From positions 124,001 to 188,000 of the forward strand of contig CAIJRD010000011.1 in the NCBI GenBank assembly GCA_903822975.1: a stretch of 64,000 nucleotides of DNA, read 5' to 3'. The position numbers and the translations under genes are program-made. The DNA comes from an uncultured Sinobacteraceae bacterium (GTDB lineage: Bacteria; Pseudomonadota; Gammaproteobacteria; Nevskiales; Nevskiaceae). Below are positions 1 through 64,000 of the stretch, piece by piece (positions within the stretch are counted from its first letter, which is position 1; each line of letters begins with the position of its first letter). A model generated the notes under the pieces. The model was not told where the DNA came from. It ran no database searches and was given only the letters and a program-made list of their open reading frames with translations.

Positions 1-22
1 GCACGACGCAGCCGCACGATTG

Positions 23-61
23 GGTCGCACAATCGGATCGCACAATCGGGTCGCACAATCA
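23..61. repeat. 13-bp tandem repeat, three copies
   Basis: Three head-to-tail copies of GGTCGCACAATCG (23-35, 36-48, 49-61) differ at one base each, and a decayed copy may precede them from base 11. They lie in bases 1-260, where I see no convincing gene. Function unknown. Confidence 0.75.
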
Positions 62-260
62 CGCCGCAATTCGGTTCTGGCATCCGCGGCACTGGTCGCA
101 GCATATTGCGCCGGAGCCGGTGCCGCCGGAGCGTGTTGTGGCGTCGCCCTGCGCGCGGCGGAACAGCACGGTTGATTCGCGCTTGAGACTTCTGTCGAAG
201 GGGGCGGACTTCTCTTCGATCGACCCCAACGGCGCACCGGCCGACTACTTCAACCCGGCA

Positions 261-1034
261 TCAACGGTCCGCTGCAACATCCAGAATGCGGCCGGACGGC
301 GCCTGCTCGATCAGCGCAATCCGCGCGCCGGTTTCGTCGTCGTTCAGCATCGCCGTCACACGCTTTTCGGCAGGCAGATTCAGCACGCGTAGTGATCGCA
401 CGACGTTGTGATACGTCACCGTACGACCCGAGTTCTCGCCGCCGCGAATGGACTGACTCACGATCGGATCGAACGTTACCAGCAGCAACTCGGCATCGCC
501 CGGTGCTGGATCGTCACGCTGCACGAGCAGCGATTTGCCTTGACGCTCGATGCGCATTCCCGAGGCTCGAAGGTCGCGCGCGCTGCTGCGAATCGCATGT
601 TCGATCGCCTCGTGATCCGAACCCACTGCCTCGCGCGCGCCATCGATCACCAATTGCGGCGTATACACACTCGCGCGTAATTGTTCGGAGTAACGCCGCT
701 GCCGCTCGGTGAACTGTGCGGATGAAAACCGATCGTGCCAGCCAAGTCCATTCCAGTAGTCGACATGGAACGACAACGGCAGCACATCGCTGCGCTGCGC
801 TAACTCACCCAGATAGGCATCGGCGGGCGGACACGACGAGCAGCTCTGCGACGTGAAGAGTTCGAGCAGCACGGGTCGCGGCCCGGCGCTTGTATCCGGC
901 GACGGCGACGTCACTGGCATTGCCTGTGTACGCAGGCTCACCATCGCGACGACACCTGCCACGACCAGCGAGGACAGCAGCCATCGGGTTCGGAAGCTGT
1001 TGCGCACATCTCTCATTTTGCTTGGCCCGCTCAT
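261..1034 (-). CDS. DUF1223 family thioredoxin-like envelope protein
   Basis: A 257-residue protein with one hydrophobic segment near residues 19-33 (signal anchor or signal peptide), then the DUF1223 hallmark ELFTSQSCSSCPPAD with a CxxC pair at about Cys65 and Cys68, followed by a thioredoxin-like fold. The family is predicted to act in the periplasm in thiol chemistry, but its substrate is not established. The frame stays open upstream to 1322. I chose the ATG at 1034 because GAGGAG lies six bases before it and because the extra upstream residues look like non-coding translation (many Arg and Cys). No operon partner: the next gene is divergent. Confidence 0.85.
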   Translation of the reverse strand: MSGPSKMRDVRNSFRTRWLLSSLVVAGVVAMVSLRTQAMPVTSPSPDTSAGPRPVLLELFTSQSCSSCPPADAYLGELAQRSDVLPLSFHVDYWNGLGWHDRFSSAQFTERQRRYSEQLRASVYTPQLVIDGAREAVGSDHEAIEHAIRSSARDLRASGMRIERQGKSLLVQRDDPAPGDAELLLVTFDPIVSQSIRGGENSGRTVTYHNVVRSLRVLNLPAEKRVTAMLNDDETGARIALIEQAPSGRILDVAADR

Positions 1035-1376
1035 TCGCGACTCCTCGATGCATAGGCGGGAGGGTTGCCATCGGCAGTTCCACCCGCAACACAGTGTCTC
1101 GCGCGAGCCGGCGCGGCTTCCAGACGACACCGTCCGCAATTCATGATCACGACACCGGCAGCGCCTGCCGCAGTTGCGCACCGCCCCTGGCAAATTCCGC
1201 GGCGGGCGGGTGTAATCTGACCGGCACGCGCACCACCCGTCCCTCGTTTCAGCGGCATAGGCAACTCTGTAGAGCATCCTGCTGAACCGAGCCGCGATAG
1301 AGTTGGCTTTCATGTCCTTCATTGGACAGATGCTCGTGTGATTCGCTTTCTTTGTAATGAACCGTCGGGGTGCAAA
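1035..1376. other. Divergent intergenic region, no gene seen
   Basis: About 340 bases between the divergent DUF1223 and beta-barrel genes. Open frames here have the composition of chance translation. It must hold both promoters, but I could not pick a convincing -35/-10 pair. Confidence 0.5.
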
Positions 1377-2099
1377 ATGCGGGGAAACATGCTGGGACGT
1401 ACGCGGCTGAGCGCGGTGGGGCTATTGACGATGCTGGCTGCGCCGATGTCGACATTCGCCGACTCCGGTCCTTATCTCGGCATTCAGGCCGGCGCCGGAA
1501 TCCAGGACAGCAGTACCCTTTCACTCAGCGGTGGCACTGCAAGCTCCGGCATGCTCAAGTTCAAGCCGGGTCCGGCCGGCGGCCTCGTCGGTGGCTATAC
1601 GTTCGAGAATGGCCTTCGCCCGGAAATCGCCATCGACTATCAGCGCAATGATTTGAAAAACGTCGGCGGAAACAACAGCGCGGCAAGAGCCACCGCCAGC
1701 CTGTACTACAACACCGCGATCGACGGCTATTATTTCTACCTGGGTGGCGGCGCGGGCTACGCGCGCGTGAGCCTCCACGTGGACCAGTCTGGCGGCGACG
1801 ACGATTACCAGCCGATCTACTCAGCCGGCACCGGATTCGGTGTCGCCGCAACCCCGCACATTCTGCTCGGCGTTGATTACCGCTACATCGGCGCGATCGA
1901 CAAAATCCATGTCGCACTCGATTCCACCGGCGGGCCGGTCAACGGCGACTATCACTACCGCAGCAGCGTAATCACATTCGCAATGCGCTACTCGTTCGGC
2001 CATTTGGACTCAGCGGCCTACGCACCCGACGAACCGGTGAGCGTGGTGCCGCTGCAACTGCCACCGCCACCGCCGGCCGAAAGCGGCTACAGCAACTAG
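1377..2099 (+). CDS. Outer-membrane beta-barrel protein (OmpA-N/opacity-porin-like)
   Basis: About 240 residues. A signal peptide (hydrophobic core around residues 13-23, probable cleavage after STFA) is followed by alternating hydrophobic and aromatic strands (YLGIQAGAG, GGYTF, YYNTAIDGYYFYLGGGAGYA, LGVDYRYIG, ITFAMRYSF), the pattern of an eight-stranded barrel. After the last strand comes a proline-rich tail (QLPPPPPAESG) that might reach into the periplasm. It has no OmpA peptidoglycan-binding domain. Starts are possible at 1338, 1377 and 1389; the signal peptide works from either of the last two. Ligand or role unknown. Confidence 0.8.
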   Translation: MRGNMLGRTRLSAVGLLTMLAAPMSTFADSGPYLGIQAGAGIQDSSTLSLSGGTASSGMLKFKPGPAGGLVGGYTFENGLRPEIAIDYQRNDLKNVGGNNSAARATASLYYNTAIDGYYFYLGGGAGYARVSLHVDQSGGDDDYQPIYSAGTGFGVAATPHILLGVDYRYIGAIDKIHVALDSTGGPVNGDYHYRSSVITFAMRYSFGHLDSAAYAPDEPVSVVPLQLPPPPPAESGYSN

Positions 2100-2464
2100 C
2101 GCGGCACAGGCCGCAGAAATCGCGCCGCGCGTGAACCTCTCCGGTCGCGCGCGGTGGTTGATTCATGCTTACTGCGCGTTCCTTGTTGCGTTCGTCGCTG
2201 CGCGAAGCACGCAGCCCACCCACTCGCACGCTGCGCCACACGTTCGACTGTGCCTTCGCAGAGCATGCGCGGCACACGCCGACTGCCCGCGCGACGTTGG
2301 GATCAATCGCGCGCGGAATTTGCGGTCGCTGGTAAAACTCTGACGACCAAGCCGCTGCGGCTCTGGCCGTCGCCTGCGAAGTTAGAGAGGGCGCAGTCCG
2401 CAGACCAGCGATCAGCGATCAGCGATCAGCGATCAACGATCAACAATCAGCGATCGAAGTTCGC
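2100..2464. other. Convergent intergenic region, no gene seen
   Basis: 365 bases between the convergent ends of the barrel gene and the peptide synthetase gene. The only structure I see is the 7-bp repeat at 2410-2451. Confidence 0.6.
2410..2451. repeat. 7-bp tandem repeat, six copies (GATCAGC type)
   Basis: Six consecutive heptamers: three GATCAGC (2410-2430), two GATCAAC (2431-2444) and one AATCAGC (2445-2451). The array ends 13 bases before the stop codon of the minus-strand synthetase gene. Related heptamer arrays occur at 26261, 43841 and 50986. Confidence 0.85.
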
Positions 2465-5400
2465 CTAGCCCAGCTTGTCCAGGTCTTCGACAATCATTTC
2501 CGCAAGGCGGACCACGCCATCGCCTTTCATCATGCCGTAGTGATCCGTATCGATCGATTTGACCTGCGGTGACGAACCGAGCCAATGGCTCCATCCAAAA
2601 TCCGGTTTCTCGAAATCCTTGTAGCGGCGATTGAACGACTGACCGATCTGTTCCCGATACAGGCACATCGTGACCGCGGGCTCGACGCTCGGCTGATAGG
2701 CGTACGCCATCTCAAAGTGAATCGTGCTGATAGTGACCGTCTTGCGCTGTTCATCGAGCCGGCGCCGGAGGCGCTTCATCAACGCCGGACGATCGAAGCA
2801 GGCATCGAGCAGCGCGGCGCGGCCGCGACTGAATGTCCAGCGCACCGAGTCGAGCAGACGTTGGCTCCGACTCTTCGGCAGAGCCGGCGGCAGAGTCCCG
2901 ATCAAGCCGACGAACTGTGCCGGTGTCTGCTCTTGAGCCAGTTGACGGGCCGCCTCAAAAGCCAACAGGCCCGCCCAGGAATAACCGAGCAAGGCCGGTG
3001 ATTCGAACACGCCGAATTGCCGTATGGAAGATAACGCGAAGGCCACCGCATCTTCGAGCCGATCGTGCGCACGCTCAAGATCGAACAGCGCGGGCGACAT
3101 CACACCCAGGACTTCGCGCTCGCCGAGCAAGGGAATCAAATGCTGGTAGCACTCGAGATCGCCGGTGGCCGAATACCAGAGGATCACCGGCGGCCCCTTG
3201 CCGGAGGCGAGACGCGTGACCACCGGATTCCGACGCAAGGCGATTTCGCGTCGAAGTCCGCCCAAGGTGGGATCGGCAAGGAACAGGCCGATCGGAAGTC
3301 GTACGCCGGTTGCGGACTCGATGCCGAGCAAGAGTTCGACCACGGCAAGCGAGTCGCCGCCGAGATCCCAAAACCGCTTGCTCTCATCGTCGTCGGGGGT
3401 ACCGCGCAGGATCTGACGCCAGCACGCCAGAATCGGATCGCGCGCAGCGTCTTCTGCGGAATCGTTTTGCGCGACCGTGGCCTGCCTGTCCTGGAGCGCG
3501 TGACGATCGATCTTGCCCGCGGCATTGCGCGGCAGCTCGGAATGGAATTCGATCGACTTCGGAACCATTACAGCGGGCAACTGTTCCGCGAGAAATGCGG
3601 TCAAGGCATCCTCGAGCATCGGGTCGATCGCAACTTCAGGCATCAGCACCAGATGCGCGCTGATGCCGATGATTTCCTGCTCCGAATGAATCGGCACACA
3701 GACGGCCTCCCGCACGCGCGGATCGGCTTTCAGCAGGGCTTCGACTTCGCCCGGCTCCACGCGCACGCCGCGAATCTGAATCTGTTGGTCGATACGTCCG
3801 TGAAATTCGAACTCGCCTTGTGCGTTGATCCGCACGAGGTCGCCGGTGTAGTAGCGGCACGGCCTAGTGTCTTTGCCAGCGTCATCGCCAGCGTCAGCGT
3901 CAGCGCTATCGGCGGCGTCAGCGTCGATCCGCTCGAACTGGCGCGCATTCAAGTCTGCGCGGCCGCGATAACCGCGAGCGACTTGCGCACCGCTCAGCAC
4001 AAGCTCGCCGATTTCACCAGCAGCCACGGGATTGCGCGTCGCATCCACCACGCTTGCGACCACACCGAACGTGGGCCGGCCGATGGTCGGAGTGCCGGTC
4101 CCCGGCTCCACCACGGCCCACAGACTGTCGACCGTATTTTCGGTCGGCCCGTAGGTGTTGATCAGCCGAAACGGAAGACCGGCCGGTGGCCGACGATGCA
4201 GCACATCGCCGCCGGTGAGCAGCGCTCGCAGCGCGACATCGGATGGCCACGACAGACCGAGCATGCGTTCGGCGACTGCAGTCGGCACGAACGTCAGCGT
4301 GGCGCGGCTGGTCACCAGCCACTGCAGGAGTCCCGCGGGGTCGAGCAACAGATTCGATGGCGGAACCAGCAAGCGGCCACCCGCTGCGAGTATCGGCCAG
4401 ATGTCGGCAACCGAGGCATCAAACGTGGGATGCGCCAGCATCGTCATGCGGTCCGACGGGCCCATCGGCAGCGCCATGCGGTAGTGCGCCAAAAGATTCG
4501 CCAGCGCTGCGTGCGTGATCTCGACCGCTTTGGGCCGGCCGCTAGAGCCCGACGTGAAAATACGATAGGCGCAACGCGTCAATGGGATGTCGGGCAGCGG
4601 CACCTCGACGCCATCCGATTCGAAGGATTCATCGACCCGCAAGAAGCTTGTGTCGGGGAAGTCTTCGGCGCGATGGGAACTGTTCGCAGTCGTCAGCAGC
4701 TGCGTCACGCCGGCCTCGGCGATCTCGAACCTCAGTCTGGCGCCCGGCGCGGAGGGATCCAGCGGAACATAGGCGCCACCGGCACGCATGGCGGCCAAGG
4801 CGGCGACGACGAAATCGATACCGCTGTGTATCAAGATGCCGACGCCGTCTTCCGGCTTGATGCCGTGCCGAAGCAGCTTACGGGCAACGCCGTCGGCACG
4901 CGCCGCGAGTTCGCCGCGCGAGATCGACGCAGCCGACGCTTCGATGGCGAGCGCCTCCGGGTTCGAGCGCGCGAGCGCGGTCAAACACTCGATCACACTC
5001 GGACTTGCGCGGGCATCGGAATCGGATTCGGATTCGGATTCGGATTCGGAATTGAAATCGGAATTGAATTGGGAGAGGGCCGGTATGGGTCGCGACTGTG
5101 TAGCCACCTGCGCTGAGGATTCAGCGCCATCCCGCAACAGCGACTGCCCCACGGCGACGTAGGTGGAACGCTGAAGCTCGAACTGAACCACGCCGTCCGC
5201 GCAGGCCACCGCGAGGACCTTTCCTTCACTGGCCACCACGCGACCGGGACGATCCTGGCCAGTGATCCGCTTCGCCGAACGAACGATCGCGAGCGCTCCG
5301 TCGGGCAGCTCGATCGAAGCGCAACCGAAGTCGTTGCGCCACGCGCCCCAGTCGCAGGCACGCACCAGCCGTAGAATGTGGTCGACCGGCCACTGCCAGT

Positions 5401-6001
5401 CGATCAGGCCGCCATTCGGTGCCGTGTCGGAGCGTCGGTGATAGGTTCTTTTCGTCAAGTCCTGCGGCTGACCTGCAAAATTACCCGCCTCGAGCCGCTC
5501 GAACACTTCGTCGAGACTTTCCAGCGCGGCTTCCGTGCAGCGAAGGTTGAGTGTGGCAGTGGTTTCGTCGGCAGCGAGCGGAAAGCGGCGCTGCGCCAGC
5601 ACCGCGCCGGTATCGATGCCCTTGGCGATGCGGTGCCAGGTCACGCCATGACTGTGCTCGCCGTTAAGCACGGCCCAGGCGGTTGCCCACATGCCGGCGT
5701 AGGTGGGTAGCGGCGCATTGTGATAGTTCACCGCCGCCAAGCGCGGACTCGCAAGCGATTGCTCGGTCAAGAGGTGTCCGTTGACGATGCTGAACAGCAC
5801 GTCGCACGGATGGGCGGCGATAAATGCCACCACATCAGCTTGCGGGCCGTGCACCGGCAAGCCAGCACGGGCCATTGCAGCGGCTTCCGTAGCGGCTGCG
5901 GCGAACACACCAACGATCTGATGACCCCGACTCCTGGCGCGTTCGATGGCGCCGGCCAGCACGAGACTTTCACCGATAAACAGCAATCGCAATGCAGGCA
6001 A
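2465..6001 (-). CDS. One-module NRPS: formyltransferase-adenylation-carrier-thioesterase
   Basis: 1178 residues forming a complete F-A-T-TE synthetase. The formyltransferase domain (about 1-290) keeps the Asn92-x-His94 and Asp130 (GIDTG) triad with the same 38-residue spacing as methionyl-tRNA formyltransferase. An adenylation domain (about 335-840) has core motifs FTSGSSGRPK, YGPTE, YYTGDL and Lys830 in NAAGK. The carrier domain has GGDS (Ser884 for phosphopantetheine). The thioesterase has GYSWAG (Ser1008) and a late TDH histidine. It has no condensation domain, so one activated amino acid is probably formylated and released. A rough hand reading of the specificity residues (DAAFLGTVDK) is nearest to leucine codes; low confidence. 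Two acidic repeat-rich linkers occur, at 317-330 and 692-710. Start is TTG at 6001, preceded by AAGGA eight bases away. Confidence 0.9.
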   Translation of the reverse strand: MPALRLLFIGESLVLAGAIERARSRGHQIVGVFAAAATEAAAMARAGLPVHGPQADVVAFIAAHPCDVLFSIVNGHLLTEQSLASPRLAAVNYHNAPLPTYAGMWATAWAVLNGEHSHGVTWHRIAKGIDTGAVLAQRRFPLAADETTATLNLRCTEAALESLDEVFERLEAGNFAGQPQDLTKRTYHRRSDTAPNGGLIDWQWPVDHILRLVRACDWGAWRNDFGCASIELPDGALAIVRSAKRITGQDRPGRVVASEGKVLAVACADGVVQFELQRSTYVAVGQSLLRDGAESSAQVATQSRPIPALSQFNSDFNSESESESESDSDARASPSVIECLTALARSNPEALAIEASAASISRGELAARADGVARKLLRHGIKPEDGVGILIHSGIDFVVAALAAMRAGGAYVPLDPSAPGARLRFEIAEAGVTQLLTTANSSHRAEDFPDTSFLRVDESFESDGVEVPLPDIPLTRCAYRIFTSGSSGRPKAVEITHAALANLLAHYRMALPMGPSDRMTMLAHPTFDASVADIWPILAAGGRLLVPPSNLLLDPAGLLQWLVTSRATLTFVPTAVAERMLGLSWPSDVALRALLTGGDVLHRRPPAGLPFRLINTYGPTENTVDSLWAVVEPGTGTPTIGRPTFGVVASVVDATRNPVAAGEIGELVLSGAQVARGYRGRADLNARQFERIDADAADSADADAGDDAGKDTRPCRYYTGDLVRINAQGEFEFHGRIDQQIQIRGVRVEPGEVEALLKADPRVREAVCVPIHSEQEIIGISAHLVLMPEVAIDPMLEDALTAFLAEQLPAVMVPKSIEFHSELPRNAAGKIDRHALQDRQATVAQNDSAEDAARDPILACWRQILRGTPDDDESKRFWDLGGDSLAVVELLLGIESATGVRLPIGLFLADPTLGGLRREIALRRNPVVTRLASGKGPPVILWYSATGDLECYQHLIPLLGEREVLGVMSPALFDLERAHDRLEDAVAFALSSIRQFGVFESPALLGYSWAGLLAFEAARQLAQEQTPAQFVGLIGTLPPALPKSRSQRLLDSVRWTFSRGRAALLDACFDRPALMKRLRRRLDEQRKTVTISTIHFEMAYAYQPSVEPAVTMCLYREQIGQSFNRRYKDFEKPDFGWSHWLGSSPQVKSIDTDHYGMMKGDGVVRLAEMIVEDLDKLG
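5026..5049. repeat. In-frame 6-bp repeat coding a Ser-Glu linker
   Basis: The plus strand shows about four successive GGATTC-type hexamers; read on the minus strand they encode the SESESESES stretch joining the formyltransferase and adenylation domains. Six-base units leave the reading frame intact if copy number changes. Confidence 0.75.
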
Positions 6002-6084
6002 TGCTTGTTCCTTATGAGCGGGTAGTTGCTGCGTCGACTCGCGCTATCATTTTACGCATACACGGTCTGAGACAAGTTCCAACG

Positions 6085-6837
6085 ATGCCGGCGATCACCG
6101 CAGATCAGATGATTCGTGCGCTCGCCTTAGGGGTCTTCCCGATGGCGCCGACACGAAGCTCGGCAGAGATCAACTGGATCGAGCCCAAGCTCCGATCGAT
6201 CATCCCGCTCGACGGCTTTCGGATGTCGCGCCGCTTCAAGCGCACACTGTGCTCAGACCGGTTTCACGTCACTGTCGACACCACGTTCAGCCAAGTGGTT
6301 GCAGGATGCGCAGCGCCAACGGAGCGACGCCTCGACAGCTGGATCAGCCCTGCGATCGAAGCGGTCTGCGCCGAGCTTCACCAGCGTGGCTTCGCGCACT
6401 CCGTCGAATGTTGGCGCAATGGCCAACTCGTTGGCGGCATCTTTGGCATCGCGATCGGCGCCGCCTTTACCCTTGAGAGCATGTTCAGTCGCGAGCCCGA
6501 CGCTTCCAAGGTCGCGCTCGCCCACGCCATCGCGCGCCTGCGCGTCGGCGGCTTCCAACTGGCCGATGCGCAGTTCGTCAGCCCCCACCTCGAAACGCTC
6601 GGCGCGATAACAATTGAACAAGGTGAATACCGCAAACTGCTCAACGCCGCCCTCGCCGCCGGCGGAACGCGCGCGAAGTCGCCGCTCGAATCCGTCGCAC
6701 CATCGCCGGTTGATTTCTACGCAATTGACCAACTTGCCGAGAGCCTAAGTCCCATGAAGGGCAGCCTCGCGCCCAATGATGGGCGCAGAGTCGTAAACGA
6801 GTTAGAGACGGCTCGAATGGGGTTGCGGCAAAGTTGA
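6085..6837 (+). CDS. aat: Leucyl/phenylalanyl-tRNA-protein transferase, alphaproteobacterial type
   Basis: 250 residues. Aat moves Leu or Phe from tRNA onto N-terminal Arg or Lys of proteins, marking them for ClpS-ClpAP degradation in the cytoplasm. The matches include ALGVFPMAP, INWIEPKLRSIIPLDGF, SWIS, HSVECWRNGQLVGGIFG, ESMFSREPDASK (Glu equivalent to E. coli Glu156) and DAQFVSPHLETLGA (Gln equivalent to Gln188). The wording resembles alphaproteobacterial Aat more than the E. coli form, and about 55 extra residues follow the usual end. Start chosen at the ATG at 6085, where similarity begins; the frame is open to 5992 but would overlap the divergent synthetase. No clear ribosome site. Confidence 0.85.
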   Translation: MPAITADQMIRALALGVFPMAPTRSSAEINWIEPKLRSIIPLDGFRMSRRFKRTLCSDRFHVTVDTTFSQVVAGCAAPTERRLDSWISPAIEAVCAELHQRGFAHSVECWRNGQLVGGIFGIAIGAAFTLESMFSREPDASKVALAHAIARLRVGGFQLADAQFVSPHLETLGAITIEQGEYRKLLNAALAAGGTRAKSPLESVAPSPVDFYAIDQLAESLSPMKGSLAPNDGRRVVNELETARMGLRQS

Positions 6838-7215
6838 TTTGCGGTATCCGATTGGCGCGTGTATGACCTCTCCGATCGCTTCTCATCTGCGACATCGCGA
6901 TCCGAGCTCGGCTGGCCCGCGACACCGATTCGAATCGAGCGTTGCAGTGGACATCCATAAGCCAGCTTCGACGAAGGCTTGGGCCGGACCTATCGCCAGC
7001 CGAGTTCGATCAGTGTCGCGTCCTTCTCGCAAACGCACTCGGACTTGAATCGGATTGCATGCGGCATGCCGCTGGCGCGGTCATCCATATCCCCGCGTTG
7101 ACTGTCTAGCGACGGCACCGGCGCTTATCCGCAGCGCGCTGCCCGGCAGTTTACAGTCGCCTTACAACGGCATTTAGCTGCATCGATTTAAACTCCAAGG
7201 AAGAGGAGAAAACAC
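6838..7215. other. Intergenic region, no gene seen
   Basis: 378 bases between aat and a lipoprotein gene. Base composition falls toward the right end, where the accessory stretch begins. The last 15 bases hold the ribosome-binding site of the next gene. Confidence 0.5.
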
Positions 7216-7650
7216 GTGCAGCTTTTTAGAACGGCCATCTCGGCGCTATCCGCAGCTGTGCTTTGCGGTTGCGCAACGCTCGCGGGCGATGGTGGTTTCG
7301 ACGTAAGCCAGATCCGCGTTTACAACAGTGTCATCACCAATGGCGGATCCGGGACAAAATACGAGGAAATACCGACTTCGTCGGTGCAAAAGAAAGATCA
7401 CGTTTATGTCGTGACGCATCTTCGTTGGAATCCAGAGCTTGGCGATCTTGGAACCCATCACTTCACATGGACCTGGTACTCCGGAGATTCCATAGTCGCG
7501 AAGCGCGCAAAAGATCTGGATATGAAGACAACGCCCTACCGAGTCTGGTGGGGCTTTCAAGCCGCATTCTTTGAGAATGGTCACTATCGAGTGGACGTTG
7601 CGATCGATGGAAAAGTCATCGACAGCCACGAATTCAACATTACTGACTAA
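7216..7650 (+). CDS. Small lipoprotein of unknown function
   Basis: 144 residues beginning with a GTG codon seven bases after AGAGGAG. The N-terminus is a lipoprotein signal (hydrophobic run, then VLCGC, so Cys19 would be acylated). The body is rich in Trp and Tyr around residues 73-115 and ends with short alternating strands (YRVDVAIDGKVIDSHEF), suggesting a small beta domain in the periplasm. I do not recognise the family. Bases 7381-7440 contain 27 G/C of 60, well below the surrounding genes, which suggests recent acquisition. It stands alone, convergent with the SRAP gene. Confidence 0.75.
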   Translation: MQLFRTAISALSAAVLCGCATLAGDGGFDVSQIRVYNSVITNGGSGTKYEEIPTSSVQKKDHVYVVTHLRWNPELGDLGTHHFTWTWYSGDSIVAKRAKDLDMKTTPYRVWWGFQAAFFENGHYRVDVAIDGKVIDSHEFNITD

Positions 7651-7755
7651 TCAACAACAAGCCGAAAAAAACCGCGAACTGAAAATGTGGCTGCGGGACG
7701 TGCCAATTCCCGCCTTTGATTCCACCTCTCTTTCCCATTTCGCCTACTTCTGCAG

Positions 7756-8406
7756 CTATTTCGACAACTTTTTTGACGTGCTTGCAAGTGGCGCAGCCGC
7801 AAACTGCACTGCATCAAACAGCCGCAGCATCGACCTAATCTCTTCCTCATCCTTCGCATCGAGCCACCGCGCGTAGTCCTCTGGCGGCACAACCACAACC
7901 GAACGCTTCTCGTCATTCGGTGCGTGCATACGCTGCATGATGGGGTGGCCGGCTCCGGGAATCGTCAGCATCGAGAACGAACGACGCGGACGATCGTCCT
8001 CTCCCCGTTTGGACTCCCAGATTCCTGCCAACGCGAACGGCTTGTCGTCGGCGCGGTGGATGCGCCACCAGACCGGTTTACCCGATTCATAGTTGGGCTC
8101 CATAAAAGCTTGCACGGGCACTAGGCACAGCTGGCGCTTCTTCCAGGCGTTGCGAAAGCTAGGCTTGTCGGCGACCGTCTCCGAACGCGCGTTGTAGGTT
8201 TGCCGCGCAAGCTTCTCGTCCTTCGCCCACTGCGGCAACATGCCGAAGCAAGCCCGCACCGGCCCGCGCGTTTGATCGTTGACGATGATCGGCGCGTCGT
8301 AGCCAGGAAACGTTTCCAACTTGTATTGGAACGTCGGCATGAGCCCGGACGCCATCACGTCCCAGGCTTCAAGCTGTTCGTGCGGCGGTTGGTAGCGTGA
8401 ACACAT
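7756..8406 (-). CDS. yedK: SRAP/YedK abasic-site DNA-protein crosslinking protein
   Basis: 216 residues. SRAP (HMCES/YedK) proteins bind abasic sites in single-stranded DNA and shield them by a covalent thiazolidine link to the N-terminal Cys exposed after Met removal. Seen here: MCSRY with Cys2; NARSET with Asn72; Glu103 in AFMEP; His161 in MHAPND. These fit YedK Cys2, Asn75, Glu105 and His160 in order and spacing, so it should be active. Cytoplasmic. SOS control is typical of the family, but I did not find a convincing LexA box upstream of 8406. Convergent with the preceding lipoprotein gene. Confidence 0.92.
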   Translation of the reverse strand: MCSRYQPPHEQLEAWDVMASGLMPTFQYKLETFPGYDAPIIVNDQTRGPVRACFGMLPQWAKDEKLARQTYNARSETVADKPSFRNAWKKRQLCLVPVQAFMEPNYESGKPVWWRIHRADDKPFALAGIWESKRGEDDRPRRSFSMLTIPGAGHPIMQRMHAPNDEKRSVVVVPPEDYARWLDAKDEEEIRSMLRLFDAVQFAAAPLASTSKKLSK

Positions 8407-8625
8407 GTACGAATTCTAAGGCCGAGCGTTGCCTGAATGCCGTTCGTCCCTCTCCTAAACGCCGGTCGTCGGCTGCGCGACATCGATACCGGCAACGCTT
8501 TGCTGCCGGTCTCTGAGTCGTACATGAACACCCTTACGTAAAAGCCGAAATGCAGCTGCGGCATCCGCGAATGGCTAGAACGGCCTAGTTGGGCTGAAAT
8601 AACCTTGTTCTTGAGGAGGCTTGCC

Positions 8626-9027
8626 ATGCACACCTTTGAAGCCGCGCCGATCAGTTCAGTCGAACGTTCCCCCAAGTCAATTCCATCGCCAAGCCTGGTT
8701 GACGAGACGGTCTGCGCGATTTTGAGAAGTGAGCGGGCAATCGTGGGTGACTGGATTCGCCTGAATGCCATTCGTCGACGCTGGCTGGTTTCAGGATTTC
8801 GCGTGAGCGATTTAGTCAGCAGCCTCGCTCGACTATCGGTGCGCGGATTTTTCTATCTCACCGGACCCAACGACGATGCATTTCTCGTCGTCACCGAATT
8901 GCCGAATGCACTGCGCATCGCGCATCTGCGCGCCGTTCCGAAAATGAAACGTGCACAGGCACGTTGCTCCGCCAACAATTCAACATTTGAGATGGGTGCT
9001 GGACGTCGACTGACTGATCGCTCTTGA
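8626..9027 (+). CDS. Hypothetical protein
   Basis: 133 residues, not recognised. The ATG at 8626 is preceded by GAGGAGG with six bases between, a strong reason to believe it is expressed. The middle (about 45-90) looks helical, with a possible compact helix-turn-helix-like stretch (IRRRWLVSGFRVSDLVSSLA), then RGFFYLTGPNDDAFLVVT that could form a short sheet. No signal peptide or membrane segment. It sits alone in the accessory stretch. A small regulator is possible but unsupported. Confidence 0.6.
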   Translation: MHTFEAAPISSVERSPKSIPSPSLVDETVCAILRSERAIVGDWIRLNAIRRRWLVSGFRVSDLVSSLARLSVRGFFYLTGPNDDAFLVVTELPNALRIAHLRAVPKMKRAQARCSANNSTFEMGAGRRLTDRS

Positions 9028-9281
9028 ACAAGCCGGACTCAACAACAAAATCGCGTGCGACCGATTAGCGCCGCGCGTCTTACGCGCAGTCACATTTTGA
9101 AAGAACGCGCGGCGCCACGCACAAAAGTCCCGACGCGTTTTCGAGCGCGGCGTTCCCGTCGCCACTGAAATCGTTCGATGCGATTCGAAAGGTTCATGCG
9201 TCTAAGCGTAGCGAGCAAGGATTACATCGACCCAGTGCGTCGGGCATCCTTAGCTTGGAAATGTACCCGATCGGCGCTCAC

Positions 9282-9306
9282 AAAAAACCCCGCACATGGC
9301 GGGGTT
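9282..9306 (-). terminator. Intrinsic terminator of the higBA operon
   Basis: Perfect 8-bp stem AACCCCGC (9286-9293) with GCGGGGTT (9299-9306), five-base loop. Read on the minus strand it is followed by a run of six T (complement of 9282-9287). It lies 20 bases after the higA stop. Confidence 0.9.
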
Positions 9307-9326
9307 CGATCGATGTTACTTTGCGG

Positions 9327-9626
9327 CTATGCTGCTAGCGGCTCGATTTCTCGTTCGATATCTTTGCTTACAGTCAACTCAGCCTTGCGAAGATCATAGG
9401 CCACCTGAATATTCAGCCAGAACTCCGGCGTTGTCTTGAAGAATCGAGCCAAGCGCAATGCGGTCTCCGACGTGACCGCGCGCCGCTCTCTCACGATCTC
9501 GTTGATCGTCGGGGCTGATACATGAAGGCGCTGCGCCAAAGCGTGAGCAGTGATGCTCAACGGTTCTAAGAATTCCTCGCGTAGCACTTCGCCGGGATGG
9601 ATTGGCCGCATTCCGTTCTTGGTCAT
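9327..9626 (-). CDS. higA: HigA-type antitoxin, XRE helix-turn-helix
   Basis: 99 residues. N-terminal IHPGEVLREEFLEPL followed by the helix-turn-helix LAQRLHVSAPTINEIVRE, the signature of HigA/VapI antitoxins. It should bind and neutralise the HigB nuclease coded just upstream and repress the shared promoter. The C-terminal half (FFKTTPEFWLNIQVAYDL) is also typical. Nine bases separate it from higB, the toxin-first order usual for this type, and an intrinsic terminator closes the operon. Confidence 0.93.
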   Translation of the reverse strand: MTKNGMRPIHPGEVLREEFLEPLSITAHALAQRLHVSAPTINEIVRERRAVTSETALRLARFFKTTPEFWLNIQVAYDLRKAELTVSKDIEREIEPLAA

Positions 9627-9635
9627 TTGAAACTC

Positions 9636-9914
9636 CTAGTGGTAGTCCACTATTTCCACGTTTGTTGGGCCTTCATCTGTCCAAACGAAACAGATGCGCC
9701 ATTGCTTATTGATCCGAATACTATGCTGGCCGGCTCGATCGTCCTTGAGGGCTTCCAAATGGTTGCCTGGGGGCGCCCGAAGGTCGGTGAGCAACACGGC
9801 TGCCTGCAGCATCGTCAGCTTGCGTTCCGCGACATTCAAGATGTTGGCGAACCGGCGGCTTTTGCCTTCCTCGAATATCTGCTGAGTATCTGCATTGGCG
9901 AAGCTCTTGATCAC
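9636..9914 (-). CDS. higB: HigB/RelE-type mRNA interferase toxin
   Basis: 92 residues with the HigB pattern: MIKSF start, RRFANILNVAERKL, LRAPPGNHLEALKDDRAGQHSIRIN (split here only by helix boundaries), and WRICFVWTDEGP. HigB cuts mRNA on the ribosome when HigA is lost. The start is GTG at 9914 with no Shine-Dalgarno sequence before it. The nearest promoter-like box would start transcription within a few bases of that GTG, so the message may be leaderless. First gene of the operon. Confidence 0.92.
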   Translation of the reverse strand: MIKSFANADTQQIFEEGKSRRFANILNVAERKLTMLQAAVLLTDLRAPPGNHLEALKDDRAGQHSIRINKQWRICFVWTDEGPTNVEIVDYH

Positions 9915-9920
9915 GGGGGA

Positions 9921-9955
9921 ATACTATAACGCATCACGTTAAACGTCAAGCGTTA
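9921..9955 (-). promoter_or_regulatory. higBA promoter and overlapping HigA operator
   Basis: A palindrome ACGTT-A-AACGT (9936-9946) is nested within outer arms TAACGC (9927-9932) and GCGTTA (9950-9955). On the minus strand TTGACG (9949-9944) can serve as -35, with TAGTAT (9926-9921, 17-base spacer) or TATAGT (9928-9923, 15-base spacer) as -10. An operator lying on the promoter fits HigA autorepression. Confidence 0.7.
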
Positions 9956-9986
9956 ATACACTTCAACTCTTCCGGCCTCCCTCGCC

Positions 9987-10499
9987 TCAATAATCCCTAG
10001 TCCGGACAATGACCCGCATCGTCAACGGAGACGCCAAAAGTGTTTGCGGCATCACGAATCCGAAGTCGAACTTGTCGTGATGATCCCCGTCTTCGATCTT
10101 GTCGCTACCCTTGGCTGAGAAGACGACGTTGTCGCCGTCGACGAGCTGCACAGTGATCTCGACCGCTTTGTCGTGATTCGCGCGGGTGGCGTCCAGATAG
10201 CCCTTAACGTGCACCGAAAGCTTGTCACCGTCTGGCTCTCCGCGAAGCTGGAAGTCGCCGATGCGTACACCATCGCAATAGTAGTCGTAGAACTCGTCAT
10301 AGACGTGCGGCTCGGTCCACCTAACCGCGCCGAACGTGCCTGGTTCGCCCCATTGCGCCGAGTCGGTCAACGGGAACGGCGCCAGCAGTTCCATCGGCGA
10401 ATGCATATCCTTCGAAGTGTCGACGTCTTGGATGACCTGAATCGCGCCAGCTTCTACCGAAAATGACGCAAGCAAAAGCGCGATACCGACCAGCTTCAC
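9987..10499 (-). CDS. Secreted protein of unknown function
   Basis: 170 residues. A signal peptide (MKLVGIALLLASFSVEAGA, probable cleavage before IQVIQ) leads an acidic, beta-rich domain with many Asp and His residues (YDEFYDYYCDG, EDGDHHDKFDFGF). The family is not recognised. The start is GTG in a GTGA overlap with the stop of the upstream membrane protein gene, so the two are translationally coupled. Paired expression with a two-helix membrane protein suggests an envelope role, but nothing shows a specific one. Confidence 0.7.
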   Translation of the reverse strand: MKLVGIALLLASFSVEAGAIQVIQDVDTSKDMHSPMELLAPFPLTDSAQWGEPGTFGAVRWTEPHVYDEFYDYYCDGVRIGDFQLRGEPDGDKLSVHVKGYLDATRANHDKAVEITVQLVDGDNVVFSAKGSDKIEDGDHHDKFDFGFVMPQTLLASPLTMRVIVRTRDY

Positions 10500-10798
10500 T
10501 TCTGCACCATTAAATTCGCCGGAATATCCGATTTCTCAGTCGGTATTTTCATTGGATCAATAATCCGATTCTCTTCGGCTTTATGGTTATTCGGCGACAG
10601 GCTGCCGAATCCAAGCAGCACGATTCCGGCTAGGAAAAACGTTTCTCCAATCGACAAAATATTGCGCCGTTCATCCATCAAACCCATGTTGTTTATTCGT
10701 TCAAAAGGGGTTGATCCGCCTACCGAAACATCCATAAAAATTGCGGTAACGGCCGCAATTGCCCCGATCACAACCAGTATCCATCCCCAGGTCTTCAT
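10496..10798 (-). CDS. Small two-helix membrane protein
   Basis: 100 residues. Two hydrophobic helices (WGWILVVIGAIAAVTAIFM near the start and FFLAGIVLLGFGSL around residues 54-67) flank a soluble loop with FERINNMGLMDERRN. No family recognised. Start at the ATG at 10798, preceded by GGGGAGAG; the frame is open upstream to 10873 but those residues look non-coding. Its stop overlaps the start of the secreted protein gene by four bases. Confidence 0.7.
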   Translation of the reverse strand: MKTWGWILVVIGAIAAVTAIFMDVSVGGSTPFERINNMGLMDERRNILSIGETFFLAGIVLLGFGSLSPNNHKAEENRIIDPMKIPTEKSDIPANLMVQK

Positions 10799-10821
10799 CG
10801 CTCTCCCCCTGCTTGCCGCTC

Positions 10822-11037
10822 TTATGGCTCGGAGTGCCGCATATCCCGGAACTGCTGCGCCACCGCGTCGCACACTTCCCGCGTGAATCGAGGCGTTCCT
10901 ACCTCCTGCAAATTGACTCTGCCATTCGCGACATTTTCATTCACCGGCCGCTCAGATTGCTCGGCGCCAAGTCCTGGAGTTTCGTGGTCGAGAACGCCGA
11001 TCAAAACCATGCTGCCGATTATGATGCCGCAATCCAT
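10822..11037 (-). CDS. Possible small membrane protein
   Basis: 71 residues: a short hydrophobic N-terminus (GIIIGSMVLIGVL), then a hydrophilic tail that could end in a helix (FTREVCDAVAQQFRDMRH). AAAGG lies about eight bases before the ATG at 11037. It ends 23 bases before the next gene in the same direction, which would make it first gene of a three-gene operon. No recognisable family, so this is a guess from composition and position. Confidence 0.35.
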   Translation of the reverse strand: MDCGIIIGSMVLIGVLDHETPGLGAEQSERPVNENVANGRVNLQEVGTPRFTREVCDAVAQQFRDMRHSEP

Positions 11038-11461
11038 GCAACAACCTTTGCCGCCAGCGGCGCTTCTTGTGCATTGGTGGTCGTGCACCGCGGAGATCGG
11101 TTGTCGCATCTCGCTCGACGCAATCGATAGCGACGGCCTACCGAAACACGCCGCTGCAGGCCTGATTCATCCGGTGGGCAGTTTCGACAGCTCCCCTACT
11201 ATCCACCCGTCTCCGGACTGCGAGTATGTCCGGAGCCTCGACCTCTGCGATTGGGCGAGCGCCTAGCACGGGAAAGACATCTCGCTCCGTCCGCCTGGAT
11301 ATGGTCTCCGACTACTTGGGAGTTCAGGTCCGAGATCAGAGAACCAATAGAGATGATGGTCCGTCAAGGAATGCCATGACACGCTACGGCACATGAATTC
11401 GTCCAAACCCATACCGGAGAGGGGTTTTGGACATTGGACGGGATGCTGTGTCACGCAGAAA
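11038..11461. other. Intergenic region, no gene seen
   Basis: About 420 bases between tRNA-Lys and the small envelope genes. I see no coding sequence or clear terminator. Confidence 0.5.
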
Positions 11462-11537
11462 TGGTGGGTCGTGATGGATTCGAACCATCGACCAACGGAT
11501 TAAAAGTCCGATGCTCTACCGACTGAGCTAACGACCC
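11462..11537 (-). tRNA. tRNA-Lys (anticodon UUU)
   Basis: 76 bases including an encoded CCA end (complement of TGG at 11462-11464). The acceptor stem GGGTCGT pairs with ACGACCC; the D-arm GCTCAGTCGGTAGAGC, anticodon loop CTTTTAA (anticodon TTT) and T-arm GGTTCGAATCC are all in place. Confidence 0.97.
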
Positions 11538-11601
11538 ACAGGTGCAAATGCCGTTGTACCGAGCGGGCCCATAAAGCGGGTCGCGCGGTGCCGGGGGCGG
11601 A

Positions 11602-11607
11602 ATTATA
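11602..11607 (-). promoter_or_regulatory. Probable -10 box of the tRNA-Lys promoter
   Basis: A perfect TATAAT on the minus strand, followed by a very GC-rich discriminator (CCGCCCCCGG), as in stable-RNA promoters under stringent control. The -35 is weak. It lies just past the queC stop codon, so the tRNA is probably transcribed independently of the queuosine genes. Confidence 0.5.
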
Positions 11608-11631
11608 GCGGCTGAGCGGCGCTTGCGCAGG

Positions 11632-12348
11632 CTAGCGGTAGCGCGTGGGATCCGGGAGGCCGGCGGCGGCGAATCCGGCGCTGCGAAGATGGCAGGAATC
11701 GCAGCGTCCACAGGCGCGGCCTTGCGTATCCGCCTGGTAGCAGGACACGGTTTCGGCGAAATCCACGCCCAGTGCAGTCCCTCGGCGGATGATGTCGGCC
11801 TTGCTGGCGTCGATCAGCGGCGCATGTACGCGAAAGCTGGCGCCTTCGACGCCGGCGCGCGTGGCCAGTCGTGCCAGGGCTTCGAACGCGCGGATGAATT
11901 CCGGACGGCAGTCGGGATAGCCGCTGTAGTCCACCGCGTTGACGCCGATAAAGAGATCGGTCGCGCCCAGGACTTCGGCCCAACCCAGCGCCAACGACAA
12001 GAACAGCGTGTTGCGCGCCGGTACGTAGGTGATCGGAATGCCCGCAGCGGTGCTGACCGTATTGGATTCGGGCACGGCGATCGAGTGATCGGTAAGCGCG
12101 GAGCCGCCGACGTTGGCGAGGTTCACTTCCATCACACGGTGCTCGCGTGCCTGCAGGCGTCGGGCCACGCACTCGGCGGCGACCAGTTCAGCGACATGCC
12201 GCTGACCGTACGACACCGACAGCGCGTAGGTCTCGTAACCCTGCTCGCGCGCGATCGCGAGCACGGTCGAGGAATCGAGCCCGCCCGACAGCAGCACTAC
12301 TGCTTTTAGCTGCTTCGACGTTTCCGCCACTGAGGGATCGTTACTCAT
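11632..12348 (-). CDS. queC: 7-cyano-7-deazaguanine synthase
   Basis: 238 residues. QueC converts carboxy-deazaguanine to preQ0 with ATP and ammonia in the queuosine pathway, in the cytoplasm. Seen: the PP-loop [11 protein letters not shown] near residue 21, [20 protein letters not shown], and a C-terminal zinc site built on [20 protein letters not shown] (last cysteines at about 206-217). Length is normal. Downstream of queE on the same strand with a 125-base gap. queE and queC act in consecutive steps. Confidence 0.96.
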
Positions 12349-12473
12349 GTCGGTTCACTCGACGCGCACGCGCGCGTCGGAATCTTTGAAGGTCTGGCTC
12401 ATGATGCACGGTCAGGATTGCGGTTGCGGTTGCGGCGTTGTGAACATTTGAACGGTGCACCGTCGACCAACAT

Positions 12474-13163
12474 TCATCGGCCGGGCACATTGCCCCATAA
12501 CAGCTTGTGCATCTGCATCTGCATACGCACCGGCAAACGGTCGGCCACGATCCAATCGGCCAGATCGCGCGGCGCGAGCTGTTCGTGGCTCGGCGAGAAC
12601 AGGATGGCGCAGCGTTCGCTGAGCGCGTGCTTCGTCAGTACCTGCTTGGCCCAGTCGTAATCGGCGCGGCTGCACAGCACGAATTTCACTTCGTCGTGCG
12701 CACGCAGGCCTGCAAGATTGTCCCAGCGGTTGCGTTCGACTTCGCGCGAATCGGGGGTCTTGATGTCGACCACGCGAACCACGCGCGGGTCCACCGGTGC
12801 GATGTCGAGTGCGCCGCTGGTTTCCAGCGATACGGCATAACCCGAATCGCACAGCTCGCTGAGGAAACCGATGCAGGCTTTCTGCGCAAGCGGCTCGCCA
12901 CCGGTTACGCAAACGTGGCGCACGCCGAATGCGGCGACGCTGGCCAGCACTTCGCGCGTGCTCTGCCAGTTGCCGCCGTAGAACGCATATTCGGAGTCGC
13001 AATACTGGCAGCGCAGCGGGCAGCCGGTCAGGCGCACGAACACCGTTGGCAAACCGACGCGAGAAGATTCGCCCTGCAGCGACAGAAAGACTTCGGTGAT
13101 TTTGAGCCGCGGCTCGGTGCTGCGGCTGGCAGCGTCCGCGGCGGGCGCCGCCGGCTGCTCCAC
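12474..13163 (-). CDS. queE: 7-carboxy-7-deazaguanine synthase (radical SAM)
   Basis: 229 residues. QueE uses an iron-sulfur cluster and S-adenosylmethionine to contract carboxy-tetrahydropterin to carboxy-deazaguanine, the substrate of QueC. Seen: EVFLSLQGE, the cluster motif CPLRCQYC (CxxxCxxC, about residues 48-55), VTGGEPL and LETSG. The start is GTG, four bases after the cpoB stop, so it is likely cotranscribed with the Tol-Pal genes. The first 20 residues are Ala/Pro-rich and not conserved. Confidence 0.96.
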   Translation of the reverse strand: MEQPAAPAADAASRSTEPRLKITEVFLSLQGESSRVGLPTVFVRLTGCPLRCQYCDSEYAFYGGNWQSTREVLASVAAFGVRHVCVTGGEPLAQKACIGFLSELCDSGYAVSLETSGALDIAPVDPRVVRVVDIKTPDSREVERNRWDNLAGLRAHDEVKFVLCSRADYDWAKQVLTKHALSERCAILFSPSHEQLAPRDLADWIVADRLPVRMQMQMHKLLWGNVPGR

Positions 13164-13167
13164 AGCC

Positions 13168-14124
13168 CTACTTCAGCTGCGCCAGTCGGGTACGCGCCTG
13201 GGTGGCGGCGCTGGACGACGGATAGGCTTTCAGAATCTGGTTGAACGCCGCACGGGCCTGATCCTTCTGACCCTGATTCTGCAGAATGGCACCGCTCTTC
13301 AGCAGCGCGTCCGGAACCTTCGGGCTGGCCGGGAATTTCTGCAGCAGCGACTGGTAGCTTTTCAGCGCGTTCGGATAGTCGTTCTTCACGTAGTACGACT
13401 CGCCCATCCAGTACCAGGCGTTGTCCGCGTAATTGCCCTGCGGATACTTCGCCAGCATGCCTTTGAAGCCACCGATCGCATCGTCATATTTCGCGGCCTT
13501 GAGCAGATCGAAGCTGCGCAGATAGATCGCTTCTTCGTCGGCGGCTGCACTCGACGACGCGGCGGCAGGCGCGGCCGCCGGAGGTGCCGGTGCGACGACC
13601 GTTGTACGCGTCACCGGCTGCGCTGCGCCGACCACGGCGCCTGCAGCAACCAAAGGTGCGTTGTTCGCCGGTGCACCAATCGGCGCACCCGGCATGGAAT
13701 TGTTGGCGCCGCCGTTGTAGGCAGCACCAGGGACTGCATTTGCATCACCCGACGGCGGCGGCGCACCGCCGCCTTCGAGACGACGCACGCGCTGATCGAT
13801 GTCGTTGATCTGCGCCTGCGATTTCTGCAATTGATCGACGTCGTAGCGCAACTGTTCGAGCTGGCCGCGCAGGTTGCGCAGATCGTCCGAAGACGTCGCG
13901 TTCTGCTGCTGCGCTTCGATCGCGTTAAGACGCCGCGAGACCTCGGTCAGCTTGGTCTCGTTGGCCTGCAGGCGCTGCTCTTCCGGACTCAGCGCGCGTT
14001 GGCCATTGATCGCGCCGCCGTAGTCCGAGGCACAGGCCGACAAGGTCAGCAGCAGCAGAGGAGCGGCACGCAGCTGCCCCACTTTGAGCATCGTCATCAG
14101 ACTGAACCTCGAACCCGGCGTCAT
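13168..14124 (-). CDS. cpoB: Cell division coordinator CpoB (YbgF), Tol-Pal associated
   Basis: About 318 residues. CpoB links the Tol machine with peptidoglycan synthesis at the septum. Order seen: signal sequence ending LLLLTLSAC (possible lipobox, which E. coli CpoB lacks); a trimerising coiled coil (EEQRLQANETKLTEVSRRL and following, about 47-118); an Ala/Pro/Gly-rich linker; and three tetratricopeptide repeats (from about 200: YDDAIGGFKGMLAKYP, YPNALKSYQSLLQKFP, QARAAFNQILKAYP). Starts at 14124 or 14097 are both possible. Thirteen bases follow pal, in the same operon. Confidence 0.92.
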   Translation of the reverse strand: MTPGSRFSLMTMLKVGQLRAAPLLLLTLSACASDYGGAINGQRALSPEEQRLQANETKLTEVSRRLNAIEAQQQNATSSDDLRNLRGQLEQLRYDVDQLQKSQAQINDIDQRVRRLEGGGAPPPSGDANAVPGAAYNGGANNSMPGAPIGAPANNAPLVAAGAVVGAAQPVTRTTVVAPAPPAAAPAAASSSAAADEEAIYLRSFDLLKAAKYDDAIGGFKGMLAKYPQGNYADNAWYWMGESYYVKNDYPNALKSYQSLLQKFPASPKVPDALLKSGAILQNQGQKDQARAAFNQILKAYPSSSAATQARTRLAQLK

Positions 14125-14136
14125 GGCGCGAAAACC

Positions 14137-14655
14137 TTACTGCTGGATCAGATCGACGCGACGATTCTGCGCGTACGAATCTTCGTCGTGGCCGAGCGCA
14201 ACCGGACGCTCTTCGCCGTAGCTGACAACGCTGAGCTGCTGCGCCGAAACGCCCTGCGCCTGCAGCGCCTGCGCCACGGTGTTGCCGCGACGCTCGCCGA
14301 GGGCGATGTTGTACTCACGCGTACCGCGTTCGTCGGTGTTGCCTTCCAGGCGCGCCTTGCTGGTCGGGTGCGTGGTCAGATACTTGGCCCACAGGGTAAC
14401 CGTTGCCTGGCTGTCGGCCTTCAGCTCGCTGCTGTCGTAATCGAAGTACACCGAGTGCTGCGCGGCCAGCTGCGCCGACGTGGCGGCATCCGAACCATTG
14501 CCGAGGCCGCCGTTGCCGCTGCCGTAGGTGTTGATGCCGCTGGACGACGACGCCGGCATCTTGTTGGCGCCATCCTTGTTGCCTTTGCCGGAGCACGCGC
14601 TGAGCAGCGCAACCGCGGCGATCGCAACGCAGGCGACGAACTTGTTATTGATCAT
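14137..14655 (-). CDS. pal: Peptidoglycan-associated lipoprotein
   Basis: 172 residues. Pal is anchored in the inner leaflet of the outer membrane and binds peptidoglycan and TolB. Seen: a signal with lipobox LLSAC (lipidated Cys at about 21), a Ser/Gly-rich tether, then the OmpA-like domain with VYFDYDSSEL, EGNTDERGTREYN, ALGERRGNTV, SYGEERP and NRRVDLI. Start at the ATG at 14655 because AGGAG lies eight bases upstream; the frame is open a little further, to 14676. Confidence 0.97.
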   Translation of the reverse strand: MINNKFVACVAIAAVALLSACSGKGNKDGANKMPASSSSGINTYGSGNGGLGNGSDAATSAQLAAQHSVYFDYDSSELKADSQATVTLWAKYLTTHPTSKARLEGNTDERGTREYNIALGERRGNTVAQALQAQGVSAQQLSVVSYGEERPVALGHDEDSYAQNRRVDLIQQ

Positions 14656-14764
14656 GGGGACTACTCCTAAGGACAATTAGACTCGAAGTCTATTTTGGGT
14701 TTGGGGGGGGATTTGCTGCTTTTTTGAAATCGCTGTTTTTAATCTCGAAACATTGCATGGTTGT

Positions 14765-16069
14765 TCAATGCAGGTACGGCGACCAGGCCGGTTCGCGAAC
14801 ATCGCCAGACTGCCGCAGGCTCTGCTTGATGCGTCCATCCAGAGACACCATCGCCAGCTCGGAGCCCTGCCTGCCCTGCTTGGTGTAGATCACCGCAACG
14901 CCGTTCGGAGCAAAGCTTGGACTTTCATCCAGAGGCCCATCGCTCAACGTCTTTAGCGTGCCCGAACCCAGGTCAAGCAGCGCAATACGATAGCTGGAAC
15001 TGTCCAAATTGACCAGCGCCATCGACTTTCCGTCCGGCGAATAAACCGGCTTTTCGTTGCGTTTGCCCTGGAAAGTCAAACGTTTCTGGTCGCCGCCGGA
15101 GGCACTCACGGTGTAGATCTGCGGCGTGCCGCCACGATCGGAGATGAAGGCGATCGTGCGGCCATCGGGCGACCAGGTGGCCTCGGTGTCGATCGCGGAA
15201 TCGGTGGTCATGCGGCGTCGCGCACCGCTCGCCACGTCGATCACATAAATATCCGGGTTGTGCTCGAACGACAGCGTGACCGCGAGCTGACGACCGTCCG
15301 GTGAGAACGCCGGCGAACCATTGATGCCGCGCTCGCCGACGAAGCGCTTGAGGTCGCCGGTGGCCGGCGTCTGCACATAGATCGCGGAATTGCCGCGCTC
15401 GTAGCCGACGTAGGCGATTTTCTGTCCGTCCGGCGACCAAGCCGGCGACATCAGCGGCTCACGCGACGTTGCAATCGCATGCGGCGCTTCGCCATCAGCG
15501 TCGGCGATGATCAACTGATAGCGTCGCGCATCACGCGCACCGACTGCGGTGACGTACGCGATCTGCGTATTGAAGTAGCCGGGCACGCCGGTCAGTCGCT
15601 CGTAGATCATGTCTGCGATCTGGTGCGCCAGCGAACGGTAGCGTCCGGGATCGCCGGCGCTCATGCCATCTTTGCCGAGCAGCATGACGCGCTGCGGATC
15701 ATCGCTGTGATACACGTCGAGCAGGCGGAAGCTGGCGGCGATGCCGCCGCCGACACGGGTCACCGTGCCGATCACCAGATCCTGCTGACCCAGCGTTTGC
15801 CAGTTGCGGAAGTTCACCTGCGACACGTCGGTCGGCTTTTCCAGCATGTCGGTGCGCGGCAGCGTCTTGAAAATGCCGCTGCGGTCGAGGTCGGCCGCCA
15901 CGATCTGCGCAATATCGACGTTGACGTCTGCCGGTTGCGCGAACGGCACGATCGCGATCGGCGTGGGCGCAGTCGCGCCGCTGGTCACCGTGATGTCGAG
16001 ATCGGCGTAAGCCGGAACGGCGATGGCCAGCAGACATAGCGCAATCAATTTGTTCATGGGGCTCTTCAC
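14765..16069 (-). CDS. tolB: Tol-Pal system periplasmic protein TolB
   Basis: 434 residues. A signal peptide (KLIALCLLAIAVPAYA) is followed by the N-terminal alpha/beta domain (IAIVPFAQPADVNVDIAQIV, the region contacting TolA) and a six-bladed beta-propeller with repeated SPDGQKIAY/SPDGRTIAF motifs that binds Pal. Normal length. Start is GTG in a GTGA overlap with the tolA stop; an ATG at 16057 is an equally good start. An 88-base gap with a run of eight G separates it from pal. Confidence 0.97.
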   Translation of the reverse strand: MKSPMNKLIALCLLAIAVPAYADLDITVTSGATAPTPIAIVPFAQPADVNVDIAQIVAADLDRSGIFKTLPRTDMLEKPTDVSQVNFRNWQTLGQQDLVIGTVTRVGGGIAASFRLLDVYHSDDPQRVMLLGKDGMSAGDPGRYRSLAHQIADMIYERLTGVPGYFNTQIAYVTAVGARDARRYQLIIADADGEAPHAIATSREPLMSPAWSPDGQKIAYVGYERGNSAIYVQTPATGDLKRFVGERGINGSPAFSPDGRQLAVTLSFEHNPDIYVIDVASGARRRMTTDSAIDTEATWSPDGRTIAFISDRGGTPQIYTVSASGGDQKRLTFQGKRNEKPVYSPDGKSMALVNLDSSSYRIALLDLGSGTLKTLSDGPLDESPSFAPNGVAVIYTKQGRQGSELAMVSLDGRIKQSLRQSGDVREPAWSPYLH

Positions 16070-16973
16070 GGCGGCGAGAAATAGACGTTGATACCGGGCT
16101 GGAATACGGTCGGGTCGCGCGGCAAGGGCAGCGGGCTGGCCTTGTAGACGGCGGCCAGCACGGAACTATCGAACAAAGCATTGCCGCTGCCGGTGACTAC
16201 CGACGCAGAAAGGACCTGACCCGCCGGCGATAGGTTCAGATGCAGCTTGCACTTCAAGGTCGGATCGATCCCGGGCGGCTTGGCCCAGTTGCGCGTGATC
16301 GCAGCGGTCAGCGCCGCATTCCACTCGGCCAGCACGGCCTGGTTGATGGCCTGCGATTCCTGACCCAATTGCTGCTGCAGTTCCTGCTCGCGCTGCTTGC
16401 GCTCGGCGGCGGCTTGCTTCGCCGCAGCCGCCTTGCGTTCCTGTTCTTCTTCGGCCGTCTGCTTGGCGAGATCGTCCTTCGCCTTTGCCGCTGCGTCGGC
16501 CTTGGCCTTGGCGTCGGCATCCGCTTTGGCTTTGGCGTCGGCAGCCGCTTTTGATTTTGCGTCCGCGTCGGCCTTGGCCTTGGCTTCGAGTTCGGCTTTT
16601 TCTTTTTGAGTCGCTTCGACTTCGGCCTTGGCCTTGGCTTCCGCGGCGGCTTTGGCGGCCGCTGCGGCCTGCGCATCGGCGGCGGCCTTTGCCTGCTGCT
16701 GGGCTTCAACCTGTTTCTGTGCCGCGCTGTTGTCGGGCTGCGGCGGTTCGGGCTTGGGCGGCGTGGGTGTCGGCGGTGTGGGCGTCGGCGGCTGATCGGT
16801 CTGCGGCTTCGGCTTGGCTGCATCGAGCTTCGGCAGATCGCTCGGGTTGACCAGCACGCCCTGCATCACCGGCGGCGCTTCGATTTGGCGACTGCACTGC
16901 ACGCCGGTGAACAGCAGGCCGAACAGCGCCAGATGCAGCAGCAGCGCGAACAGCAGATGGCGACGGTCCAGAG

Positions 16974-16977
<4 letters not shown>
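16066..16977 (-). CDS. tolA: Tol-Pal system protein TolA
   Basis: 303 residues. One N-terminal membrane helix (LLFALLLHLALFGLLFTGV) holds it in the inner membrane beside TolQ-TolR. Then come a proline-rich stretch (PPTPTPPTPTPPKPEPPQP) and a long Ala/Lys/Glu helix (about 85-200, built of AKADADAKSKAAADAKA-type repeats) that crosses the periplasm. The C-terminal domain (about 210-303: WAKPPGIDPTLKCKLHLNL, SGNALFDSSVLAAVYKASPL) contacts TolB and Pal. Start overlaps the tolR stop by four bases. Confidence 0.96.
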
Positions 16978-17440
<463 letters not shown>

Positions 17441-17441
<1 letters not shown>

Positions 17442-18130
17442 TACTGCGCCCGGCTGCCGACGCCGCGCAAGCCGCGGTCGATGATGCCGGTGAGCTCTTC
17501 GGCGAACGTGCCGAAGCGATTTTCGAGGCGCTCGACGTTGGACGTGAGGAAGTTGTAGGCAATGACCGCCGGAATTGCCGCGAACAGACCCATTGCCGTG
17601 GCGATCAGGGCTTCGGCAATACCGGGTGCGACCGAGGCGAGTGTCGCCTGCTTGACGTTACCGATCGCAATGAACGCGATCATGATGCCCCAGACGGTGC
17701 CGAGCAGACCCACGTAGGGGCTGGTCGAACCGATCGTCGCCAGCAAGGACAGCCCACCTTCGAGACGCTCGACTTCGCGCGACTGCGCCACACGCATCTG
17801 ACGCTGCACCGCGGCGAGGGCGTCGTCCGGATTGATCGTCGCACCCTGCTGGCGGGTGAATTCCTCGTAGCCGGCGCGGAAGATCTGCGCGATGCCTTCT
17901 TCGGTCACCGCGAGGCGGCGCGAGGATTCGTAGATTTCCGCCAGCGTGCCGCCGGCCCAGAAGCGGTTCTCGAACGCGGCGGCCGCCTTCTGCGTACGCG
18001 ACAGCAGCGCGCGCTTCGACAGGATCACGGTCCAGGAGACCAGCGAGGCGGTCAGCAGCAGCAGCAGAATCACCTGCACCGGCGGGCTGGCGCTGAGTAT
18101 CAGGGCGCTGATCGACAGAGTTCCGTTCAT
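17441..18130 (-). CDS. tolQ: Tol-Pal system proton channel TolQ
   Basis: 229 residues, MotA/TolQ/ExbB family. Three membrane helices: near residues 15-38, about 130-155 (PYVGLLGTVWGIMIAFIAIG) and about 168-190 (ALIATAMGLFAAIPAVIAYN). The conserved GLLGTVWGI and TAMGL motifs line the proton path. The large cytoplasmic loop lies between helices 1 and 2. First motor gene of the tol operon, 37 bases after ybgC. Confidence 0.97.
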
Positions 18131-18167
18131 CGTGTTGGAGACCTTTGCGGTACGTGTTCGTGTGTGC

Positions 18168-18617
18168 TTAAGACAGCGGAGTTTGGACAGGCTGCGCGGT
18201 GTTCAACGCGTCCGGCAGTGCGCGCAGCTTGAACGTGTGCGCATCGACGCAGACGACGCGGGCGCTGGCGACGCTCAGGACGCGCCCATTATCGGCGGAA
18301 TCGATCAGCGTTTGTGCAAAAGTCATGCTGACGCGTCGCTTTTCCGACAGCGCCACGGTGGCAATCAGGGCGTCATCGAGTCGGGCTGGCTGGCGGTACT
18401 GCACCGACAGATCGGCGACCGTGAAGGCAATTCCGAGTTCGGTGCGCAGACGCTCTTGCGAATAGCCCAGGGCACGCAGCCACTCGGTGCGTGCGCGTTC
18501 GAAAAAGCGCAGGTAGTTGGCGTGGTAAACCACCCCGCTCACGTCCGTATCTTCGTAATAGATGCGGATCGGCCAGCGAAACAGCTCGGCAGCAGCTTGC
18601 GCAACGGCAGGTCTCAA
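18168..18617 (-). CDS. ybgC: Tol-Pal associated acyl-CoA thioesterase YbgC
   Basis: 149 residues, hotdog-fold 4-hydroxybenzoyl-CoA thioesterase family. The motif YYEDTDVSGVVYHANYLRFFERAR carries the catalytic Asp (split here as EDTD followed by VVYHANYL), and VRRV-type strand positions match E. coli YbgC throughout. The natural substrate is uncertain; short-chain acyl-CoAs and phospholipid-linked roles have been proposed. The frame begins with TTG at 18617, with no better start before the conserved region and no clear ribosome site. Head of the tol operon. Confidence 0.93.
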   Translation of the reverse strand: MRPAVAQAAAELFRWPIRIYYEDTDVSGVVYHANYLRFFERARTEWLRALGYSQERLRTELGIAFTVADLSVQYRQPARLDDALIATVALSEKRRVSMTFAQTLIDSADNGRVLSVASARVVCVDAHTFKLRALPDALNTAQPVQTPLS

Positions 18618-18723
18618 AATATTTGATCCGGTCTTGTGTTCTTCTTTAGGCGGTATGCAGCGGCACTGAGCGCTGCTTTAGACCCGAGCTTGCCGCAGCG
18701 GTTCAATTTAACCGATTGGCCGC

Positions 18724-19797
18724 TTACTCGGAACCGGCGAACAGGTCTGCTTCTCCGGCGCGCGGTGGCGGTTTCAAACCATAGTGCTGATAGGCGAGCT
18801 TGCCGGCCATGCGGCCGCGTGGCGTGCGCAGCAGATAGCCCTGCTGGATCAGGAAGGGTTCGATCACGTCTTCGATGGTGTCGCGCGATTCGCCGATCGC
18901 GGCGGCGAGATTGTCGAGCCCGGCCGGCCCGCCGTCGAAACGCTCGATCAGCGCCATCAACAACTTGCGATCCATCAGGTCGAAGCCGTTGCTGTCGACC
19001 GCGAGCATCTTCATCGCCGCGTCCGCCGCCGCGCGCGTGATGCGACCGCGATCGGTCGGCGCACCGCGCACCTCGGCGTAATCGCGCACGCGTCGCAGCA
19101 AGCGATTGGCGATACGCGGCGTACCGCGCGAGCGCTGCGCGATTTCGATGGCGCCCTCATCGTCGATCGGCACTTTGAGAATTTCGGCCGAGCGCCGCAC
19201 GATCGAGGTGAGGTCGGCAACCGAATAGAACTCCAGCCGTTGCACGATCCCGAAGCGATCGCGCAGCGGACCGGTCAGGGCGCCCGCACGCGTGGTCGCA
19301 CCGATCAGCGTGAATGGCGGCAGGTCGAGGCGGATCGACCGCGCGGCCGGCCCCTCGCCGATCATGATGTCGAGTTGGTAGTCCTCCATCGCCGGATAGA
19401 GGATTTCCTCGACCACCGGCGACAACCGATGGATTTCGTCGACGAACAGGATGTCGCGCGGTTCGAGGTTCGTCAGCAAGGCGGCGAGATCGCCGGCTCG
19501 CTCCAACACCGGGCCCGAAGTCTGGCGCATGTTCACGCCCATTTCCGCGGCGAGGATGTGCGCCAACGTGGTCTTGCCGAGCCCGGGCGGTCCGAATATC
19601 AGTACATGGTCGAGCGCTTCGGCGCGGCGCCGCGCGGCGTCCACGAAAATGCTCATCTGCTCGCGCACCGCCGGCTGGCCGACGTAGTCGTCGAGCCGAC
19701 GCGGCCGCAAAGCCCGTTCGAAGCGCTCTTCGTCGCCGCCCGCAGCCGTTGAAATCAGGCGGGCGCCGGCGTCGGAATCATCGGGTGCGATGCTCAT
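18724..19797 (-). CDS. ruvB: Holliday junction branch migration ATPase RuvB
   Basis: 357 residues. RuvB hexamers drive branch migration on RuvA-bound Holliday junctions. Seen: [11 protein letters not shown], Walker [10 protein letters not shown], Walker [11 protein letters not shown], sensor [10 protein letters not shown], arginine finger [28 protein letters not shown], and the winged-helix end [11 protein letters not shown]. The frame stays open to 20244, but those residues are low-complexity products of the hexamer repeat; I start at the ATG at 19797. The gene is followed 106 bases later by ybgC. Its usual partner ruvA lies 7.8 kb away. Confidence 0.97.
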
Positions 19798-19974
19798 CGG
19801 CGCATTGTAGTGGACGATGCCGTGCGGCCTATAGATCGGAACGCGCGAGCACTTGCCGGCGAGATTGCCGCAGCGGTCGACGCGCGTGAATTTCCGATCG
19901 GCGCGTCCTGCATCCGCGCGAAGGTTGCGCGGGCACGGGGCGTGTTGCAGCCGCCGGGAAGCGGCCCCAGACCA

Positions 19975-20004
19975 GACATCGACATCGACATCGACATCGA
20001 CATC
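19975..20004. repeat. 6-bp tandem repeat, five copies of GACATC
   Basis: Five perfect GACATC units, followed by decayed units (GACTTC, AACCTC, AAAATC, AACCTC, CACCTC). A hexamer cannot close a reading frame, which explains why both strands stay open here. Confidence 0.85.
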
Positions 20005-20229
20005 GACTTCAACCTCAAAATCAACCTCCACCTCAACCGTGATGTGGATGTTTACGGTGATTTCGAAGTCGATGGCCAACGCGCGCTGGCGTCGCGACGA
20101 GGTCGTCCCATCGGCGCGTCGGCGCGACGCGGTCACTCCATCGGCGCGCGTTCGAAAGCCGCGTGTGGATTTGGCAGCGTCACGGAGCAGCGCACCGGCG
20201 CTGCCGAACGCGACACGAACATCGTACTT

Positions 20230-20248
20230 GATAATGATTATCATTTAA
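20230..20248. promoter_or_regulatory. Fur box upstream of the iron-uptake operon
   Basis: GATAATGATTATCATTTAA matches 15 of 19 positions of the classical Fur site GATAATGATAATCATTATC and holds a perfect AATGAT-T-ATCATT core palindrome. It lies about 100 bases before the receptor start, so the operon should be repressed when iron is plentiful. Confidence 0.88.
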
Positions 20249-20349
20249 CTTATCTTGGTCCCGCTGACGCCGCCCACGCCGCGCCAGCAGCCATAGCCAG
20301 CGCCGATTCGTCGCGAGCCAATCCCTCCCGCCGTCCATCGAGCCCGACT

Positions 20350-22830
20350 ATGAGCCTGCGCCGCACTGCCTTGCCCCGCCCGCCCTTTCCTCCCAATGCC
20401 TTGGCCCGCGCCATCGTGTTGCTGTGTGCCTGCCCGCTCGGGGCGTTGGCGCAGGAAGCTTCTGATCAGCGCGACACGGCGTCGGACACATCTCTGGCAA
20501 CACCAGACTCGTCGGCACCGTCGGCAGCGACCCGGCTTGGCGAAGTCACTGTGAATGCGAAGCCTAAGCCGTCGAACGAGCCCGAATTCAACGGCGGCGT
20601 CTCAACCGTTGGCGCGAAGGCGCCCGCGGCGATCCGCGACATCCCGCAAACCGTCACCGTGGTCAATCGCGCCGTGCTGGATTCGCAGCACGCGACTTCG
20701 CTGGTGGATGCGCTGCGCAATGTTCCGGGCATCTCGATTTCTGCGGGCGAAGGCGGCCAGATCGGCAACAACATCAACCTGCGCGGTTTCTCGGCGCGCA
20801 CCGACATCTACCTCGACGGCTTCCGTGATCGCGGCCAGTATCAGCGCGACGTGTTTTCGCTCGACGCGGTCGAAGTGCTCGAAGGTTCTTCGTCGCTGCT
20901 GTTTGGCCGCGGGTCCACCGGCGGCATCATCAATCAGGTCAGCAAGCGACCGACGCTGACGCCGGTCGGCGAATTCGATGTCTCGCTCGGTACCGACAAC
21001 GATTACCGCAGCACGCTCGACGTCGGCCACAAGCTCGACGACCACTCGGCGTTCCGGCTTGCGCTGATGGGCCAGAAAGTCGATGCGACGCGCGACGTCG
21101 TGCAGTTGAAGGACTATGGCTTTGCACCTTCGATCGCGTTCGGGCTCGGTACCGATACCGAAGTCACGCTGTCCTTGCTGAGCCAGCACAACGACGATAT
21201 TCCGGACTATGGATTTCCGCTGGTGCGCTTCAGCGATCAGAGCGCGGCGCGGCCGATCGATGCGCCGCATCGGCGCTATTACGGTTACAGCAACGATGTC
21301 TACGACCAAGACGTCAACGTGTTCAACCTCAGTGCGAAGCACTCATTCGGCGAAGGCCTGAGTCTGCGCAGCAATAGCCAATACAGCGTTTATCGCACGC
21401 AGGCGGCGGCCACACCGCTCGGTGGATTGCAGACGTTGAACTCCGCCACCGGCAACTACTCGACGATTACTGTCGCTGCCGCCGGCACGCCGCTGGATCA
21501 GCTGAACTCGGCGGTGCAACAGCGCGATCGCGCAATCCGCGACTCGTCGCTGTTCAATCAGACCGACCTCAGCTACAAGCGCCGACTCGGCTGGATCACC
21601 AATACGCTGACCGTCGGCTCTGAAATCGGCCGCGATGAATACGTCAACAACTATGCCGCCTGGTACAACTTCAACTTCAACAATGGCGCCGGACTTGGCG
21701 CCAACACCGTCGACATTTTCAATCTCGGCAGCGCGCCGAACCGCGCGAAGCCTTCGGGCGCAAACGTGTACCGCGTTCCGGGCAATTACACCGAGACCAA
21801 TGCCGACACGCTGGCGGCGTACTTCAACGATCAAGTCGATCTCGGTCGGAACTGGAAAGTGGTCGCTGGTCTGCGCTGGGATCAATACGCTGCCGAGCAG
21901 CGCTATCTGAACTACTGCTACGCCAACGCAGCCACCTGCCCGAATGTCGCCGTCGGAACGCTGGCCGATCCGAATTCGGGACTGATCACGAGCAATAGCG
22001 ACGCCTCGCAAGCCTCCGCAGTGGCCGCGCATAACGGCGCGGTGCTGCAGAACCCGAATCCCGCGCTGCAGAACTTCAGCAGCCAGCACACCGACTATCA
22101 CCTGAGCACGCGCGCGGGCCTGATCTATCAGCCCGACGACGCACAGTCCTACTACGCCTCGTTCGGCACGTCGTTCGATCCGCTGGCCGAAGCAGTGGCA
22201 GGACTTCCGACCAGCGGCGCAACTGCGACTCAATACGCGAATGCGTCGACGCCGGAAAAGAACAAGTCGTACGAGATCGGTGGCAAGTGGGATTTCTTCA
22301 AGTCACGATTGTCGCTCGACGGTGCGCTGTTCCAGGTCGAGAAAACCAATGCGCGCACGCTCGATCCGACGACCTCGGTCTACACTCTCGACGGCAATAT
22401 CCGCGTGCGCGGTGGTGAGCTCAAAGTGGTCGGCCAGATTCTGCCGCACTGGCAAGTGCTCGGCGGTTACACCTATTTAAACGGCAAGATTCTGCAATCA
22501 CCGGTGGCCGGCAACCAGGGCAGCATTCCGCAGAACACGCCGCGCCACAGCGCGACCGTGTGGAACACCTACGATTTCCTGCCGTCCTGGCAAATCGGTG
22601 GCGGCGTCGTGTTTTCGTCGGACGTATTCACCAACAACACCGAAACCGCGATCGTTCCGAGTTACACGCGTTACGACGCCACGCTCGCCTACCACCGTTC
22701 GAAGTACACGCTGCGGATGAATCTGCAGAACCTCACGAACGAGTTCTATTTCCAATCAATTTCGGGCGGACGCGCCACACCGGCCGACGGTCGCCGCCTC
22801 ATCGTCACCGGCAGCTACGACTTCCTATGA
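20350..22830 (+). CDS. TonB-dependent siderophore receptor (Fiu/catecholate type)
   Basis: 826 residues in the outer membrane. A signal peptide (cleavage near GALAQ) is followed by a TonB-box-like EVTVNA at about 60, a plug domain (DIPQTVTVVNRAVLDSQ, LVDALRNVPGISI, NLRGFSARTDIYLDGFRD, VLEGSSSLLFGRGSTGGIINQVSK) and a 22-strand barrel ending in GSYDFL. Wording is closest to ferric-catecholate receptors of the Fiu/CirA-like group that work with PiuC-type dioxygenases. The frame is open 180 codons upstream through hexamer repeats; the ATG at 20350 puts the signal peptide at the start. Confidence 0.93.
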   Translation: MSLRRTALPRPPFPPNALARAIVLLCACPLGALAQEASDQRDTASDTSLATPDSSAPSAATRLGEVTVNAKPKPSNEPEFNGGVSTVGAKAPAAIRDIPQTVTVVNRAVLDSQHATSLVDALRNVPGISISAGEGGQIGNNINLRGFSARTDIYLDGFRDRGQYQRDVFSLDAVEVLEGSSSLLFGRGSTGGIINQVSKRPTLTPVGEFDVSLGTDNDYRSTLDVGHKLDDHSAFRLALMGQKVDATRDVVQLKDYGFAPSIAFGLGTDTEVTLSLLSQHNDDIPDYGFPLVRFSDQSAARPIDAPHRRYYGYSNDVYDQDVNVFNLSAKHSFGEGLSLRSNSQYSVYRTQAAATPLGGLQTLNSATGNYSTITVAAAGTPLDQLNSAVQQRDRAIRDSSLFNQTDLSYKRRLGWITNTLTVGSEIGRDEYVNNYAAWYNFNFNNGAGLGANTVDIFNLGSAPNRAKPSGANVYRVPGNYTETNADTLAAYFNDQVDLGRNWKVVAGLRWDQYAAEQRYLNYCYANAATCPNVAVGTLADPNSGLITSNSDASQASAVAAHNGAVLQNPNPALQNFSSQHTDYHLSTRAGLIYQPDDAQSYYASFGTSFDPLAEAVAGLPTSGATATQYANASTPEKNKSYEIGGKWDFFKSRLSLDGALFQVEKTNARTLDPTTSVYTLDGNIRVRGGELKVVGQILPHWQVLGGYTYLNGKILQSPVAGNQGSIPQNTPRHSATVWNTYDFLPSWQIGGGVVFSSDVFTNNTETAIVPSYTRYDATLAYHRSKYTLRMNLQNLTNEFYFQSISGGRATPADGRRLIVTGSYDFL

Positions 22831-22930
22831 GCAAGCGGCATCCACAAATTGGTTTGCGCAGCTGGCGACGCCACATTCTCGTTCAAGGCAGCAGGTTCCA
22901 GAATTTCGTTCGAATGCGAGTCGAAATACC

Positions 22931-23611
22931 GTGATCGTGCAGATTCCGAAGCTGCTGAACGCAGCACAACTGACGCACTTCCGCGATCGACTCGCGACTG
23001 CCGACTGGACCGACGGCCGCGTCAGTGCCGGACATCAGGGCGCTGCCGTGAAGCGCAATCGACAGTTGCCGGAGGAAAGTCCGATCGCGCGCGAGCTCGG
23101 CGATATCGTGGTCGCAGCGCTGGAACGCAATCCGACCTTCATCAGCAGCGTGCTGCCAAACCGCGTGTACCCGCCGATGTTCAATCGCTACGACGACGGC
23201 ATGGCGTTCGGCCTGCACATCGACAACGCGGTACGCATGCTGCCGCGCGGCGGCGACAAGTTGCGCACCGATGTGTCGGCGACCTTGTTTCTCGAGGATC
23301 CTGCGAACTACGACGGTGGCGAACTGCAGATCGAGGACAGCTACGGCGCACATGCGATCAAGCTGCCCGCCGGTGATCTGGTGGTGTATCCCGCCGGCAG
23401 TCGCCATTGCGTCACACCGGTGACGCGCGGCGTGCGCACCGCGTGTTTTTTCTGGGCGCAGAGCCTGGTGCGCGACGACGCCCAGCGCGCCCTGCTGTTC
23501 GATCTGGACTGTGCGGTGCAGAAGCTCAATCAGGCGCAGGCCGACGCAGCCGCGCGCCTGCAGCTCACCGGCTGCTATCACAACCTTCTGCGCATGTGGA
23601 GCCAGCCATGA
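22931..23611 (+). CDS. piuC: Fe(II)/2-oxoglutarate dioxygenase, PiuC type (PKHX)
   Basis: 226 residues. The prolyl-4-hydroxylase-like fold keeps His96-x-Asp98 (GLHIDNA) and His159 (SRHCVTPV) for iron and Arg169 (GVRTACFFW) for 2-oxoglutarate. PiuC homologues are found next to siderophore receptors and are linked to iron-starvation growth and siderophore-antibiotic sensitivity; their substrate is not known to me. Start is GTG at 22931, 100 bases after the receptor; a weak ribosome site. Second gene of the Fur-controlled operon. Confidence 0.92.
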   Translation: MIVQIPKLLNAAQLTHFRDRLATADWTDGRVSAGHQGAAVKRNRQLPEESPIARELGDIVVAALERNPTFISSVLPNRVYPPMFNRYDDGMAFGLHIDNAVRMLPRGGDKLRTDVSATLFLEDPANYDGGELQIEDSYGAHAIKLPAGDLVVYPAGSRHCVTPVTRGVRTACFFWAQSLVRDDAQRALLFDLDCAVQKLNQAQADAAARLQLTGCYHNLLRMWSQP

Positions 23612-23722
23612 GGCGACGGATTGAACCACACGCTGCGCAGCATGAGGTCATCGCGCGCGTCGCTCTTGATTGCGAATTCATCGTCATCCGATCCCGCTGC
23701 TCACTTCACGAGGAGGCGCAGC

Positions 23723-24400
23723 GTGTCCACTGCAAGCGCAACTGATCCTCGCTCACCACAAGGCAAGCACGCATCCAAGTCGGTGCGGCGCATCGCCGCC
23801 ATCCGCTGGTTGCGCAAGGCGCATGGCTGGATCGGCTTATGGGGTGCGGCACTGGGTCTGCTGTTCGGCGTCAGTGGCATCGTGATGAACCATCGCGCGA
23901 TGCTGAAGATTCCGGTCGCGCAGACGCAGGAGAGCCAGGTGCAGCTACCACTGCCGCAGCCCGCACCGACTGATGCCCGCGCGCTCGCCGAATGGCTGCG
24001 CACACAGATGCCGTTGGCGACGGCCGCCCCGCGCATCCGCGAAGAGCCCGCGCACGGCGTCGCCTGGGGCGATCAGGCCTTGCAACAACCGGCGCATTGG
24101 ACGCTGAATTTCGCCAGCCCGCGTTCCAGCGTTCAGGCCGACTACTGGGTCGGCAACCAATTTGTTTCGGTGAAGCGCAGCGACGGCAATCTGTTCGCGA
24201 TGTTCAACAACTTGCACAAGGGCGTTGGACTCGGCCTTGGCTGGATTCTGCTGGTGGATACGCTCGGAGGCAGCATCATCCTGTTGTCGCTGACCGGCGT
24301 TGTGTTGTGGACACAGCTGAACCGACGCCGGCTGATCGGTGCGACGATTGCCAGCACTTCGCTCGGCCTGCTGTTACTGCTGGCCTTGCAGGTGGTCTAA
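23723..24400 (+). CDS. PepSY-associated membrane protein
   Basis: 225 residues. The first helix (GWIGLWGAALGLLFGVSGIVMNH, read in two parts, about 35-57), a periplasmic region with Trp-rich strands (HWTLNFASP, DYWVGNQF), FNNLHKG, then a second helix ending in LSLTGVVLW and a third near the C-terminus. This is the PepSY_TM pattern of iron-operon proteins, some of which may reduce siderophore iron. Start is GTG at 23723, six bases after AGGAGG; the frame is open further up but lacks a signal. Its stop overlaps the tonB start by one base. Confidence 0.85.
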   Translation: MSTASATDPRSPQGKHASKSVRRIAAIRWLRKAHGWIGLWGAALGLLFGVSGIVMNHRAMLKIPVAQTQESQVQLPLPQPAPTDARALAEWLRTQMPLATAAPRIREEPAHGVAWGDQALQQPAHWTLNFASPRSSVQADYWVGNQFVSVKRSDGNLFAMFNNLHKGVGLGLGWILLVDTLGGSIILLSLTGVVLWTQLNRRRLIGATIASTSLGLLLLLALQVV

Positions 24401-25074
24401 TGCGCGCCATGACCGTGTCCCCGGAACCCTTCAACCGCCTTGCAATCGACAACTGGCGCAGCCGCGAACCGCGCACGCGTTGGCCTGCGCTGATCGCCGT
24501 CGCCGGCCTGCACCTGCTCGCGCTGTACGCGGTGATGCAGCTCGATGGCGTGCGCGAAAAGGTGGCCGAGGCCGCGCCGATTTTCGTCAGCTTCATGACG
24601 CCAGCAGCCACGCCGGCCGTGCCCCCACCACCGCAACCGGCACCTGAAAAACCGAAGCCGGTCCCGCGCCTGATCGCGCACGAAACGCCGGCACCTGCGA
24701 CCGTTCAAGCACCCGAGGTGACACCGCCCAAGCCGGCCGCCGCACCGGCGCAAGCCGCGCCGCCGGCGACCGCTAGCGCGAGCGAGGCGGTGATCCCGCC
24801 GAATTTCGTTGCCGCGTATCTGGACAATCCGGCACCGGACTATCCATCGATTTCACGCAATCTCGGCGAGCACGGTCGCGTGATGTTGCGCGTCTACGTC
24901 AATACCGAAGGCGAAGGCGCGGAGATCGAGATCGATCGCAGCAGCGGCTATGAGCGGCTCGATCGCGCCGCGGTCGACGCGGTACATCGATGGCGCTTCA
25001 TTCCGGCCAAACAAGGCAGTCAGGCGGTCGCCGCCTGGGTGCTGATTCCGATCAACTTCAACCTGAGTCAGTAA
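24400..25074 (+). CDS. tonB: Energy transducer TonB
   Basis: 224 residues. One membrane helix (about 27-45: PALIAVAGLHLLALYAV), a proline-rich periplasmic spacer (PPPPQPAPEKPKPVPR and following, about 70-125), and a TonB C-terminal domain (about 140-224: DYPSISRNLGEHGRVMLRV, SSGYERLDRAAVDAVHRWRF). It passes proton-motive energy from ExbB-ExbD to the receptor. TAATG overlap with the preceding gene; an ATG at 24409 is also possible. A dedicated TonB within the receptor operon. Confidence 0.95.
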   Translation: MRAMTVSPEPFNRLAIDNWRSREPRTRWPALIAVAGLHLLALYAVMQLDGVREKVAEAAPIFVSFMTPAATPAVPPPPQPAPEKPKPVPRLIAHETPAPATVQAPEVTPPKPAAAPAQAAPPATASASEAVIPPNFVAAYLDNPAPDYPSISRNLGEHGRVMLRVYVNTEGEGAEIEIDRSSGYERLDRAAVDAVHRWRFIPAKQGSQAVAAWVLIPINFNLSQ

Positions 25075-25078
25075 TTCC

Positions 25079-25825
25079 ATGGACGACACTTCCGCAATCG
25101 GCCTCGGCCATTTCATCAGCCACGCCGACGTGTTGGCCAAGCTGATCCTGCTGGTGATGCTGCTGGCCTCGGTAGTCAGCTGGTACCTCATCGTCACCAA
25201 GACGGCGTCCAACGCGCGCATCGCCAAACGCAGCGCGCGCTTTCTCGATTTCTTCTGGAACGCGCCGTCGCTGGCTTCGGTCGGCGCACATCTGGAACAG
25301 CATCATCCGGACGAGCCGTTCTCGCACCTGGCGTATCACGGCATCGCCGCCAGCGAGCACCACGAACGTCATGGCATCAACCGGCTCAACGAAGCCGGCA
25401 GCTCCGGCGATTTCGTCACGCGCACGCTGCGCAAGACGATCGATGAAGAAACCGCAAGGATGGAGTCCGGCCTGACGCTGCTGGCGTCGATCGGCGCGAC
25501 CGCACCATTCGTGGGCCTGCTCGGCACGGTGTGGGGCATCTACCACGCACTCAGCGCGATCGGCCTGAGTGGTGCGGGCACGCTCGACAAGGTGGCCGGT
25601 CCGGTCGGTGAAGCGCTGATCATGACGGCACTCGGTCTGGGTGTGGCGATTCCGGCGGTGCTCGGCTACAACTTCCTGGTGCGCGCGAATCGCGTCGTGC
25701 TCGCACGGCTCGATGCCTTCGCGCACGACCTCTACACCTTCCTGGCAACCGGCGCCAAGATCGAACCGCAGTCGTCGCCGAACGTTGCACCGATCAAATC
25801 CGGTGTTGCCGGACGGAGCGCCTGA
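25079..25825 (+). CDS. exbB: ExbB proton channel subunit
   Basis: 248 residues, MotA/TolQ/ExbB family. Three helices: about 20-41 (LAKLILLVMLLASVVSWYLI), about 140-165 (ATAPFVGLLGTVWGIYHAL) and about 180-205 (LIMTALGLGVAIPAVLGYN). With ExbD it powers TonB. Four bases after the tonB stop. Its cytoplasmic loop has a His-rich stretch (EQHHPDEP, SEHHERHG). Distinct from TolQ at 17441. Confidence 0.96.
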   Translation: MDDTSAIGLGHFISHADVLAKLILLVMLLASVVSWYLIVTKTASNARIAKRSARFLDFFWNAPSLASVGAHLEQHHPDEPFSHLAYHGIAASEHHERHGINRLNEAGSSGDFVTRTLRKTIDEETARMESGLTLLASIGATAPFVGLLGTVWGIYHALSAIGLSGAGTLDKVAGPVGEALIMTALGLGVAIPAVLGYNFLVRANRVVLARLDAFAHDLYTFLATGAKIEPQSSPNVAPIKSGVAGRSA

Positions 25826-25826
25826 G

Positions 25827-26255
25827 ATGGCCTTCGGCAACGCACGCACGCCCGGCAACACGCAGCCGATGACCGAGATCAACATCATCCCCTTGGTCGA
25901 CGTGATGCTCGTCTTGCTGGTGATTTTCATCATCACCGCGCCGCTACTGACCAACGCGGTGAAGATCAATCTGCCGCAGGCCTCCAGCATGCCGAACGTG
26001 TCGCAGGCCGCGAATATCCAGCTTGCGATCGATGCAAAAGGCCAGGAGTTCTGGAACGGCGAGCCGATCGACGCCGCAACGCTCGCAACCCGCTTGCACG
26101 ACGCCGGCCAGCAGAACCCGGTGCCGGAGTTGCACCTGCATGCGGATCGGCTCACGACCTACGACGCACTCGCTGACGTGATGACCGAAGCGAGCAAGGC
26201 CGGCGTTACCAAGATTGGTTTCGTCACGCAGCCGCAGACGAGTCCGCAGCAGTAG
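25827..26255 (+). CDS. exbD: ExbD biopolymer transport protein
   Basis: 142 residues, ExbD/TolR family. Membrane helix at about 21-41 with the proton-carrying Asp in IIPLVDVMLVLLVIF, then a periplasmic domain (INLPQASSMPN, ELHLHADRLTTYDALADVM, VTKIGFVT). Start is the ATG one base after the exbB stop; the frame is open upstream inside exbB but that part is out-of-frame exbB sequence. Last gene of the iron operon; the 7-bp repeat begins six bases after its stop. Confidence 0.96.
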   Translation: MAFGNARTPGNTQPMTEINIIPLVDVMLVLLVIFIITAPLLTNAVKINLPQASSMPNVSQAANIQLAIDAKGQEFWNGEPIDAATLATRLHDAGQQNPVPELHLHADRLTTYDALADVMTEASKAGVTKIGFVTQPQTSPQQ

Positions 26256-26648
26256 TCGACGCTGTTCGCTGTTCGCTGTTCGCTGTTCGCTGTTCGCTGT
26301 TCGCTGTTCGCTGTTCGCTGTTCGCTGTTCGCTGTTCGCTGTTCGCTGGTCAGGAATCACGAATTCACGAAGTCGCCGCGCATGCATCGCGTGTCGACGG
26401 CGCGCTGACCCTCGCAGGGCAAGGCTGGATATCGAACGCTCGATCCTGACCATCGGATCCCGAAGTCGCTGCGCGTAATTCGCCGCGCGATCGGCATCGT
26501 CCGCGGCGCGCGGAAGCAATTGCGTCGCTCCGGTTTATTCCTCCGCGAGGCGCCTGTCTAGTATCCGAGTACGCTTGGGGAAACGGGCCCGCTCCGCAGG
26601 TGCAGTCTTCGACAGCGCGGCGCTCGTTTTTAGAGACGGTTCCGCGCG
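26256..26648. other. Intergenic region with the long heptamer array
   Basis: 393 bases between exbD and the acyltransferase gene. The first quarter is the repeat at 26261; the rest shows no gene, no obvious terminator and no clear promoter. Confidence 0.55.
26261..26351. repeat. 7-bp tandem repeat, twelve perfect copies of GCTGTTC plus one variant
   Basis: Twelve identical GCTGTTC units (26261-26344) followed by GCTGGTC (26345-26351). It starts six bases after the exbD stop. The lack of any mismatch in 84 bases points to recent slippage-driven expansion. On the minus strand it reads GAACAGC, one base from the GATCAGC unit at 2410. Confidence 0.97.
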
Positions 26649-27245
26649 ATGCCCATCCGCCTGCAGGTGCAGTACCCCGATCGCAACCGCATCGATATCG
26701 CACCGGAATTTCTGGAGCGTGGCAGTGGCACGATCGTCGTCGATGGCCGCGACAATATCGTGCGCATCGAAGAAGCCAAGGAATGCGTGAATCTCCAATT
26801 GCATCTGAGCGGCGGCGCGCAACTGCGCATCGGCTACTGGTGCATTCTGCGCGGCGTCGAAGTTCACCTGCTGGCCGTCGGCACTTCGCTGACCATCGCC
26901 AAGCAATGTGGCTTCAACGGTGCGACGCTGATTACCGCGCACGAACCCGCCCACATCGAACTCGGCGAAGCCTGCCTGCTGGCGCCCCAAACGAGCCTGA
27001 TGGCCAGCGACGTTCACAAAATCTACTGCCAGCAAACCGGCGAACGCCTGAACCCACCCGGAGACATCGTCGTCGGTGCACGCGTGTGGATTGCGACCGG
27101 GGCCAGCGTGCTGAAGAACACGCGCATTGGCGCCGACAGCGTCGTCGGGGCGGGTTCCTTGGTCAGCGGCGAATTTCCGATGCATTGCATGCTCGCCGGA
27201 GTCCCTGCTCGCGTATTGCGCGAAGGCATTCGCTGGGAACGATAA
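26649..27245 (+). CDS. Hexapeptide-repeat acyltransferase (CatB/NodL-like)
   Basis: 198 residues forming a left-handed beta helix: an N-terminal run of hexapeptide-like strands (IVRIEEAKECVNLQLHL), then a catalytic-type His in SDVHKIY (about 117-123), PPGDIVVGARVWIATGASVLKNTRIGADSVVGAGSLV read as successive coils, and AGVPARVLREG at the end. Such enzymes transfer acetyl groups to sugars or antibiotics. The substrate cannot be told. Start at the ATG at 26649, without a strong ribosome site. It stands alone between the repeat and a dead flavodoxin gene. Confidence 0.85.
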   Translation: MPIRLQVQYPDRNRIDIAPEFLERGSGTIVVDGRDNIVRIEEAKECVNLQLHLSGGAQLRIGYWCILRGVEVHLLAVGTSLTIAKQCGFNGATLITAHEPAHIELGEACLLAPQTSLMASDVHKIYCQQTGERLNPPGDIVVGARVWIATGASVLKNTRIGADSVVGAGSLVSGEFPMHCMLAGVPARVLREGIRWER

Positions 27246-27292
27246 AGCACGCGTTCCGCTGCTTTTACAGTAGCGCTTGGATTGCTCCGTAG

Positions 27293-27573
27293 TTTTGGAC
27301 CATCCAGGACTTCGTCACGCTGGCGGATGCCACACGGCATGAGCTGGCGACGCCGCGCGGCATGAATTGGGTCGGCACCGGGCTGCTGCCTGCCCACAAG
27401 AGCACATCGACGCGCAACGACGTCAACTAAGTCGGCGGCTTCACCGGTGCGCTGGCACAGTCGCCGGTCGATCTCGGTCCGATGCCGGCCCGCTGCCGGG
27501 TGATCTGGAAGCCGCGCGACTGTATGGCGCACGCATCGCGACCATCACGCAACAGTTCAGGGTCAAGGCCTGA
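27293..27573 (+). pseudogene. Remnant of a flavodoxin/WrbA-family oxidoreductase gene
   Basis: Translated by eye, 27293-27475 reads FWTIQDFVTLADATRHELA, then GMNWVGTGLLPAHKSTSTRNDVN, a TAA stop at 27428-27430, then VGGFTGALAQSPVDLGP. The sequence then shifts frame near 27480 into AGPLPGDLEAARLYGAR and IATITQQFRVKA, ending at TGA 27571. That is the C-terminal third of NAD(P)H:quinone-oxidoreductase-like flavodoxin proteins (MVWVG, NDLNRLG, GAMAQS and GDLxTAR landmarks). The N-terminal FMN-binding part is missing. One stop, one frameshift and a lost start make it dead. Confidence 0.7.
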
Positions 27574-27603
27574 GCGCCGGCTTCATCCACGACGTTGCAA
27601 CTG

Positions 27604-27636
27604 CGCGCTGGCGCCGTGGCCTGCGGTGCCAGCGCG
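27604..27636. terminator. Possible hairpin between converging genes
   Basis: CGCGCTGGC (27604-27612) pairs perfectly with GCCAGCGCG (27628-27636) across a 15-base loop, just past the end of ruvA. There is no T-run on either side, so terminator function is uncertain. Confidence 0.35.
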
Positions 27637-27646
27637 TTCAGCGCTT

Positions 27647-28237
27647 TCAGCGTGCGGCGCGCTTCAGTGCTTCGCGAATGATCTGGTCGGTGGTCATGCC
27701 GTCCTGCTTGATGGCATCGGTCAGGCGCTGCGCTTCCAGCGGCTTGTAGCCCAGCCCCTCGAGCGCAGCGCGCGCTTCGGCGAGTGGTGTTGCCGCAACG
27801 CCCGGCTGCGCGCCCGGCAGGCCTTCGCCGCTGCCCGCACCGGCTTTGTCGCGCAACTCGATGACGATGCGCTCGGCGGTTTTCTTGCCGATGCCCGGCA
27901 CCTTCACCAGCCGCCCGGTTTCGCCGGCGCGCACCGTGTTCCAGAAATCGTCCGCACTGACACCCGACAACACCGCAAGCGCGACCTTGGGACCGATGCC
28001 GCTGATCTTGATCAGCTCACGGAACAGCGCTTTCTCCACGGCCGTGGCGAACCCGTACAACAGCTGCGCGTCCTCGCGAACCACGAGATGCGTCTGCAAC
28101 ACCAGCGACTCGCCCACCGCCGGCAGCTTGAAGAAGGTCGACATCGGCGCTTCGACTTCGTAGCCGACACCGCCGACGTCGATCAGCAGTTGTGGTGGTT
28201 GCTTGGACAGCAGTTTTCCTGCGAGTCGCCCGATCAT
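27647..28237 (-). CDS. ruvA: Holliday junction branch migration protein RuvA
   Basis: 196 residues. RuvA tetramers hold the four-way junction. Seen: the OB-fold start MIGRLAGKLL, LLIDVGGVGYEVEAP, two helix-hairpin-helix units (LIKISGIGPKVALAVLSG and LVKVPGIGKKTAERIVIEL), and the C-terminal RuvB-contact domain (ALEGLGYKPLEAQRL). Start at the ATG at 28237, in an ATGA overlap with the ruvC stop; codons upstream belong to ruvC in another frame. Its partner ruvB is separated by the iron-uptake genes. Confidence 0.97.
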   Translation of the reverse strand: MIGRLAGKLLSKQPPQLLIDVGGVGYEVEAPMSTFFKLPAVGESLVLQTHLVVREDAQLLYGFATAVEKALFRELIKISGIGPKVALAVLSGVSADDFWNTVRAGETGRLVKVPGIGKKTAERIVIELRDKAGAGSGEGLPGAQPGVAATPLAEARAALEGLGYKPLEAQRLTDAIKQDGMTTDQIIREALKRAAR

Positions 28238-28878
28238 CGTTTCACCAGCTTGCCGTTGGAATCGACGCGCATCTGGCGCCAGGAAGTTGCGACGCGCGTG
28301 CCGCCACCTGCAGCACCGGCGATGCTGCGTTGATGGGCGTGACACAGGGCGATTGCGAGTGCATCGGCGGCGTCCGTCGGCGGCGCCTCGTCAAGACCGA
28401 GCAGGGCTTTCACCATGTGCTGGATCTGCGCCTTCTCGGCGCGACCGCTGCCGACAATCGCCGACTTGATCGAGGCCGGCGCGTACTCGGCAACCGCCAA
28501 GCCTGCGTGTGCCAGTGCGCAAATCGCAGCGCCGCGCGCCTGTCCCAGAATCAGCGCGGTCGCGACATTGTCCTTGACGAACACTTCTTCGATCGCCGCT
28601 TCGGTTGGCCGGTGTTCGCGGATCACGGCTGAGACTTCCTGCAAAATTCGCAGCAGACGTTGCGGCAAAGGTCCGGCTGCGCAGGCGATGCGACCGTGCG
28701 CGATCCAGCGGCTGCGCGCGCCGCTGACTTCGACGATGCCGTAGCCGGTGATACGCGATCCGGGATCGATGCCGATGATGCGACGCAGCGGTGGCGCCAG
28801 TTTCGGCACGGCAGCCGCCGGCACCGAAGGCGCCGTCGCCGCGACGGCGGGTTCAGCGCGGCGCGGTGGCCGCGCCAT
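28234..28878 (-). CDS. ruvC: Crossover junction endodeoxyribonuclease RuvC, N-terminally extended
   Basis: 214 residues. RuvC resolves Holliday junctions by paired nicks. Catalytic acids are in IIGIDPGS, AAIEEVFVKDN and PPTDAADALAIAL, all present. The protein carries about 32 extra N-terminal residues rich in Ala, Pro and Arg before the usual start, and about ten extra at the C-terminus. No internal Met or Val offers an obvious later start. Translationally coupled to ruvA by a four-base overlap. yebC precedes it by 36 bases. Confidence 0.96.
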   Translation of the reverse strand: MARPPRRAEPAVAATAPSVPAAAVPKLAPPLRRIIGIDPGSRITGYGIVEVSGARSRWIAHGRIACAAGPLPQRLLRILQEVSAVIREHRPTEAAIEEVFVKDNVATALILGQARGAAICALAHAGLAVAEYAPASIKSAIVGSGRAEKAQIQHMVKALLGLDEAPPTDAADALAIALCHAHQRSIAGAAGGGTRVATSWRQMRVDSNGKLVKR

Positions 28879-28914
28879 CAGAAACGAGCGTGAAAGCGTT
28901 CGGCGGCCGAGCGC

Positions 28915-29649
28915 TCAAGCCGCGGCGCCGACCGGCAGATCGCCGTTGTGATGCACGTCCTGTACGTCATCGAGTTCTTCAAGTTTCTCCAGCAGCTTGT
29001 GCAGCGACTCGGCCGCTTCGCCGATCACCGCCACTCGATTGGCCGGGCGCATCACCACGTCGGCTTCGATCGACTTGAAGCCGGCAGCTTCGAGCTTGTC
29101 CTTCACTGCCTGAAAGTTCGCTGGCGAAACCAGCACGTCGCTGAAGCCATCTTCGGTCTGCACGTCGTCGGCACCGGCCTCGATCGCGATCATCATGATT
29201 TCCTCTTCCTGCGCCGGATTGGCGCGGATGTCGAAAATGATCTCGCCGGTTTCGGTGAATTGAAACGACACCGAACCGGTGGTGCCGAGATTGCCGCCGA
29301 ACTTGCTGAACGCGTGGCGCACATCGGCCACCGTGCGTGTCGGGTTGTCGGTCATGCAGTCGACCATCACGGCGACGCCGCCGGGGCCATAACCTTCGTA
29401 ACGGATTTCGTGCAGCGCCTCGGCGCCGAGTTCACCCGCACCGCGCTTGATCGCGCGTTCGATCGTGTCCTTGGTGACGTTGGCCGCATGGGCCTTGTCG
29501 ATCGCCAGCCGCAGCCGCGAGTTGCCGGCGGGATCGCCCCCACCGGCGCGCGCCGCCGCGGTGATCTCGCGGATGAACTTGGTGAACGTCTTCGCCTTCG
29601 CCGCATCCGCAGCGTTCTTGCGACCTTCGATACTAGGACCACGACCCAT
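28915..29649 (-). CDS. yebC: YebC/PmpR family protein
   Basis: 244 residues. YebC-family proteins were long annotated as transcription regulators; recent work ties them to relief of ribosome stalling at proline runs. Seen: [75 protein letters not shown] and the C-terminal domain. N-terminus reads [13 protein letters not shown] rather than the commoner MAGHSKW, a variant seen in one YebC branch. Same direction as ruvC-ruvA, as in many gammaproteobacteria. Confidence 0.94.
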
Positions 29650-29729
29650 AAGTGTTACCGCTCTTGACTATGTGGCTTGAAACCTTGAAGACCGAACGAG
29701 ATGAAGACCGGACCCGAAAATAAGACTGA

Positions 29730-30320
29730 CTAGAAATTGACCCGCAGGCCGATGTGTACGCCCTGATCAGCCTTGTCCGAACGACCGTCCACCGGCAGCT
29801 CCAGACGTCGGAAGCCGACGTAGACGAACGCGGGCCGGATGATCTGGTAATCGACGTCGACACCGTACTCGATGTAGTGGTGGAAATCGCCGAAGGTCAG
29901 GATGTTCGGTGAGCCGTAGGCATAGCCCGTTACACCCAGACGCTGGTTCAGCTCAGGAATTCGATAGGCCAGCTTGCCGCCGATGGCGACACCGCCGCCA
30001 TCGTTGTGACTGCCGCCGCGATCGGCGAGGAATCCGCGCACGCCCACACCGGCGGTCACACCCTCGGGACCCACCTGGCCGGTGGCGAGCAGGCCGACAT
30101 GACCGAAGTCCAGATGATCGCCATTGCGATCGCCATCGAACAGATAGCCGCCGTCGAGTTGCGCCTCGGCTTCTTGTGCGACCGATCCGAGACCGGTCGC
30201 GCCGTTGATGGCGAAACTGTAGTTGTTGAAATTCAGGTCGACCGAACCCGCGTTCGCCTGCGTGCACGCCAACACCGCTGCCGCGGTGCCGATGATTGCG
30301 ATCCAGCTCCTTGCCTGCAT
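29730..30320 (-). CDS. YfaZ-like outer-membrane protein
   Basis: 196 residues. Signal peptide (WIAIIGTAAAVLACTQANA) followed by a small beta barrel: SVDLNFNNYSFAINGA, QEAEAQLDGGYLFDGDR, HLDFGHVGLLATG, GVGVRGFLADR, GGKLAYRIPELN, VTGYAYGSPNIL, YGVDVDYQIIRPAFVYVGFRRLEL and C-terminal GLRVNF. It resembles the YfaZ family, whose function is unknown. Start at the ATG at 30320 because AGGAGGAG lies seven bases before it; the frame is open upstream into the lpdA end. Confidence 0.85.
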   Translation of the reverse strand: MQARSWIAIIGTAAAVLACTQANAGSVDLNFNNYSFAINGATGLGSVAQEAEAQLDGGYLFDGDRNGDHLDFGHVGLLATGQVGPEGVTAGVGVRGFLADRGGSHNDGGGVAIGGKLAYRIPELNQRLGVTGYAYGSPNILTFGDFHHYIEYGVDVDYQIIRPAFVYVGFRRLELPVDGRSDKADQGVHIGLRVNF

Positions 30321-30381
30321 CCTGTACTCCTCCTGACTTCGCTGATTCAAACGACAGTTCTGACGGCGATCGAGCCGGGCT

Positions 30382-31830
30382 TTAGGCCTTGGCTTTCTTC
30401 GGCTTGTTGGCCGAATGGATCGCATGCCCGTCCACCGCCAGCGCGGCTTCGTGGAACGTTTCCGACAAGGTCGGATGACCATGCATGGTCAACTGGATGT
30501 CTTCGGTGGTGGCACCGAATTCCAGCGCGAGTACCGCCTCGGCCAACAGTTCGGATACGTACGGTCCGATCATGTGTACGCCGAGCACGCGATCGGTCTT
30601 GGCGTCGGAGATGAACTTGATCATGCCCGGGGTTGCTTCCATCGCGCGTGCGCGTCCGTTCGCGGCGAACGGGCTGGACCCGGTCTTGATCTCGAAGCCT
30701 TCCTTGGTCGCCTGCTCTTCCGACAGGCCAACCCAGGCGATTTCGGGATTGGTGTAGATCACCGAAGGCACTGCCTTGTAGTTGACCTCGCTCTTCTCGC
30801 CCGCGAGTTGCTCGGCCAGCACCACACCTTCCTCGATCGCCTTGTGCGCGAGCATGGCGCCACCGGTGACATCGCCGACGGCATAAATGCCTTCGGCAGA
30901 AGTCTTGTAGTGCGCGTCGATCTTGACGAAGCCGCGCTCGTCGAGCTTGACGCCGGCGACCTCGCAACCCAGACCTTCGGTGTAGGGCCGGCGGCCGACC
31001 GCGACGATCAGCTTGTCGAAGCTGATGCTCTTCTTTTCGCCGTCCTGCTCGTATTCGACTGCGACTTCGTTCTTGCCGATTTTCGCCGACAGCACCTTTG
31101 CGCCGAGGCGGATATCGAGCTTCTGCTTGGTCAACTGGCGCAGTGCTTCCTTCGAGATCGCCGCATCGACCATCGGCAGAAAGCTCGGCAGGGCTTCGAG
31201 GATGACGGTCTCCGAACCCAGGCGCGACCAGACGCTGCCGAGTTCCACGCCGATCACGCCGGCGCCGATGATGCCGAGCTTCTTCGGCACTTCGGTGAAC
31301 TCCAGCGCGCCCCAGGAATCGACCACGCGCTCGCCGTCGAACGGCGCGATCTTGGTCAGATTGACCGGCGCCGAGCCGGTGGCGATGACGATGTGTTTGG
31401 CACTGTAGGTGTCCTTCTTGCCGTCGTGGTCGGTGTACTCGACCTTGCCGCCGCCGAGCAGCTTGCCGGTGCCGAACAGTCCGGTGACCTTGTTGCCCTT
31501 GAACAGCATTTGCACGCCGCCGGAATTGGCCTTGCTGACCGCGGTCTTGCGATCGATCATTTTCTTCAGATCGAGTGCAACGGTGCCCACACCGATGCCG
31601 TGCACGTCGAACTCGTGCTGGGCGCGATGGAACAGTTCCGACGATTCCAGCAGCGCTTTCGACGGAATGCAGCCGGCATTGAGGCAGGTGCCGCCGAAGC
31701 TGTAGGTGCCGTCGTGATTGACCCAGTTATCGATGCACAGCGCCTTCATTCCGAGCTGTGCGGCGCGAATCGCGAACGGATAACCGCCAGGTCCGCCGCC
31801 GATGACGATGACATCGAAGTTGTCGCTCAT
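30382..31830 (-). CDS. lpdA: Dihydrolipoyl dehydrogenase
   Basis: 482 residues. The E3 flavoprotein reoxidises lipoamide in pyruvate and 2-oxoglutarate dehydrogenase complexes and the glycine cleavage system. Seen: FAD-binding VIVIGGGPGGYPFAIRAAQ, redox disulfide GGTCLNAGCIPSK (about 47-59), NAD-binding GIIGAGVIGVELGSVW, IYAVGDVTGGAMLAHKA and the catalytic HGHPTLSETFHEAAL. No E1 or E2 gene is nearby. The YfaZ-like gene follows 61 bases downstream on the same strand. Confidence 0.97.
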   Translation of the reverse strand: MSDNFDVIVIGGGPGGYPFAIRAAQLGMKALCIDNWVNHDGTYSFGGTCLNAGCIPSKALLESSELFHRAQHEFDVHGIGVGTVALDLKKMIDRKTAVSKANSGGVQMLFKGNKVTGLFGTGKLLGGGKVEYTDHDGKKDTYSAKHIVIATGSAPVNLTKIAPFDGERVVDSWGALEFTEVPKKLGIIGAGVIGVELGSVWSRLGSETVILEALPSFLPMVDAAISKEALRQLTKQKLDIRLGAKVLSAKIGKNEVAVEYEQDGEKKSISFDKLIVAVGRRPYTEGLGCEVAGVKLDERGFVKIDAHYKTSAEGIYAVGDVTGGAMLAHKAIEEGVVLAEQLAGEKSEVNYKAVPSVIYTNPEIAWVGLSEEQATKEGFEIKTGSSPFAANGRARAMEATPGMIKFISDAKTDRVLGVHMIGPYVSELLAEAVLALEFGATTEDIQLTMHGHPTLSETFHEAALAVDGHAIHSANKPKKAKA

Positions 31831-31992
31831 ATCCTTTTGATCCGCCTTTTTGGGTCTTGGCTCGACCGCCGCCCGGCGCTCGAGGCCGCACGCAGACTCC
31901 GCTTCGCGGAACCAACGTCCGGCGCTGAATGTGACTGCATTTTACTGCAGCCGCCGCGGCACCGTTTGTTCGCCGCTCACAGTACCAGCCCG

Positions 31993-33627
31993 CTATTGAT
32001 AGGCGCGTACGCGCTCGAGCGAACGGTCCAGGCCGATGCCGGTGGAATCGAACACGCGGCCATGCGTGAGCGCGGCGACTTCTTTCATCTCGCGATCTTC
32101 GACATCGCCGAACAACACCGGAAACACGCGGATATCCTGCGAGGTATCGGGCAGCGCCTGCAGCCAGTCGCGGAACGCTTCGAAGCCCTGCCCGCTGGCG
32201 TTATGGCCGTCGCTGATCAACACGATCACTGCACCGTAGCCCGGCTGCTTCTTGCGATCCTTCAAGGCGCGCATATAGGCCGCCTGCAGCGCATCGTAGG
32301 TCGCCGTGCCGCCCTTCGGCGCCAGGCCATCGACGTACTGCTTGAACTGTTCAGCCGCTGCGGCGTAGTTCTGCGGCGCGAAATCGAGGCTCACTTCGGT
32401 TTCCAGCTTGCTGTCGAAACTCAGCATGTCGAGTTTCTCGCGTTGCGGAATGCGCGCCAGGCGCCCTGCCAGCGTTGCCGAATTGCTGCCGATCAGCACA
32501 CCGAGTGCCGACTTGAGTTCGTTGATGCGATCGCCCTCGGCCATCGAGCCAGAGACGTCGAGCAGGAAATACGAATGTGCCGGTTGGCGAACGCGGTCGC
32601 CGAAGGCGCTGATGATCGGCTCCAGCGTCGCCGGTTTCGACGGCACCACCAGAAGCTCAGGACGGTCGTGCGCCAGTACCGGCGTCAGCGGCACTTGGGA
32701 ATTGACCGGCCTTCGGAACGTCTTTTCCATGATGTCGGCCTGCACCGGCTTGCTGCGCAACCAGGCCACCAGCTTGTCGTAATCGCCGCGTCGCGCCGGG
32801 TTCACCAACATGAGCGGGAAATCGGCGTGGATACTGCCATCGCGGATATGCACCACGGCGAGCGGATCATCCAGCGCGTCGGGCTGCGCGTTCAAGGCCA
32901 GCACCGAGGATTCGTATGTGATGATGCCGTCGAGACGGTCTTCCTCTTTCGAGTAGACGTCGTTGAGCCAGACACCGCCGCCACCGAGCAGCCGCGCGGC
33001 AGCGTATAAATTCTTCAGCTTCGGCGCATCGAGATCGGCGACGTCGAGCGCGTCGCGCTTGCCGCTAAACACCGCCGCAGTCGACAACAGCTCGAGCAGG
33101 CCAACTTCGGAGCCGGCCGGATTGGCCATGCCGAGATTCAAGCCTTCCTCGCGCCGCGCGACCTGCATGATCTCGCCCCAGGTCGGCGCACGCTTGTCCC
33201 AGCCCAATTCGGCGGCGCGTTCGTGCTTGAGTCCGAGCACCAGCGGCGACCGGGCAATGCTATCGCTGCTGACGATGCGGCCGGGCGCCAGATCCTGCAG
33301 GAAGATATGGCTGGTCGGCCAGACCAGGTCGAACTTCTGTGACGCATCGCTGGCATTGACGCGATCGACCATGTCGGTCACGCGGCTATATTCGATGCGG
33401 ATCTTATGGCCGATCGCGGCTTCCATACCCGGCTGCAGGTAGGCGAGATTGCGCAGGTCTTCGCTGGCGAGAATCACCACGGCGTCGTCCTGTCGGGCCT
33501 GGTCTTCGTCGACCGCCGGCGCCGCGCGGTTGCGATCGCAACCCGATATGAGTGATGCGGCGATGCCGAAGAGCATTGCGGCACCGGCACGAATCACCAT
33601 GCCTCGTCGGGCACTGGGCGCAATCAT
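31993..33627 (-). CDS. Lipoprotein with a substrate-binding domain fused to a VWA domain
   Basis: About 544 residues. A lipoprotein signal (FGIAASLISGC) is followed by a periplasmic binding-protein-like domain of about 300 residues (VILASEDLRNLAYLQPGMEA, FDLVWPTSHIF, APTWGEIMQVARREEGLNL, LDGIITYESSVLAL, FPLMLVNPARRGDYDKLVAW) and then a von Willebrand A domain with the metal-ion site DVSGSMAEG, GGTATYDAL and LISDGHNASGQG. It probably binds a ligand at the cell surface or periplasm and presents a metal-dependent adhesion face. Partner unknown. The start is uncertain: 33627 gives the signal; 33600 or a TTG at 33756 are alternatives. Confidence 0.78.
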   Translation of the reverse strand: MIAPSARRGMVIRAGAAMLFGIAASLISGCDRNRAAPAVDEDQARQDDAVVILASEDLRNLAYLQPGMEAAIGHKIRIEYSRVTDMVDRVNASDASQKFDLVWPTSHIFLQDLAPGRIVSSDSIARSPLVLGLKHERAAELGWDKRAPTWGEIMQVARREEGLNLGMANPAGSEVGLLELLSTAAVFSGKRDALDVADLDAPKLKNLYAAARLLGGGGVWLNDVYSKEEDRLDGIITYESSVLALNAQPDALDDPLAVVHIRDGSIHADFPLMLVNPARRGDYDKLVAWLRSKPVQADIMEKTFRRPVNSQVPLTPVLAHDRPELLVVPSKPATLEPIISAFGDRVRQPAHSYFLLDVSGSMAEGDRINELKSALGVLIGSNSATLAGRLARIPQREKLDMLSFDSKLETEVSLDFAPQNYAAAAEQFKQYVDGLAPKGGTATYDALQAAYMRALKDRKKQPGYGAVIVLISDGHNASGQGFEAFRDWLQALPDTSQDIRVFPVLFGDVEDREMKEVAALTHGRVFDSTGIGLDRSLERVRAYQ

Positions 33628-34122
33628 CGAAGCTGTCAGGAGCGAACGGAACACAATCAGACGGACAGGAATACGGCCACCGGCTGGCCGACGCGGATGG
33701 TACCGGAAGGTTCGGCCCAGTGTTGACCGGCTCGGCTCTGTTGAATCGATCGACAAGGTGTTGACGGGATCGCACGTGGATCGCAGCGGAATCGATCGTC
33801 GCGGGATCGATGCACCACTCGAACCCCGCGACGGCCGCGCGACATCGCTGGCGGGGGCCCGAACGGCATGTCCTCGAACAAGGCCTCCGACTCGCCGAAG
33901 CCCCTAACTTCAGCTTGCCCCTACGCGCTTGCGCCAGTCGCAGCTCGCGGAGACTAAGTTCGCGCGCCTGCGGCTGCGTTTTAGCCTGCACGCGAGCGAG
34001 CGCTAGCATCCGACTTTCTGCAGCCGGGCGCGGCGTTCTTAGACTTGAGAAATCACCGCGCGATCCGGGCCGGAAATGAAAGGCGTCGGACCGCGCGGAA
34101 CGCGCAAAACCTGCGCCTGCGC
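33628..34122. other. Intergenic region, no gene seen
   Basis: 495 bases between the VWA lipoprotein gene and the hydrolase gene, both on the minus strand. Frames here are arginine-rich chance translations, and I see no repeat or clear promoter. Confidence 0.5.
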
Positions 34123-34998
34123 TCAAGCCTCGGCGTAGACCGCGTCGCCGGCGGCGATCGGGTCGCCAGTTCTTTGGAACGCGTCGAGCCAGCGGGTATT
34201 GCTATCGACCTGACCATGCTGCCAGGGATGGAAGCCAGGCTTGAAGTAAGCCAGATAGTGACCGATCACCGGGGCGTACAGGCCACCCGGCTTGTACAGC
34301 CACCACAGACCGCGCATCCACAGCCCGGCCCGCTGGCTGAAACTGAAGCCATCGACCTTGAACATGCGGCTCATGATCATGAATACGTGCAGCGGGAAAC
34401 TCATCGACACCTGCAGCATTGCCAGCACCCGCGTGAAGTAGCCGACCTTCGCGATCTTCTGCATGACATCGAAGGCCACCGCCTTGTGCTCGATTTCCTC
34501 GACCGCATGCCAGGCGTACATTGCACGTACGCGCGGGTCTGCCGCCTGCAGTTGCGGGTCCTCGAAAAATCCGTGCGCCATGATTGCCGTCATGTGTTCG
34601 GCAGCAGCGGTCTGAGCCAGCGTGTACTCGGCCGAGCAGCGCTTGCGGAAGAAGCCGAACATGATGCGTTTCTGCTTTTCCAGAATCAGGTCGACGCGCA
34701 CACCTTGCGCCTGCAGGCGATTGTTGAATCGCGTATGCACCATGCCGTGCTGGCCTTCCTGACGCGTGAAATCGGCGACCTGCTGCTGCAATTCCGGATC
34801 CGTAATCCGGTCGCGGAAGTCGCGCACGCAGGCGATGAAGAACTTTTCGCCTTCGGGAAACAGCGTCGACATCGCATCGAAGAACCGGCTCTTGAACGGA
34901 TCGTTGTCGAACCAGAAACGCGGAATGTCGCCGTCCAGCCCGAAATCGAGGTTTTGGCGCGGCACGATCGGGAAACGGGTTTGAACTTCGGCTTGCAT
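34123..34998 (-). CDS. Predicted metal-dependent hydrolase (PF10118 type)
   Basis: 291 residues, mostly helical. Conserved metal-ligand motifs of this putative di-iron family: a Glu/His pair in RQEGQHGMVHTRFN (about 79-92), AAAEHMTAIMAHGFFED and WHAVEEIEHKAVAFDV. The reaction is unknown. ATG preceded by AGGAGGAG at seven bases. The AraC-type regulator gene lies 227 bases upstream on the same strand and could control it, though that rests on position only. Confidence 0.85.
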   Translation of the reverse strand: MQAEVQTRFPIVPRQNLDFGLDGDIPRFWFDNDPFKSRFFDAMSTLFPEGEKFFIACVRDFRDRITDPELQQQVADFTRQEGQHGMVHTRFNNRLQAQGVRVDLILEKQKRIMFGFFRKRCSAEYTLAQTAAAEHMTAIMAHGFFEDPQLQAADPRVRAMYAWHAVEEIEHKAVAFDVMQKIAKVGYFTRVLAMLQVSMSFPLHVFMIMSRMFKVDGFSFSQRAGLWMRGLWWLYKPGGLYAPVIGHYLAYFKPGFHPWQHGQVDSNTRWLDAFQRTGDPIAAGDAVYAEA

Positions 34999-35225
34999 GG
35001 GACAACTCCTCCTGCTGCTCGTTTTATATGAGCCAAATCATGCGACTCAAGTACGCGCACCGCTATGACCGACGGCGACGGCCAGGGAACAATTCGCGAC
35101 AGTATGCCCGTCTCAGGGTCTCGGAGCAGCGCCCGAGATCGCCTCAAGGCGTCGCGACTTGTAATCGAACAGGTCGCCGGCTCAGTGCCGGCATGACGCG
35201 ATCACCGATGTGAACGTCGACGCGT

Positions 35226-36239
35226 TCAGGGCGTTCTGCGGCGGAATTCGCTCGGCGAGGTCCCGGCCCAACGGCTAAACGCGCGCGTGAAGCTGCGGCG
35301 ATCGGAGAAACCCAGGCGTTCGCTGATCGTCTCTAGATCCAGCGCGGCTTGCTGCAACCATTCGCTCGCCATGCGGAAGCGCAGCTGCGCCTGGACGTCC
35401 GCATAGTTCTGCCCGGCTTCGCGCAAGCGCCGCTGCAAGGTGCGCGGATGCAGCCCGAGCGCAGTGGCCATTCCGTTGAGACCTCGCGTAAACAGTTGCG
35501 GGTCGGCGCTGAAGGCGCGCTCGATGTCTGCGACGATGCCGGCCTTCTTCAGCAGCCGCGTGAGACGTCGCTCGACCAGTTGCTCCGATTGCTGGTGCAA
35601 TGCCGGGAACGCGCCGCCGAGCGGCACATCGAGCAAGACCGATTCGAATACCAGCGCGTTGTTGGCCTGATCGAATTCCACCGGCGTTCCGAAGAACGAC
35701 GGAAAGCGCGCGGCGTAAGACGGCTCCGGATACGCCAGTTGCAGGCGTTCGAAATGTGCGCGGCCGCCGAGCATCGCGCGTGCGAACTTCAGCGTCGTCG
35801 CAAACACGCTTTCGATGAAGTACGGCGAAGGGCCGGCGACGTCGCCAACGATTTCGAGCAGCAGGCGCGCCTGGCCCGCCTGCTCCTCGAGACGCACGTT
35901 GAGCATCGGATTGATCAGCGCCCGTACCCAGACGAACACTCGGAACGCTTCGCGCAGTGTCGAACTCGTATTCAGAAACGTGGTGATTTCCGGCAGATAG
36001 TCGAACGCGAAGGTTTCACCGAGCACGAACGGAAAGTGCTGCCCAACTGAACGCGCCACACACAAGTCCATTGCCTGCGCCAACTGCGACAGCCGCACAT
36101 TCGAGCGGTCGAGTTGCAACAGATCCATCTCGATGCCGACTTCTCGGAACACCGGCTCGATGTTGAAGCCGCATTGGGCGGCCGCGGTCGCCCAATTGGG
36201 CAACGTGAAAAAGGGAATCGCCTCGTCGGACCGCGCCAT
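35226..36239 (-). CDS. AraC-family transcriptional regulator
   Basis: 337 residues. An N-terminal effector domain of the PF12625 type (Arabinose_bd; about 15-200, GFNIEPVFREVGIEMDLL, AYPEPSYAARFPSFFGTPVEFDQ split over two strands) precedes a C-terminal double helix-turn-helix (LNGMATALGLHPRTLQRRL and ISERLGFSDRRSFTRAFSRW). Regulators of this group often sense amino or fatty acids. The start is the ATG at 36239; the longer frame to 36347 enters the acyl-CoA-binding-protein gene. It follows that gene by 20 bases, so the two may be cotranscribed. Confidence 0.9.
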   Translation of the reverse strand: MARSDEAIPFFTLPNWATAAAQCGFNIEPVFREVGIEMDLLQLDRSNVRLSQLAQAMDLCVARSVGQHFPFVLGETFAFDYLPEITTFLNTSSTLREAFRVFVWVRALINPMLNVRLEEQAGQARLLLEIVGDVAGPSPYFIESVFATTLKFARAMLGGRAHFERLQLAYPEPSYAARFPSFFGTPVEFDQANNALVFESVLLDVPLGGAFPALHQQSEQLVERRLTRLLKKAGIVADIERAFSADPQLFTRGLNGMATALGLHPRTLQRRLREAGQNYADVQAQLRFRMASEWLQQAALDLETISERLGFSDRRSFTRAFSRWAGTSPSEFRRRTP

Positions 36240-36259
36240 TGAGCGAGCCCTGGTGCGGT

Positions 36260-36544
36260 TCAGCCGTACTTGCGTTCCAGCGCTTCGACCTCGGCGACGT
36301 AATCCTGCATCGCCGCATCTTTCGAAGTGCCCGACAGCTTCGCCCATGCGTCGTACTTGAAGCGTCCGACCGGATCGAGCAGGCCGGGCCGCTTGCTATC
36401 GACATCGCCCTCGCTCGCCTGGCGGAACAGCGCGTACATGCGCAGCTTGATCTCGTTGGATGGCCGGATCGGGCCGTCGGCGGGCGCAGTGCGCACGCGC
36501 TCGACCGCCGCTTCGAATTTTTGCAGGATGTCAGTCGTGGCCAT
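36260..36544 (-). CDS. Acyl-CoA-binding protein
   Basis: 94 residues, four-helix ACBP fold. Hallmarks: FEAAVERVRTAP, NEIKLRMYALFRQASEGD, KRPGLLDPVGRFKYDAWAKL and MQDYVAEVEAL; the Lys and Tyr residues of these motifs hold the CoA phosphate and adenine. In eukaryotes ACBP buffers long-chain acyl-CoA; bacterial copies are found in lipid-using Proteobacteria. It precedes an AraC-type regulator and lies 76 bases after orn on the same strand. Confidence 0.94.
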   Translation of the reverse strand: MATTDILQKFEAAVERVRTAPADGPIRPSNEIKLRMYALFRQASEGDVDSKRPGLLDPVGRFKYDAWAKLSGTSKDAAMQDYVAEVEALERKYG

Positions 36545-36619
36545 GTTGGGTTATCCGTTCCGCGCGGTGTCGCAAGGCACCGATCCGCTTCGTCTGCACG
36601 GCGACGGCGATCACCCGGT

Positions 36620-37195
36620 TCACAGGCTGTGGATCGAACCGGGCGCCACCGGCACGCGCAGGAAGTATTCGCGGTAATAGCGCAACTCCGCAATCGAATC
36701 GCGGATGTCGTCGAGGGCCAGGTGCTTCGACTCCTTGTTGAAGCCGCGCGCAACCATCGGCGACCAGCGATGACACAGCTCTTTCAGCGTGCTGACATCG
36801 AGGTTGCGATAGTGGAAGTAGCGCTCGAGTTCGGGCATGTAGCGCGCAAGGAAGCGACGATCCTGGCAGATCGAATTGCCGCACATCGGCGAGCGGCCGG
36901 GCATCGACCACTTCTGCAGAAACCCGATCATCTGGGCCGATGCCGCGGCCTCATCGATGCGGCTTTCGCGCACGCGGCGCGTCAGGCCGGAACGACCATG
37001 CTGTGTCGTGTTCCATTCGTCCATCGCCTCGAGTTCTTCATCCGACTGATGGATCGCAATCGCCGGACTTTCGGCGATCACGTTCAGATGGGCATCGGTG
37101 ACGATGGTGGCGACTTCGATCAGGCGATGCTTTTCGGGCACCAGGCCGGTCATCTCGCAATCGATCCAGATTAGGTTGGTTGGATGTGGGTTCAT
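36620..37195 (-). CDS. orn: Oligoribonuclease
   Basis: 191 residues. Orn degrades 2-5-nucleotide RNAs, including the pGpG left by cyclic-di-GMP breakdown, and is usually essential. DEDDh motifs seen: [20 protein letters not shown] (Asp12, Glu14), [20 protein letters not shown], and [19 protein letters not shown] with the final His-Asp pair. Normal length. Divergent from cbs, with 193 bases between starts. Confidence 0.97.
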
Positions 37196-37388
37196 GGCGG
37201 CAAGCGTAACAGTCTCTAGGACAACTCAAGGTTCGCGCGGCAAGTCTTGCGCCCCGCCAGCCGGCGTACACACGACGGCTGGGAAGCGAAACCCGCGCCA
37301 ACCACGGCGGCTCGCGGCAGAAACGCACAAATCGCGTGCTACCCTCGGCAGCAAACAATTACGCCGAAGGATTCGGCTGGAGGCGCTC

Positions 37389-38768
37389 ATGCCGCGCGAC
37401 GGCACTGTGCTGCAAACCATCGGCAACACGCCGCTGGTGGAATTGCGCAACTTGGACAGCGGCTGCTGCCGTCTGTTCGTCAAGCTGGAAAATCAAAATC
37501 CGACCGGTTCGATCAAGGATCGGATCGGCCTGTCGATGATCGAGGCCGCCGAGCGCGACGGCCGGATCAAGCCCGGCGGCACCCTGATCGAAGCCACCGC
37601 CGGCAACACCGGTCTCGGCCTGGCCCTGGTTGCGGCACAGAAAGGCTACAAACTGATTCTGGTGATTCCCGACAAAATGGCGCAGGAAAAAATCCTGCAC
37701 CTGCGCGCGCTCGGCGCGGAAACCAGACTCACGCGGAGCGACGTCGGCAAGGGACACCCCGAGTACTACCAGGACATCGCCGAGCGCCTTGCCGGCGAAA
37801 TTCCCAACAGCTTCTACGTCAACCAGTTCGCCAATCCGGCGAATCCGTTGGCGCACGAAACCACCACCGGCCCGGAAATCTGGGCGCAGATGCAGCAGCA
37901 GGTCGACGCGGTGGTCTGCGGCGTCGGCAGCGGCGGCACCCTCACCGGGCTGTCCCGCTACTTCGCGCGCGTCTCCCCCGCTACCGACATTGTGCTGGCC
38001 GACCCGCTCGGCTCGGTGCTTACCGATGTCGTGCGCACCGGCAAGATTCAGAAGGAAGCCGGCACCTGGCTGGTCGAAGGCATCGGCGAAGATTTCATTC
38101 CGCCGAATTGCGATCTTGCGCGCGTGCGCCACGCCTACGAAATCAGCGATGCCGAAAGCTTCCTCACTGCGCGCGAGGTGCTGGCGAAAGAAGGCTATCT
38201 GGGCGGCTCCTCCACCGGAACCTTGGTCGCCGCAGCACTCCGCTATTGCCGCGAGCAGACCGTGCCCAAGCGCGTCGTCACCTTCATCTGTGACAGCGGC
38301 AACAAGTATCTCGGCAAGATGTACAACGACTTCTGGATGTTCGAGCAAGGCCTGCTGCCGCGACCCAAGCACGGCACCTTGGTCGACCTGATTGTGCGAC
38401 GCTACCAGGAAGGTAGCGCTGTCACGCTGGCACCCTCCGACAGTCTGCTGCTGGCTTACCGACGAATGAAACTGTTCGAGGTCTCGCAGATCCCGGTGAT
38501 GGAGGGCGAGCGCGTGATCGGCATTCTCGATGAGTCCGATCTGCTGTTGCACGTCTACAGCGCGCCTGAGCGCTTCAAGGATCGCGTCGATACGGCGATG
38601 GTGACGAACGTCGACATCATCGCATCAGATGCACCGGTGGCCGATCTCTTGCCGATCTTTCAGCGCGATCATGTGGCGATCGTGGCCGACGGCGGCGCCG
38701 GCGGACGCTTCGTCGGTTTGATCACCAAAATCGACTTGCTGAATTATCTGCGGCAGCAACTCGTTTAG
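37389..38768 (+). CDS. cbs: Cystathionine beta-synthase
   Basis: 459 residues. A PLP fold-type II domain (about 1-320) condenses serine and homocysteine: GNTPLVEL, NPTGSIKDRIG with the PLP Lys, EATAGNTGLGLAL, VCGVGSGGTLTGLSRYF and GYLGGSSTGT. Two CBS domains follow (about 335-459: LLAYRRMKLFEVSQIPVMEG, VADLLPIFQRDHVAIV), absent from plain cysteine synthases. Start at the ATG at 37389, five bases after GGAGG; the longer frame runs back over orn. A cystathionine gamma-lyase gene often follows in relatives but is not here. Confidence 0.95.
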   Translation: MPRDGTVLQTIGNTPLVELRNLDSGCCRLFVKLENQNPTGSIKDRIGLSMIEAAERDGRIKPGGTLIEATAGNTGLGLALVAAQKGYKLILVIPDKMAQEKILHLRALGAETRLTRSDVGKGHPEYYQDIAERLAGEIPNSFYVNQFANPANPLAHETTTGPEIWAQMQQQVDAVVCGVGSGGTLTGLSRYFARVSPATDIVLADPLGSVLTDVVRTGKIQKEAGTWLVEGIGEDFIPPNCDLARVRHAYEISDAESFLTAREVLAKEGYLGGSSTGTLVAAALRYCREQTVPKRVVTFICDSGNKYLGKMYNDFWMFEQGLLPRPKHGTLVDLIVRRYQEGSAVTLAPSDSLLLAYRRMKLFEVSQIPVMEGERVIGILDESDLLLHVYSAPERFKDRVDTAMVTNVDIIASDAPVADLLPIFQRDHVAIVADGGAGGRFVGLITKIDLLNYLRQQLV

Positions 38769-38798
38769 CGCGTGCCTGCGCAGTTGAAGCCGATCATC

Positions 38799-38829
38799 AA
38801 AAGCGCCCGCCGTCCGATTCGGCGGGCGC
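38799..38829. terminator. Strong hairpin between converging cbs and catalase-like genes
   Basis: Perfect nine-pair GC stem GCGCCCGCC (38803-38811) with GGCGGGCGC (38821-38829). Four A precede it, giving TTTT after the stem on the minus strand, so it best serves the catalase-like gene; it may also stop cbs transcripts. Confidence 0.7.
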
Positions 38830-38876
38830 CTTGGCAGCAACCGGCGCTCGGGCCATAAAGAACGTAAAGCAACCGA

Positions 38877-39851
38877 CTACTGACGTCGCGAGAACGACAC
38901 CGCGTAGGCCGCGTTGCGTGCAGCCACCAGCGGATCGTCCGACAACTCGATCCCGTCGGTGATCTGCCCCGGCAGGAATAGCAGCTTCTTCTGCGCGGCG
39001 AGCGAGTCCGGCACGGTCTTGTCGAGGGTCAGCGTACCCAGTTCGACCACCTTGCGATCGTCCGGCCAGGGCTGCGTCGGATCTTTGGTTGAATCACCTG
39101 CAGCGGCCAGCTGTGCCTTCAGATGAAACACCACCGGATGCTTGCTGACTCGCGCAGGCAATTCGTCGACCAGAAAATCGTTCGGTCGTTTCGCAGCAAC
39201 TCCTGGCGTTAAATGAACCGCTTTCTCCGGCTGCATGATGTAACGCACCGCCTGCTTGGCGCCGGCTTTGTTGACCAGAACGAAGGCATCGATCCCGTAA
39301 TAGGTTTCGTGCGCAAAGCTGTCCGGCGTCGAGGCGGTGGCAAACGCTTTCGGCACACTCGGATGAGATGCGACGAACTGCTCGAACTTGGTCGGCTTCG
39401 GCGCATCGGCCGGACTTTCGGAAATTGCTTGCAGCAGATCGCGAAAATCCTCGCCGGTCGCGACCGGGAAGAATTTCAGCGAGTTGATCACCATGTCGGT
39501 GTCGGCGCCGCCCGGCGGGTGAAATTTGATCGCCATGCCATGCGGATTCGCATTGCCCGCACCGTCCGGTATGGTCGGCAGGCCGGTGGCGTCCGAGAAG
39601 CGAACCGTGACCGGAATCGTGTCGCCGGCGAACAGCACCGCGCGACTCAGCGCGGCAGCGCCCGGTGCTGCCTTGAAGCTGCCTTCGACGACCACGCCCT
39701 TGGCATGATTCGCACGAAAGCCTGGGTGCACGCCGAAAAGCCTGTTCATCGTATCGACGATCTGCGTGGGCACCGGCGCATCGTCGGCATACAGCGCCTG
39801 CGATGCCAACAGCACGACCGCGCACACCGCACCAACCATTCGTTTCTTCAT
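38877..39851 (-). CDS. Secreted catalase-family peroxidase (SrpA-like)
   Basis: 324 residues. Signal peptide (VGAVCAVVLLASQALYA), then a reduced catalase fold: distal His in GFRANHAKGVVVEGSF, RFSDATGLPTIPDGAGNANPHGMAIKF (read across two strands), DMVINSLKFFPV, and a heme-proximal region near RVSKHPVVFHLKAQLA. Shorter than monofunctional catalases, as in the periplasmic catalase-related peroxidases. It should remove peroxides in the periplasm using heme. Start at the ATG at 39851, seven bases after AAGGAG. Confidence 0.88.
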   Translation of the reverse strand: MKKRMVGAVCAVVLLASQALYADDAPVPTQIVDTMNRLFGVHPGFRANHAKGVVVEGSFKAAPGAAALSRAVLFAGDTIPVTVRFSDATGLPTIPDGAGNANPHGMAIKFHPPGGADTDMVINSLKFFPVATGEDFRDLLQAISESPADAPKPTKFEQFVASHPSVPKAFATASTPDSFAHETYYGIDAFVLVNKAGAKQAVRYIMQPEKAVHLTPGVAAKRPNDFLVDELPARVSKHPVVFHLKAQLAAAGDSTKDPTQPWPDDRKVVELGTLTLDKTVPDSLAAQKKLLFLPGQITDGIELSDDPLVAARNAAYAVSFSRRQ

Positions 39852-40063
39852 GAGCCGCTCTCCTTGTTTTTGTGAACTGCGACTAGGAATCATGCGCGCG
39901 GAATATAACGCGAACGCTGACGCGCGTGACGAGTGAACCTGAGCCGTGGATCGCAGCGACGCGAGCGACGCTGCATGCCGGGCGGAGGTGCCGACAGGCG
40001 CAGTGTGATCGCGCGCGTGACGGCGGGCGCGATCACCCGCCGCGTGATGCTGCAGTGTCTGCG

Positions 40064-42592
40064 CTACTGCAGCAGGCCGGCCTTGATTTCGTCCGGCGAC
40101 AACAACTCGACCGGCACCGCCTTGGCGTGCCAGATGTTGCGTGAGTAGTCGCGGATCGAACGATCGGACGAGAACGTGCCCGAGCGCGCCGAATTCAGAA
40201 TCGCCATTCGCGTCCAGCGCTCCGAGTCGCGGAACACTTCGCTGACTTCGTCCTGGCAGTCGACATACGACTCATAGTCGGCCAAGAGCAGATACGGATC
40301 CTGATACAGCAGACCGTCGACCAGCGGACGGAACAGTTCGGCATCTCCGCGCGAGAAGAAGCCGTTGCGGATCAGGTCCAGCACCGCGCGCAACTCGGCA
40401 TTTTTCTCGTACCAGTCCATCGGACGATAGCCGCGCGCCTTCAGCGCATACACCTGCTCGGTGCTGAGACCGAACATGAAGAAGTTCTCGTCGCCGACCT
40501 GCTCGCGGATCTCGACGTTGGCACCATCGAGCGTGCCGATGGTCAGCGCGCCATTCATCTGGAACTTCATGTTGCCGGTGCCGGAGGCTTCCTTGCCTGC
40601 AGTGGAGATCTGTTCCGAGAGATCCGCCGCCGGATAAATCCATTGGCCGTTGGTGACACTGAAATTCGGCACAAACACGACCTTCAAACGATCCCGCACC
40701 TGCGGATCGCGATTGACCACATCGCCGACCGCCGTGATCAGCTTGATCATCAGTTTCGCCAGGTGATACCCGGGTGCGGCCTTGCCGCCGAACACGAAGG
40801 TACGCGGCGTGACTTCCAGATTCGGATTCGACTTGATGCGGTGATACAGCGCGACGATATGCAGCACGTTGAGATGCTGACGCTTGTACTCGTGAATGCG
40901 CTTGACCTGCACGTCGTACATCGAATGCGGATCGATCGTCACACCGGTCTTGTGTTGCACGATGCGCGCGAAGTCGAGCTTGTTGGCGTGCTTGATGTCG
41001 CGCCAGCGCTCGCGGAAACCCGCGTTGTTTGCGAACGGCTCGAGTCGCCGAAGTTCTTCGAGATCCTTGATCCAGTCTTCGCCGATCGATTCGGAAATGA
41101 GCTTGGTCAGGCGCGGATTCGACAGCACGATCCAGCGCCGCGGCGTCACGCCATTGGTGACATTGGTGAACTTGTGCGGCCACAGCTCGTAGAAATCCTT
41201 CAGCACGTCCTGCTTCAGCAGTTCCGAATGCAGTGCGGCGACGCCATTGATCGTATGGCTGCCGACGCAGGCCAGGTGTGCCATGCGCACGTAGCGCTCG
41301 CCGCTCTCGTCGATCAGCGACAGTCGCGCGGCTCGTTCGTCGTCGCCGAGGAAACGCAGGCGCACTTCGTCGAGAAAGCGCGCGTTGATTTCGTAGATGA
41401 TCTCAAGATGTCGCGGCAACACGCTTTTGAACAGCGCCAGCGGCCAGCGCTCCAGCGCCTCGGGCATCAGCGTGTGATTGGTATAGCCGAAGGTTTTCTG
41501 GGTGACGTCCCAGGCTTCGTCCCAGGGCATTACGTGAACATCGACCAGCAGGCGCATCAACTCGGCGACGGCGATCGCGGGGTGGGTGTCGTTCAGCTGG
41601 ACCGCGAACTTCTCGAAGAAGCGTTCCATCGGCAGCTGCTGGCCTTTGAGAATGCGCAGCATGTCCTGCAGCGAGCACGACACGAAAAAGAACTGCTGTT
41701 CGAGCCGCAGTTCCTTGCCCTGCAGGGTCTCGTCGTTCGGGTACAGCACCTTGCTGAGGTTTTCCGAGGTGACCTTTTTGCTGACCGCGCCGGCATAGTC
41801 GCCGCGATTGAAGGTTTCGAAATCGAAGGCTTCGGTGGCTTCCGCACGCCATAGCCGCAGCGTATTGGCGGTGTTGTTCTTGTAGCCGGCGATCGGCGTG
41901 TCGTACGGCAGACCGACGACGGTCTTTGCCGGCGCCCAGCGCACGCGCAAGCGGCCGAGTTCGTCGATGTACTGTTCGGTGCTGCCGCCCAGCTTCACTT
42001 CCTGCGCCCATTCCGGCCGCGGCAGCTCCCAGGGATTGCCGAAGCGCAGCCATTTGTCGGTCTTCTCGACCTGGCGACCATCGACGATCTGCTGGTGGAA
42101 GATGCCGTACTCGTAGCGGATACCGTAGCCGAGAGCCGGAATCTGCAAGGTCGCCATCGAATCGATGAAACAAGCCGCGAGACGGCCGAGGCCGCCGTTG
42201 CCGAGCCCTGGCTCTTCTTCCTGCGCCAACAGCTGTTCGAGGTCGAGCCCGAGCTCATCCATGGTCTGCTGCACATCCTCGTAGATGCCCAGGTTGATCA
42301 GGTTGTTGCCGAGGTGCGGGCCCATCAGGAATTCCGCCGACAGGTACGACACCGTGCGTGCGCCCTGCTCGGTATACGCCGCCGCCGTGCTGATCCAGCG
42401 CTGCAGCATGCGATCGCGAATGGTGTAGGCCAGCGCCAGGTAGTAATCGTTTTGCGTGGCGAGTCCGCGGAACTTGCCTTGCGAGTAGCACAGGCGGTCG
42501 AGAAAGGCGCGTCGCAGGGCGTCCTTGCTCAGCGAACTGCGATCATCGGTGCGCGCGTGCGTGAACTCGGCACTGCTGGCTGTTTGATTCAA
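40064..42592 (-). CDS. glgP: Glycogen phosphorylase
   Basis: 842 residues. Releases glucose-1-phosphate from glycogen or maltodextrin. Seen: VSYLSAEFLMGPHLGNNL, GLGNGGLGRLAACFIDS, the phosphate/allosteric region WRAEATEAFDFETFNRGDY, NDTHPAIAVAELMR, TNVTNGVTPRRW-like KFTNVTNGVTPRRW, and the PLP-binding GTGNMKFQMNGALTIGT. Start is TTG at 42592, eight bases after AGGAG. No other glycogen gene is adjacent. Confidence 0.97.
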   Translation of the reverse strand: MNQTASSAEFTHARTDDRSSLSKDALRRAFLDRLCYSQGKFRGLATQNDYYLALAYTIRDRMLQRWISTAAAYTEQGARTVSYLSAEFLMGPHLGNNLINLGIYEDVQQTMDELGLDLEQLLAQEEEPGLGNGGLGRLAACFIDSMATLQIPALGYGIRYEYGIFHQQIVDGRQVEKTDKWLRFGNPWELPRPEWAQEVKLGGSTEQYIDELGRLRVRWAPAKTVVGLPYDTPIAGYKNNTANTLRLWRAEATEAFDFETFNRGDYAGAVSKKVTSENLSKVLYPNDETLQGKELRLEQQFFFVSCSLQDMLRILKGQQLPMERFFEKFAVQLNDTHPAIAVAELMRLLVDVHVMPWDEAWDVTQKTFGYTNHTLMPEALERWPLALFKSVLPRHLEIIYEINARFLDEVRLRFLGDDERAARLSLIDESGERYVRMAHLACVGSHTINGVAALHSELLKQDVLKDFYELWPHKFTNVTNGVTPRRWIVLSNPRLTKLISESIGEDWIKDLEELRRLEPFANNAGFRERWRDIKHANKLDFARIVQHKTGVTIDPHSMYDVQVKRIHEYKRQHLNVLHIVALYHRIKSNPNLEVTPRTFVFGGKAAPGYHLAKLMIKLITAVGDVVNRDPQVRDRLKVVFVPNFSVTNGQWIYPAADLSEQISTAGKEASGTGNMKFQMNGALTIGTLDGANVEIREQVGDENFFMFGLSTEQVYALKARGYRPMDWYEKNAELRAVLDLIRNGFFSRGDAELFRPLVDGLLYQDPYLLLADYESYVDCQDEVSEVFRDSERWTRMAILNSARSGTFSSDRSIRDYSRNIWHAKAVPVELLSPDEIKAGLLQ

Positions 42593-42735
42593 GCAAACTT
42601 CTCCTGATCGATCTTCGAATGAGCCCTGCGGCCGCGTCGATCAACTCTGCAAGTTTCGTGCGGGGTCGCCGACCGTAGCCCTCTCCGGACCTGGCGAATC
42701 TATACTGCTGGAACCACCCGCAGGACCCAAAGGCC

Positions 42736-43707
42736 ATGCTTCGTCTGTTTCGACTCGCCGCGCCGCACACCGCGTTGTCGATGGCGTTGGTCCTGCTGAT
42801 CACGCCGCTGCTGACAGTCTATATGCCAAACGCCGACGCCGAAGATTCGCCCACCGCCACCACCGTCGGGCATTCACCTTTGACCTGGTCGGAACTGCAG
42901 GCACGGCCGCTGCCGCCGTCGGTGCCACGCATTCCCTACGGTCGGGCGGCGCAGCAATTCGGCGAACTGCGCGTACCATCCGGGCGCGGACCGTTTCCGG
43001 TGGTGATCCTGGTGCACGGCGGCTGCTGGCTGGCGGAGTTCGACTACGTCTACATGACCCGTCTGAGTGCCGCGCTCACCGCCGCCGGCTACGCCACCTG
43101 GACGCCGGAGTTCCGCCGCATCGGCGATGCCGGTGGCGGCTGGCCGAACACGCTGCTGGACGTCGGCGCCGCCGCGGATGCGCTGCGCACGCTGGCACCG
43201 AAACATCATCTGGATCTGCATCGCGTGGTCGCGATCGGGCATTCCTCCGGCGGCCATCTGGCGCTGTGGCTGGCGGCACGCCACCGGCTTGCAGCTGATA
43301 GCGCGCTATATGCAACGGCGCCCTTGCCGCTCGCCGGCGTCGTCGGTCTTGCGGCGATCACCGATCTCGCGACCTACCGCGTCGGGCCTGCCGACAGTTG
43401 CAACGCCAGTGTCGACCAGTTGCTCGGTGGCACGCCGCAAACGGTTCCGCAACGCTATGCACAAGCCTCGCCGCGCGCGCTGTTGCCGCTGGGTGTTGCG
43501 CAGGTGTTGATCCAAGGTGGGCTCGATCCGATCGTCAAACCCGAGTCGGCACGAGACTACGTCGATGCCGCCCAAGCCGCCGGCGACGCCGCAACGCTGG
43601 CGCTGATTGGGGAAGATGGCCACTTCGATCTCGCCAATCCCGAAGGCGCGGCCTGGACGCAATTGCAGGACGCACTTCATCGCCTGTTACCCGAGTACGC
43701 ACACTGA
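42736..43707 (+). CDS. Secreted alpha/beta hydrolase (BD-FAE/DPAP-like)
   Basis: 323 residues. A signal peptide or anchor (ALSMALVLLITPLLTVYMP) precedes an alpha/beta hydrolase fold: oxyanion VILVHGGCWLAEFDY, nucleophile elbow AIGHSSGGHLALWLAARH (Ser about 175), acid in LIQGGLDPIVKPESARDY and His in GEDGHFDLANP. It looks like a carboxylesterase or feruloyl-esterase-like enzyme exported to the periplasm; the substrate is unknown. Divergent from glgP with 143 bases between starts. Confidence 0.9.
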   Translation: MLRLFRLAAPHTALSMALVLLITPLLTVYMPNADAEDSPTATTVGHSPLTWSELQARPLPPSVPRIPYGRAAQQFGELRVPSGRGPFPVVILVHGGCWLAEFDYVYMTRLSAALTAAGYATWTPEFRRIGDAGGGWPNTLLDVGAAADALRTLAPKHHLDLHRVVAIGHSSGGHLALWLAARHRLAADSALYATAPLPLAGVVGLAAITDLATYRVGPADSCNASVDQLLGGTPQTVPQRYAQASPRALLPLGVAQVLIQGGLDPIVKPESARDYVDAAQAAGDAATLALIGEDGHFDLANPEGAAWTQLQDALHRLLPEYAH

Positions 43708-44106
43708 GGCGGAGATCGCTGTCGCGTCGCGACACCGGGCGATTAATGAGTAGTGCTCGGTGAGTGATTGATGCTCGGTGAGTGGTGAGTGCGGTGCTCG
43801 GTGAGTGGTGAGTGCTGTGAGTGCGGTGAGCGGTGAGTGTGGTGATCGGTGATCGGTGATCGGTGATCGGCATTGGACCTGCGCGCATGAGCCACTCAAG
43901 AGCCGAATCCCTAGCTAAGCCGCTTCCGAATCAGCTCGTCGCGCAATCGAAGTCGCATGGTGGGGCGACATTCCGAATCGCGCTTTCGGAATCGCCTTGT
44001 CTTGCGAGGCGCGTCGACGCAGGTCAACGCTGATTGACTTCGATGCGGCTACCGACACCTTTCACCAAGCCCCAACGCGGCCGCGGGCGCAGTGACGAGG
44101 CGAACT
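43708..44106. other. Convergent intergenic region with degenerate heptamers
   Basis: About 400 bases between converging genes. The left 160 bases are dominated by the GGTGATC/GGTGAGT repeat; the rest shows no gene. Confidence 0.6.
43752..43870. repeat. 7-bp tandem repeat, degenerate array ending in four perfect GGTGATC
   Basis: A run of GGTGAGT, GCTCGGT and GTGAGTG variants drifts with about 7-bp periodicity and resolves into four exact GGTGATC units at 43841-43868. The minus-strand unit GATCACC differs by one base from GATCAGC at 2410. Confidence 0.75.
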
Positions 44107-45981
44107 TCAAACGGCGCTGCCGGGCGCCACCGTCGTGTCGAGCGCATCGAATTCCGCAGGCGACGGCAGCGCTTTCGGCGGTTCGTGATCGCCATCGCTT
44201 TGCTGCATTTCGCGAAACAGCGCTTGTCGCTGATGCAGGGCTTCCACGGTTCCGACATCGACCACGCGACCTTCGGCCATCAGCACCACGCGATCGAACT
44301 GTGCGAGCACACTGAGACGATGCACCGCCGCGACTACGCACACCTGCGGCAAGCGCTCGCGTAGCCGTGCGAAGAAGCGCGCCTCGGTGGTCTGATCCAG
44401 CGCACTGGTCGGCTCGTCGAGCAGCAGCATTGAGCTGCCATCGGCGGCACCGACACCGGCGGCGAGCAGACCCCGCGTCAGCGCCAGGCGTTGCCGCTGT
44501 CCGCCGGAAAAGTTGAAGCCGCGCTCCGACAGCGGCGTGTCCAGCTGCTGCGGCAAGGCTGCCAGCACCGGCTCGAACACCGCGATGTAGGCCGCCGCGG
44601 CAATCGCGGCGTCGTCGCAGGGCGCGCCGAAACTCAGGTTCTCGCGGACGCTGGCTTCAAACACCTCGGCCTCCTGCGGAATGAGTGTGGCAATCGAGTC
44701 GAGACTGCGCAGTGCCTCGCGGGTCATGCCATCTACCGCGTAGCTGCCGGATTGCGGTTCGTAGAGGCCCGCCATCACGCGCAGCAGCGTGCTTTTGCCG
44801 GAGCCGCTCGGGCCGATCAGCGCGACGCGTTCGCCGCGCTTGAACTCGAGATCGATATTGCCGATGCCGCCGCCACGCTCGTAGGTGAACCCGAGATTGC
44901 GCAGTTCAATCGTGCGCCAGTGGCGCGCGATCGAGGTGGTCGGCTGTGGACGCGGCTGCGCCAGCCAGATCGGCTGCGCGGCGGCGACATCGGTCTTCAC
45001 CCGCGCGAAGCCCTGGAAATTCGCTGCCATCGAACCGATCACGCCAGCGGCCTGCTGGGCGTATTGATAGACCATGAACACGCTGCCGAGCAGCAGTCCG
45101 CCAGCGCCGACCGCAGCGTGATGCGCCTGCCAGGCGTAGGCCGCCACCAACAGCCAGGACAGCCCGACGCCCAACAGATCCACCGCACACCACTTGGCCT
45201 CGTTCAGCACGATGCTGCGGCCGAGTGGTGCGAAGATCAGCTGCAAGCGCTGCTGCACCAAGCGCCGCACCGCACCACCGGCGCGCAGGCTGATCACCGT
45301 CGAAATATTGCCGAGAAAATCCAAAAGTCCCGCCGCGTAGCGGCGCTCGGCGCCGGCCTCCTGCACCGACAGCCGCATCAGCACCACGTCGAAGCGGATG
45401 ATGACGATGCCCAGCACGATGAACCCCGCCAGCGCCACCGCGCCGGTCAGTCTCGAAATCAGCCATAAGGCGATCAAGGGCCCGAACAGGTTGATTGCGC
45501 TTTGCAGGTAGATGAACTGATTCTGCGTGAAGTCGTACAGCGCGCGCGTGGCCTGCTCGGTGCGATGCTGGATCTCGCCGGAATGGTGGCGATCGTGCCA
45601 GGCCAGCGGCAGGCTGACGAGCTTGGCGAACAGCGCATCCGCCGCGTTGGTCCGAACGCGAATACCGACATTGCGCTCGAGCACGCGGCCCGGTCCGTGC
45701 AGTGCCCAGGCCGTCAACTGGATACCGAACACGGCGGCAACCAGCGCACCGGCGTGCAGCAAGCTGGCGCTGCCGGCGAGCTGCAGCGAATTGATCGCTT
45801 CCCCAGCCAAGACCGGGATCAGCAACTTCACGCCGCTCGCCGCCGCCAGCAACAACATCGCTCCGATGTACTGAGCACGCGCGCCGCGGGCGAACCGCCA
45901 CAGGTCGCGATAGATCTCCAGCAGGCTGCTGGCCCGTGGCGGCAGTGCATCGCGGGTGGCGGGATCGGGCTGCGTACTCAC
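44107..45981 (-). CDS. ABC transporter, fused permease and ATPase
   Basis: About 624 residues from a GTG at 45981. A type-1 exporter membrane domain with about six helices (YIGAMLLLAAASGVKLLIPVLA, LVAAVFGIQLTAWAL, LFGPLIALWLI, VALAGFIVLGIVII, LLGVGLSWLLVAAYAW) is followed by a nucleotide-binding domain with GPSGSGKST, a Q-loop TLIPQEAEV, signature FSGGQRQR, Walker B MLLLDEPTSALD and the switch His in AAVHRLS. It should work as a dimer in the inner membrane; the substrate is unknown. The frame runs to a TTG at 46134 over the divergent dusA start, so the true start is uncertain. Confidence 0.88.
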   Translation of the reverse strand: MSTQPDPATRDALPPRASSLLEIYRDLWRFARGARAQYIGAMLLLAAASGVKLLIPVLAGEAINSLQLAGSASLLHAGALVAAVFGIQLTAWALHGPGRVLERNVGIRVRTNAADALFAKLVSLPLAWHDRHHSGEIQHRTEQATRALYDFTQNQFIYLQSAINLFGPLIALWLISRLTGAVALAGFIVLGIVIIRFDVVLMRLSVQEAGAERRYAAGLLDFLGNISTVISLRAGGAVRRLVQQRLQLIFAPLGRSIVLNEAKWCAVDLLGVGLSWLLVAAYAWQAHHAAVGAGGLLLGSVFMVYQYAQQAAGVIGSMAANFQGFARVKTDVAAAQPIWLAQPRPQPTTSIARHWRTIELRNLGFTYERGGGIGNIDLEFKRGERVALIGPSGSGKSTLLRVMAGLYEPQSGSYAVDGMTREALRSLDSIATLIPQEAEVFEASVRENLSFGAPCDDAAIAAAAYIAVFEPVLAALPQQLDTPLSERGFNFSGGQRQRLALTRGLLAAGVGAADGSSMLLLDEPTSALDQTTEARFFARLRERLPQVCVVAAVHRLSVLAQFDRVVLMAEGRVVDVGTVEALHQRQALFREMQQSDGDHEPPKALPSPAEFDALDTTVAPGSAV

Positions 45982-46133
45982 GGACTGTTTGCGGGCGGGT
46001 TGGACGTCGGGCGTCGGCACTTGCACCTTAACGTTGCTGGCAACCGCTTTGAAAGTCGTTGACGTACATCTGCGTCGGCGCGCCCGCCCACGACACCGGT
46101 GCGGTTGGACGCAAGCAGCGCGAAAGCCCGACA

Positions 46134-47162
46134 ATGGCGGCCTTGAACGAGCACGACGTGATCACGACCACCCCCAACGCCTGGCGCTTCTGCGTGGCGC
46201 CGATGATGGACTGGACAACGCCCGCGTGCCGGTATTTCCACCGGCAGGCGAGTCGTCACGCGCGCCTGTACACCGAGATGATCAATGCCGGCGCCATCGT
46301 CCATGGCGACGCCGAACGTCACCTGCGATTCGACGTGGCTGAACATCCGGTAGCGCTACAACTCGGCGGTGCCGAGCCGCAGTTGCTGGCCCAGGCGGCG
46401 CGCACCGGCGCGGAATTCGGCTATGACGAAATCAATCTGAATTGCGGCTGTCCGTCGGATCGCGTGCAGGAAGGCCGCTTCGGTGCATGCCTGATGCTGG
46501 AGCCGCAACGCGTCGCCGACTGCGTGCGCGCGATGCGCGAAACCTGTTCGGTGCCGGTCACGGTGAAATGTCGGATCGGCGTCGACGATTCCGAGGACTA
46601 CGCGTTTCTTCAGCGCTTCGTCGACGTCGTTGCCGCGGCCGGCGCCGAGACCTTCATTGTCCACGCACGCAAGGCCTGGCTCAGTGGGCTTTCGCCGAAA
46701 CAGAATCGCGAAGTGCCGCCGCTGTCGTATCCGACCGTGCACCGACTCAAGCGGGATTTCCCGCATCTGACCGTGGTTCTCAACGGCGGTCTGTCGACGC
46801 TCGATCAATGTGCGGCGGAGCTGCAAACCCTCGACGGCGTGATGCTGGGCCGCGCGGCGTACGACGATCCCTACCTGCTGACGGCGGTGGATAGCCAGTT
46901 GTTCGGCGACGATTCCGGCCCGCGCATCGGACGCGCTGAACTGCTGCGGCGCATGCAGGCGTACGTCGAACGCGAACTCGGCGATGGCGTGCCACTGGCA
47001 CGCATTACGCGTCATGTGCTCGGCCTGTATCGCGGCGAAGCAGGCGGTCGCGCGTTCCGGCGCGTGCTGTCCGAACAGGCGCCGCGCAAAGGTGCCGGCT
47101 GGTCGGTGGTGGAAGCGGCCATCGCCGCGACGCTACCGATTGCGCAGCAGGCAGCCGCCTGA
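46134..47162 (+). CDS. dusA: tRNA-dihydrouridine(20/20a) synthase DusA
   Basis: 342 residues. A flavin enzyme reducing U20/U20a in the tRNA D-loop. Seen: VAPMMDWTTPACRYFHRQ, LQLGGAEPQLLAQAA, INLNCGCPSDRVQEGRFGA with the catalytic Cys, VTVKCRIGVDD, and the DusA-specific AWLSGLSPKQNREVPPL, followed by VVLNGGLSTL and VMLGRAAYDDPYL. Start at the ATG at 46134, where similarity begins; the frame extends 25 codons further back. The stop shares one base with the start of the next gene. Confidence 0.95.
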   Translation: MAALNEHDVITTTPNAWRFCVAPMMDWTTPACRYFHRQASRHARLYTEMINAGAIVHGDAERHLRFDVAEHPVALQLGGAEPQLLAQAARTGAEFGYDEINLNCGCPSDRVQEGRFGACLMLEPQRVADCVRAMRETCSVPVTVKCRIGVDDSEDYAFLQRFVDVVAAAGAETFIVHARKAWLSGLSPKQNREVPPLSYPTVHRLKRDFPHLTVVLNGGLSTLDQCAAELQTLDGVMLGRAAYDDPYLLTAVDSQLFGDDSGPRIGRAELLRRMQAYVERELGDGVPLARITRHVLGLYRGEAGGRAFRRVLSEQAPRKGAGWSVVEAAIAATLPIAQQAAA

Positions 47163-47905
47163 TGCTACGTCTGCTGGTTTGCAGACTGCCGCAGGCGGCG
47201 AACTCGCGTCGTCAGGCGCAAGATCGGGCGCAAGAGCAGGCGCAAGTGTCTGCGAGCAACCGCGGTACGGCGACGACATCGGCGGGCCGTTCGCACGCCC
47301 ACCGACTGCTGCGCGCCTGCACCTTATTCGGCCTCGGAATCGCGGTTTCCGCCTGTAGCCTGCTCGCCCCGGCACCGGAGCCAACGCCGCGCGTGCTGCT
47401 GCAGACCTCGCTCGGCGATATCCGCGTGCAACTCGATCGCGCACATGCGCCGCACAGCGTCGACAATTTCGTCCGCTATGTGCGCGAAGGCCACTACGAC
47501 GGCACGCTGATGCATCGTGTCGTCGCCGGCTTCGTGATTCAGGGCGGCGGCTACGATCTGGCGCAGAACGAAAAACCGTCGCACGCGCCGATCGTGCTGG
47601 AAGCCGGTAATGGCGTGTCCAATCTTCGCGGCACGCTCGGCATGGCGCGCGATGAAGCGCCGAATTCGGCAACCTCCGAGTTCTACATCAATCTCGCCGA
47701 CAACCTGAAGCTCGATCCGCATCCGGAGATTCCCGGCCGCGAACACGGCTATGCGGTCTTCGGCCGTGTGATCGACGGCATGGATGTGGTCGACCGTATC
47801 GCGGCGGTACCCACGGGTCCCGTCGGCCCGTTCGAGCGCGATGCGCCGCTGAGCCCGGTGGTGATCCTGCACGCAAGCCTGCTGCCGCGCGCGGACGCGC
47901 AGTGA
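47162..47905 (+). CDS. Cyclophilin-type peptidyl-prolyl isomerase, probable lipoprotein
   Basis: 247 residues. The C-terminal 165 residues are a bacterial cyclophilin: VLLQTSLGDIRVQL, HSVDNFVRYVREGHYDGTLM, HRVVAGFVIQGGGYDL, GTLGMARDEAPNSATSEFYI and GYAVFGRVIDGMDVVDRI. Before it is a hydrophobic signal ending GIAVSAC, a plausible lipobox at about Cys65, so an envelope-anchored folding factor. The first 45 residues are unlike a signal peptide and may be wrongly included; a later GTG is possible. TGATG overlap with dusA and GTGA overlap with lpxH. Confidence 0.88.
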   Translation: MLRLLVCRLPQAANSRRQAQDRAQEQAQVSASNRGTATTSAGRSHAHRLLRACTLFGLGIAVSACSLLAPAPEPTPRVLLQTSLGDIRVQLDRAHAPHSVDNFVRYVREGHYDGTLMHRVVAGFVIQGGGYDLAQNEKPSHAPIVLEAGNGVSNLRGTLGMARDEAPNSATSEFYINLADNLKLDPHPEIPGREHGYAVFGRVIDGMDVVDRIAAVPTGPVGPFERDAPLSPVVILHASLLPRADAQ

Positions 47906-48630
47906 GCGCACCAACGCTGCTGCTGTCCGATCTGCATCTGCCGGCAGCGCCCTCGCCGCTGCGTGAAACGTTTCGCAGCTTCCTGCGCGGACCGGCGCGC
48001 GAGTCGAAGGCCGTCTACATCCTGGGCGATCTATTCGAGCATTGGATCGGCGACGATCTCGGCCTGGTCGACTACGCCGACGAAGCGCAGGAACTGCGCG
48101 CCTTGCACAACGGCGGCGTGGCGCTGTACTTCATGCGCGGCAATCGCGACTTTCTGGTCGGCAAGGCATTCAGCGCCGCCACCGGCGTCACGCTATTGCC
48201 GGACCCGGTGCAAATCCGCTTGGCCGGCGTGGCGACGCTGCTCTCGCACGGTGATCTGTATTGCACCGCCGACGTCGCCTATCAGCGCTGGCGTCGCTTC
48301 GCGCACAACCGCCGGGTGCAGCAGATCTTTCTGCGTCTGCCGGCGAAGTTGCGCCGCCGTATCGCCGGTGCCGCGCGCGGCCGCAGCGAATCCGACAAAC
48401 AGTCCAAACCGGTGTCGATCATGGATGTCGACCCCGGCGCCATCGATGCCGCGTTTCGGCGTTACGACGTCGACCGCATAATCCATGGCCATACCCACCG
48501 ACCGGACCTGCATCAATTGGAGGTCGACGCCCGCATCGTCGAGCGCCTGGTGTTGGCCGATTGGCACCCCGGGCGCTGCGAATACTTGCGCTGCGATGAG
48601 GATCGCATCGAACGCGTTTGCCTGCGATGA
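47902..48630 (+). CDS. lpxH: UDP-2,3-diacylglucosamine pyrophosphatase LpxH
   Basis: 242 residues. Fourth step of lipid A synthesis, making lipid X. Calcineurin-like metal motifs: LLLSDLHLP (Asp, His), YILGDLFEHWIGDD, FMRGNRDFLVG, LLSHGDLYCT and HGHTHRPDLH. GTG start overlapping the cyclophilin stop by four bases, so dusA, the cyclophilin gene and lpxH form one tight operon. Confidence 0.97.
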   Translation: MSAPTLLLSDLHLPAAPSPLRETFRSFLRGPARESKAVYILGDLFEHWIGDDLGLVDYADEAQELRALHNGGVALYFMRGNRDFLVGKAFSAATGVTLLPDPVQIRLAGVATLLSHGDLYCTADVAYQRWRRFAHNRRVQQIFLRLPAKLRRRIAGAARGRSESDKQSKPVSIMDVDPGAIDAAFRRYDVDRIIHGHTHRPDLHQLEVDARIVERLVLADWHPGRCEYLRCDEDRIERVCLR

Positions 48631-48875
48631 CAGGCCTCGGTTCAGACGCCTTTACTGATCCGCAGCGTCCTGCGCCCGGCTCGACTTGGCGTGCTGCGGA
48701 AACATCGGTTACTGGACCTTCAAAGCAAAACCGGACGCCGTGACTGCGCATCGCGTTCAATTCTTGCAACGCAATTCGCCAGCGCCTCCGAGACTTGGGT
48801 AATCACGCATTCCATCAATTGCTAGCGCGCGCTGCGGCGGGTAAGCTGCCGCCTCCCTTATCTGGAGCTTGAGAC

Positions 48876-49193
48876 ATGAGTGCAATCGATTTTCTGAAGA
48901 AGCTGCCCGCCGCATTCAACGCCGACGATGCCGCCGGCACCAGTTGCGTTATCCAGTTCAACACCTCGAAGCCGGCATACACGACCATCAAGGATGGCAA
49001 GTGCGAAGTCGCCGAAGGCACCGCCAGCAGCCCGGACGTCAGCATCACGATGGAAGACGACGATCTCGTCGCGCTGCTGAAAGGCGAGCTCAACGGCATG
49101 ACCGCGTTCATGACCGGCAAGCTGCAGATCGACGGCGACCTGATGCTCGCGCAGCGCATGTCGGGCTTCTTCGATGCCTCGAAGCTCGCCTAA
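48876..49193 (+). CDS. SCP-2 sterol-carrier-fold protein
   Basis: 105 residues, a single SCP-2 domain: IDFLKKLPAAFNADDAAG, CVIQFNTSKPAYTTIKDGKC, SPDVSITMEDDDLVALLKGEL, GMTAFMTGKLQIDGDLMLAQRM. These bind hydrophobic ligands such as acyl chains. A related small domain (UbiJ) supports ubiquinone synthesis in gammaproteobacteria, but this one is nearer to free-standing SCP-2. ATG preceded by GGAG. Stands alone. Confidence 0.93.
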   Translation: MSAIDFLKKLPAAFNADDAAGTSCVIQFNTSKPAYTTIKDGKCEVAEGTASSPDVSITMEDDDLVALLKGELNGMTAFMTGKLQIDGDLMLAQRMSGFFDASKLA

Positions 49194-49222
49194 AAACGAG
49201 ACCGCCACTTTGGCGGCGACGC

Positions 49223-49981
49223 TTGGCTAAACGGACCTCAGATCCGCATGCAGTTTCGACCCCGGACGGCGACGCCCGGGGTTTTTCATTTGCACTCGAG
49301 TTCGATACCTCGGTTACTCCAGTACGCCTGAGTCTGCGGGCGCTGCATCGTGTCGGCTTTGGCAGCATCAGCATCGACTGGGCGCAGCCCGAACTGCAGC
49401 GGCGCATCGCCGCCGGCAAACGCCAGCCGTTGGCGCGCGCGGTCGGTCTGCACAAACCGCAAACACGACCCCTTCGGATTCTCGACGCGACCGCCGGTCT
49501 CGGCCGCGACGGCTACACGCTCGCCGCGCTCGGCGCCGAGGTCACCCTGGCCGAGCGCAATGCAACGGTGGTCGAACTGCTGCGCGATGCGCATCGTCGC
49601 GCCCTCGCTGATCCCGCGCAGTGCAGCGTCGCAGCGCGCATCGACATCCTCGCCGTCGATGCCGCAGAAGTCTTGGACGGCGCGCGCGCCTGGGACGTGA
49701 TCTATCTCGATCCGATGTATCCGGACGATGGCAAGCGCGCGTTGCCGTCGAAAGAAATGCAGATCCTGCGCGACCTCAACGGCGGCGACGACGATGCCGA
49801 TGCACTGCTGGCTCCGGCTCTGAACGCAGCGCTCGGCCGCGTGGTGGTCAAGCGCCCCGCGAAAGCGCCGCACCTCGCCGATCGTGCGCCGTCGATGAGC
49901 CTGAACTCGACGCAACTGCGTTTCGATGTCTACATCCACGCAAACGCGCCATCGCAGCGCGACGTCGAAATCCGTAAATAG
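49223..49981 (+). CDS. rsmJ: 16S rRNA (guanine-1516-N2)-methyltransferase RsmJ, start unclear
   Basis: About 252 residues if begun at TTG 49223. RsmJ methylates G1516 of 16S rRNA. Seen: ARAVGLHKPQTRPLRILDAT, AGLGRDGYTLAALGAEVTLA, ERNATVVELL, VIYLDPMYPDDGKRAL, KEMQILRDLNGGDDDADALL and VVVKRPAKAPHL, matching E. coli RsmJ closely in order. There is no in-frame ATG or GTG before the conserved region; TTG at 49223 is the best candidate and has no good ribosome site. A terminator-like hairpin (49259-49286) falls within the first codons. Either an unusual start or a disrupted 5' end. Confidence 0.82.
   Translation: MAKRTSDPHAVSTPDGDARGFSFALEFDTSVTPVRLSLRALHRVGFGSISIDWAQPELQRRIAAGKRQPLARAVGLHKPQTRPLRILDATAGLGRDGYTLAALGAEVTLAERNATVVELLRDAHRRALADPAQCSVAARIDILAVDAAEVLDGARAWDVIYLDPMYPDDGKRALPSKEMQILRDLNGGDDDADALLAPALNAALGRVVVKRPAKAPHLADRAPSMSLNSTQLRFDVYIHANAPSQRDVEIRK
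49259..49286 (+). terminator. Terminator-like hairpin inside the 5' end of rsmJ
   Basis: ACCCCGG (49259-49265) pairs with CCGGGGT (49276-49282) over a ten-base loop and is followed by five T (49282-49286). It lies 66 bases after the SCP-2 stop codon, well placed to end that transcript, yet it is in frame with the apparent rsmJ N-terminus. Confidence 0.6.
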
Positions 49982-50247
49982 TCGCATCGCCGCGCTGTAC
50001 CGCAATTGGAAATGGGCGGACGCGCAATGCCGTCAATCTGGACGCACTTACCCGCGCCCCGATTGGGCACCGCAATTCTTCGACGATTCCCCGCCGTGAG
50101 CAAGACACTCACCGATGCCATCGCAGTGCAGGATGCCGGTGCTGCGGGCACTGCGATCGATTCGCTCGCATAGCTCCGCGGCCGCAAATGGCGCCGCGAT
50201 CTACACTATGCGGCAGATTCGCCACTACGCGGGACGATCCACTGCGC

Positions 50248-50760
50248 ATGACCGAAGAACGCCGCCTGACCCTGTGTCGACACGCCAAGTCCGATTGGAA
50301 CGATCGCAGGCTCAGCGACTTCGAACGTCCGCTCAATGCACGCGGGCTGCGCGACGCGCCGACGATGGCGCGCCGCTTCCTGGCCGGACTCGATCGCGAG
50401 CCTACGATGCGCTTGCAGCTGGTATCGAGCCCCGCGCTGCGCGCGCTGACGACCGCACAGATTTTCGCCGAGACGCTCGGCATCGCGAACCGCGAAATCA
50501 AGCTGGAACCTCGTATCTACGAGGCCATGCCCGGCACCTTGCTGGAAATCGTGCGCGGCTTCGATCCGACCCAACATCACGTGCTGATGTTCGGCCACAA
50601 CCCCGGCTTCTCGGATTTTGCGCGGCTGCTGGCCGACTGCCCGTTCAGCGAGTTGCCCACCTGTGCTGCCGCGCATCTGCGCTTCAACGGCAGCTGGCGC
50701 GACCTCAACCCCGGCGATGCGGAACTGCTGCGCTACAACTTCCCCAAGCAACCGGACTAA
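50248..50760 (+). CDS. SixA-type histidine phosphatase
   Basis: 170 residues, histidine phosphatase superfamily. Phospho-accepting RHA motif in LTLCRHAKSDWNDR, SSPALRALTTAQIFA, and the second His in HHVLMFGHNPGFSDFARLL. E. coli SixA dephosphorylates histidine phosphotransfer domains; for this clade the target may differ. Start at the ATG at 50248; codons upstream to 50188 look non-coding. Confidence 0.9.
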   Translation: MTEERRLTLCRHAKSDWNDRRLSDFERPLNARGLRDAPTMARRFLAGLDREPTMRLQLVSSPALRALTTAQIFAETLGIANREIKLEPRIYEAMPGTLLEIVRGFDPTQHHVLMFGHNPGFSDFARLLADCPFSELPTCAAAHLRFNGSWRDLNPGDAELLRYNFPKQPD

Positions 50761-51069
50761 ATCGAAGTGTGTGCGTTCGGTTTGGCCTCAGGCGCGCGCT
50801 GGTTTTGCTTGGCAGTCATCCGACCCTTGCGCGCGAAAAAGACCTCGAACCGAACGCGTGGGAACGCATAGCGAGACACGCAGCATGGGAGACAACGCGA
50901 GGACCACTGTGTCGCCTCATTGATTTCGCGACGCGCGTCAGTGCGACTGATCGATCGACACAGGCATTACCGGAGAGATACTCAATTCACGCTTCACGCT
51001 TCACGCTTCGCGTTCGACGTTGGCATGCATGCCGGCGTGGAGCAAGCTTCGCGCAAGCTTGAACGAGCG
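50761..51069. other. Convergent intergenic region with a short heptamer repeat
   Basis: 309 bases between converging genes; apart from the TTCACGC repeat at 50986 nothing is seen. Confidence 0.55.
50986..51013. repeat. 7-bp tandem repeat, three copies of TTCACGC plus a variant
   Basis: Units at 50986-50992, 50993-50999 and 51000-51006 are identical; 51007-51013 is TTCGCGT. It ends about 57 bases from the stop of the minus-strand lipoprotein gene. Confidence 0.75.
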
Positions 51070-51621
51070 CTACTGCTGCGCCGTATCTGGCGGCGCGACC
51101 TCGGTGCGATCCTGCACGATTTTCCAATTGTCCTTGATGTGGCGCAGGCTCAACACGAAATTTCCGTGCGGACGATCCGCCGCCGCGCGCTCGAGCGCCC
51201 AGCTTCCGGTGACTTCGGCATGCTGCTCGTCAATCAGATGGACCGATAAATCGGCGAACGTCAGCCGCCCCATCGCGCGGCGATCGGGATACCGTGCGAC
51301 ATAGCGGTCATGGGTGGCCTGCCAGCCCAACATTGTCGTGCTACCGGAGTCGAAGCGCAGCGCGTCGTCGTGCCAGTAGCCTTGCATGAAGTCTTCGAGG
51401 TCGCCGCGATTCCAGGCGAGTTGCTGTGCATCGAGCAAGGCTCGGATCTGCGCCTCCGGTGGCGCCGGCGCTTGGCCAGGCTGCAGCGCACACGCATTCA
51501 AAACGAGCAGCAGCGGTGCCAGCCAGCCGAACAGTCGATGGCGCCGCCACGGAACCAGCAAAGTATTGCGATGCTGACGCGAGTACCGCATCAATGAAGA
51601 AAACGACCTCTGTGCATTCAT
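51070..51621 (-). CDS. NTF2-like (DUF4440/SnoaL) lipoprotein
   Basis: 183 residues. A basic N-terminus, then a hydrophobic run with lipobox LLVLNAC (Cys about 44), then an NTF2-like cone: AQIRALLDAQQLAWNRGDLE, FMQGYWHDDALRFDSG, ATHDRYVARYP, VTGSWALERA, FVLSLRHIKDNWKIVQD. Such domains bind small hydrophobic ligands or serve as enzymes; no specific role shown. The true start may be an inner codon nearer the hydrophobic run. Follows the quinone oxidoreductase gene by 18 bases on the same strand. Confidence 0.82.
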   Translation of the reverse strand: MNAQRSFSSLMRYSRQHRNTLLVPWRRHRLFGWLAPLLLVLNACALQPGQAPAPPEAQIRALLDAQQLAWNRGDLEDFMQGYWHDDALRFDSGSTTMLGWQATHDRYVARYPDRRAMGRLTFADLSVHLIDEQHAEVTGSWALERAAADRPHGNFVLSLRHIKDNWKIVQDRTEVAPPDTAQQ

Positions 51622-51639
51622 CGTTCGCCCCTGCGATAC

Positions 51640-52638
51640 CTAGTGGTCCTGCTTGACCTTCAACACGATCTTGCCCATATGTTGTGAGCTTTCCATCAGC
51701 CGGTGCGCGTCCGCCGCTGCCGCCAGCGGAAACTCCGCATGGACGACGCTCTTGATGCGACCATCCGCGAGCGCCGGCCAGATCGTCGCTTCGAGTTCCC
51801 GCGCGATCACCGCTTTCTCATCGTGGCTGCGCCGTCGCATGGTACTGCCGGTAATCAGCAAGCGCTTCATCAGCACCTGCGCAAGCTCGAGCGTCGCCTT
51901 GCTGCCGCCGAGCGTGGCGATCTGCACCAGACGACCATCGAACGCGAGCAGACCGATGTTCTTCGACAGGTAATCGCCGCCAACCATGTCGAGGATGACG
52001 TCGACCGTTTCGACGTCTCGACGCACCGCGGCAGCAAAATCGCCGTCGCGATAGTTGATCGCGAAGTCGGCGCCAAGCTCGCGGCAGAACGCCTGCTTCG
52101 CCGCGTTGCCCACGGTTGTCACCACGCGCGCACCGAGCAGCTTGCCGAGTTGGATCGCGGCGACACCGATGCCGCTGCTTCCGCCATGGACCAGCAAGGT
52201 TTCGCCGCGCGCGAGGCGTCCCTGCTGCGCCACCGTCGCCCACACCGTAAACCAATTCTCCGGCAGCGCTGCAGCGTCGCGCAGCGACCAGCCTTCAGGG
52301 ATTGGCAGGCAATGCGCCGCGGGCGCAACGGCGAATTCGGCGTAGCCGCCGCCGGCCGTCAACGCGCAGACCGCATCGCCGGGCTGCCAACGCGCGACAT
52401 CCGAACCGATCGCGACGACGGTGCCGGCGACTTCCAGACCGAGCACCGGCGAGGCGTCGGTCGGGGGCGGATACAGACCCGCGCGTTGCGCGACATCCGG
52501 ACGATTGACGCCCGCGTACGCCACCTCGATCAGTACTTCGTTGGCGCGCGGCTGCGGTCGTGGCATCGAGGCCATCTGCAAGACCTCGGCGGCCCCGCCC
52601 TTGCCGTGATCGATGAAGCGCATTTCACTGGATGACAT
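51640..52638 (-). CDS. Zinc-independent quinone oxidoreductase (PIG3/TP53I3-like)
   Basis: 332 residues, medium-chain dehydrogenase/reductase family. Seen: VAYAGVNRPDVAQRAGLYPPP, GLEVAGTVVAIG, CALTAGGGYAEFA, NWFTVWATV, NADPH loop VHGGSSGIGVAAIQLGKLLGA (read across the fold), INYRDGDF, VDVILDMVGGDYL, and HMGKIVLKV. It lacks the structural zinc cysteines, as expected for quinone reductases. Start at the ATG at 52638, five to six bases after GGGAG. Confidence 0.93.
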   Translation of the reverse strand: MSSSEMRFIDHGKGGAAEVLQMASMPRPQPRANEVLIEVAYAGVNRPDVAQRAGLYPPPTDASPVLGLEVAGTVVAIGSDVARWQPGDAVCALTAGGGYAEFAVAPAAHCLPIPEGWSLRDAAALPENWFTVWATVAQQGRLARGETLLVHGGSSGIGVAAIQLGKLLGARVVTTVGNAAKQAFCRELGADFAINYRDGDFAAAVRRDVETVDVILDMVGGDYLSKNIGLLAFDGRLVQIATLGGSKATLELAQVLMKRLLITGSTMRRRSHDEKAVIARELEATIWPALADGRIKSVVHAEFPLAAAADAHRLMESSQHMGKIVLKVKQDH

Positions 52639-52730
52639 CACTGCTCCCGCTGAACATCTGGCAGCTGAACTTCTGACACTGGGCGCTGCGCGGCTTGACC
52701 TTCTGGCCGCGAGCGAGCACATCGCGCGGA

Positions 52731-53255
52731 TCAGACCGCCAGCGGCTGCAGTTGTTCGCGAAAGCGCCGCGCATTTTCAACATAACCGCGCGCGGAGGCT
52801 TCAATGATCTGGATTTCCTGCGGCTTGAGTTCGCGCTTGACCACCGCAGGACTGCCGAGCAGCAGCACGCCGTCGGGGTATTGCTTGCCCTCGGGCACCA
52901 CGCTGCCGGCACCGACCAGCGAATTGCGTCCGATCACCGCGCCATTGAGGATCACGCTCTGAATTCCGATCAGCGTGTTGTCGCCAATGGTGCATCCATG
53001 CAGCATCACCTGGTGACCGATCGTACAGCTTGCGCCGATGCGCAGCTGAATGCCGGCGTCGGTATGCAGCACCGAACCATCCTGCACGTTGCTGCCCTCG
53101 CCGACGAAGATTTCGTCGGTATCGCCGCGCAATACGGTGTTGAACCAGACGCTGCTGCGCGCAGCCAGATGCACCGTGCCGATCAGCGTTGCGTTAGGTG
53201 CAACCCAGGCGTCGTCTGCCAGTTGCGGACGGCGTTTGCCAAGCGTGTAGATCAT
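52731..53255 (-). CDS. Gamma-carbonic-anhydrase-like protein (YrdA family)
   Basis: 174 residues, left-handed beta helix: VAPNATLIGTVHLAARSSVW, FNTVLRGDTDEIFVGEGSNV, QDGSVLHTD, IGHQVMLHGCTIGDNTLIG, GAVIGRNSLVGAGSVVPEG and GSPAVVKREL. The His residues of VLHTD, IGHQVMLH supply the metal site; carbonic anhydrase activity is often not detectable in this branch. Start at the ATG at 53255, eight bases after AGGAG. Confidence 0.94.
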   Translation of the reverse strand: MIYTLGKRRPQLADDAWVAPNATLIGTVHLAARSSVWFNTVLRGDTDEIFVGEGSNVQDGSVLHTDAGIQLRIGASCTIGHQVMLHGCTIGDNTLIGIQSVILNGAVIGRNSLVGAGSVVPEGKQYPDGVLLLGSPAVVKRELKPQEIQIIEASARGYVENARRFREQLQPLAV

Positions 53256-53331
53256 CGGTGCCTCTCCTGAACGGCGCTGCGGAACAGCGTTCACTGAACC
53301 ACGACGGCGCAATGACCGCCTGACTTTTCAT

Positions 53332-54372
53332 CTACGCCAGCAGCGCGCGAATCTTTGCGGTGGTCGGCTGTTCGATCACGCCGCGTTCACAAACGATCGC
53401 GTCGATCAACTCCGCCGGCGTGACGTCGAACACCGGGTTGAAGGCATCGAATCCGGGTGGCGCAATGGCGCTGCCGCGGAATTGCGTGAGTTCCTCGGCG
53501 CCACGCTGTTCGATCGGGATCAGCTCGCCGCTCGCACAGTTCGGATCGAAGGTGCCGGTGGGGGCGACCACCATGAAGCGTGCGCCGTGGCGCTGTGCCG
53601 CCACCGCCAACATATAGGTGCCGATTTTGTTGGCGGTGTCGCCGTTGGCGGCGATGCGGTCGGCACCGACGATCACCCAGTCGATCCGCTCGGTGTTCAT
53701 CAAGTGGGCGGCGGCGCTATCGGCGATCAATTTGGCCGGAATGCCTTCACGTTGCAGTTCCCAAGCTGTGAGCCGCGCGCCCTGCAGCCAGGGTCGCGTC
53801 TCGCCGGCGTACACCGCGGCGAGCTTGCCTTGTGCGTGCGCGGTGCGGATAACACCGAGTGCGGTGCCGTGGCCACCGGTGGCGAGTGCGCCGGTATTGC
53901 AGTGGGTCAAAACGCGTGCGCCTTGCGGCAGCAGTGCTGCGCCGAGCTCGCCCATCGCCAGATTTTGGCTCAGGTCTTCCTCATGGATACGGCGGGCTTC
54001 GCGATCTAGCGCGTCGACGTCGTGGTTGCGCGTCCAGATGCCGCGCATCCGCGCCAGCGCCCAGCGCAGGTTGATTGCGGTCGGTCGCGATTCTGCGAGT
54101 ACTGCATCGGCCTGATCGAAGGCGTCTGGATTCGCGCGCAGCGCCAGCACCAGACCATAGGCGGCGGCGATACCGATCGCGGGCGCGCCCCGCACCGCCA
54201 TGCCGTGAATCGCGGCGGCGACATCCTCCGCGCTTCGGCAATCCAGATAGCGCTCTTCGATCGGCAGCAGGCGCTGATCGAGCAATCGCAGGCAATCGCC
54301 CGTCCACAGGATCGGCTGCACCGCACTCGGCGCACGCGGGGAAGGCTGGCTTGTCATCGTCACATCCGGCAT
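53332..54372 (-). CDS. mtnA: S-methyl-5-thioribose-1-phosphate isomerase
   Basis: 346 residues. Methionine salvage enzyme turning methylthioribose-1-phosphate to the ribulose form. Seen: [17 protein letters not shown], catalytic Cys in [33 protein letters not shown], catalytic Asp in [21 protein letters not shown], and [16 protein letters not shown]. Divergent from mtaD with 255 bases between, the layout also found in Pseudomonas. Confidence 0.97.
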
Positions 54373-54627
54373 GTCTAATGGCGCCCATTCTAATCCGCCG
54401 GGGATGACAGTCCGGTCGCGAGTCGCTTGGAATTCGCAGTCGGGCTGCCGGGGACGGAGGTCGTTTTTGCAGTGTTAAGTTCGCAACTTCGCAGCGTTGA
54501 CAGGCCTGTCCCGCGCAGTGCCGCCCGGCTTCTCGAAACCTCGTCGCAATCATTCGGCGAAGCGCGCAGTCGTCGCGCCGAGCGAGCGCGAAAGTACTTC
54601 CGCCATTCCGCAACCCGCGCCTGACCA

Positions 54628-55953
54628 ATGCCCGCACGTCAGCCGATCGATTTGCTGTTGTTGCCGCGCTGGCTGATCCCGATTGAGCCAGTTGTCGACC
54701 AGGTGCTGGAAGATCACGCACTGGTGGTCGACGGCGGTCGCATCGTCGACATCTTGCCGGCCGATTTCGCGCGGCAGAGCTATGCGCCGCGCGAGACGAT
54801 CGAACTCCCTCGTCACGCGGTACTGCCCGGCTTCGTCAATGCGCACACCCACGCGGCGATGAGCCTGATGCGCGGCCTGGCCGACGATCTCGCGCTGATG
54901 GATTGGTTACAGAACCACATCTGGCCGGCGGAAGCGAAACACGTCGGCAAAGGCTTCTGTGCCGACGGCGTGCGTCTGGCCGCCGCCGAAATGATCCGCG
55001 GCGGCACCACCTGTTTCAGCGACATGTATTTCTTTCCGGATGCCACTGCGGAAGTCGCCGTCGAAGCCGGCCTGCGCGCGGTGATCGGCCTGGTGGTGAT
55101 GGATTTCCCGACCGCCTGGGCACAGAACTGGGAGGAATACCTGCACCGCGGACTCGGCGTTTACGATCGGGTGCGTGGCCAAGCCTTGTTGAGCGCGGCG
55201 TTCGCGCCGCATGCGCCGTATACGGTGTCGGACGCACCGCTCCGGCGCATCCGCGAACTGGCCACCGAACTGAATCTGCCGGTGCACATGCACGTGCATG
55301 AAACCGCGGGTGAAGTCGACGCGGCTGTCGCCAGCGGCGGCAAGCGTCCCTGGCAACGCCTGCGTGAACTCGATCTGCTCGGTGAAGATTTCGTCGCCGT
55401 GCACATGACCCAGCTCAGCGATGACGAAATCGCCGAGGCCGGACGTCTTGGCGTCTCGGTGGTCCATTGCCCGGAGTCGAACCTGAAGCTGGCGAGCGGC
55501 TTTGCGCCGGTGGCGAAGTTGCTGGCGGCCGGCGTCAACCTCGCACTCGGTACCGACGGTGCGGCGAGCAATAACGATCTCGACATGCTCGGCGAACTGC
55601 GCACGGCCGCACTGCTGGCGAAAGCAGTGTCGGGCGATGCGCAGGCGCTGCCGGCAGCGGCAGCTCTGCGCATGGCCACACTCGGCGGGGCTCGCGCGTT
55701 CGGTCTCGAGAATCAGATCGGCTCGCTGCTGCGCGGCAAGTCGGCGGATTTCTGCGCGATCGATCTCGATCACCCGGCCACACAGCCGGTCTACAACGTC
55801 ATTTCGCAGATTGTGTATGCGGCCGGTCGCGACCAGGTCAGCGATGTCTTCGTCGCAGGCCGTGCGCTGCTGCGCAACGGTCAGTTGCAAACGCTCGATC
55901 AGGCCGCCGTGCTGGCACGCGCACGCGAGTGGCGCGACCGCCTGCGCGCCTGA
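54628..55953 (+). CDS. mtaD: 5-methylthioadenosine/S-adenosylhomocysteine deaminase
   Basis: 441 residues, TRZ/ATZ amidohydrolase family. Deaminates methylthioadenosine to methylthioinosine, feeding the MtnP-MtnA branch. Zinc ligands in VNAHTHAAMSLMRG and HMHVHETAGE, the His in VVHCPESNLKLASG, and Asp in LGTDGAASNNDLDML. Normal length. It leads the cluster mtaD-ubiG-mupP-yciK in the same order as in Pseudomonas. Confidence 0.95.
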   Translation: MPARQPIDLLLLPRWLIPIEPVVDQVLEDHALVVDGGRIVDILPADFARQSYAPRETIELPRHAVLPGFVNAHTHAAMSLMRGLADDLALMDWLQNHIWPAEAKHVGKGFCADGVRLAAAEMIRGGTTCFSDMYFFPDATAEVAVEAGLRAVIGLVVMDFPTAWAQNWEEYLHRGLGVYDRVRGQALLSAAFAPHAPYTVSDAPLRRIRELATELNLPVHMHVHETAGEVDAAVASGGKRPWQRLRELDLLGEDFVAVHMTQLSDDEIAEAGRLGVSVVHCPESNLKLASGFAPVAKLLAAGVNLALGTDGAASNNDLDMLGELRTAALLAKAVSGDAQALPAAAALRMATLGGARAFGLENQIGSLLRGKSADFCAIDLDHPATQPVYNVISQIVYAAGRDQVSDVFVAGRALLRNGQLQTLDQAAVLARAREWRDRLRA

Positions 55954-56141
55954 CGGACGCCTCCCCGGCCACCCGATTGACTCCCGACCACGCCCGCCGA
56001 CCCGCCGCAAACTTCAGCCGAGGTTCAGCCTAGCCCGTTCAGACTGCGTCCACTGACTCCCATCAAGCGTATATCGATTAAGTCATTTGGACCCAATCTT
56101 ATTGTCAAGCAACCCTTTAGCAGTCAAACTTAATTAATCAC

Positions 56142-56849
56142 ATGAACGCAAACGTCGACCACGACGAAATCGCCCGCTTCGAAGCGCTTGCCGCGCAGTG
56201 GTGGGACGCGCGCGGCGACATGGGTCCGCTGCATGTGATCAATCCGGTGCGCCTGCGCTACATCGAACAGCGCAGTGGCAGCCTGCGTGGCAAGACCGTG
56301 CTCGATGTCGGCTGCGGCGGCGGCATCCTCACCGAAGCGCTGGCCCGAGCGGGTGCGACCACGCTCGGCATCGACCTTGCGAAAGCTTCGATCGATGTTG
56401 CCCTCGAACACGCCAAGGACCAGGCACTTCCGATCGACTACCGCTGCATCAGCGCCGAAGACCTCGCCGCGGAACGGCCGCAGCAGTTCGATCTGGTCTG
56501 CTGCATGGAGATGCTCGAACACGTACCGGACCCGGCACAGGTGGTCGCCGCCTGCGCGGCCGCAACCAAACCCGGCGGCGACGTGATCTTGTCGACGATC
56601 AACCGCAATCCGAAGTCCTATGCGCTGATGATCGTCGCTGCGGAATATGCGTTGCGGCTGGTGCCGCGTGGCACTCACGAGTACGCCAAGTTCATCCGTC
56701 CCGCCGAACTCCACCGCTGGGCGCGCGCCGCTGGCCTGGACGCAGCCGACGTGATGGGCTTGCGCTACAACCCGCTGCTGAAGAGCGCCAGCTTGAATCC
56801 GCAAGACCTCGATGTGAACTACTTCATGCACTGCCGCAAGCCGTTGTAG
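56142..56849 (+). CDS. ubiG: Ubiquinone biosynthesis O-methyltransferase UbiG
   Basis: 235 residues. Performs both O-methylations of the ubiquinone ring. Seen: EIARFEALAAQWWDARGDM, GPLHVINPVRLRYIEQ, SAM motif LDVGCGGGILTEALARAG, VCCMEMLEHVPDPAQ, GTHEYAKFIRPAEL and DVNYFMHCRKP. Its 188-base upstream gap has an AT-rich run (56091-56140) likely to hold its own promoter. Confidence 0.97.
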   Translation: MNANVDHDEIARFEALAAQWWDARGDMGPLHVINPVRLRYIEQRSGSLRGKTVLDVGCGGGILTEALARAGATTLGIDLAKASIDVALEHAKDQALPIDYRCISAEDLAAERPQQFDLVCCMEMLEHVPDPAQVVAACAAATKPGGDVILSTINRNPKSYALMIVAAEYALRLVPRGTHEYAKFIRPAELHRWARAAGLDAADVMGLRYNPLLKSASLNPQDLDVNYFMHCRKPL

Positions 56850-56867
56850 CAGGCTGCCGCCCAACTT

Positions 56868-57566
56868 ATGTCGCAACCGAAGACTGAAACGATGAAACTG
56901 CATCCCGCCTGCGTGCTGTTCGATCTCGACGGCACATTGGTCGACACCGCGCCCGATCTCGCCTATGCCGCCAATCAGGTGCGCGTTGAGCACGGCCTCA
57001 CGGCACTGCCGGTCGGCGATTACCGCAGCTCCGCTTCTGGCGGCGCGCGCGGCATGCTGAAAGTCGCGCTCGACGTCGAGCCGGACACACTGGGCTACGC
57101 CGCGCTGAAAGACAGCTTCTTGCAGCACTACCGCTCACACCTGGCACACGACTCCTGCCTGTTTCCCGGTGTTGCCGACCTGCTGCTGCGACTGCAGCAC
57201 AACGGCATCCGCTGGGGCATCGTCACCAACAAGGTCGGCTCGCTGACCCAACCGCTGGTACAGGCCCTCGATCTGGTGCGCAACGCCAGCTGCATCGTCA
57301 GCGGCGACTGCACGCCGAACCCGAAGCCGGCGCCGGACCCGATCCTGCTGGCTGCGCGTCAGAGTGGTTTCGCGCCGCGCGATTGCATCTACGTCGGCGA
57401 CGATCTGCGCGACATCCAGGCGGGTGCGGCCGCCGGCATGCGCACCGTCGCAGCCGCCTGGGGCTACCTCGGTCTGCACCCGAATCCGCACGACTGGAAT
57501 GCCGACATCGTCGTCGAGACGCCGGCCGAACTGTTCGAGATGATCGAATTGCGTCGTGCAGCCTGA
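56868..57566 (+). CDS. mupP: HAD phosphatase, MupP/Gph type
   Basis: 232 residues, HAD superfamily: FDLDGTLVDTAPDL (nucleophile Asp), GIVTNKVGSLTQPLV, PNPKPAPDPILLAARQ and YVGDDLRDIQAGAAAGM. Could be phosphoglycolate phosphatase, but a position between ubiG and a YciK-like gene matches Pseudomonas MupP, which dephosphorylates N-acetylmuramate-6-phosphate in cell-wall recycling. Start at 56868 or the ATG at 56892. It overlaps the next gene by 11 bases. Confidence 0.9.
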   Translation: MSQPKTETMKLHPACVLFDLDGTLVDTAPDLAYAANQVRVEHGLTALPVGDYRSSASGGARGMLKVALDVEPDTLGYAALKDSFLQHYRSHLAHDSCLFPGVADLLLRLQHNGIRWGIVTNKVGSLTQPLVQALDLVRNASCIVSGDCTPNPKPAPDPILLAARQSGFAPRDCIYVGDDLRDIQAGAAAGMRTVAAAWGYLGLHPNPHDWNADIVVETPAELFEMIELRRAA

Positions 57567-58326
57567 GGCACCGCGGGCCGCGCCCGCCGCTTACAACCCC
57601 GCTCCCGATCTGCTGAAAGATCGCGTCGTGCTCGTCACCGGCGCCGGTGATGGGCTCGGGCGTGCGACGGCACTCGCCTGCGCGCGGCACGGCGCCACGG
57701 TGGTGCTGTTAGGGCGCACCGTGAAGAAGCTCGAGGCGGTCTACGACCTGGTCGCGGCGGAAGGGCTGGCGAAGCCGGCGATCTATCCGCTGAATCTCGC
57801 CGGGGCCACCTGGAACGATTACGCCGAGATGGCCGCAACCCTCGAGCGCGAGCTCGGCAGGCTCGACGGCATCGTGCACTGCGCGGCGCATTTCACCGGT
57901 TTCATGCCGCTGGCCGACGTCGGCGCGCGCGAATGGGTGGAAAGCCTGCAGGTGAATGTCACCGCCGCGTTCTCGCTGACCCGCCTGTGCCTGCCGCTGT
58001 TGCTGAAGCGCGACGATGCCAGCATCGTGTTTGCGTCTGATCCGAGCGGTCGCCGACCCAAGCCCTACCGAGGCGCTTACGGCGTGGCCAAGTACGCACT
58101 CGAAGGCATGGTGCAGGCCTGGGCCGAGGAACTCGAAATCCATCCGGGTCTGCGCATCAATACCTACGACCCGGGACCGATGCGCACGCGCCTGCGTGTG
58201 CGCGGCTACCCCGGCGAAGACCTGCAAACGCTGCCGCAAGCCGACACCGCCGTGCCGACGCTATTGTGGCTGCTCGGCGCGGAAAGCCGCGGCGTTAGCG
58301 GACAGGCGCTGACCCGCGCCGGCTGA
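57556..58326 (+). CDS. yciK: YciK-like short-chain dehydrogenase
   Basis: 256 residues, SDR fold: NADP-binding VLVTGAGDGLGRATALA, LDGIVHCAAHF, LQVNVTAAFSLTRLCLPLLL, Ser in FASDPSGRRP, YGVAK active-site Tyr and Lys, and NTYDPGPMRTRLR. Substrate unknown. GTG start within the mupP end. Last gene of the cluster. Confidence 0.9.
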   Translation: MQPEAPRAAPAAYNPAPDLLKDRVVLVTGAGDGLGRATALACARHGATVVLLGRTVKKLEAVYDLVAAEGLAKPAIYPLNLAGATWNDYAEMAATLERELGRLDGIVHCAAHFTGFMPLADVGAREWVESLQVNVTAAFSLTRLCLPLLLKRDDASIVFASDPSGRRPKPYRGAYGVAKYALEGMVQAWAEELEIHPGLRINTYDPGPMRTRLRVRGYPGEDLQTLPQADTAVPTLLWLLGAESRGVSGQALTRAG

Positions 58327-58419
58327 CATCAGACGGCAGCGTGTGGCTCGCGGCGACGCGACGCCCAAGGTCGGCGCCAACGATCGCCGGCCGCATCTCC
58401 AGAACTGCATTGGCAGTAC

Positions 58420-58471
58420 GTTTGAGCTGTGCGTTTGAGCTGTGCGTTTGAGGTGTGCGTTCGAGCTGTGC
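58420..58471. repeat. 13-bp tandem repeat, four copies
   Basis: Units of GTTTGAGCTGTGC at 58420-58432 and 58433-58445 (identical), 58446-58458 (one change) and 58459-58471 (one change), in the 243 bases between yciK and the convergent methyltransferase gene. Nothing else is seen in that gap. Confidence 0.85.
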
Positions 58472-58569
58472 GTTTTGGGATGTCATCCCGGACTTCATCA
58501 CCGGCTGCACAGCGATGAATTCCGGAATCTGCCGAGGCGTTGCCGCGCACCCGATCGGCGTCATCGACC

Positions 58570-59187
58570 TCAAGCCGGCACGGCGCTGCCGGAATAGACG
58601 TACGTCATCGCGCGCGGCCCCGGCAGATAGCGCTCTTGCAAGTCCGCCGATACAAAGCCGCCAGCGCGCAACAGTTGCCTGATGTCGCGATTCAGATGGC
58701 AGCCGCCGGCGATCGGCTTCCAGTACGGCGTCAACCGATCCTGCCAGCGCCGCACCGAGGCATCCGGCGCGGTGCCGTGTTCGCAGAACAGAAGCTTGCC
58801 GCCAGGCTTCAGAACGCGGCGCATTTCGCGCAGGGCGGCCACCGCGTCCGGGATCGTGCACAGTGTGAACGTGCTGACCACCGTATCGAAACTGGCGTCG
58901 GCCGCCGGGATCTTTTCCGCCGACAAGGTCAGCAGCTCGATGTCGATACCTTTGGCGCGAGCACGCTTCTGCGCCTTGGCATTCATTTGCGCGGCAGGAT
59001 CGAGTCCGCACAGATCGCCCAGCTGGGCCGCATCGTAATGCGGCAAGTTGCGGCCGGTGCCGATGCCAATTTCGAGCACACGGCCGCGCGCCAAGGGAAT
59101 CAATTCGGCGCGAACCGCCTCGATCGCCTTCATTCCGCACAAGGCATCGAGCAAAACCGGCAACACGTATTGATCGTAAAGCTGCAT
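58570..59187 (-). CDS. SAM-dependent methyltransferase (METTL7/UbiE-like)
   Basis: 205 residues, class I fold: SAM loop VLEIGIGTGRNLPHY, CGLDPAAQMNAKAQKRA, FDTVVSTFTLCTIPDAVAAL, LREMRRVLKPGGKLLFCEHG, and a C-terminal region (LTPYWKPIAGGCHLNRDI) typical of METTL7-like enzymes that methylate small thiols or unknown acceptors. ATG nine bases after GGAGGAG. Divergent from acnA. Confidence 0.9.
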   Translation of the reverse strand: MQLYDQYVLPVLLDALCGMKAIEAVRAELIPLARGRVLEIGIGTGRNLPHYDAAQLGDLCGLDPAAQMNAKAQKRARAKGIDIELLTLSAEKIPAADASFDTVVSTFTLCTIPDAVAALREMRRVLKPGGKLLFCEHGTAPDASVRRWQDRLTPYWKPIAGGCHLNRDIRQLLRAGGFVSADLQERYLPGPRAMTYVYSGSAVPA

Positions 59188-59426
59188 GACGATATCTCCT
59201 CCTGCCTTTTTATAGCCCAGCGCTTGTGCGCGGGCGCTGTGCGGACCCTTCCCGGTGACGGCCGCCAGTAACGCAGCCGGTGATGGCCGCCAACGACGCA
59301 GTGTTAACGCATTTCGCAGACCGCGCGAACTTTTTCCCGCACCGATTTCGAACCAGCGCTGCTCGCTTCATTGACGCCAAATTGCGCGCAGCACCCTTTC
59401 GCCGGCCCGATTCCAACGTAAAACCA

Positions 59427-59456
59427 CTGAAAGCGATGGCCCATAGCCAGTATAAT
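59427..59456 (+). promoter_or_regulatory. Probable sigma-70 promoter of acnA
   Basis: Perfect -10 TATAAT at 59451-59456 with CTGAAA (59427-59432) as -35 at an 18-base spacing. It would start transcription near 59463, about 54 bases before the acnA ATG. The 329-base gap to the divergent methyltransferase shows nothing else. Confidence 0.7.
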
Positions 59457-59516
59457 TCGCGCCGCTCGCCAATCCTGCGATTCCTGAATTCGCGCACTTC
59501 CTGATCGGAGATCATC

Positions 59517-62168
<2,652 letters not shown>

Positions 62169-62188
62169 GTTTTCCGCAGATGTAACCG

Positions 62189-62221
62189 AACCCTCACCGC
62201 GCAGGCGGTGAGGGTTTTTTT
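62189..62221 (+). terminator. Intrinsic terminator of acnA
   Basis: Twelve-pair perfect stem AACCCTCACCGC (62189-62200) with GCGGTGAGGGTT (62205-62216), four-base loop, followed by a T-run through 62221. Confidence 0.97.
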
Positions 62222-62378
62222 ATGTACGGCGGCCGGCTTTTGCCTTGCCCGCTTGATAAGGTTGCGCAGGTCGACCTTGGCTCTTCGCCCAGCGCACGCG
62301 AGGATTGTTTTCACGGCGCCGCCACGAAGGTATGGCATGCTACCAATCCAATAAAAACACTCTGGAAGGAGAGTCACC

Positions 62379-62753
62379 ATGATCGCTTACGTCACGCTCG
62401 GCACCAACGACCTGGCCCGCGCCGCCAAGTTCTACGACGACTTGCTCGGCAGCATGGGCGTCAAGCGGCTGATGGACCTGCAACGCATGATCCTGTGGGG
62501 CACCGGCATAGACAAGCCGATGCTGTCGGTCTGCACGCCCTACGACGGCGGCACCGCCACCCACGGCAACGGCACCATGGTTTCGGTGGCGGTGGAAAAC
62601 AAAGCGCAGGTCGATGCTCTTTACAAAAAGGCGATCGAACTCGGCGGCACCTGCGAGGGCAAACCGGGTCCGCGTGGCCCGGGCGACGCGTTCTACATCG
62701 GCTACTTTCGCGACCTCGACCAGAACAAGCTGAACTTCTTCTGCCCGGCCTGA
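62379..62753 (+). CDS. VOC (glyoxalase/bleomycin-resistance fold) protein
   Basis: 124 residues, two beta-alpha-beta-beta-beta units: YVTLGTNDLARAAKFYDDLL and VSVAVENKAQVDALYKKAIEL, ending GDAFYIGYFRDLDQNKLNFF. Glyoxalase-like family of varied functions; the metal ligand pattern is incomplete by eye, so the activity is unclear. ATG after AAGGAGAG. Ends before a bidirectional terminator. Confidence 0.9.
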   Translation: MIAYVTLGTNDLARAAKFYDDLLGSMGVKRLMDLQRMILWGTGIDKPMLSVCTPYDGGTATHGNGTMVSVAVENKAQVDALYKKAIELGGTCEGKPGPRGPGDAFYIGYFRDLDQNKLNFFCPA

Positions 62754-62782
62754 ACAGGCGTCGCTCGGGAATTGAAGCCTGC

Positions 62783-62816
62783 AAAAGAAGGGACGCCTGA
62801 GCGCCCCTTCTTTTTT
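62783..62816. terminator. Bidirectional intrinsic terminator
   Basis: Stem AGAAGGGACGC (62786-62796) with GCGCCCCTTCT (62801-62811), one A-C mismatch, loop CTGA. Six T (62811-62816) follow on the plus strand and AAAA (62783-62786) gives TTTT on the minus strand, so it serves both converging genes. Confidence 0.9.
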
Positions 62817-62839
62817 AATCAAAGCGCAGCTTTATCCGG

Positions 62840-63388
62840 TCAATTGATCGCTTTGCTGAATGCCGGATCTTTGATGATTTCTTCGATGTTGACCTTGACG
62901 GTTTCGTTGAGCGCACCAAAGACGTTGACGAACTTTGCCGTGTGGCGCTTCGTCGTTTTTTCGGCAGTGTAGACAGCGACCCCGTTGTTCTTCACGGTAT
63001 AGTCCACTATCAGAGTCCAGTCGACGCTATAGCCGAGATCATCGATCAGGAACTCCTTGATATCACCGGTCAACACGACATTTTCGCTATCGGTTTTAAC
63101 GCCGACAAAGCGAAGCTCCTTGAACACGGCGTCACGGAAAAAGTTGTCGATGTTCTGATCAACAATGACGCTGCCGATCGCTGTATTGCGAATCTGATTC
63201 GGCTCCACCTTCCCCGAAACCGCCGGCGTGTATACGAAGTTGGCAACTTTAACTGCCCCGGTCGCGCTCAGAACTGAGCTCGGTGCATAGTTTAGAGGGG
63301 CCGGTGCAGCGCAGCCGCCGAGCCAGAACAGCGACGCCGTGACGATAGCCGCCGGTATGCACCGCATGGGTGAATTGCGAATCGACAT
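62840..63388 (-). CDS. Lipoprotein of unknown function
   Basis: 182 residues. Lipoprotein signal with FWLGGCAAP (Cys about 26), then a mixed alpha/beta domain: VKVANFVYTP, IRNTAIGSVIVDQNIDNFFRD, AVFKELRFVGV, VVLTGDIKEFLIDDLGYSVDW, TLIVDYTVKNNGVAVYTAE. The layout (outer-strand, helix, then a sheet of outward-facing strands) loosely recalls YajG-like lipoproteins, but I would not assign it. Start at the ATG at 63388, nine bases after AAGGA. Bases 63121-63180 hold 30 G/C of 60, lower than the core genes. Confidence 0.8.
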   Translation of the reverse strand: MSIRNSPMRCIPAAIVTASLFWLGGCAAPAPLNYAPSSVLSATGAVKVANFVYTPAVSGKVEPNQIRNTAIGSVIVDQNIDNFFRDAVFKELRFVGVKTDSENVVLTGDIKEFLIDDLGYSVDWTLIVDYTVKNNGVAVYTAEKTTKRHTAKFVNVFGALNETVKVNIEEIIKDPAFSKAIN

Positions 63389-63502
63389 AGCAATATTCCT
63401 TGTTGATCGAAACGTTAAGGGGCACCAAATGAACAAGCTCTGCGCAATAGCCAACTGATGTATCGCGAATGAGTACATTCGCGATCCTTTCGCCGATGCG
63501 CG

Positions 63503-64000
63503 TTACCAGGCAAACCCCAAAGTGGCGCCCAGGTGCAAGCCACCTCCTTGGCCTTTGGTATCGAAAAGTCGGATGGGCAGATAGGTGTAGCGGCTGTCGA
63601 TACCCAGCGCGAGGTGACGCGCCAGAACTAAGGTATAGCCGCCGCCAATCCAGCCGCCAACTGCGTGATCCGAGTCTTGTACGGTTTGCAAACTGGCCTC
63701 TGCTTTTCCGAGCACAACGCCGCCGCCGACGTACGGACGACTGAAACGTCCCACCGCCCAGATCTTTTCGAGACCCAGCTGGATTTCGTGTGTGTAACCT
63801 TTGAATTCGCCGAAATCAGTCGAACCTTTGCCGTAACTTGAAAAATAAGCTGCAGCGAAACCCAACGGCCAGTTGGCAGGCTGGTATGCGATCTGTCCGC
63901 CGATATCCCATTGCTGGTCCGCGGGCGCCCAGTCGTCCTTCTTGAGCAACTTGCCGCCACCGAATACCGAGAAATTGCCGAGATCCGGTGTAGATGCGAG
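63503..64000 (-). CDS. Outer-membrane beta-barrel protein, N-terminus beyond the window
   Basis: At least 166 residues, open to the window edge. Strand-like segments GGQIAYQPANWPLGFAAAYF, HEIQLGLEKIWAVG, RPYVGGGVVLGKAEASL, AVGGWIGGGYTLVL, HLALGIDSRYTYLPIRL and final GLHLGATLGFAW (terminal Trp after aromatic alternation) fit a small porin-like barrel. Signal peptide and start are not in view. 114 bases upstream of the lipoprotein gene on the same strand; a shared operon is possible. Confidence 0.8.
   Translation of the reverse strand, partial: LASTPDLGNFSVFGGGKLLKKDDWAPADQQWDIGGQIAYQPANWPLGFAAAYFSSYGKGSTDFGEFKGYTHEIQLGLEKIWAVGRFSRPYVGGGVVLGKAEASLQTVQDSDHAVGGWIGGGYTLVLARHLALGIDSRYTYLPIRLFDTKGQGGGLHLGATLGFAW

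What the first reader, a model, noticed from the sequence alone, without database searches (positions are those of the whole stretch)
2465..6001. Orphan one-module formylating NRPS (F-A-T-TE)
Seen: complete catalytic motifs in all four domains and no condensation domain. Known: formyltransferase domains occur at the start of a few multi-module synthetases such as linear gramicidin. Inferred: a stand-alone F-A-T-TE would make and release a single N-formyl amino acid (rough code reading suggests leucine-like). No tailoring or export genes flank it, so the product and its use are open.
Basis: partly seen in the sequence, partly recalled or inferred. Interest (0 to 1): 0.72.

Follow-up and report, generated by a model that had tools for sequence, protein, structure and literature searches.

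The report
One-module N-formylating peptide synthetase
The gene encodes a complete but minimal assembly-line enzyme that appears to attach a formyl group to a single amino acid and let it go, a rare layout found once more in a distant bacterium, with an unusual release domain and a product that is still unknown.

Summary
Window 2465-6001(-) encodes a 1178-aa F-A-T-TE protein with no condensation domain. One full-length relative, in a Caulobacteraceae MAG (L009), has the same layout and substrate-pocket letters at 55% identity, so it is not a chance fragment. The other formylating synthetases I fetched share its F-domain clade, but in 25 of 25 with a readable A3 motif 381-483 residues, profile-matched to half a condensation domain, lie between F and A3; window (204) and L009 (183) lack that part. 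Two corrections: the release domain lacks the canonical triad Asp (Gly in both; Asp in 12 of 12 others read), and the pocket does not read as leucine. The divergent neighbour is a second, fast-evolving, alphaproteobacterial-type Leu/Phe-tRNA-protein transferase (AatX) beside the genome's normal copy; L009 lacks it, so functional pairing is unproven. Most likely: N-formyl-aminoacyl-S-T synthesis, then TE release or transfer. At 4 of 20 related regions the synthetase sits beside, or is fused to, a hybrid sensor kinase, hinting at signals. New variant of a known kind.

The parts
2465..6001 (-). F-A-T-TE synthetase, 1178 aa, TTG start
   Evidence: 55% identical full-length relative L009
5168..6001 (-). 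Formyltransferase (F) domain, residues 1-278, with the Formyl_trans_C subdomain; N92, H94, D130
   Evidence: Pfam; falls with NRPS-type F domains in the tree
5000..5167 (-). Low-complexity linker (residues 279-334) where other F synthetases carry sequence that matches half a condensation domain
   Evidence: spacing and profile comparison; no C match in the linker
3482..4999 (-). Adenylation (A) domain, residues 335-840; pocket D-A-A-T-L-G-T-V-D-K
   Evidence: (TIGR01733 1e-97)
3242..3460 (-). Carrier (T) domain, residues 848-920, GGDSL with S884
   Evidence: Pfam; invariant
2468..3226 (-). Thioesterase (TE) domain, residues 926-1178; S1008 and H1154 kept, canonical Asp is G1035, E1117 conserved after the presumed beta-7
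6082..6837 (+). AatX: divergent second Leu/Phe-tRNA-protein transferase gene (the ORF opens at 5992; true start not determined). Neighbour; membership in the system is unproven
   Evidence: Pfam; TIGR00667; paralogue search; tree; substitutions

Best explanation
A one-module formylating synthetase. The A domain activates one amino acid (identity unknown, probably not leucine) and loads it on the phosphopantetheine arm of T, which one of the genome's phosphopantetheinyl-transferase-family proteins could prime. F uses formyl-tetrahydrofolate to formylate the amine of the T-bound aminoacyl thioester, as established for linear gramicidin synthetase LgrA. TE then takes the N-formyl-aminoacyl group on S1008 and releases it to water or to a small acceptor. 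No condensation-domain step occurs. Shown: domain order, kept catalytic residues of F, A and T, conservation in a second lineage, absence of the half-C found in other family members. Inferred: formylation site and order, release chemistry. Unknown: substrate, acceptor, biological use.
For: Domain hits; same architecture, pocket letters and F/A/T active-site residues in L009, 55% identical; F domain on the NRPS side of a 100/99 branch that sets it apart from stand-alone formyltransferases; top PDB sequence relatives are LgrA entries; three PF01648 matches over cut-off in the genome, one beside another NRPS gene; uninterrupted frame.
Against: The TE lacks the canonical triad Asp, so plain hydrolysis is less certain. 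Only one full-length relative was found. No tailoring, export or resistance gene is shared between the window and L009 surroundings. The Pfam Thioesterase match is modest (1.1e-10), and LgrA's F domain matches only at 1.4e-3.
Confidence: 0.6

Rival explanations
1. TE is mainly an acyltransferase: it hands the N-formyl-aminoacyl group to an alcohol or amine (or couples two of them) rather than hydrolysing it. The triad acid has moved, E1117 after the presumed beta-7 being the candidate.
For: Gly replaces the canonical Asp in both family members, while 12 of 12 other distinct TE domains that I could read keep Asp (two further fragment hits show no motif); E1117 is conserved in both where 6 of 6 other rows have Ala or Ser. 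Fungal A-T-TE enzymes use their TE for condensation (PMC10720950, passages; PMC9047271, abstract start and passages).
Against: No acceptor-making gene is known to be linked; the assignment rests on a sequence alignment of a poorly conserved region, without a structure; two of the six other rows have a Glu one or two places further on.
Confidence: 0.22
2. AatX works with the synthetase: it transfers an amino acid from aminoacyl-tRNA to the T-bound aminoacyl group in place of a condensation domain, F formylates the new N terminus, and TE frees an N-formyl dipeptide.
For: AatX is adjacent and divergent, is an extra copy of a housekeeping enzyme, is on a long branch (0.84 against a median end branch of 0.21), keeps the ESMFSR and D-x-Q motifs but changes 7 of 43 columns that are at least 90% conserved in 47 others. 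PacB moves Ala from tRNA to a carrier-bound antibiotic intermediate (PMC4052509, passages).
Against: An aat lies next to the synthetase at 1 of 22 F-synthetase loci (window, L009 and 20 regions, several cut by contig ends). L009's genome, a MAG, gives one aat match, beside accC on another contig. One of 47 control rows also changes 7 columns. Co-transfer by chance explains adjacency.
Confidence: 0.08
3. It is a decaying piece of a larger assembly line.
For: Low-complexity stretches in the linker and in the A domain; canonical TE Asp missing; low codon adaptation.
Against: Uninterrupted frame; catalytic letters of F, A and T kept; the same layout and the same TE change in L009.
Confidence: 0.05
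4. It acts in trans with the other NRPS genes of the genome (contig C9).
For: The genome has NRPS genes and a PF01648 transferase-family match on C9.
Against: It has its own TE and lies on another contig; no docking partner was sought or found.
Confidence: 0.05

Closest known systems
Linear gramicidin synthetase LgrA initiation module (F-A-T)
   Same: F placed directly before A and T; top PDB sequence relative (A-T stretch 1e-63, F domain only 1.4e-3).
   Different: LgrA is listed as dimodular F-A-T-C-A-T (PMC11253843, passage); here a TE follows at once, and F has a recognisable Formyl_trans_C part.
MupA/Atu3671-type F synthetases with a luciferase-like monooxygenase inside A (for example L086)
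   Same: F domain of the same clade.
   Different: Longer F-A spacing that matches half a C domain as a profile, TIGR04020 domain inside A, no TE in that frame.
Single-module F-halfC-A-T-TE and F-halfC-A-T-R proteins (L076, L077, L078)
   Same: One module with a terminal release domain and an N-terminal F.
   Different: 451-452 residues between F and A3; the TEs of L076 and L077 keep the Asp; L077 and L078 sit beside sensor kinases.
Fungal A-T-TE NRPS-like enzymes
   Same: One module, no condensation domain, TE release (PMC9047271 and PMC10720950, passages).
   Different: No F domain; substrates are described as aromatic alpha-keto acids (abstract start); fungal.

Membership tests
Formylating NRPS (F-domain initiation module) | F domain of NRPS type with the N-x-H and D residues | tested here: met
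Formylating NRPS (F-domain initiation module) | A and T domains with intact core motifs | tested here: met
Formylating NRPS (F-domain initiation module) | Feeds a second module through a condensation domain | tested here: not met
   no C domain in the protein nor in the 7 neighbouring proteins scanned; the nearest Condensation-family match seen is in a WS/DGAT acyltransferase about 12.6 kb away (L095:7407-8825)
Formylating NRPS (F-domain initiation module) | Formylates the T-bound amino acid with formyl-THF | not testable with these tools
   needs an assay
Type I NRPS thioesterase | Ser-His-Asp triad with Asp after beta-6 | tested here: not met
   Ser and His present, Asp replaced by Gly in both members
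Fungal-style A-T-TE NRPS-like enzyme | No F domain; alpha-keto acid substrate | tested here: not met
   F domain present; the substrate was not tested
Leu/Phe-tRNA-protein transferase (AatX) | TIGR00667 above cut-off, ESMFSR and D-x-Q motifs | tested here: met
   169.5 against 143.55 bits; alignment; roles of the motifs recalled

The most novel reading that the evidence does not exclude
A condensation-free route to N-formyl dipeptides: AatX charges the T-bound amino acid from aminoacyl-tRNA, F caps it and a rewired TE releases it. More broadly, stand-alone formylating modules would be synthases of small N-formyl signals, as hinted by relatives that sit beside, or are fused to, hybrid sensor kinases.
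Probability: 0.1. Interest if true: 0.85.

Novelty: new variant of a known kind. Interest (0 to 1): 0.5.

Why it matters
F domains are scarce: a 2022 review counts three N-formylated peptides made with one, always in an initiation module (PMC8949500, passages). A single-module F-A-T-TE would be among the smallest self-contained formylating synthetases, easy to express and assay, and would show whether formylation can be the whole purpose of an NRPS. The displaced TE acid makes a release question directly testable.

Tried and rejected
Genomic island with attachment repeats: the synthetase region lies just beyond a tRNA-Lys(ttt). I fetched the flank of 11 of the 15 relatives in the genus with a queC match: queC-tRNA-Lys is kept in 11 of 11, and none of the ten window genes beyond the tRNA matched at E<=1e-5 in the part held (about 2 kb in L172, 7 kb in L173, 12-13 kb in the rest). 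No second copy of the tRNA end was found in about 90 kb to the left. So a variable spot, not a shown island.

Own-genus duplicate as source of AatX: rejected by identity (36% to the genome's own copy, up to 52% to copies of other classes) and by the tree, but nesting among those rows against a place beside them is not resolved (AU p 0.23). The label alphaproteobacterial rests on the named Caulobacteraceae row L117 lying among them; the other rows are unnamed.

Plasmids and viral contigs: of 519 plasmid records with a match none covers 80% of the query; the viral scan gave 17 pattern stretches and no relative. G1007: an A-domain frame of 540 aa without F, rejected as a family member. L010: a 24% match to residues 1-269 in a 321-aa frame, rejected. 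The half-C match rests on the 25-row profile (hhalign probability 97.2, E 3.8e-11, against only five C domains); single rows match weakly or not at all. Promoter scan empty (0 found, 1.0 expected). Paper searches for F-A-T-TE or one-module formylating NRPS; no listed title or abstract start describes one, but searches listed only 25 of 32 and 20 of 83 papers. Substrate prediction: by eye only, inconclusive. The genome searches score only part of the first-look candidates (12 a genome, 6), so misses are possible.

Full report
Observation. The ORF at 2465-6001(-) encodes 1178 aa from a TTG. Pfam gives Formyl_trans_N, Formyl_trans_C, AMP-binding, AMP-binding_C, PP-binding and Thioesterase in that order, and no condensation domain; NCBIfam gives TIGR01733 at 1e-97. 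In the PDB the best sequence relatives are entries of LgrA.

Distribution. At E<=1e-90 the protein is found only in its own genome among 58 of its family. With the F domain alone at E<=1e-21, 4 of 85 genomes of the order match: its own, and three in frames of 677, 342 and 314 aa that fall with rows that I take, by length and motif, for ArnA-type and Fmt-type formyltransferases. A scan of species genomes gave 2 relatives among 30 pattern stretches: one full-length, L009 (Caulobacteraceae MAG; 1135 aa; 52% in the best segment, 55% over the alignment), with the same six Pfam matches, and L010, a formyltransferase-only match. In 390 genomes of L009's family, 2 match at E<=1e-90: L009's own, and one with only an A domain (two candidates a genome scored). 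The F-domain search at E<=1e-22 gave matches in 23 of 369 class genomes and 35 of 398 phylum genomes, own genome included; many of these are frames under 900 aa, of the stand-alone type.

Relationship. I fetched 20 F-synthetase regions and built an F-domain tree with further short loci (50 rows). The NRPS-type F domains fall on one side of a 100/99 branch (32 rows) and the 18 stand-alone rows on the other; window and L009 are a pair (100/99) on a long stem. The program warns that long branches meet at that split, so their place relative to the rest is not settled. In 25 of 25 other F synthetases with a readable A3 motif, 381-483 residues separate the end of F and A3, against 204 in the window and 183 in L009. 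The extra part, as a 25-row profile, matches the C-terminal half of C domains (hhalign probability 97.2, E 3.8e-11, 204 columns, template 191-435 of 440). Single rows are weak: Pfam sees it in L073, L074 and L090, the last two under the curated cut-off, and faintly in one of six slices (L077). So window and L009 either lost, or never had, a half-C domain.

Active sites. F keeps N92, H94 and D130; T keeps S884; A keeps K830 (positions; roles recalled). The pocket reads D-A-A-T-L-G-T-V-D-K by motif alignment, identical in L009; the numbering is recalled from GrsA. By memory this is no known code, and the ninth-place Asp does not fit leucine; EntF, a serine enzyme, has D754 in its pocket (PMC11253843, passage). 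I call the substrate unknown.

TE. EntF FLGLLDTWPP aligns with FVGLIGTLPP in the window; L009 has FVGLVGALPP. A search of the loci in hand gave 18 TE hits: window and L009, 12 other distinct domains, two repeats of one of them, and two fragments without the motif. Asp stands there in 12 of 12 other domains, read by eye. The nucleophile motif is GYSWA in the window and GYSWG in L009; the C9 TE of the same genome has GWCVA, so Ala at that place is not by itself odd. E1117 is conserved in both where 6 of 6 other aligned rows have Ala or Ser and could be a moved acid. That is inference.

Neighbour. AatX (6082-6837, +) is one of two aat genes of the genome: the other, on the same contig, is 36% identical. 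Of the 17 other genus genomes 16 have one match and one has none at E<=1e-30; these are 35-41% identical to AatX. In the phylum sample 84 of 398 genomes match at 1e-50; the other 83 are all of other classes. In the tree AatX falls among such rows, with the Caulobacteraceae row L117 (98/98 set of 20), on a branch of 0.84, and again with L127 left out (99/99); the AU test does not reject a place beside them (p 0.23). It differs at 7 of 43 well-conserved columns; the 47 other rows differ at 0-7, one of them at 7. By recall of the E. coli structure some of these positions lie in the donor pocket. L009's genome gives one aat match, beside accC, on another contig than its synthetase; as a MAG it may be incomplete. 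A protein comparison of the two surroundings shares, beyond the synthetase and its reverse-strand shadows, two weak pairs (26-27%): MarR-like frames, and a frame pair some 53 kb off in the window. An aat lies close at 1 of 22 F-synthetase loci.

Setting. Codon adaptation of the synthetase (0.579) and AatX (0.512) is below 13 of 13 reference genes (0.593-0.773), but the reference was made from those genes. The region lies beyond a tRNA-Lys that is kept in 11 of 11 fetched relatives, without these genes beyond it. This fits lateral gain without proving it.

Signals. In L078 an in-frame ATG lies 23 bases after the synthetase stop; in L077 the first candidates are 12 (TTG) and 45 (ATG) bases after it (positions). 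The two kinases are 40% identical. In L075 a related kinase lies 1.8 kb away on the same strand, and in L085 one 4521-aa frame holds F, A, C, T, reductase, PAS and HATPase matches and a partial REC match. That is 4 of the 20 regions fetched, several of them cut by contig ends; window and L009 have none at E<=1e-15. It hints that such products are sensed, but is indirect for the window.

Literature. A 2022 review says only three N-formylated peptides are due to an F domain, always in the initiation module (PMC8949500, passages). Later, F domains are reported in multi-module lines of Entotheonella (PMC12858407 and PMC11705928, passages). I found no stand-alone F-A-T-TE in the listings; the library is partial.

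Verdict. Real, complete, rare, and a variant of known formylating synthetases. Formyl-aminoacyl-S-T formation is likely; the way of release, the substrate and the use are open.

Noticed in passing
L077:8715-15416 and L078:4182-11290: Single-module formylating synthetases (with TE and with R) each directly followed by a hybrid sensor histidine kinase; the two kinases are 40% identical.
   Followed up: partly
L085:2547-16109(-): One 4521-aa open frame joins a formylating multi-module NRPS with a reductase and a PAS-HATPase sensor-kinase part with a partial REC match.
   Followed up: partly
window 6082-6837: Second, fast-evolving aat gene of a type found in other classes, beside the genome's normal copy.
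   Followed up: yes
window 1-11461: Variable region beyond tRNA-Lys with low codon adaptation in 7 genes measured, a HigBA-like pair (9327-9914) and an SRAP gene (7756-8406).
   Followed up: partly
L094:603-4853: C-A-T-TE protein on contig C9 whose TE nucleophile motif is GWCVA, with Cys in place of Ser; also in L012, L015 and L016.
   Followed up: no
L095:7407-8825: WS/DGAT-type acyltransferase gene about 12.6 kb from the synthetase, with a Condensation-family match.
   Followed up: no
L149:5871-7490: A-domain frame of 540 aa, 41% identical to the L009 A domain, without an F-domain match in the 15 kb held.
   Followed up: no
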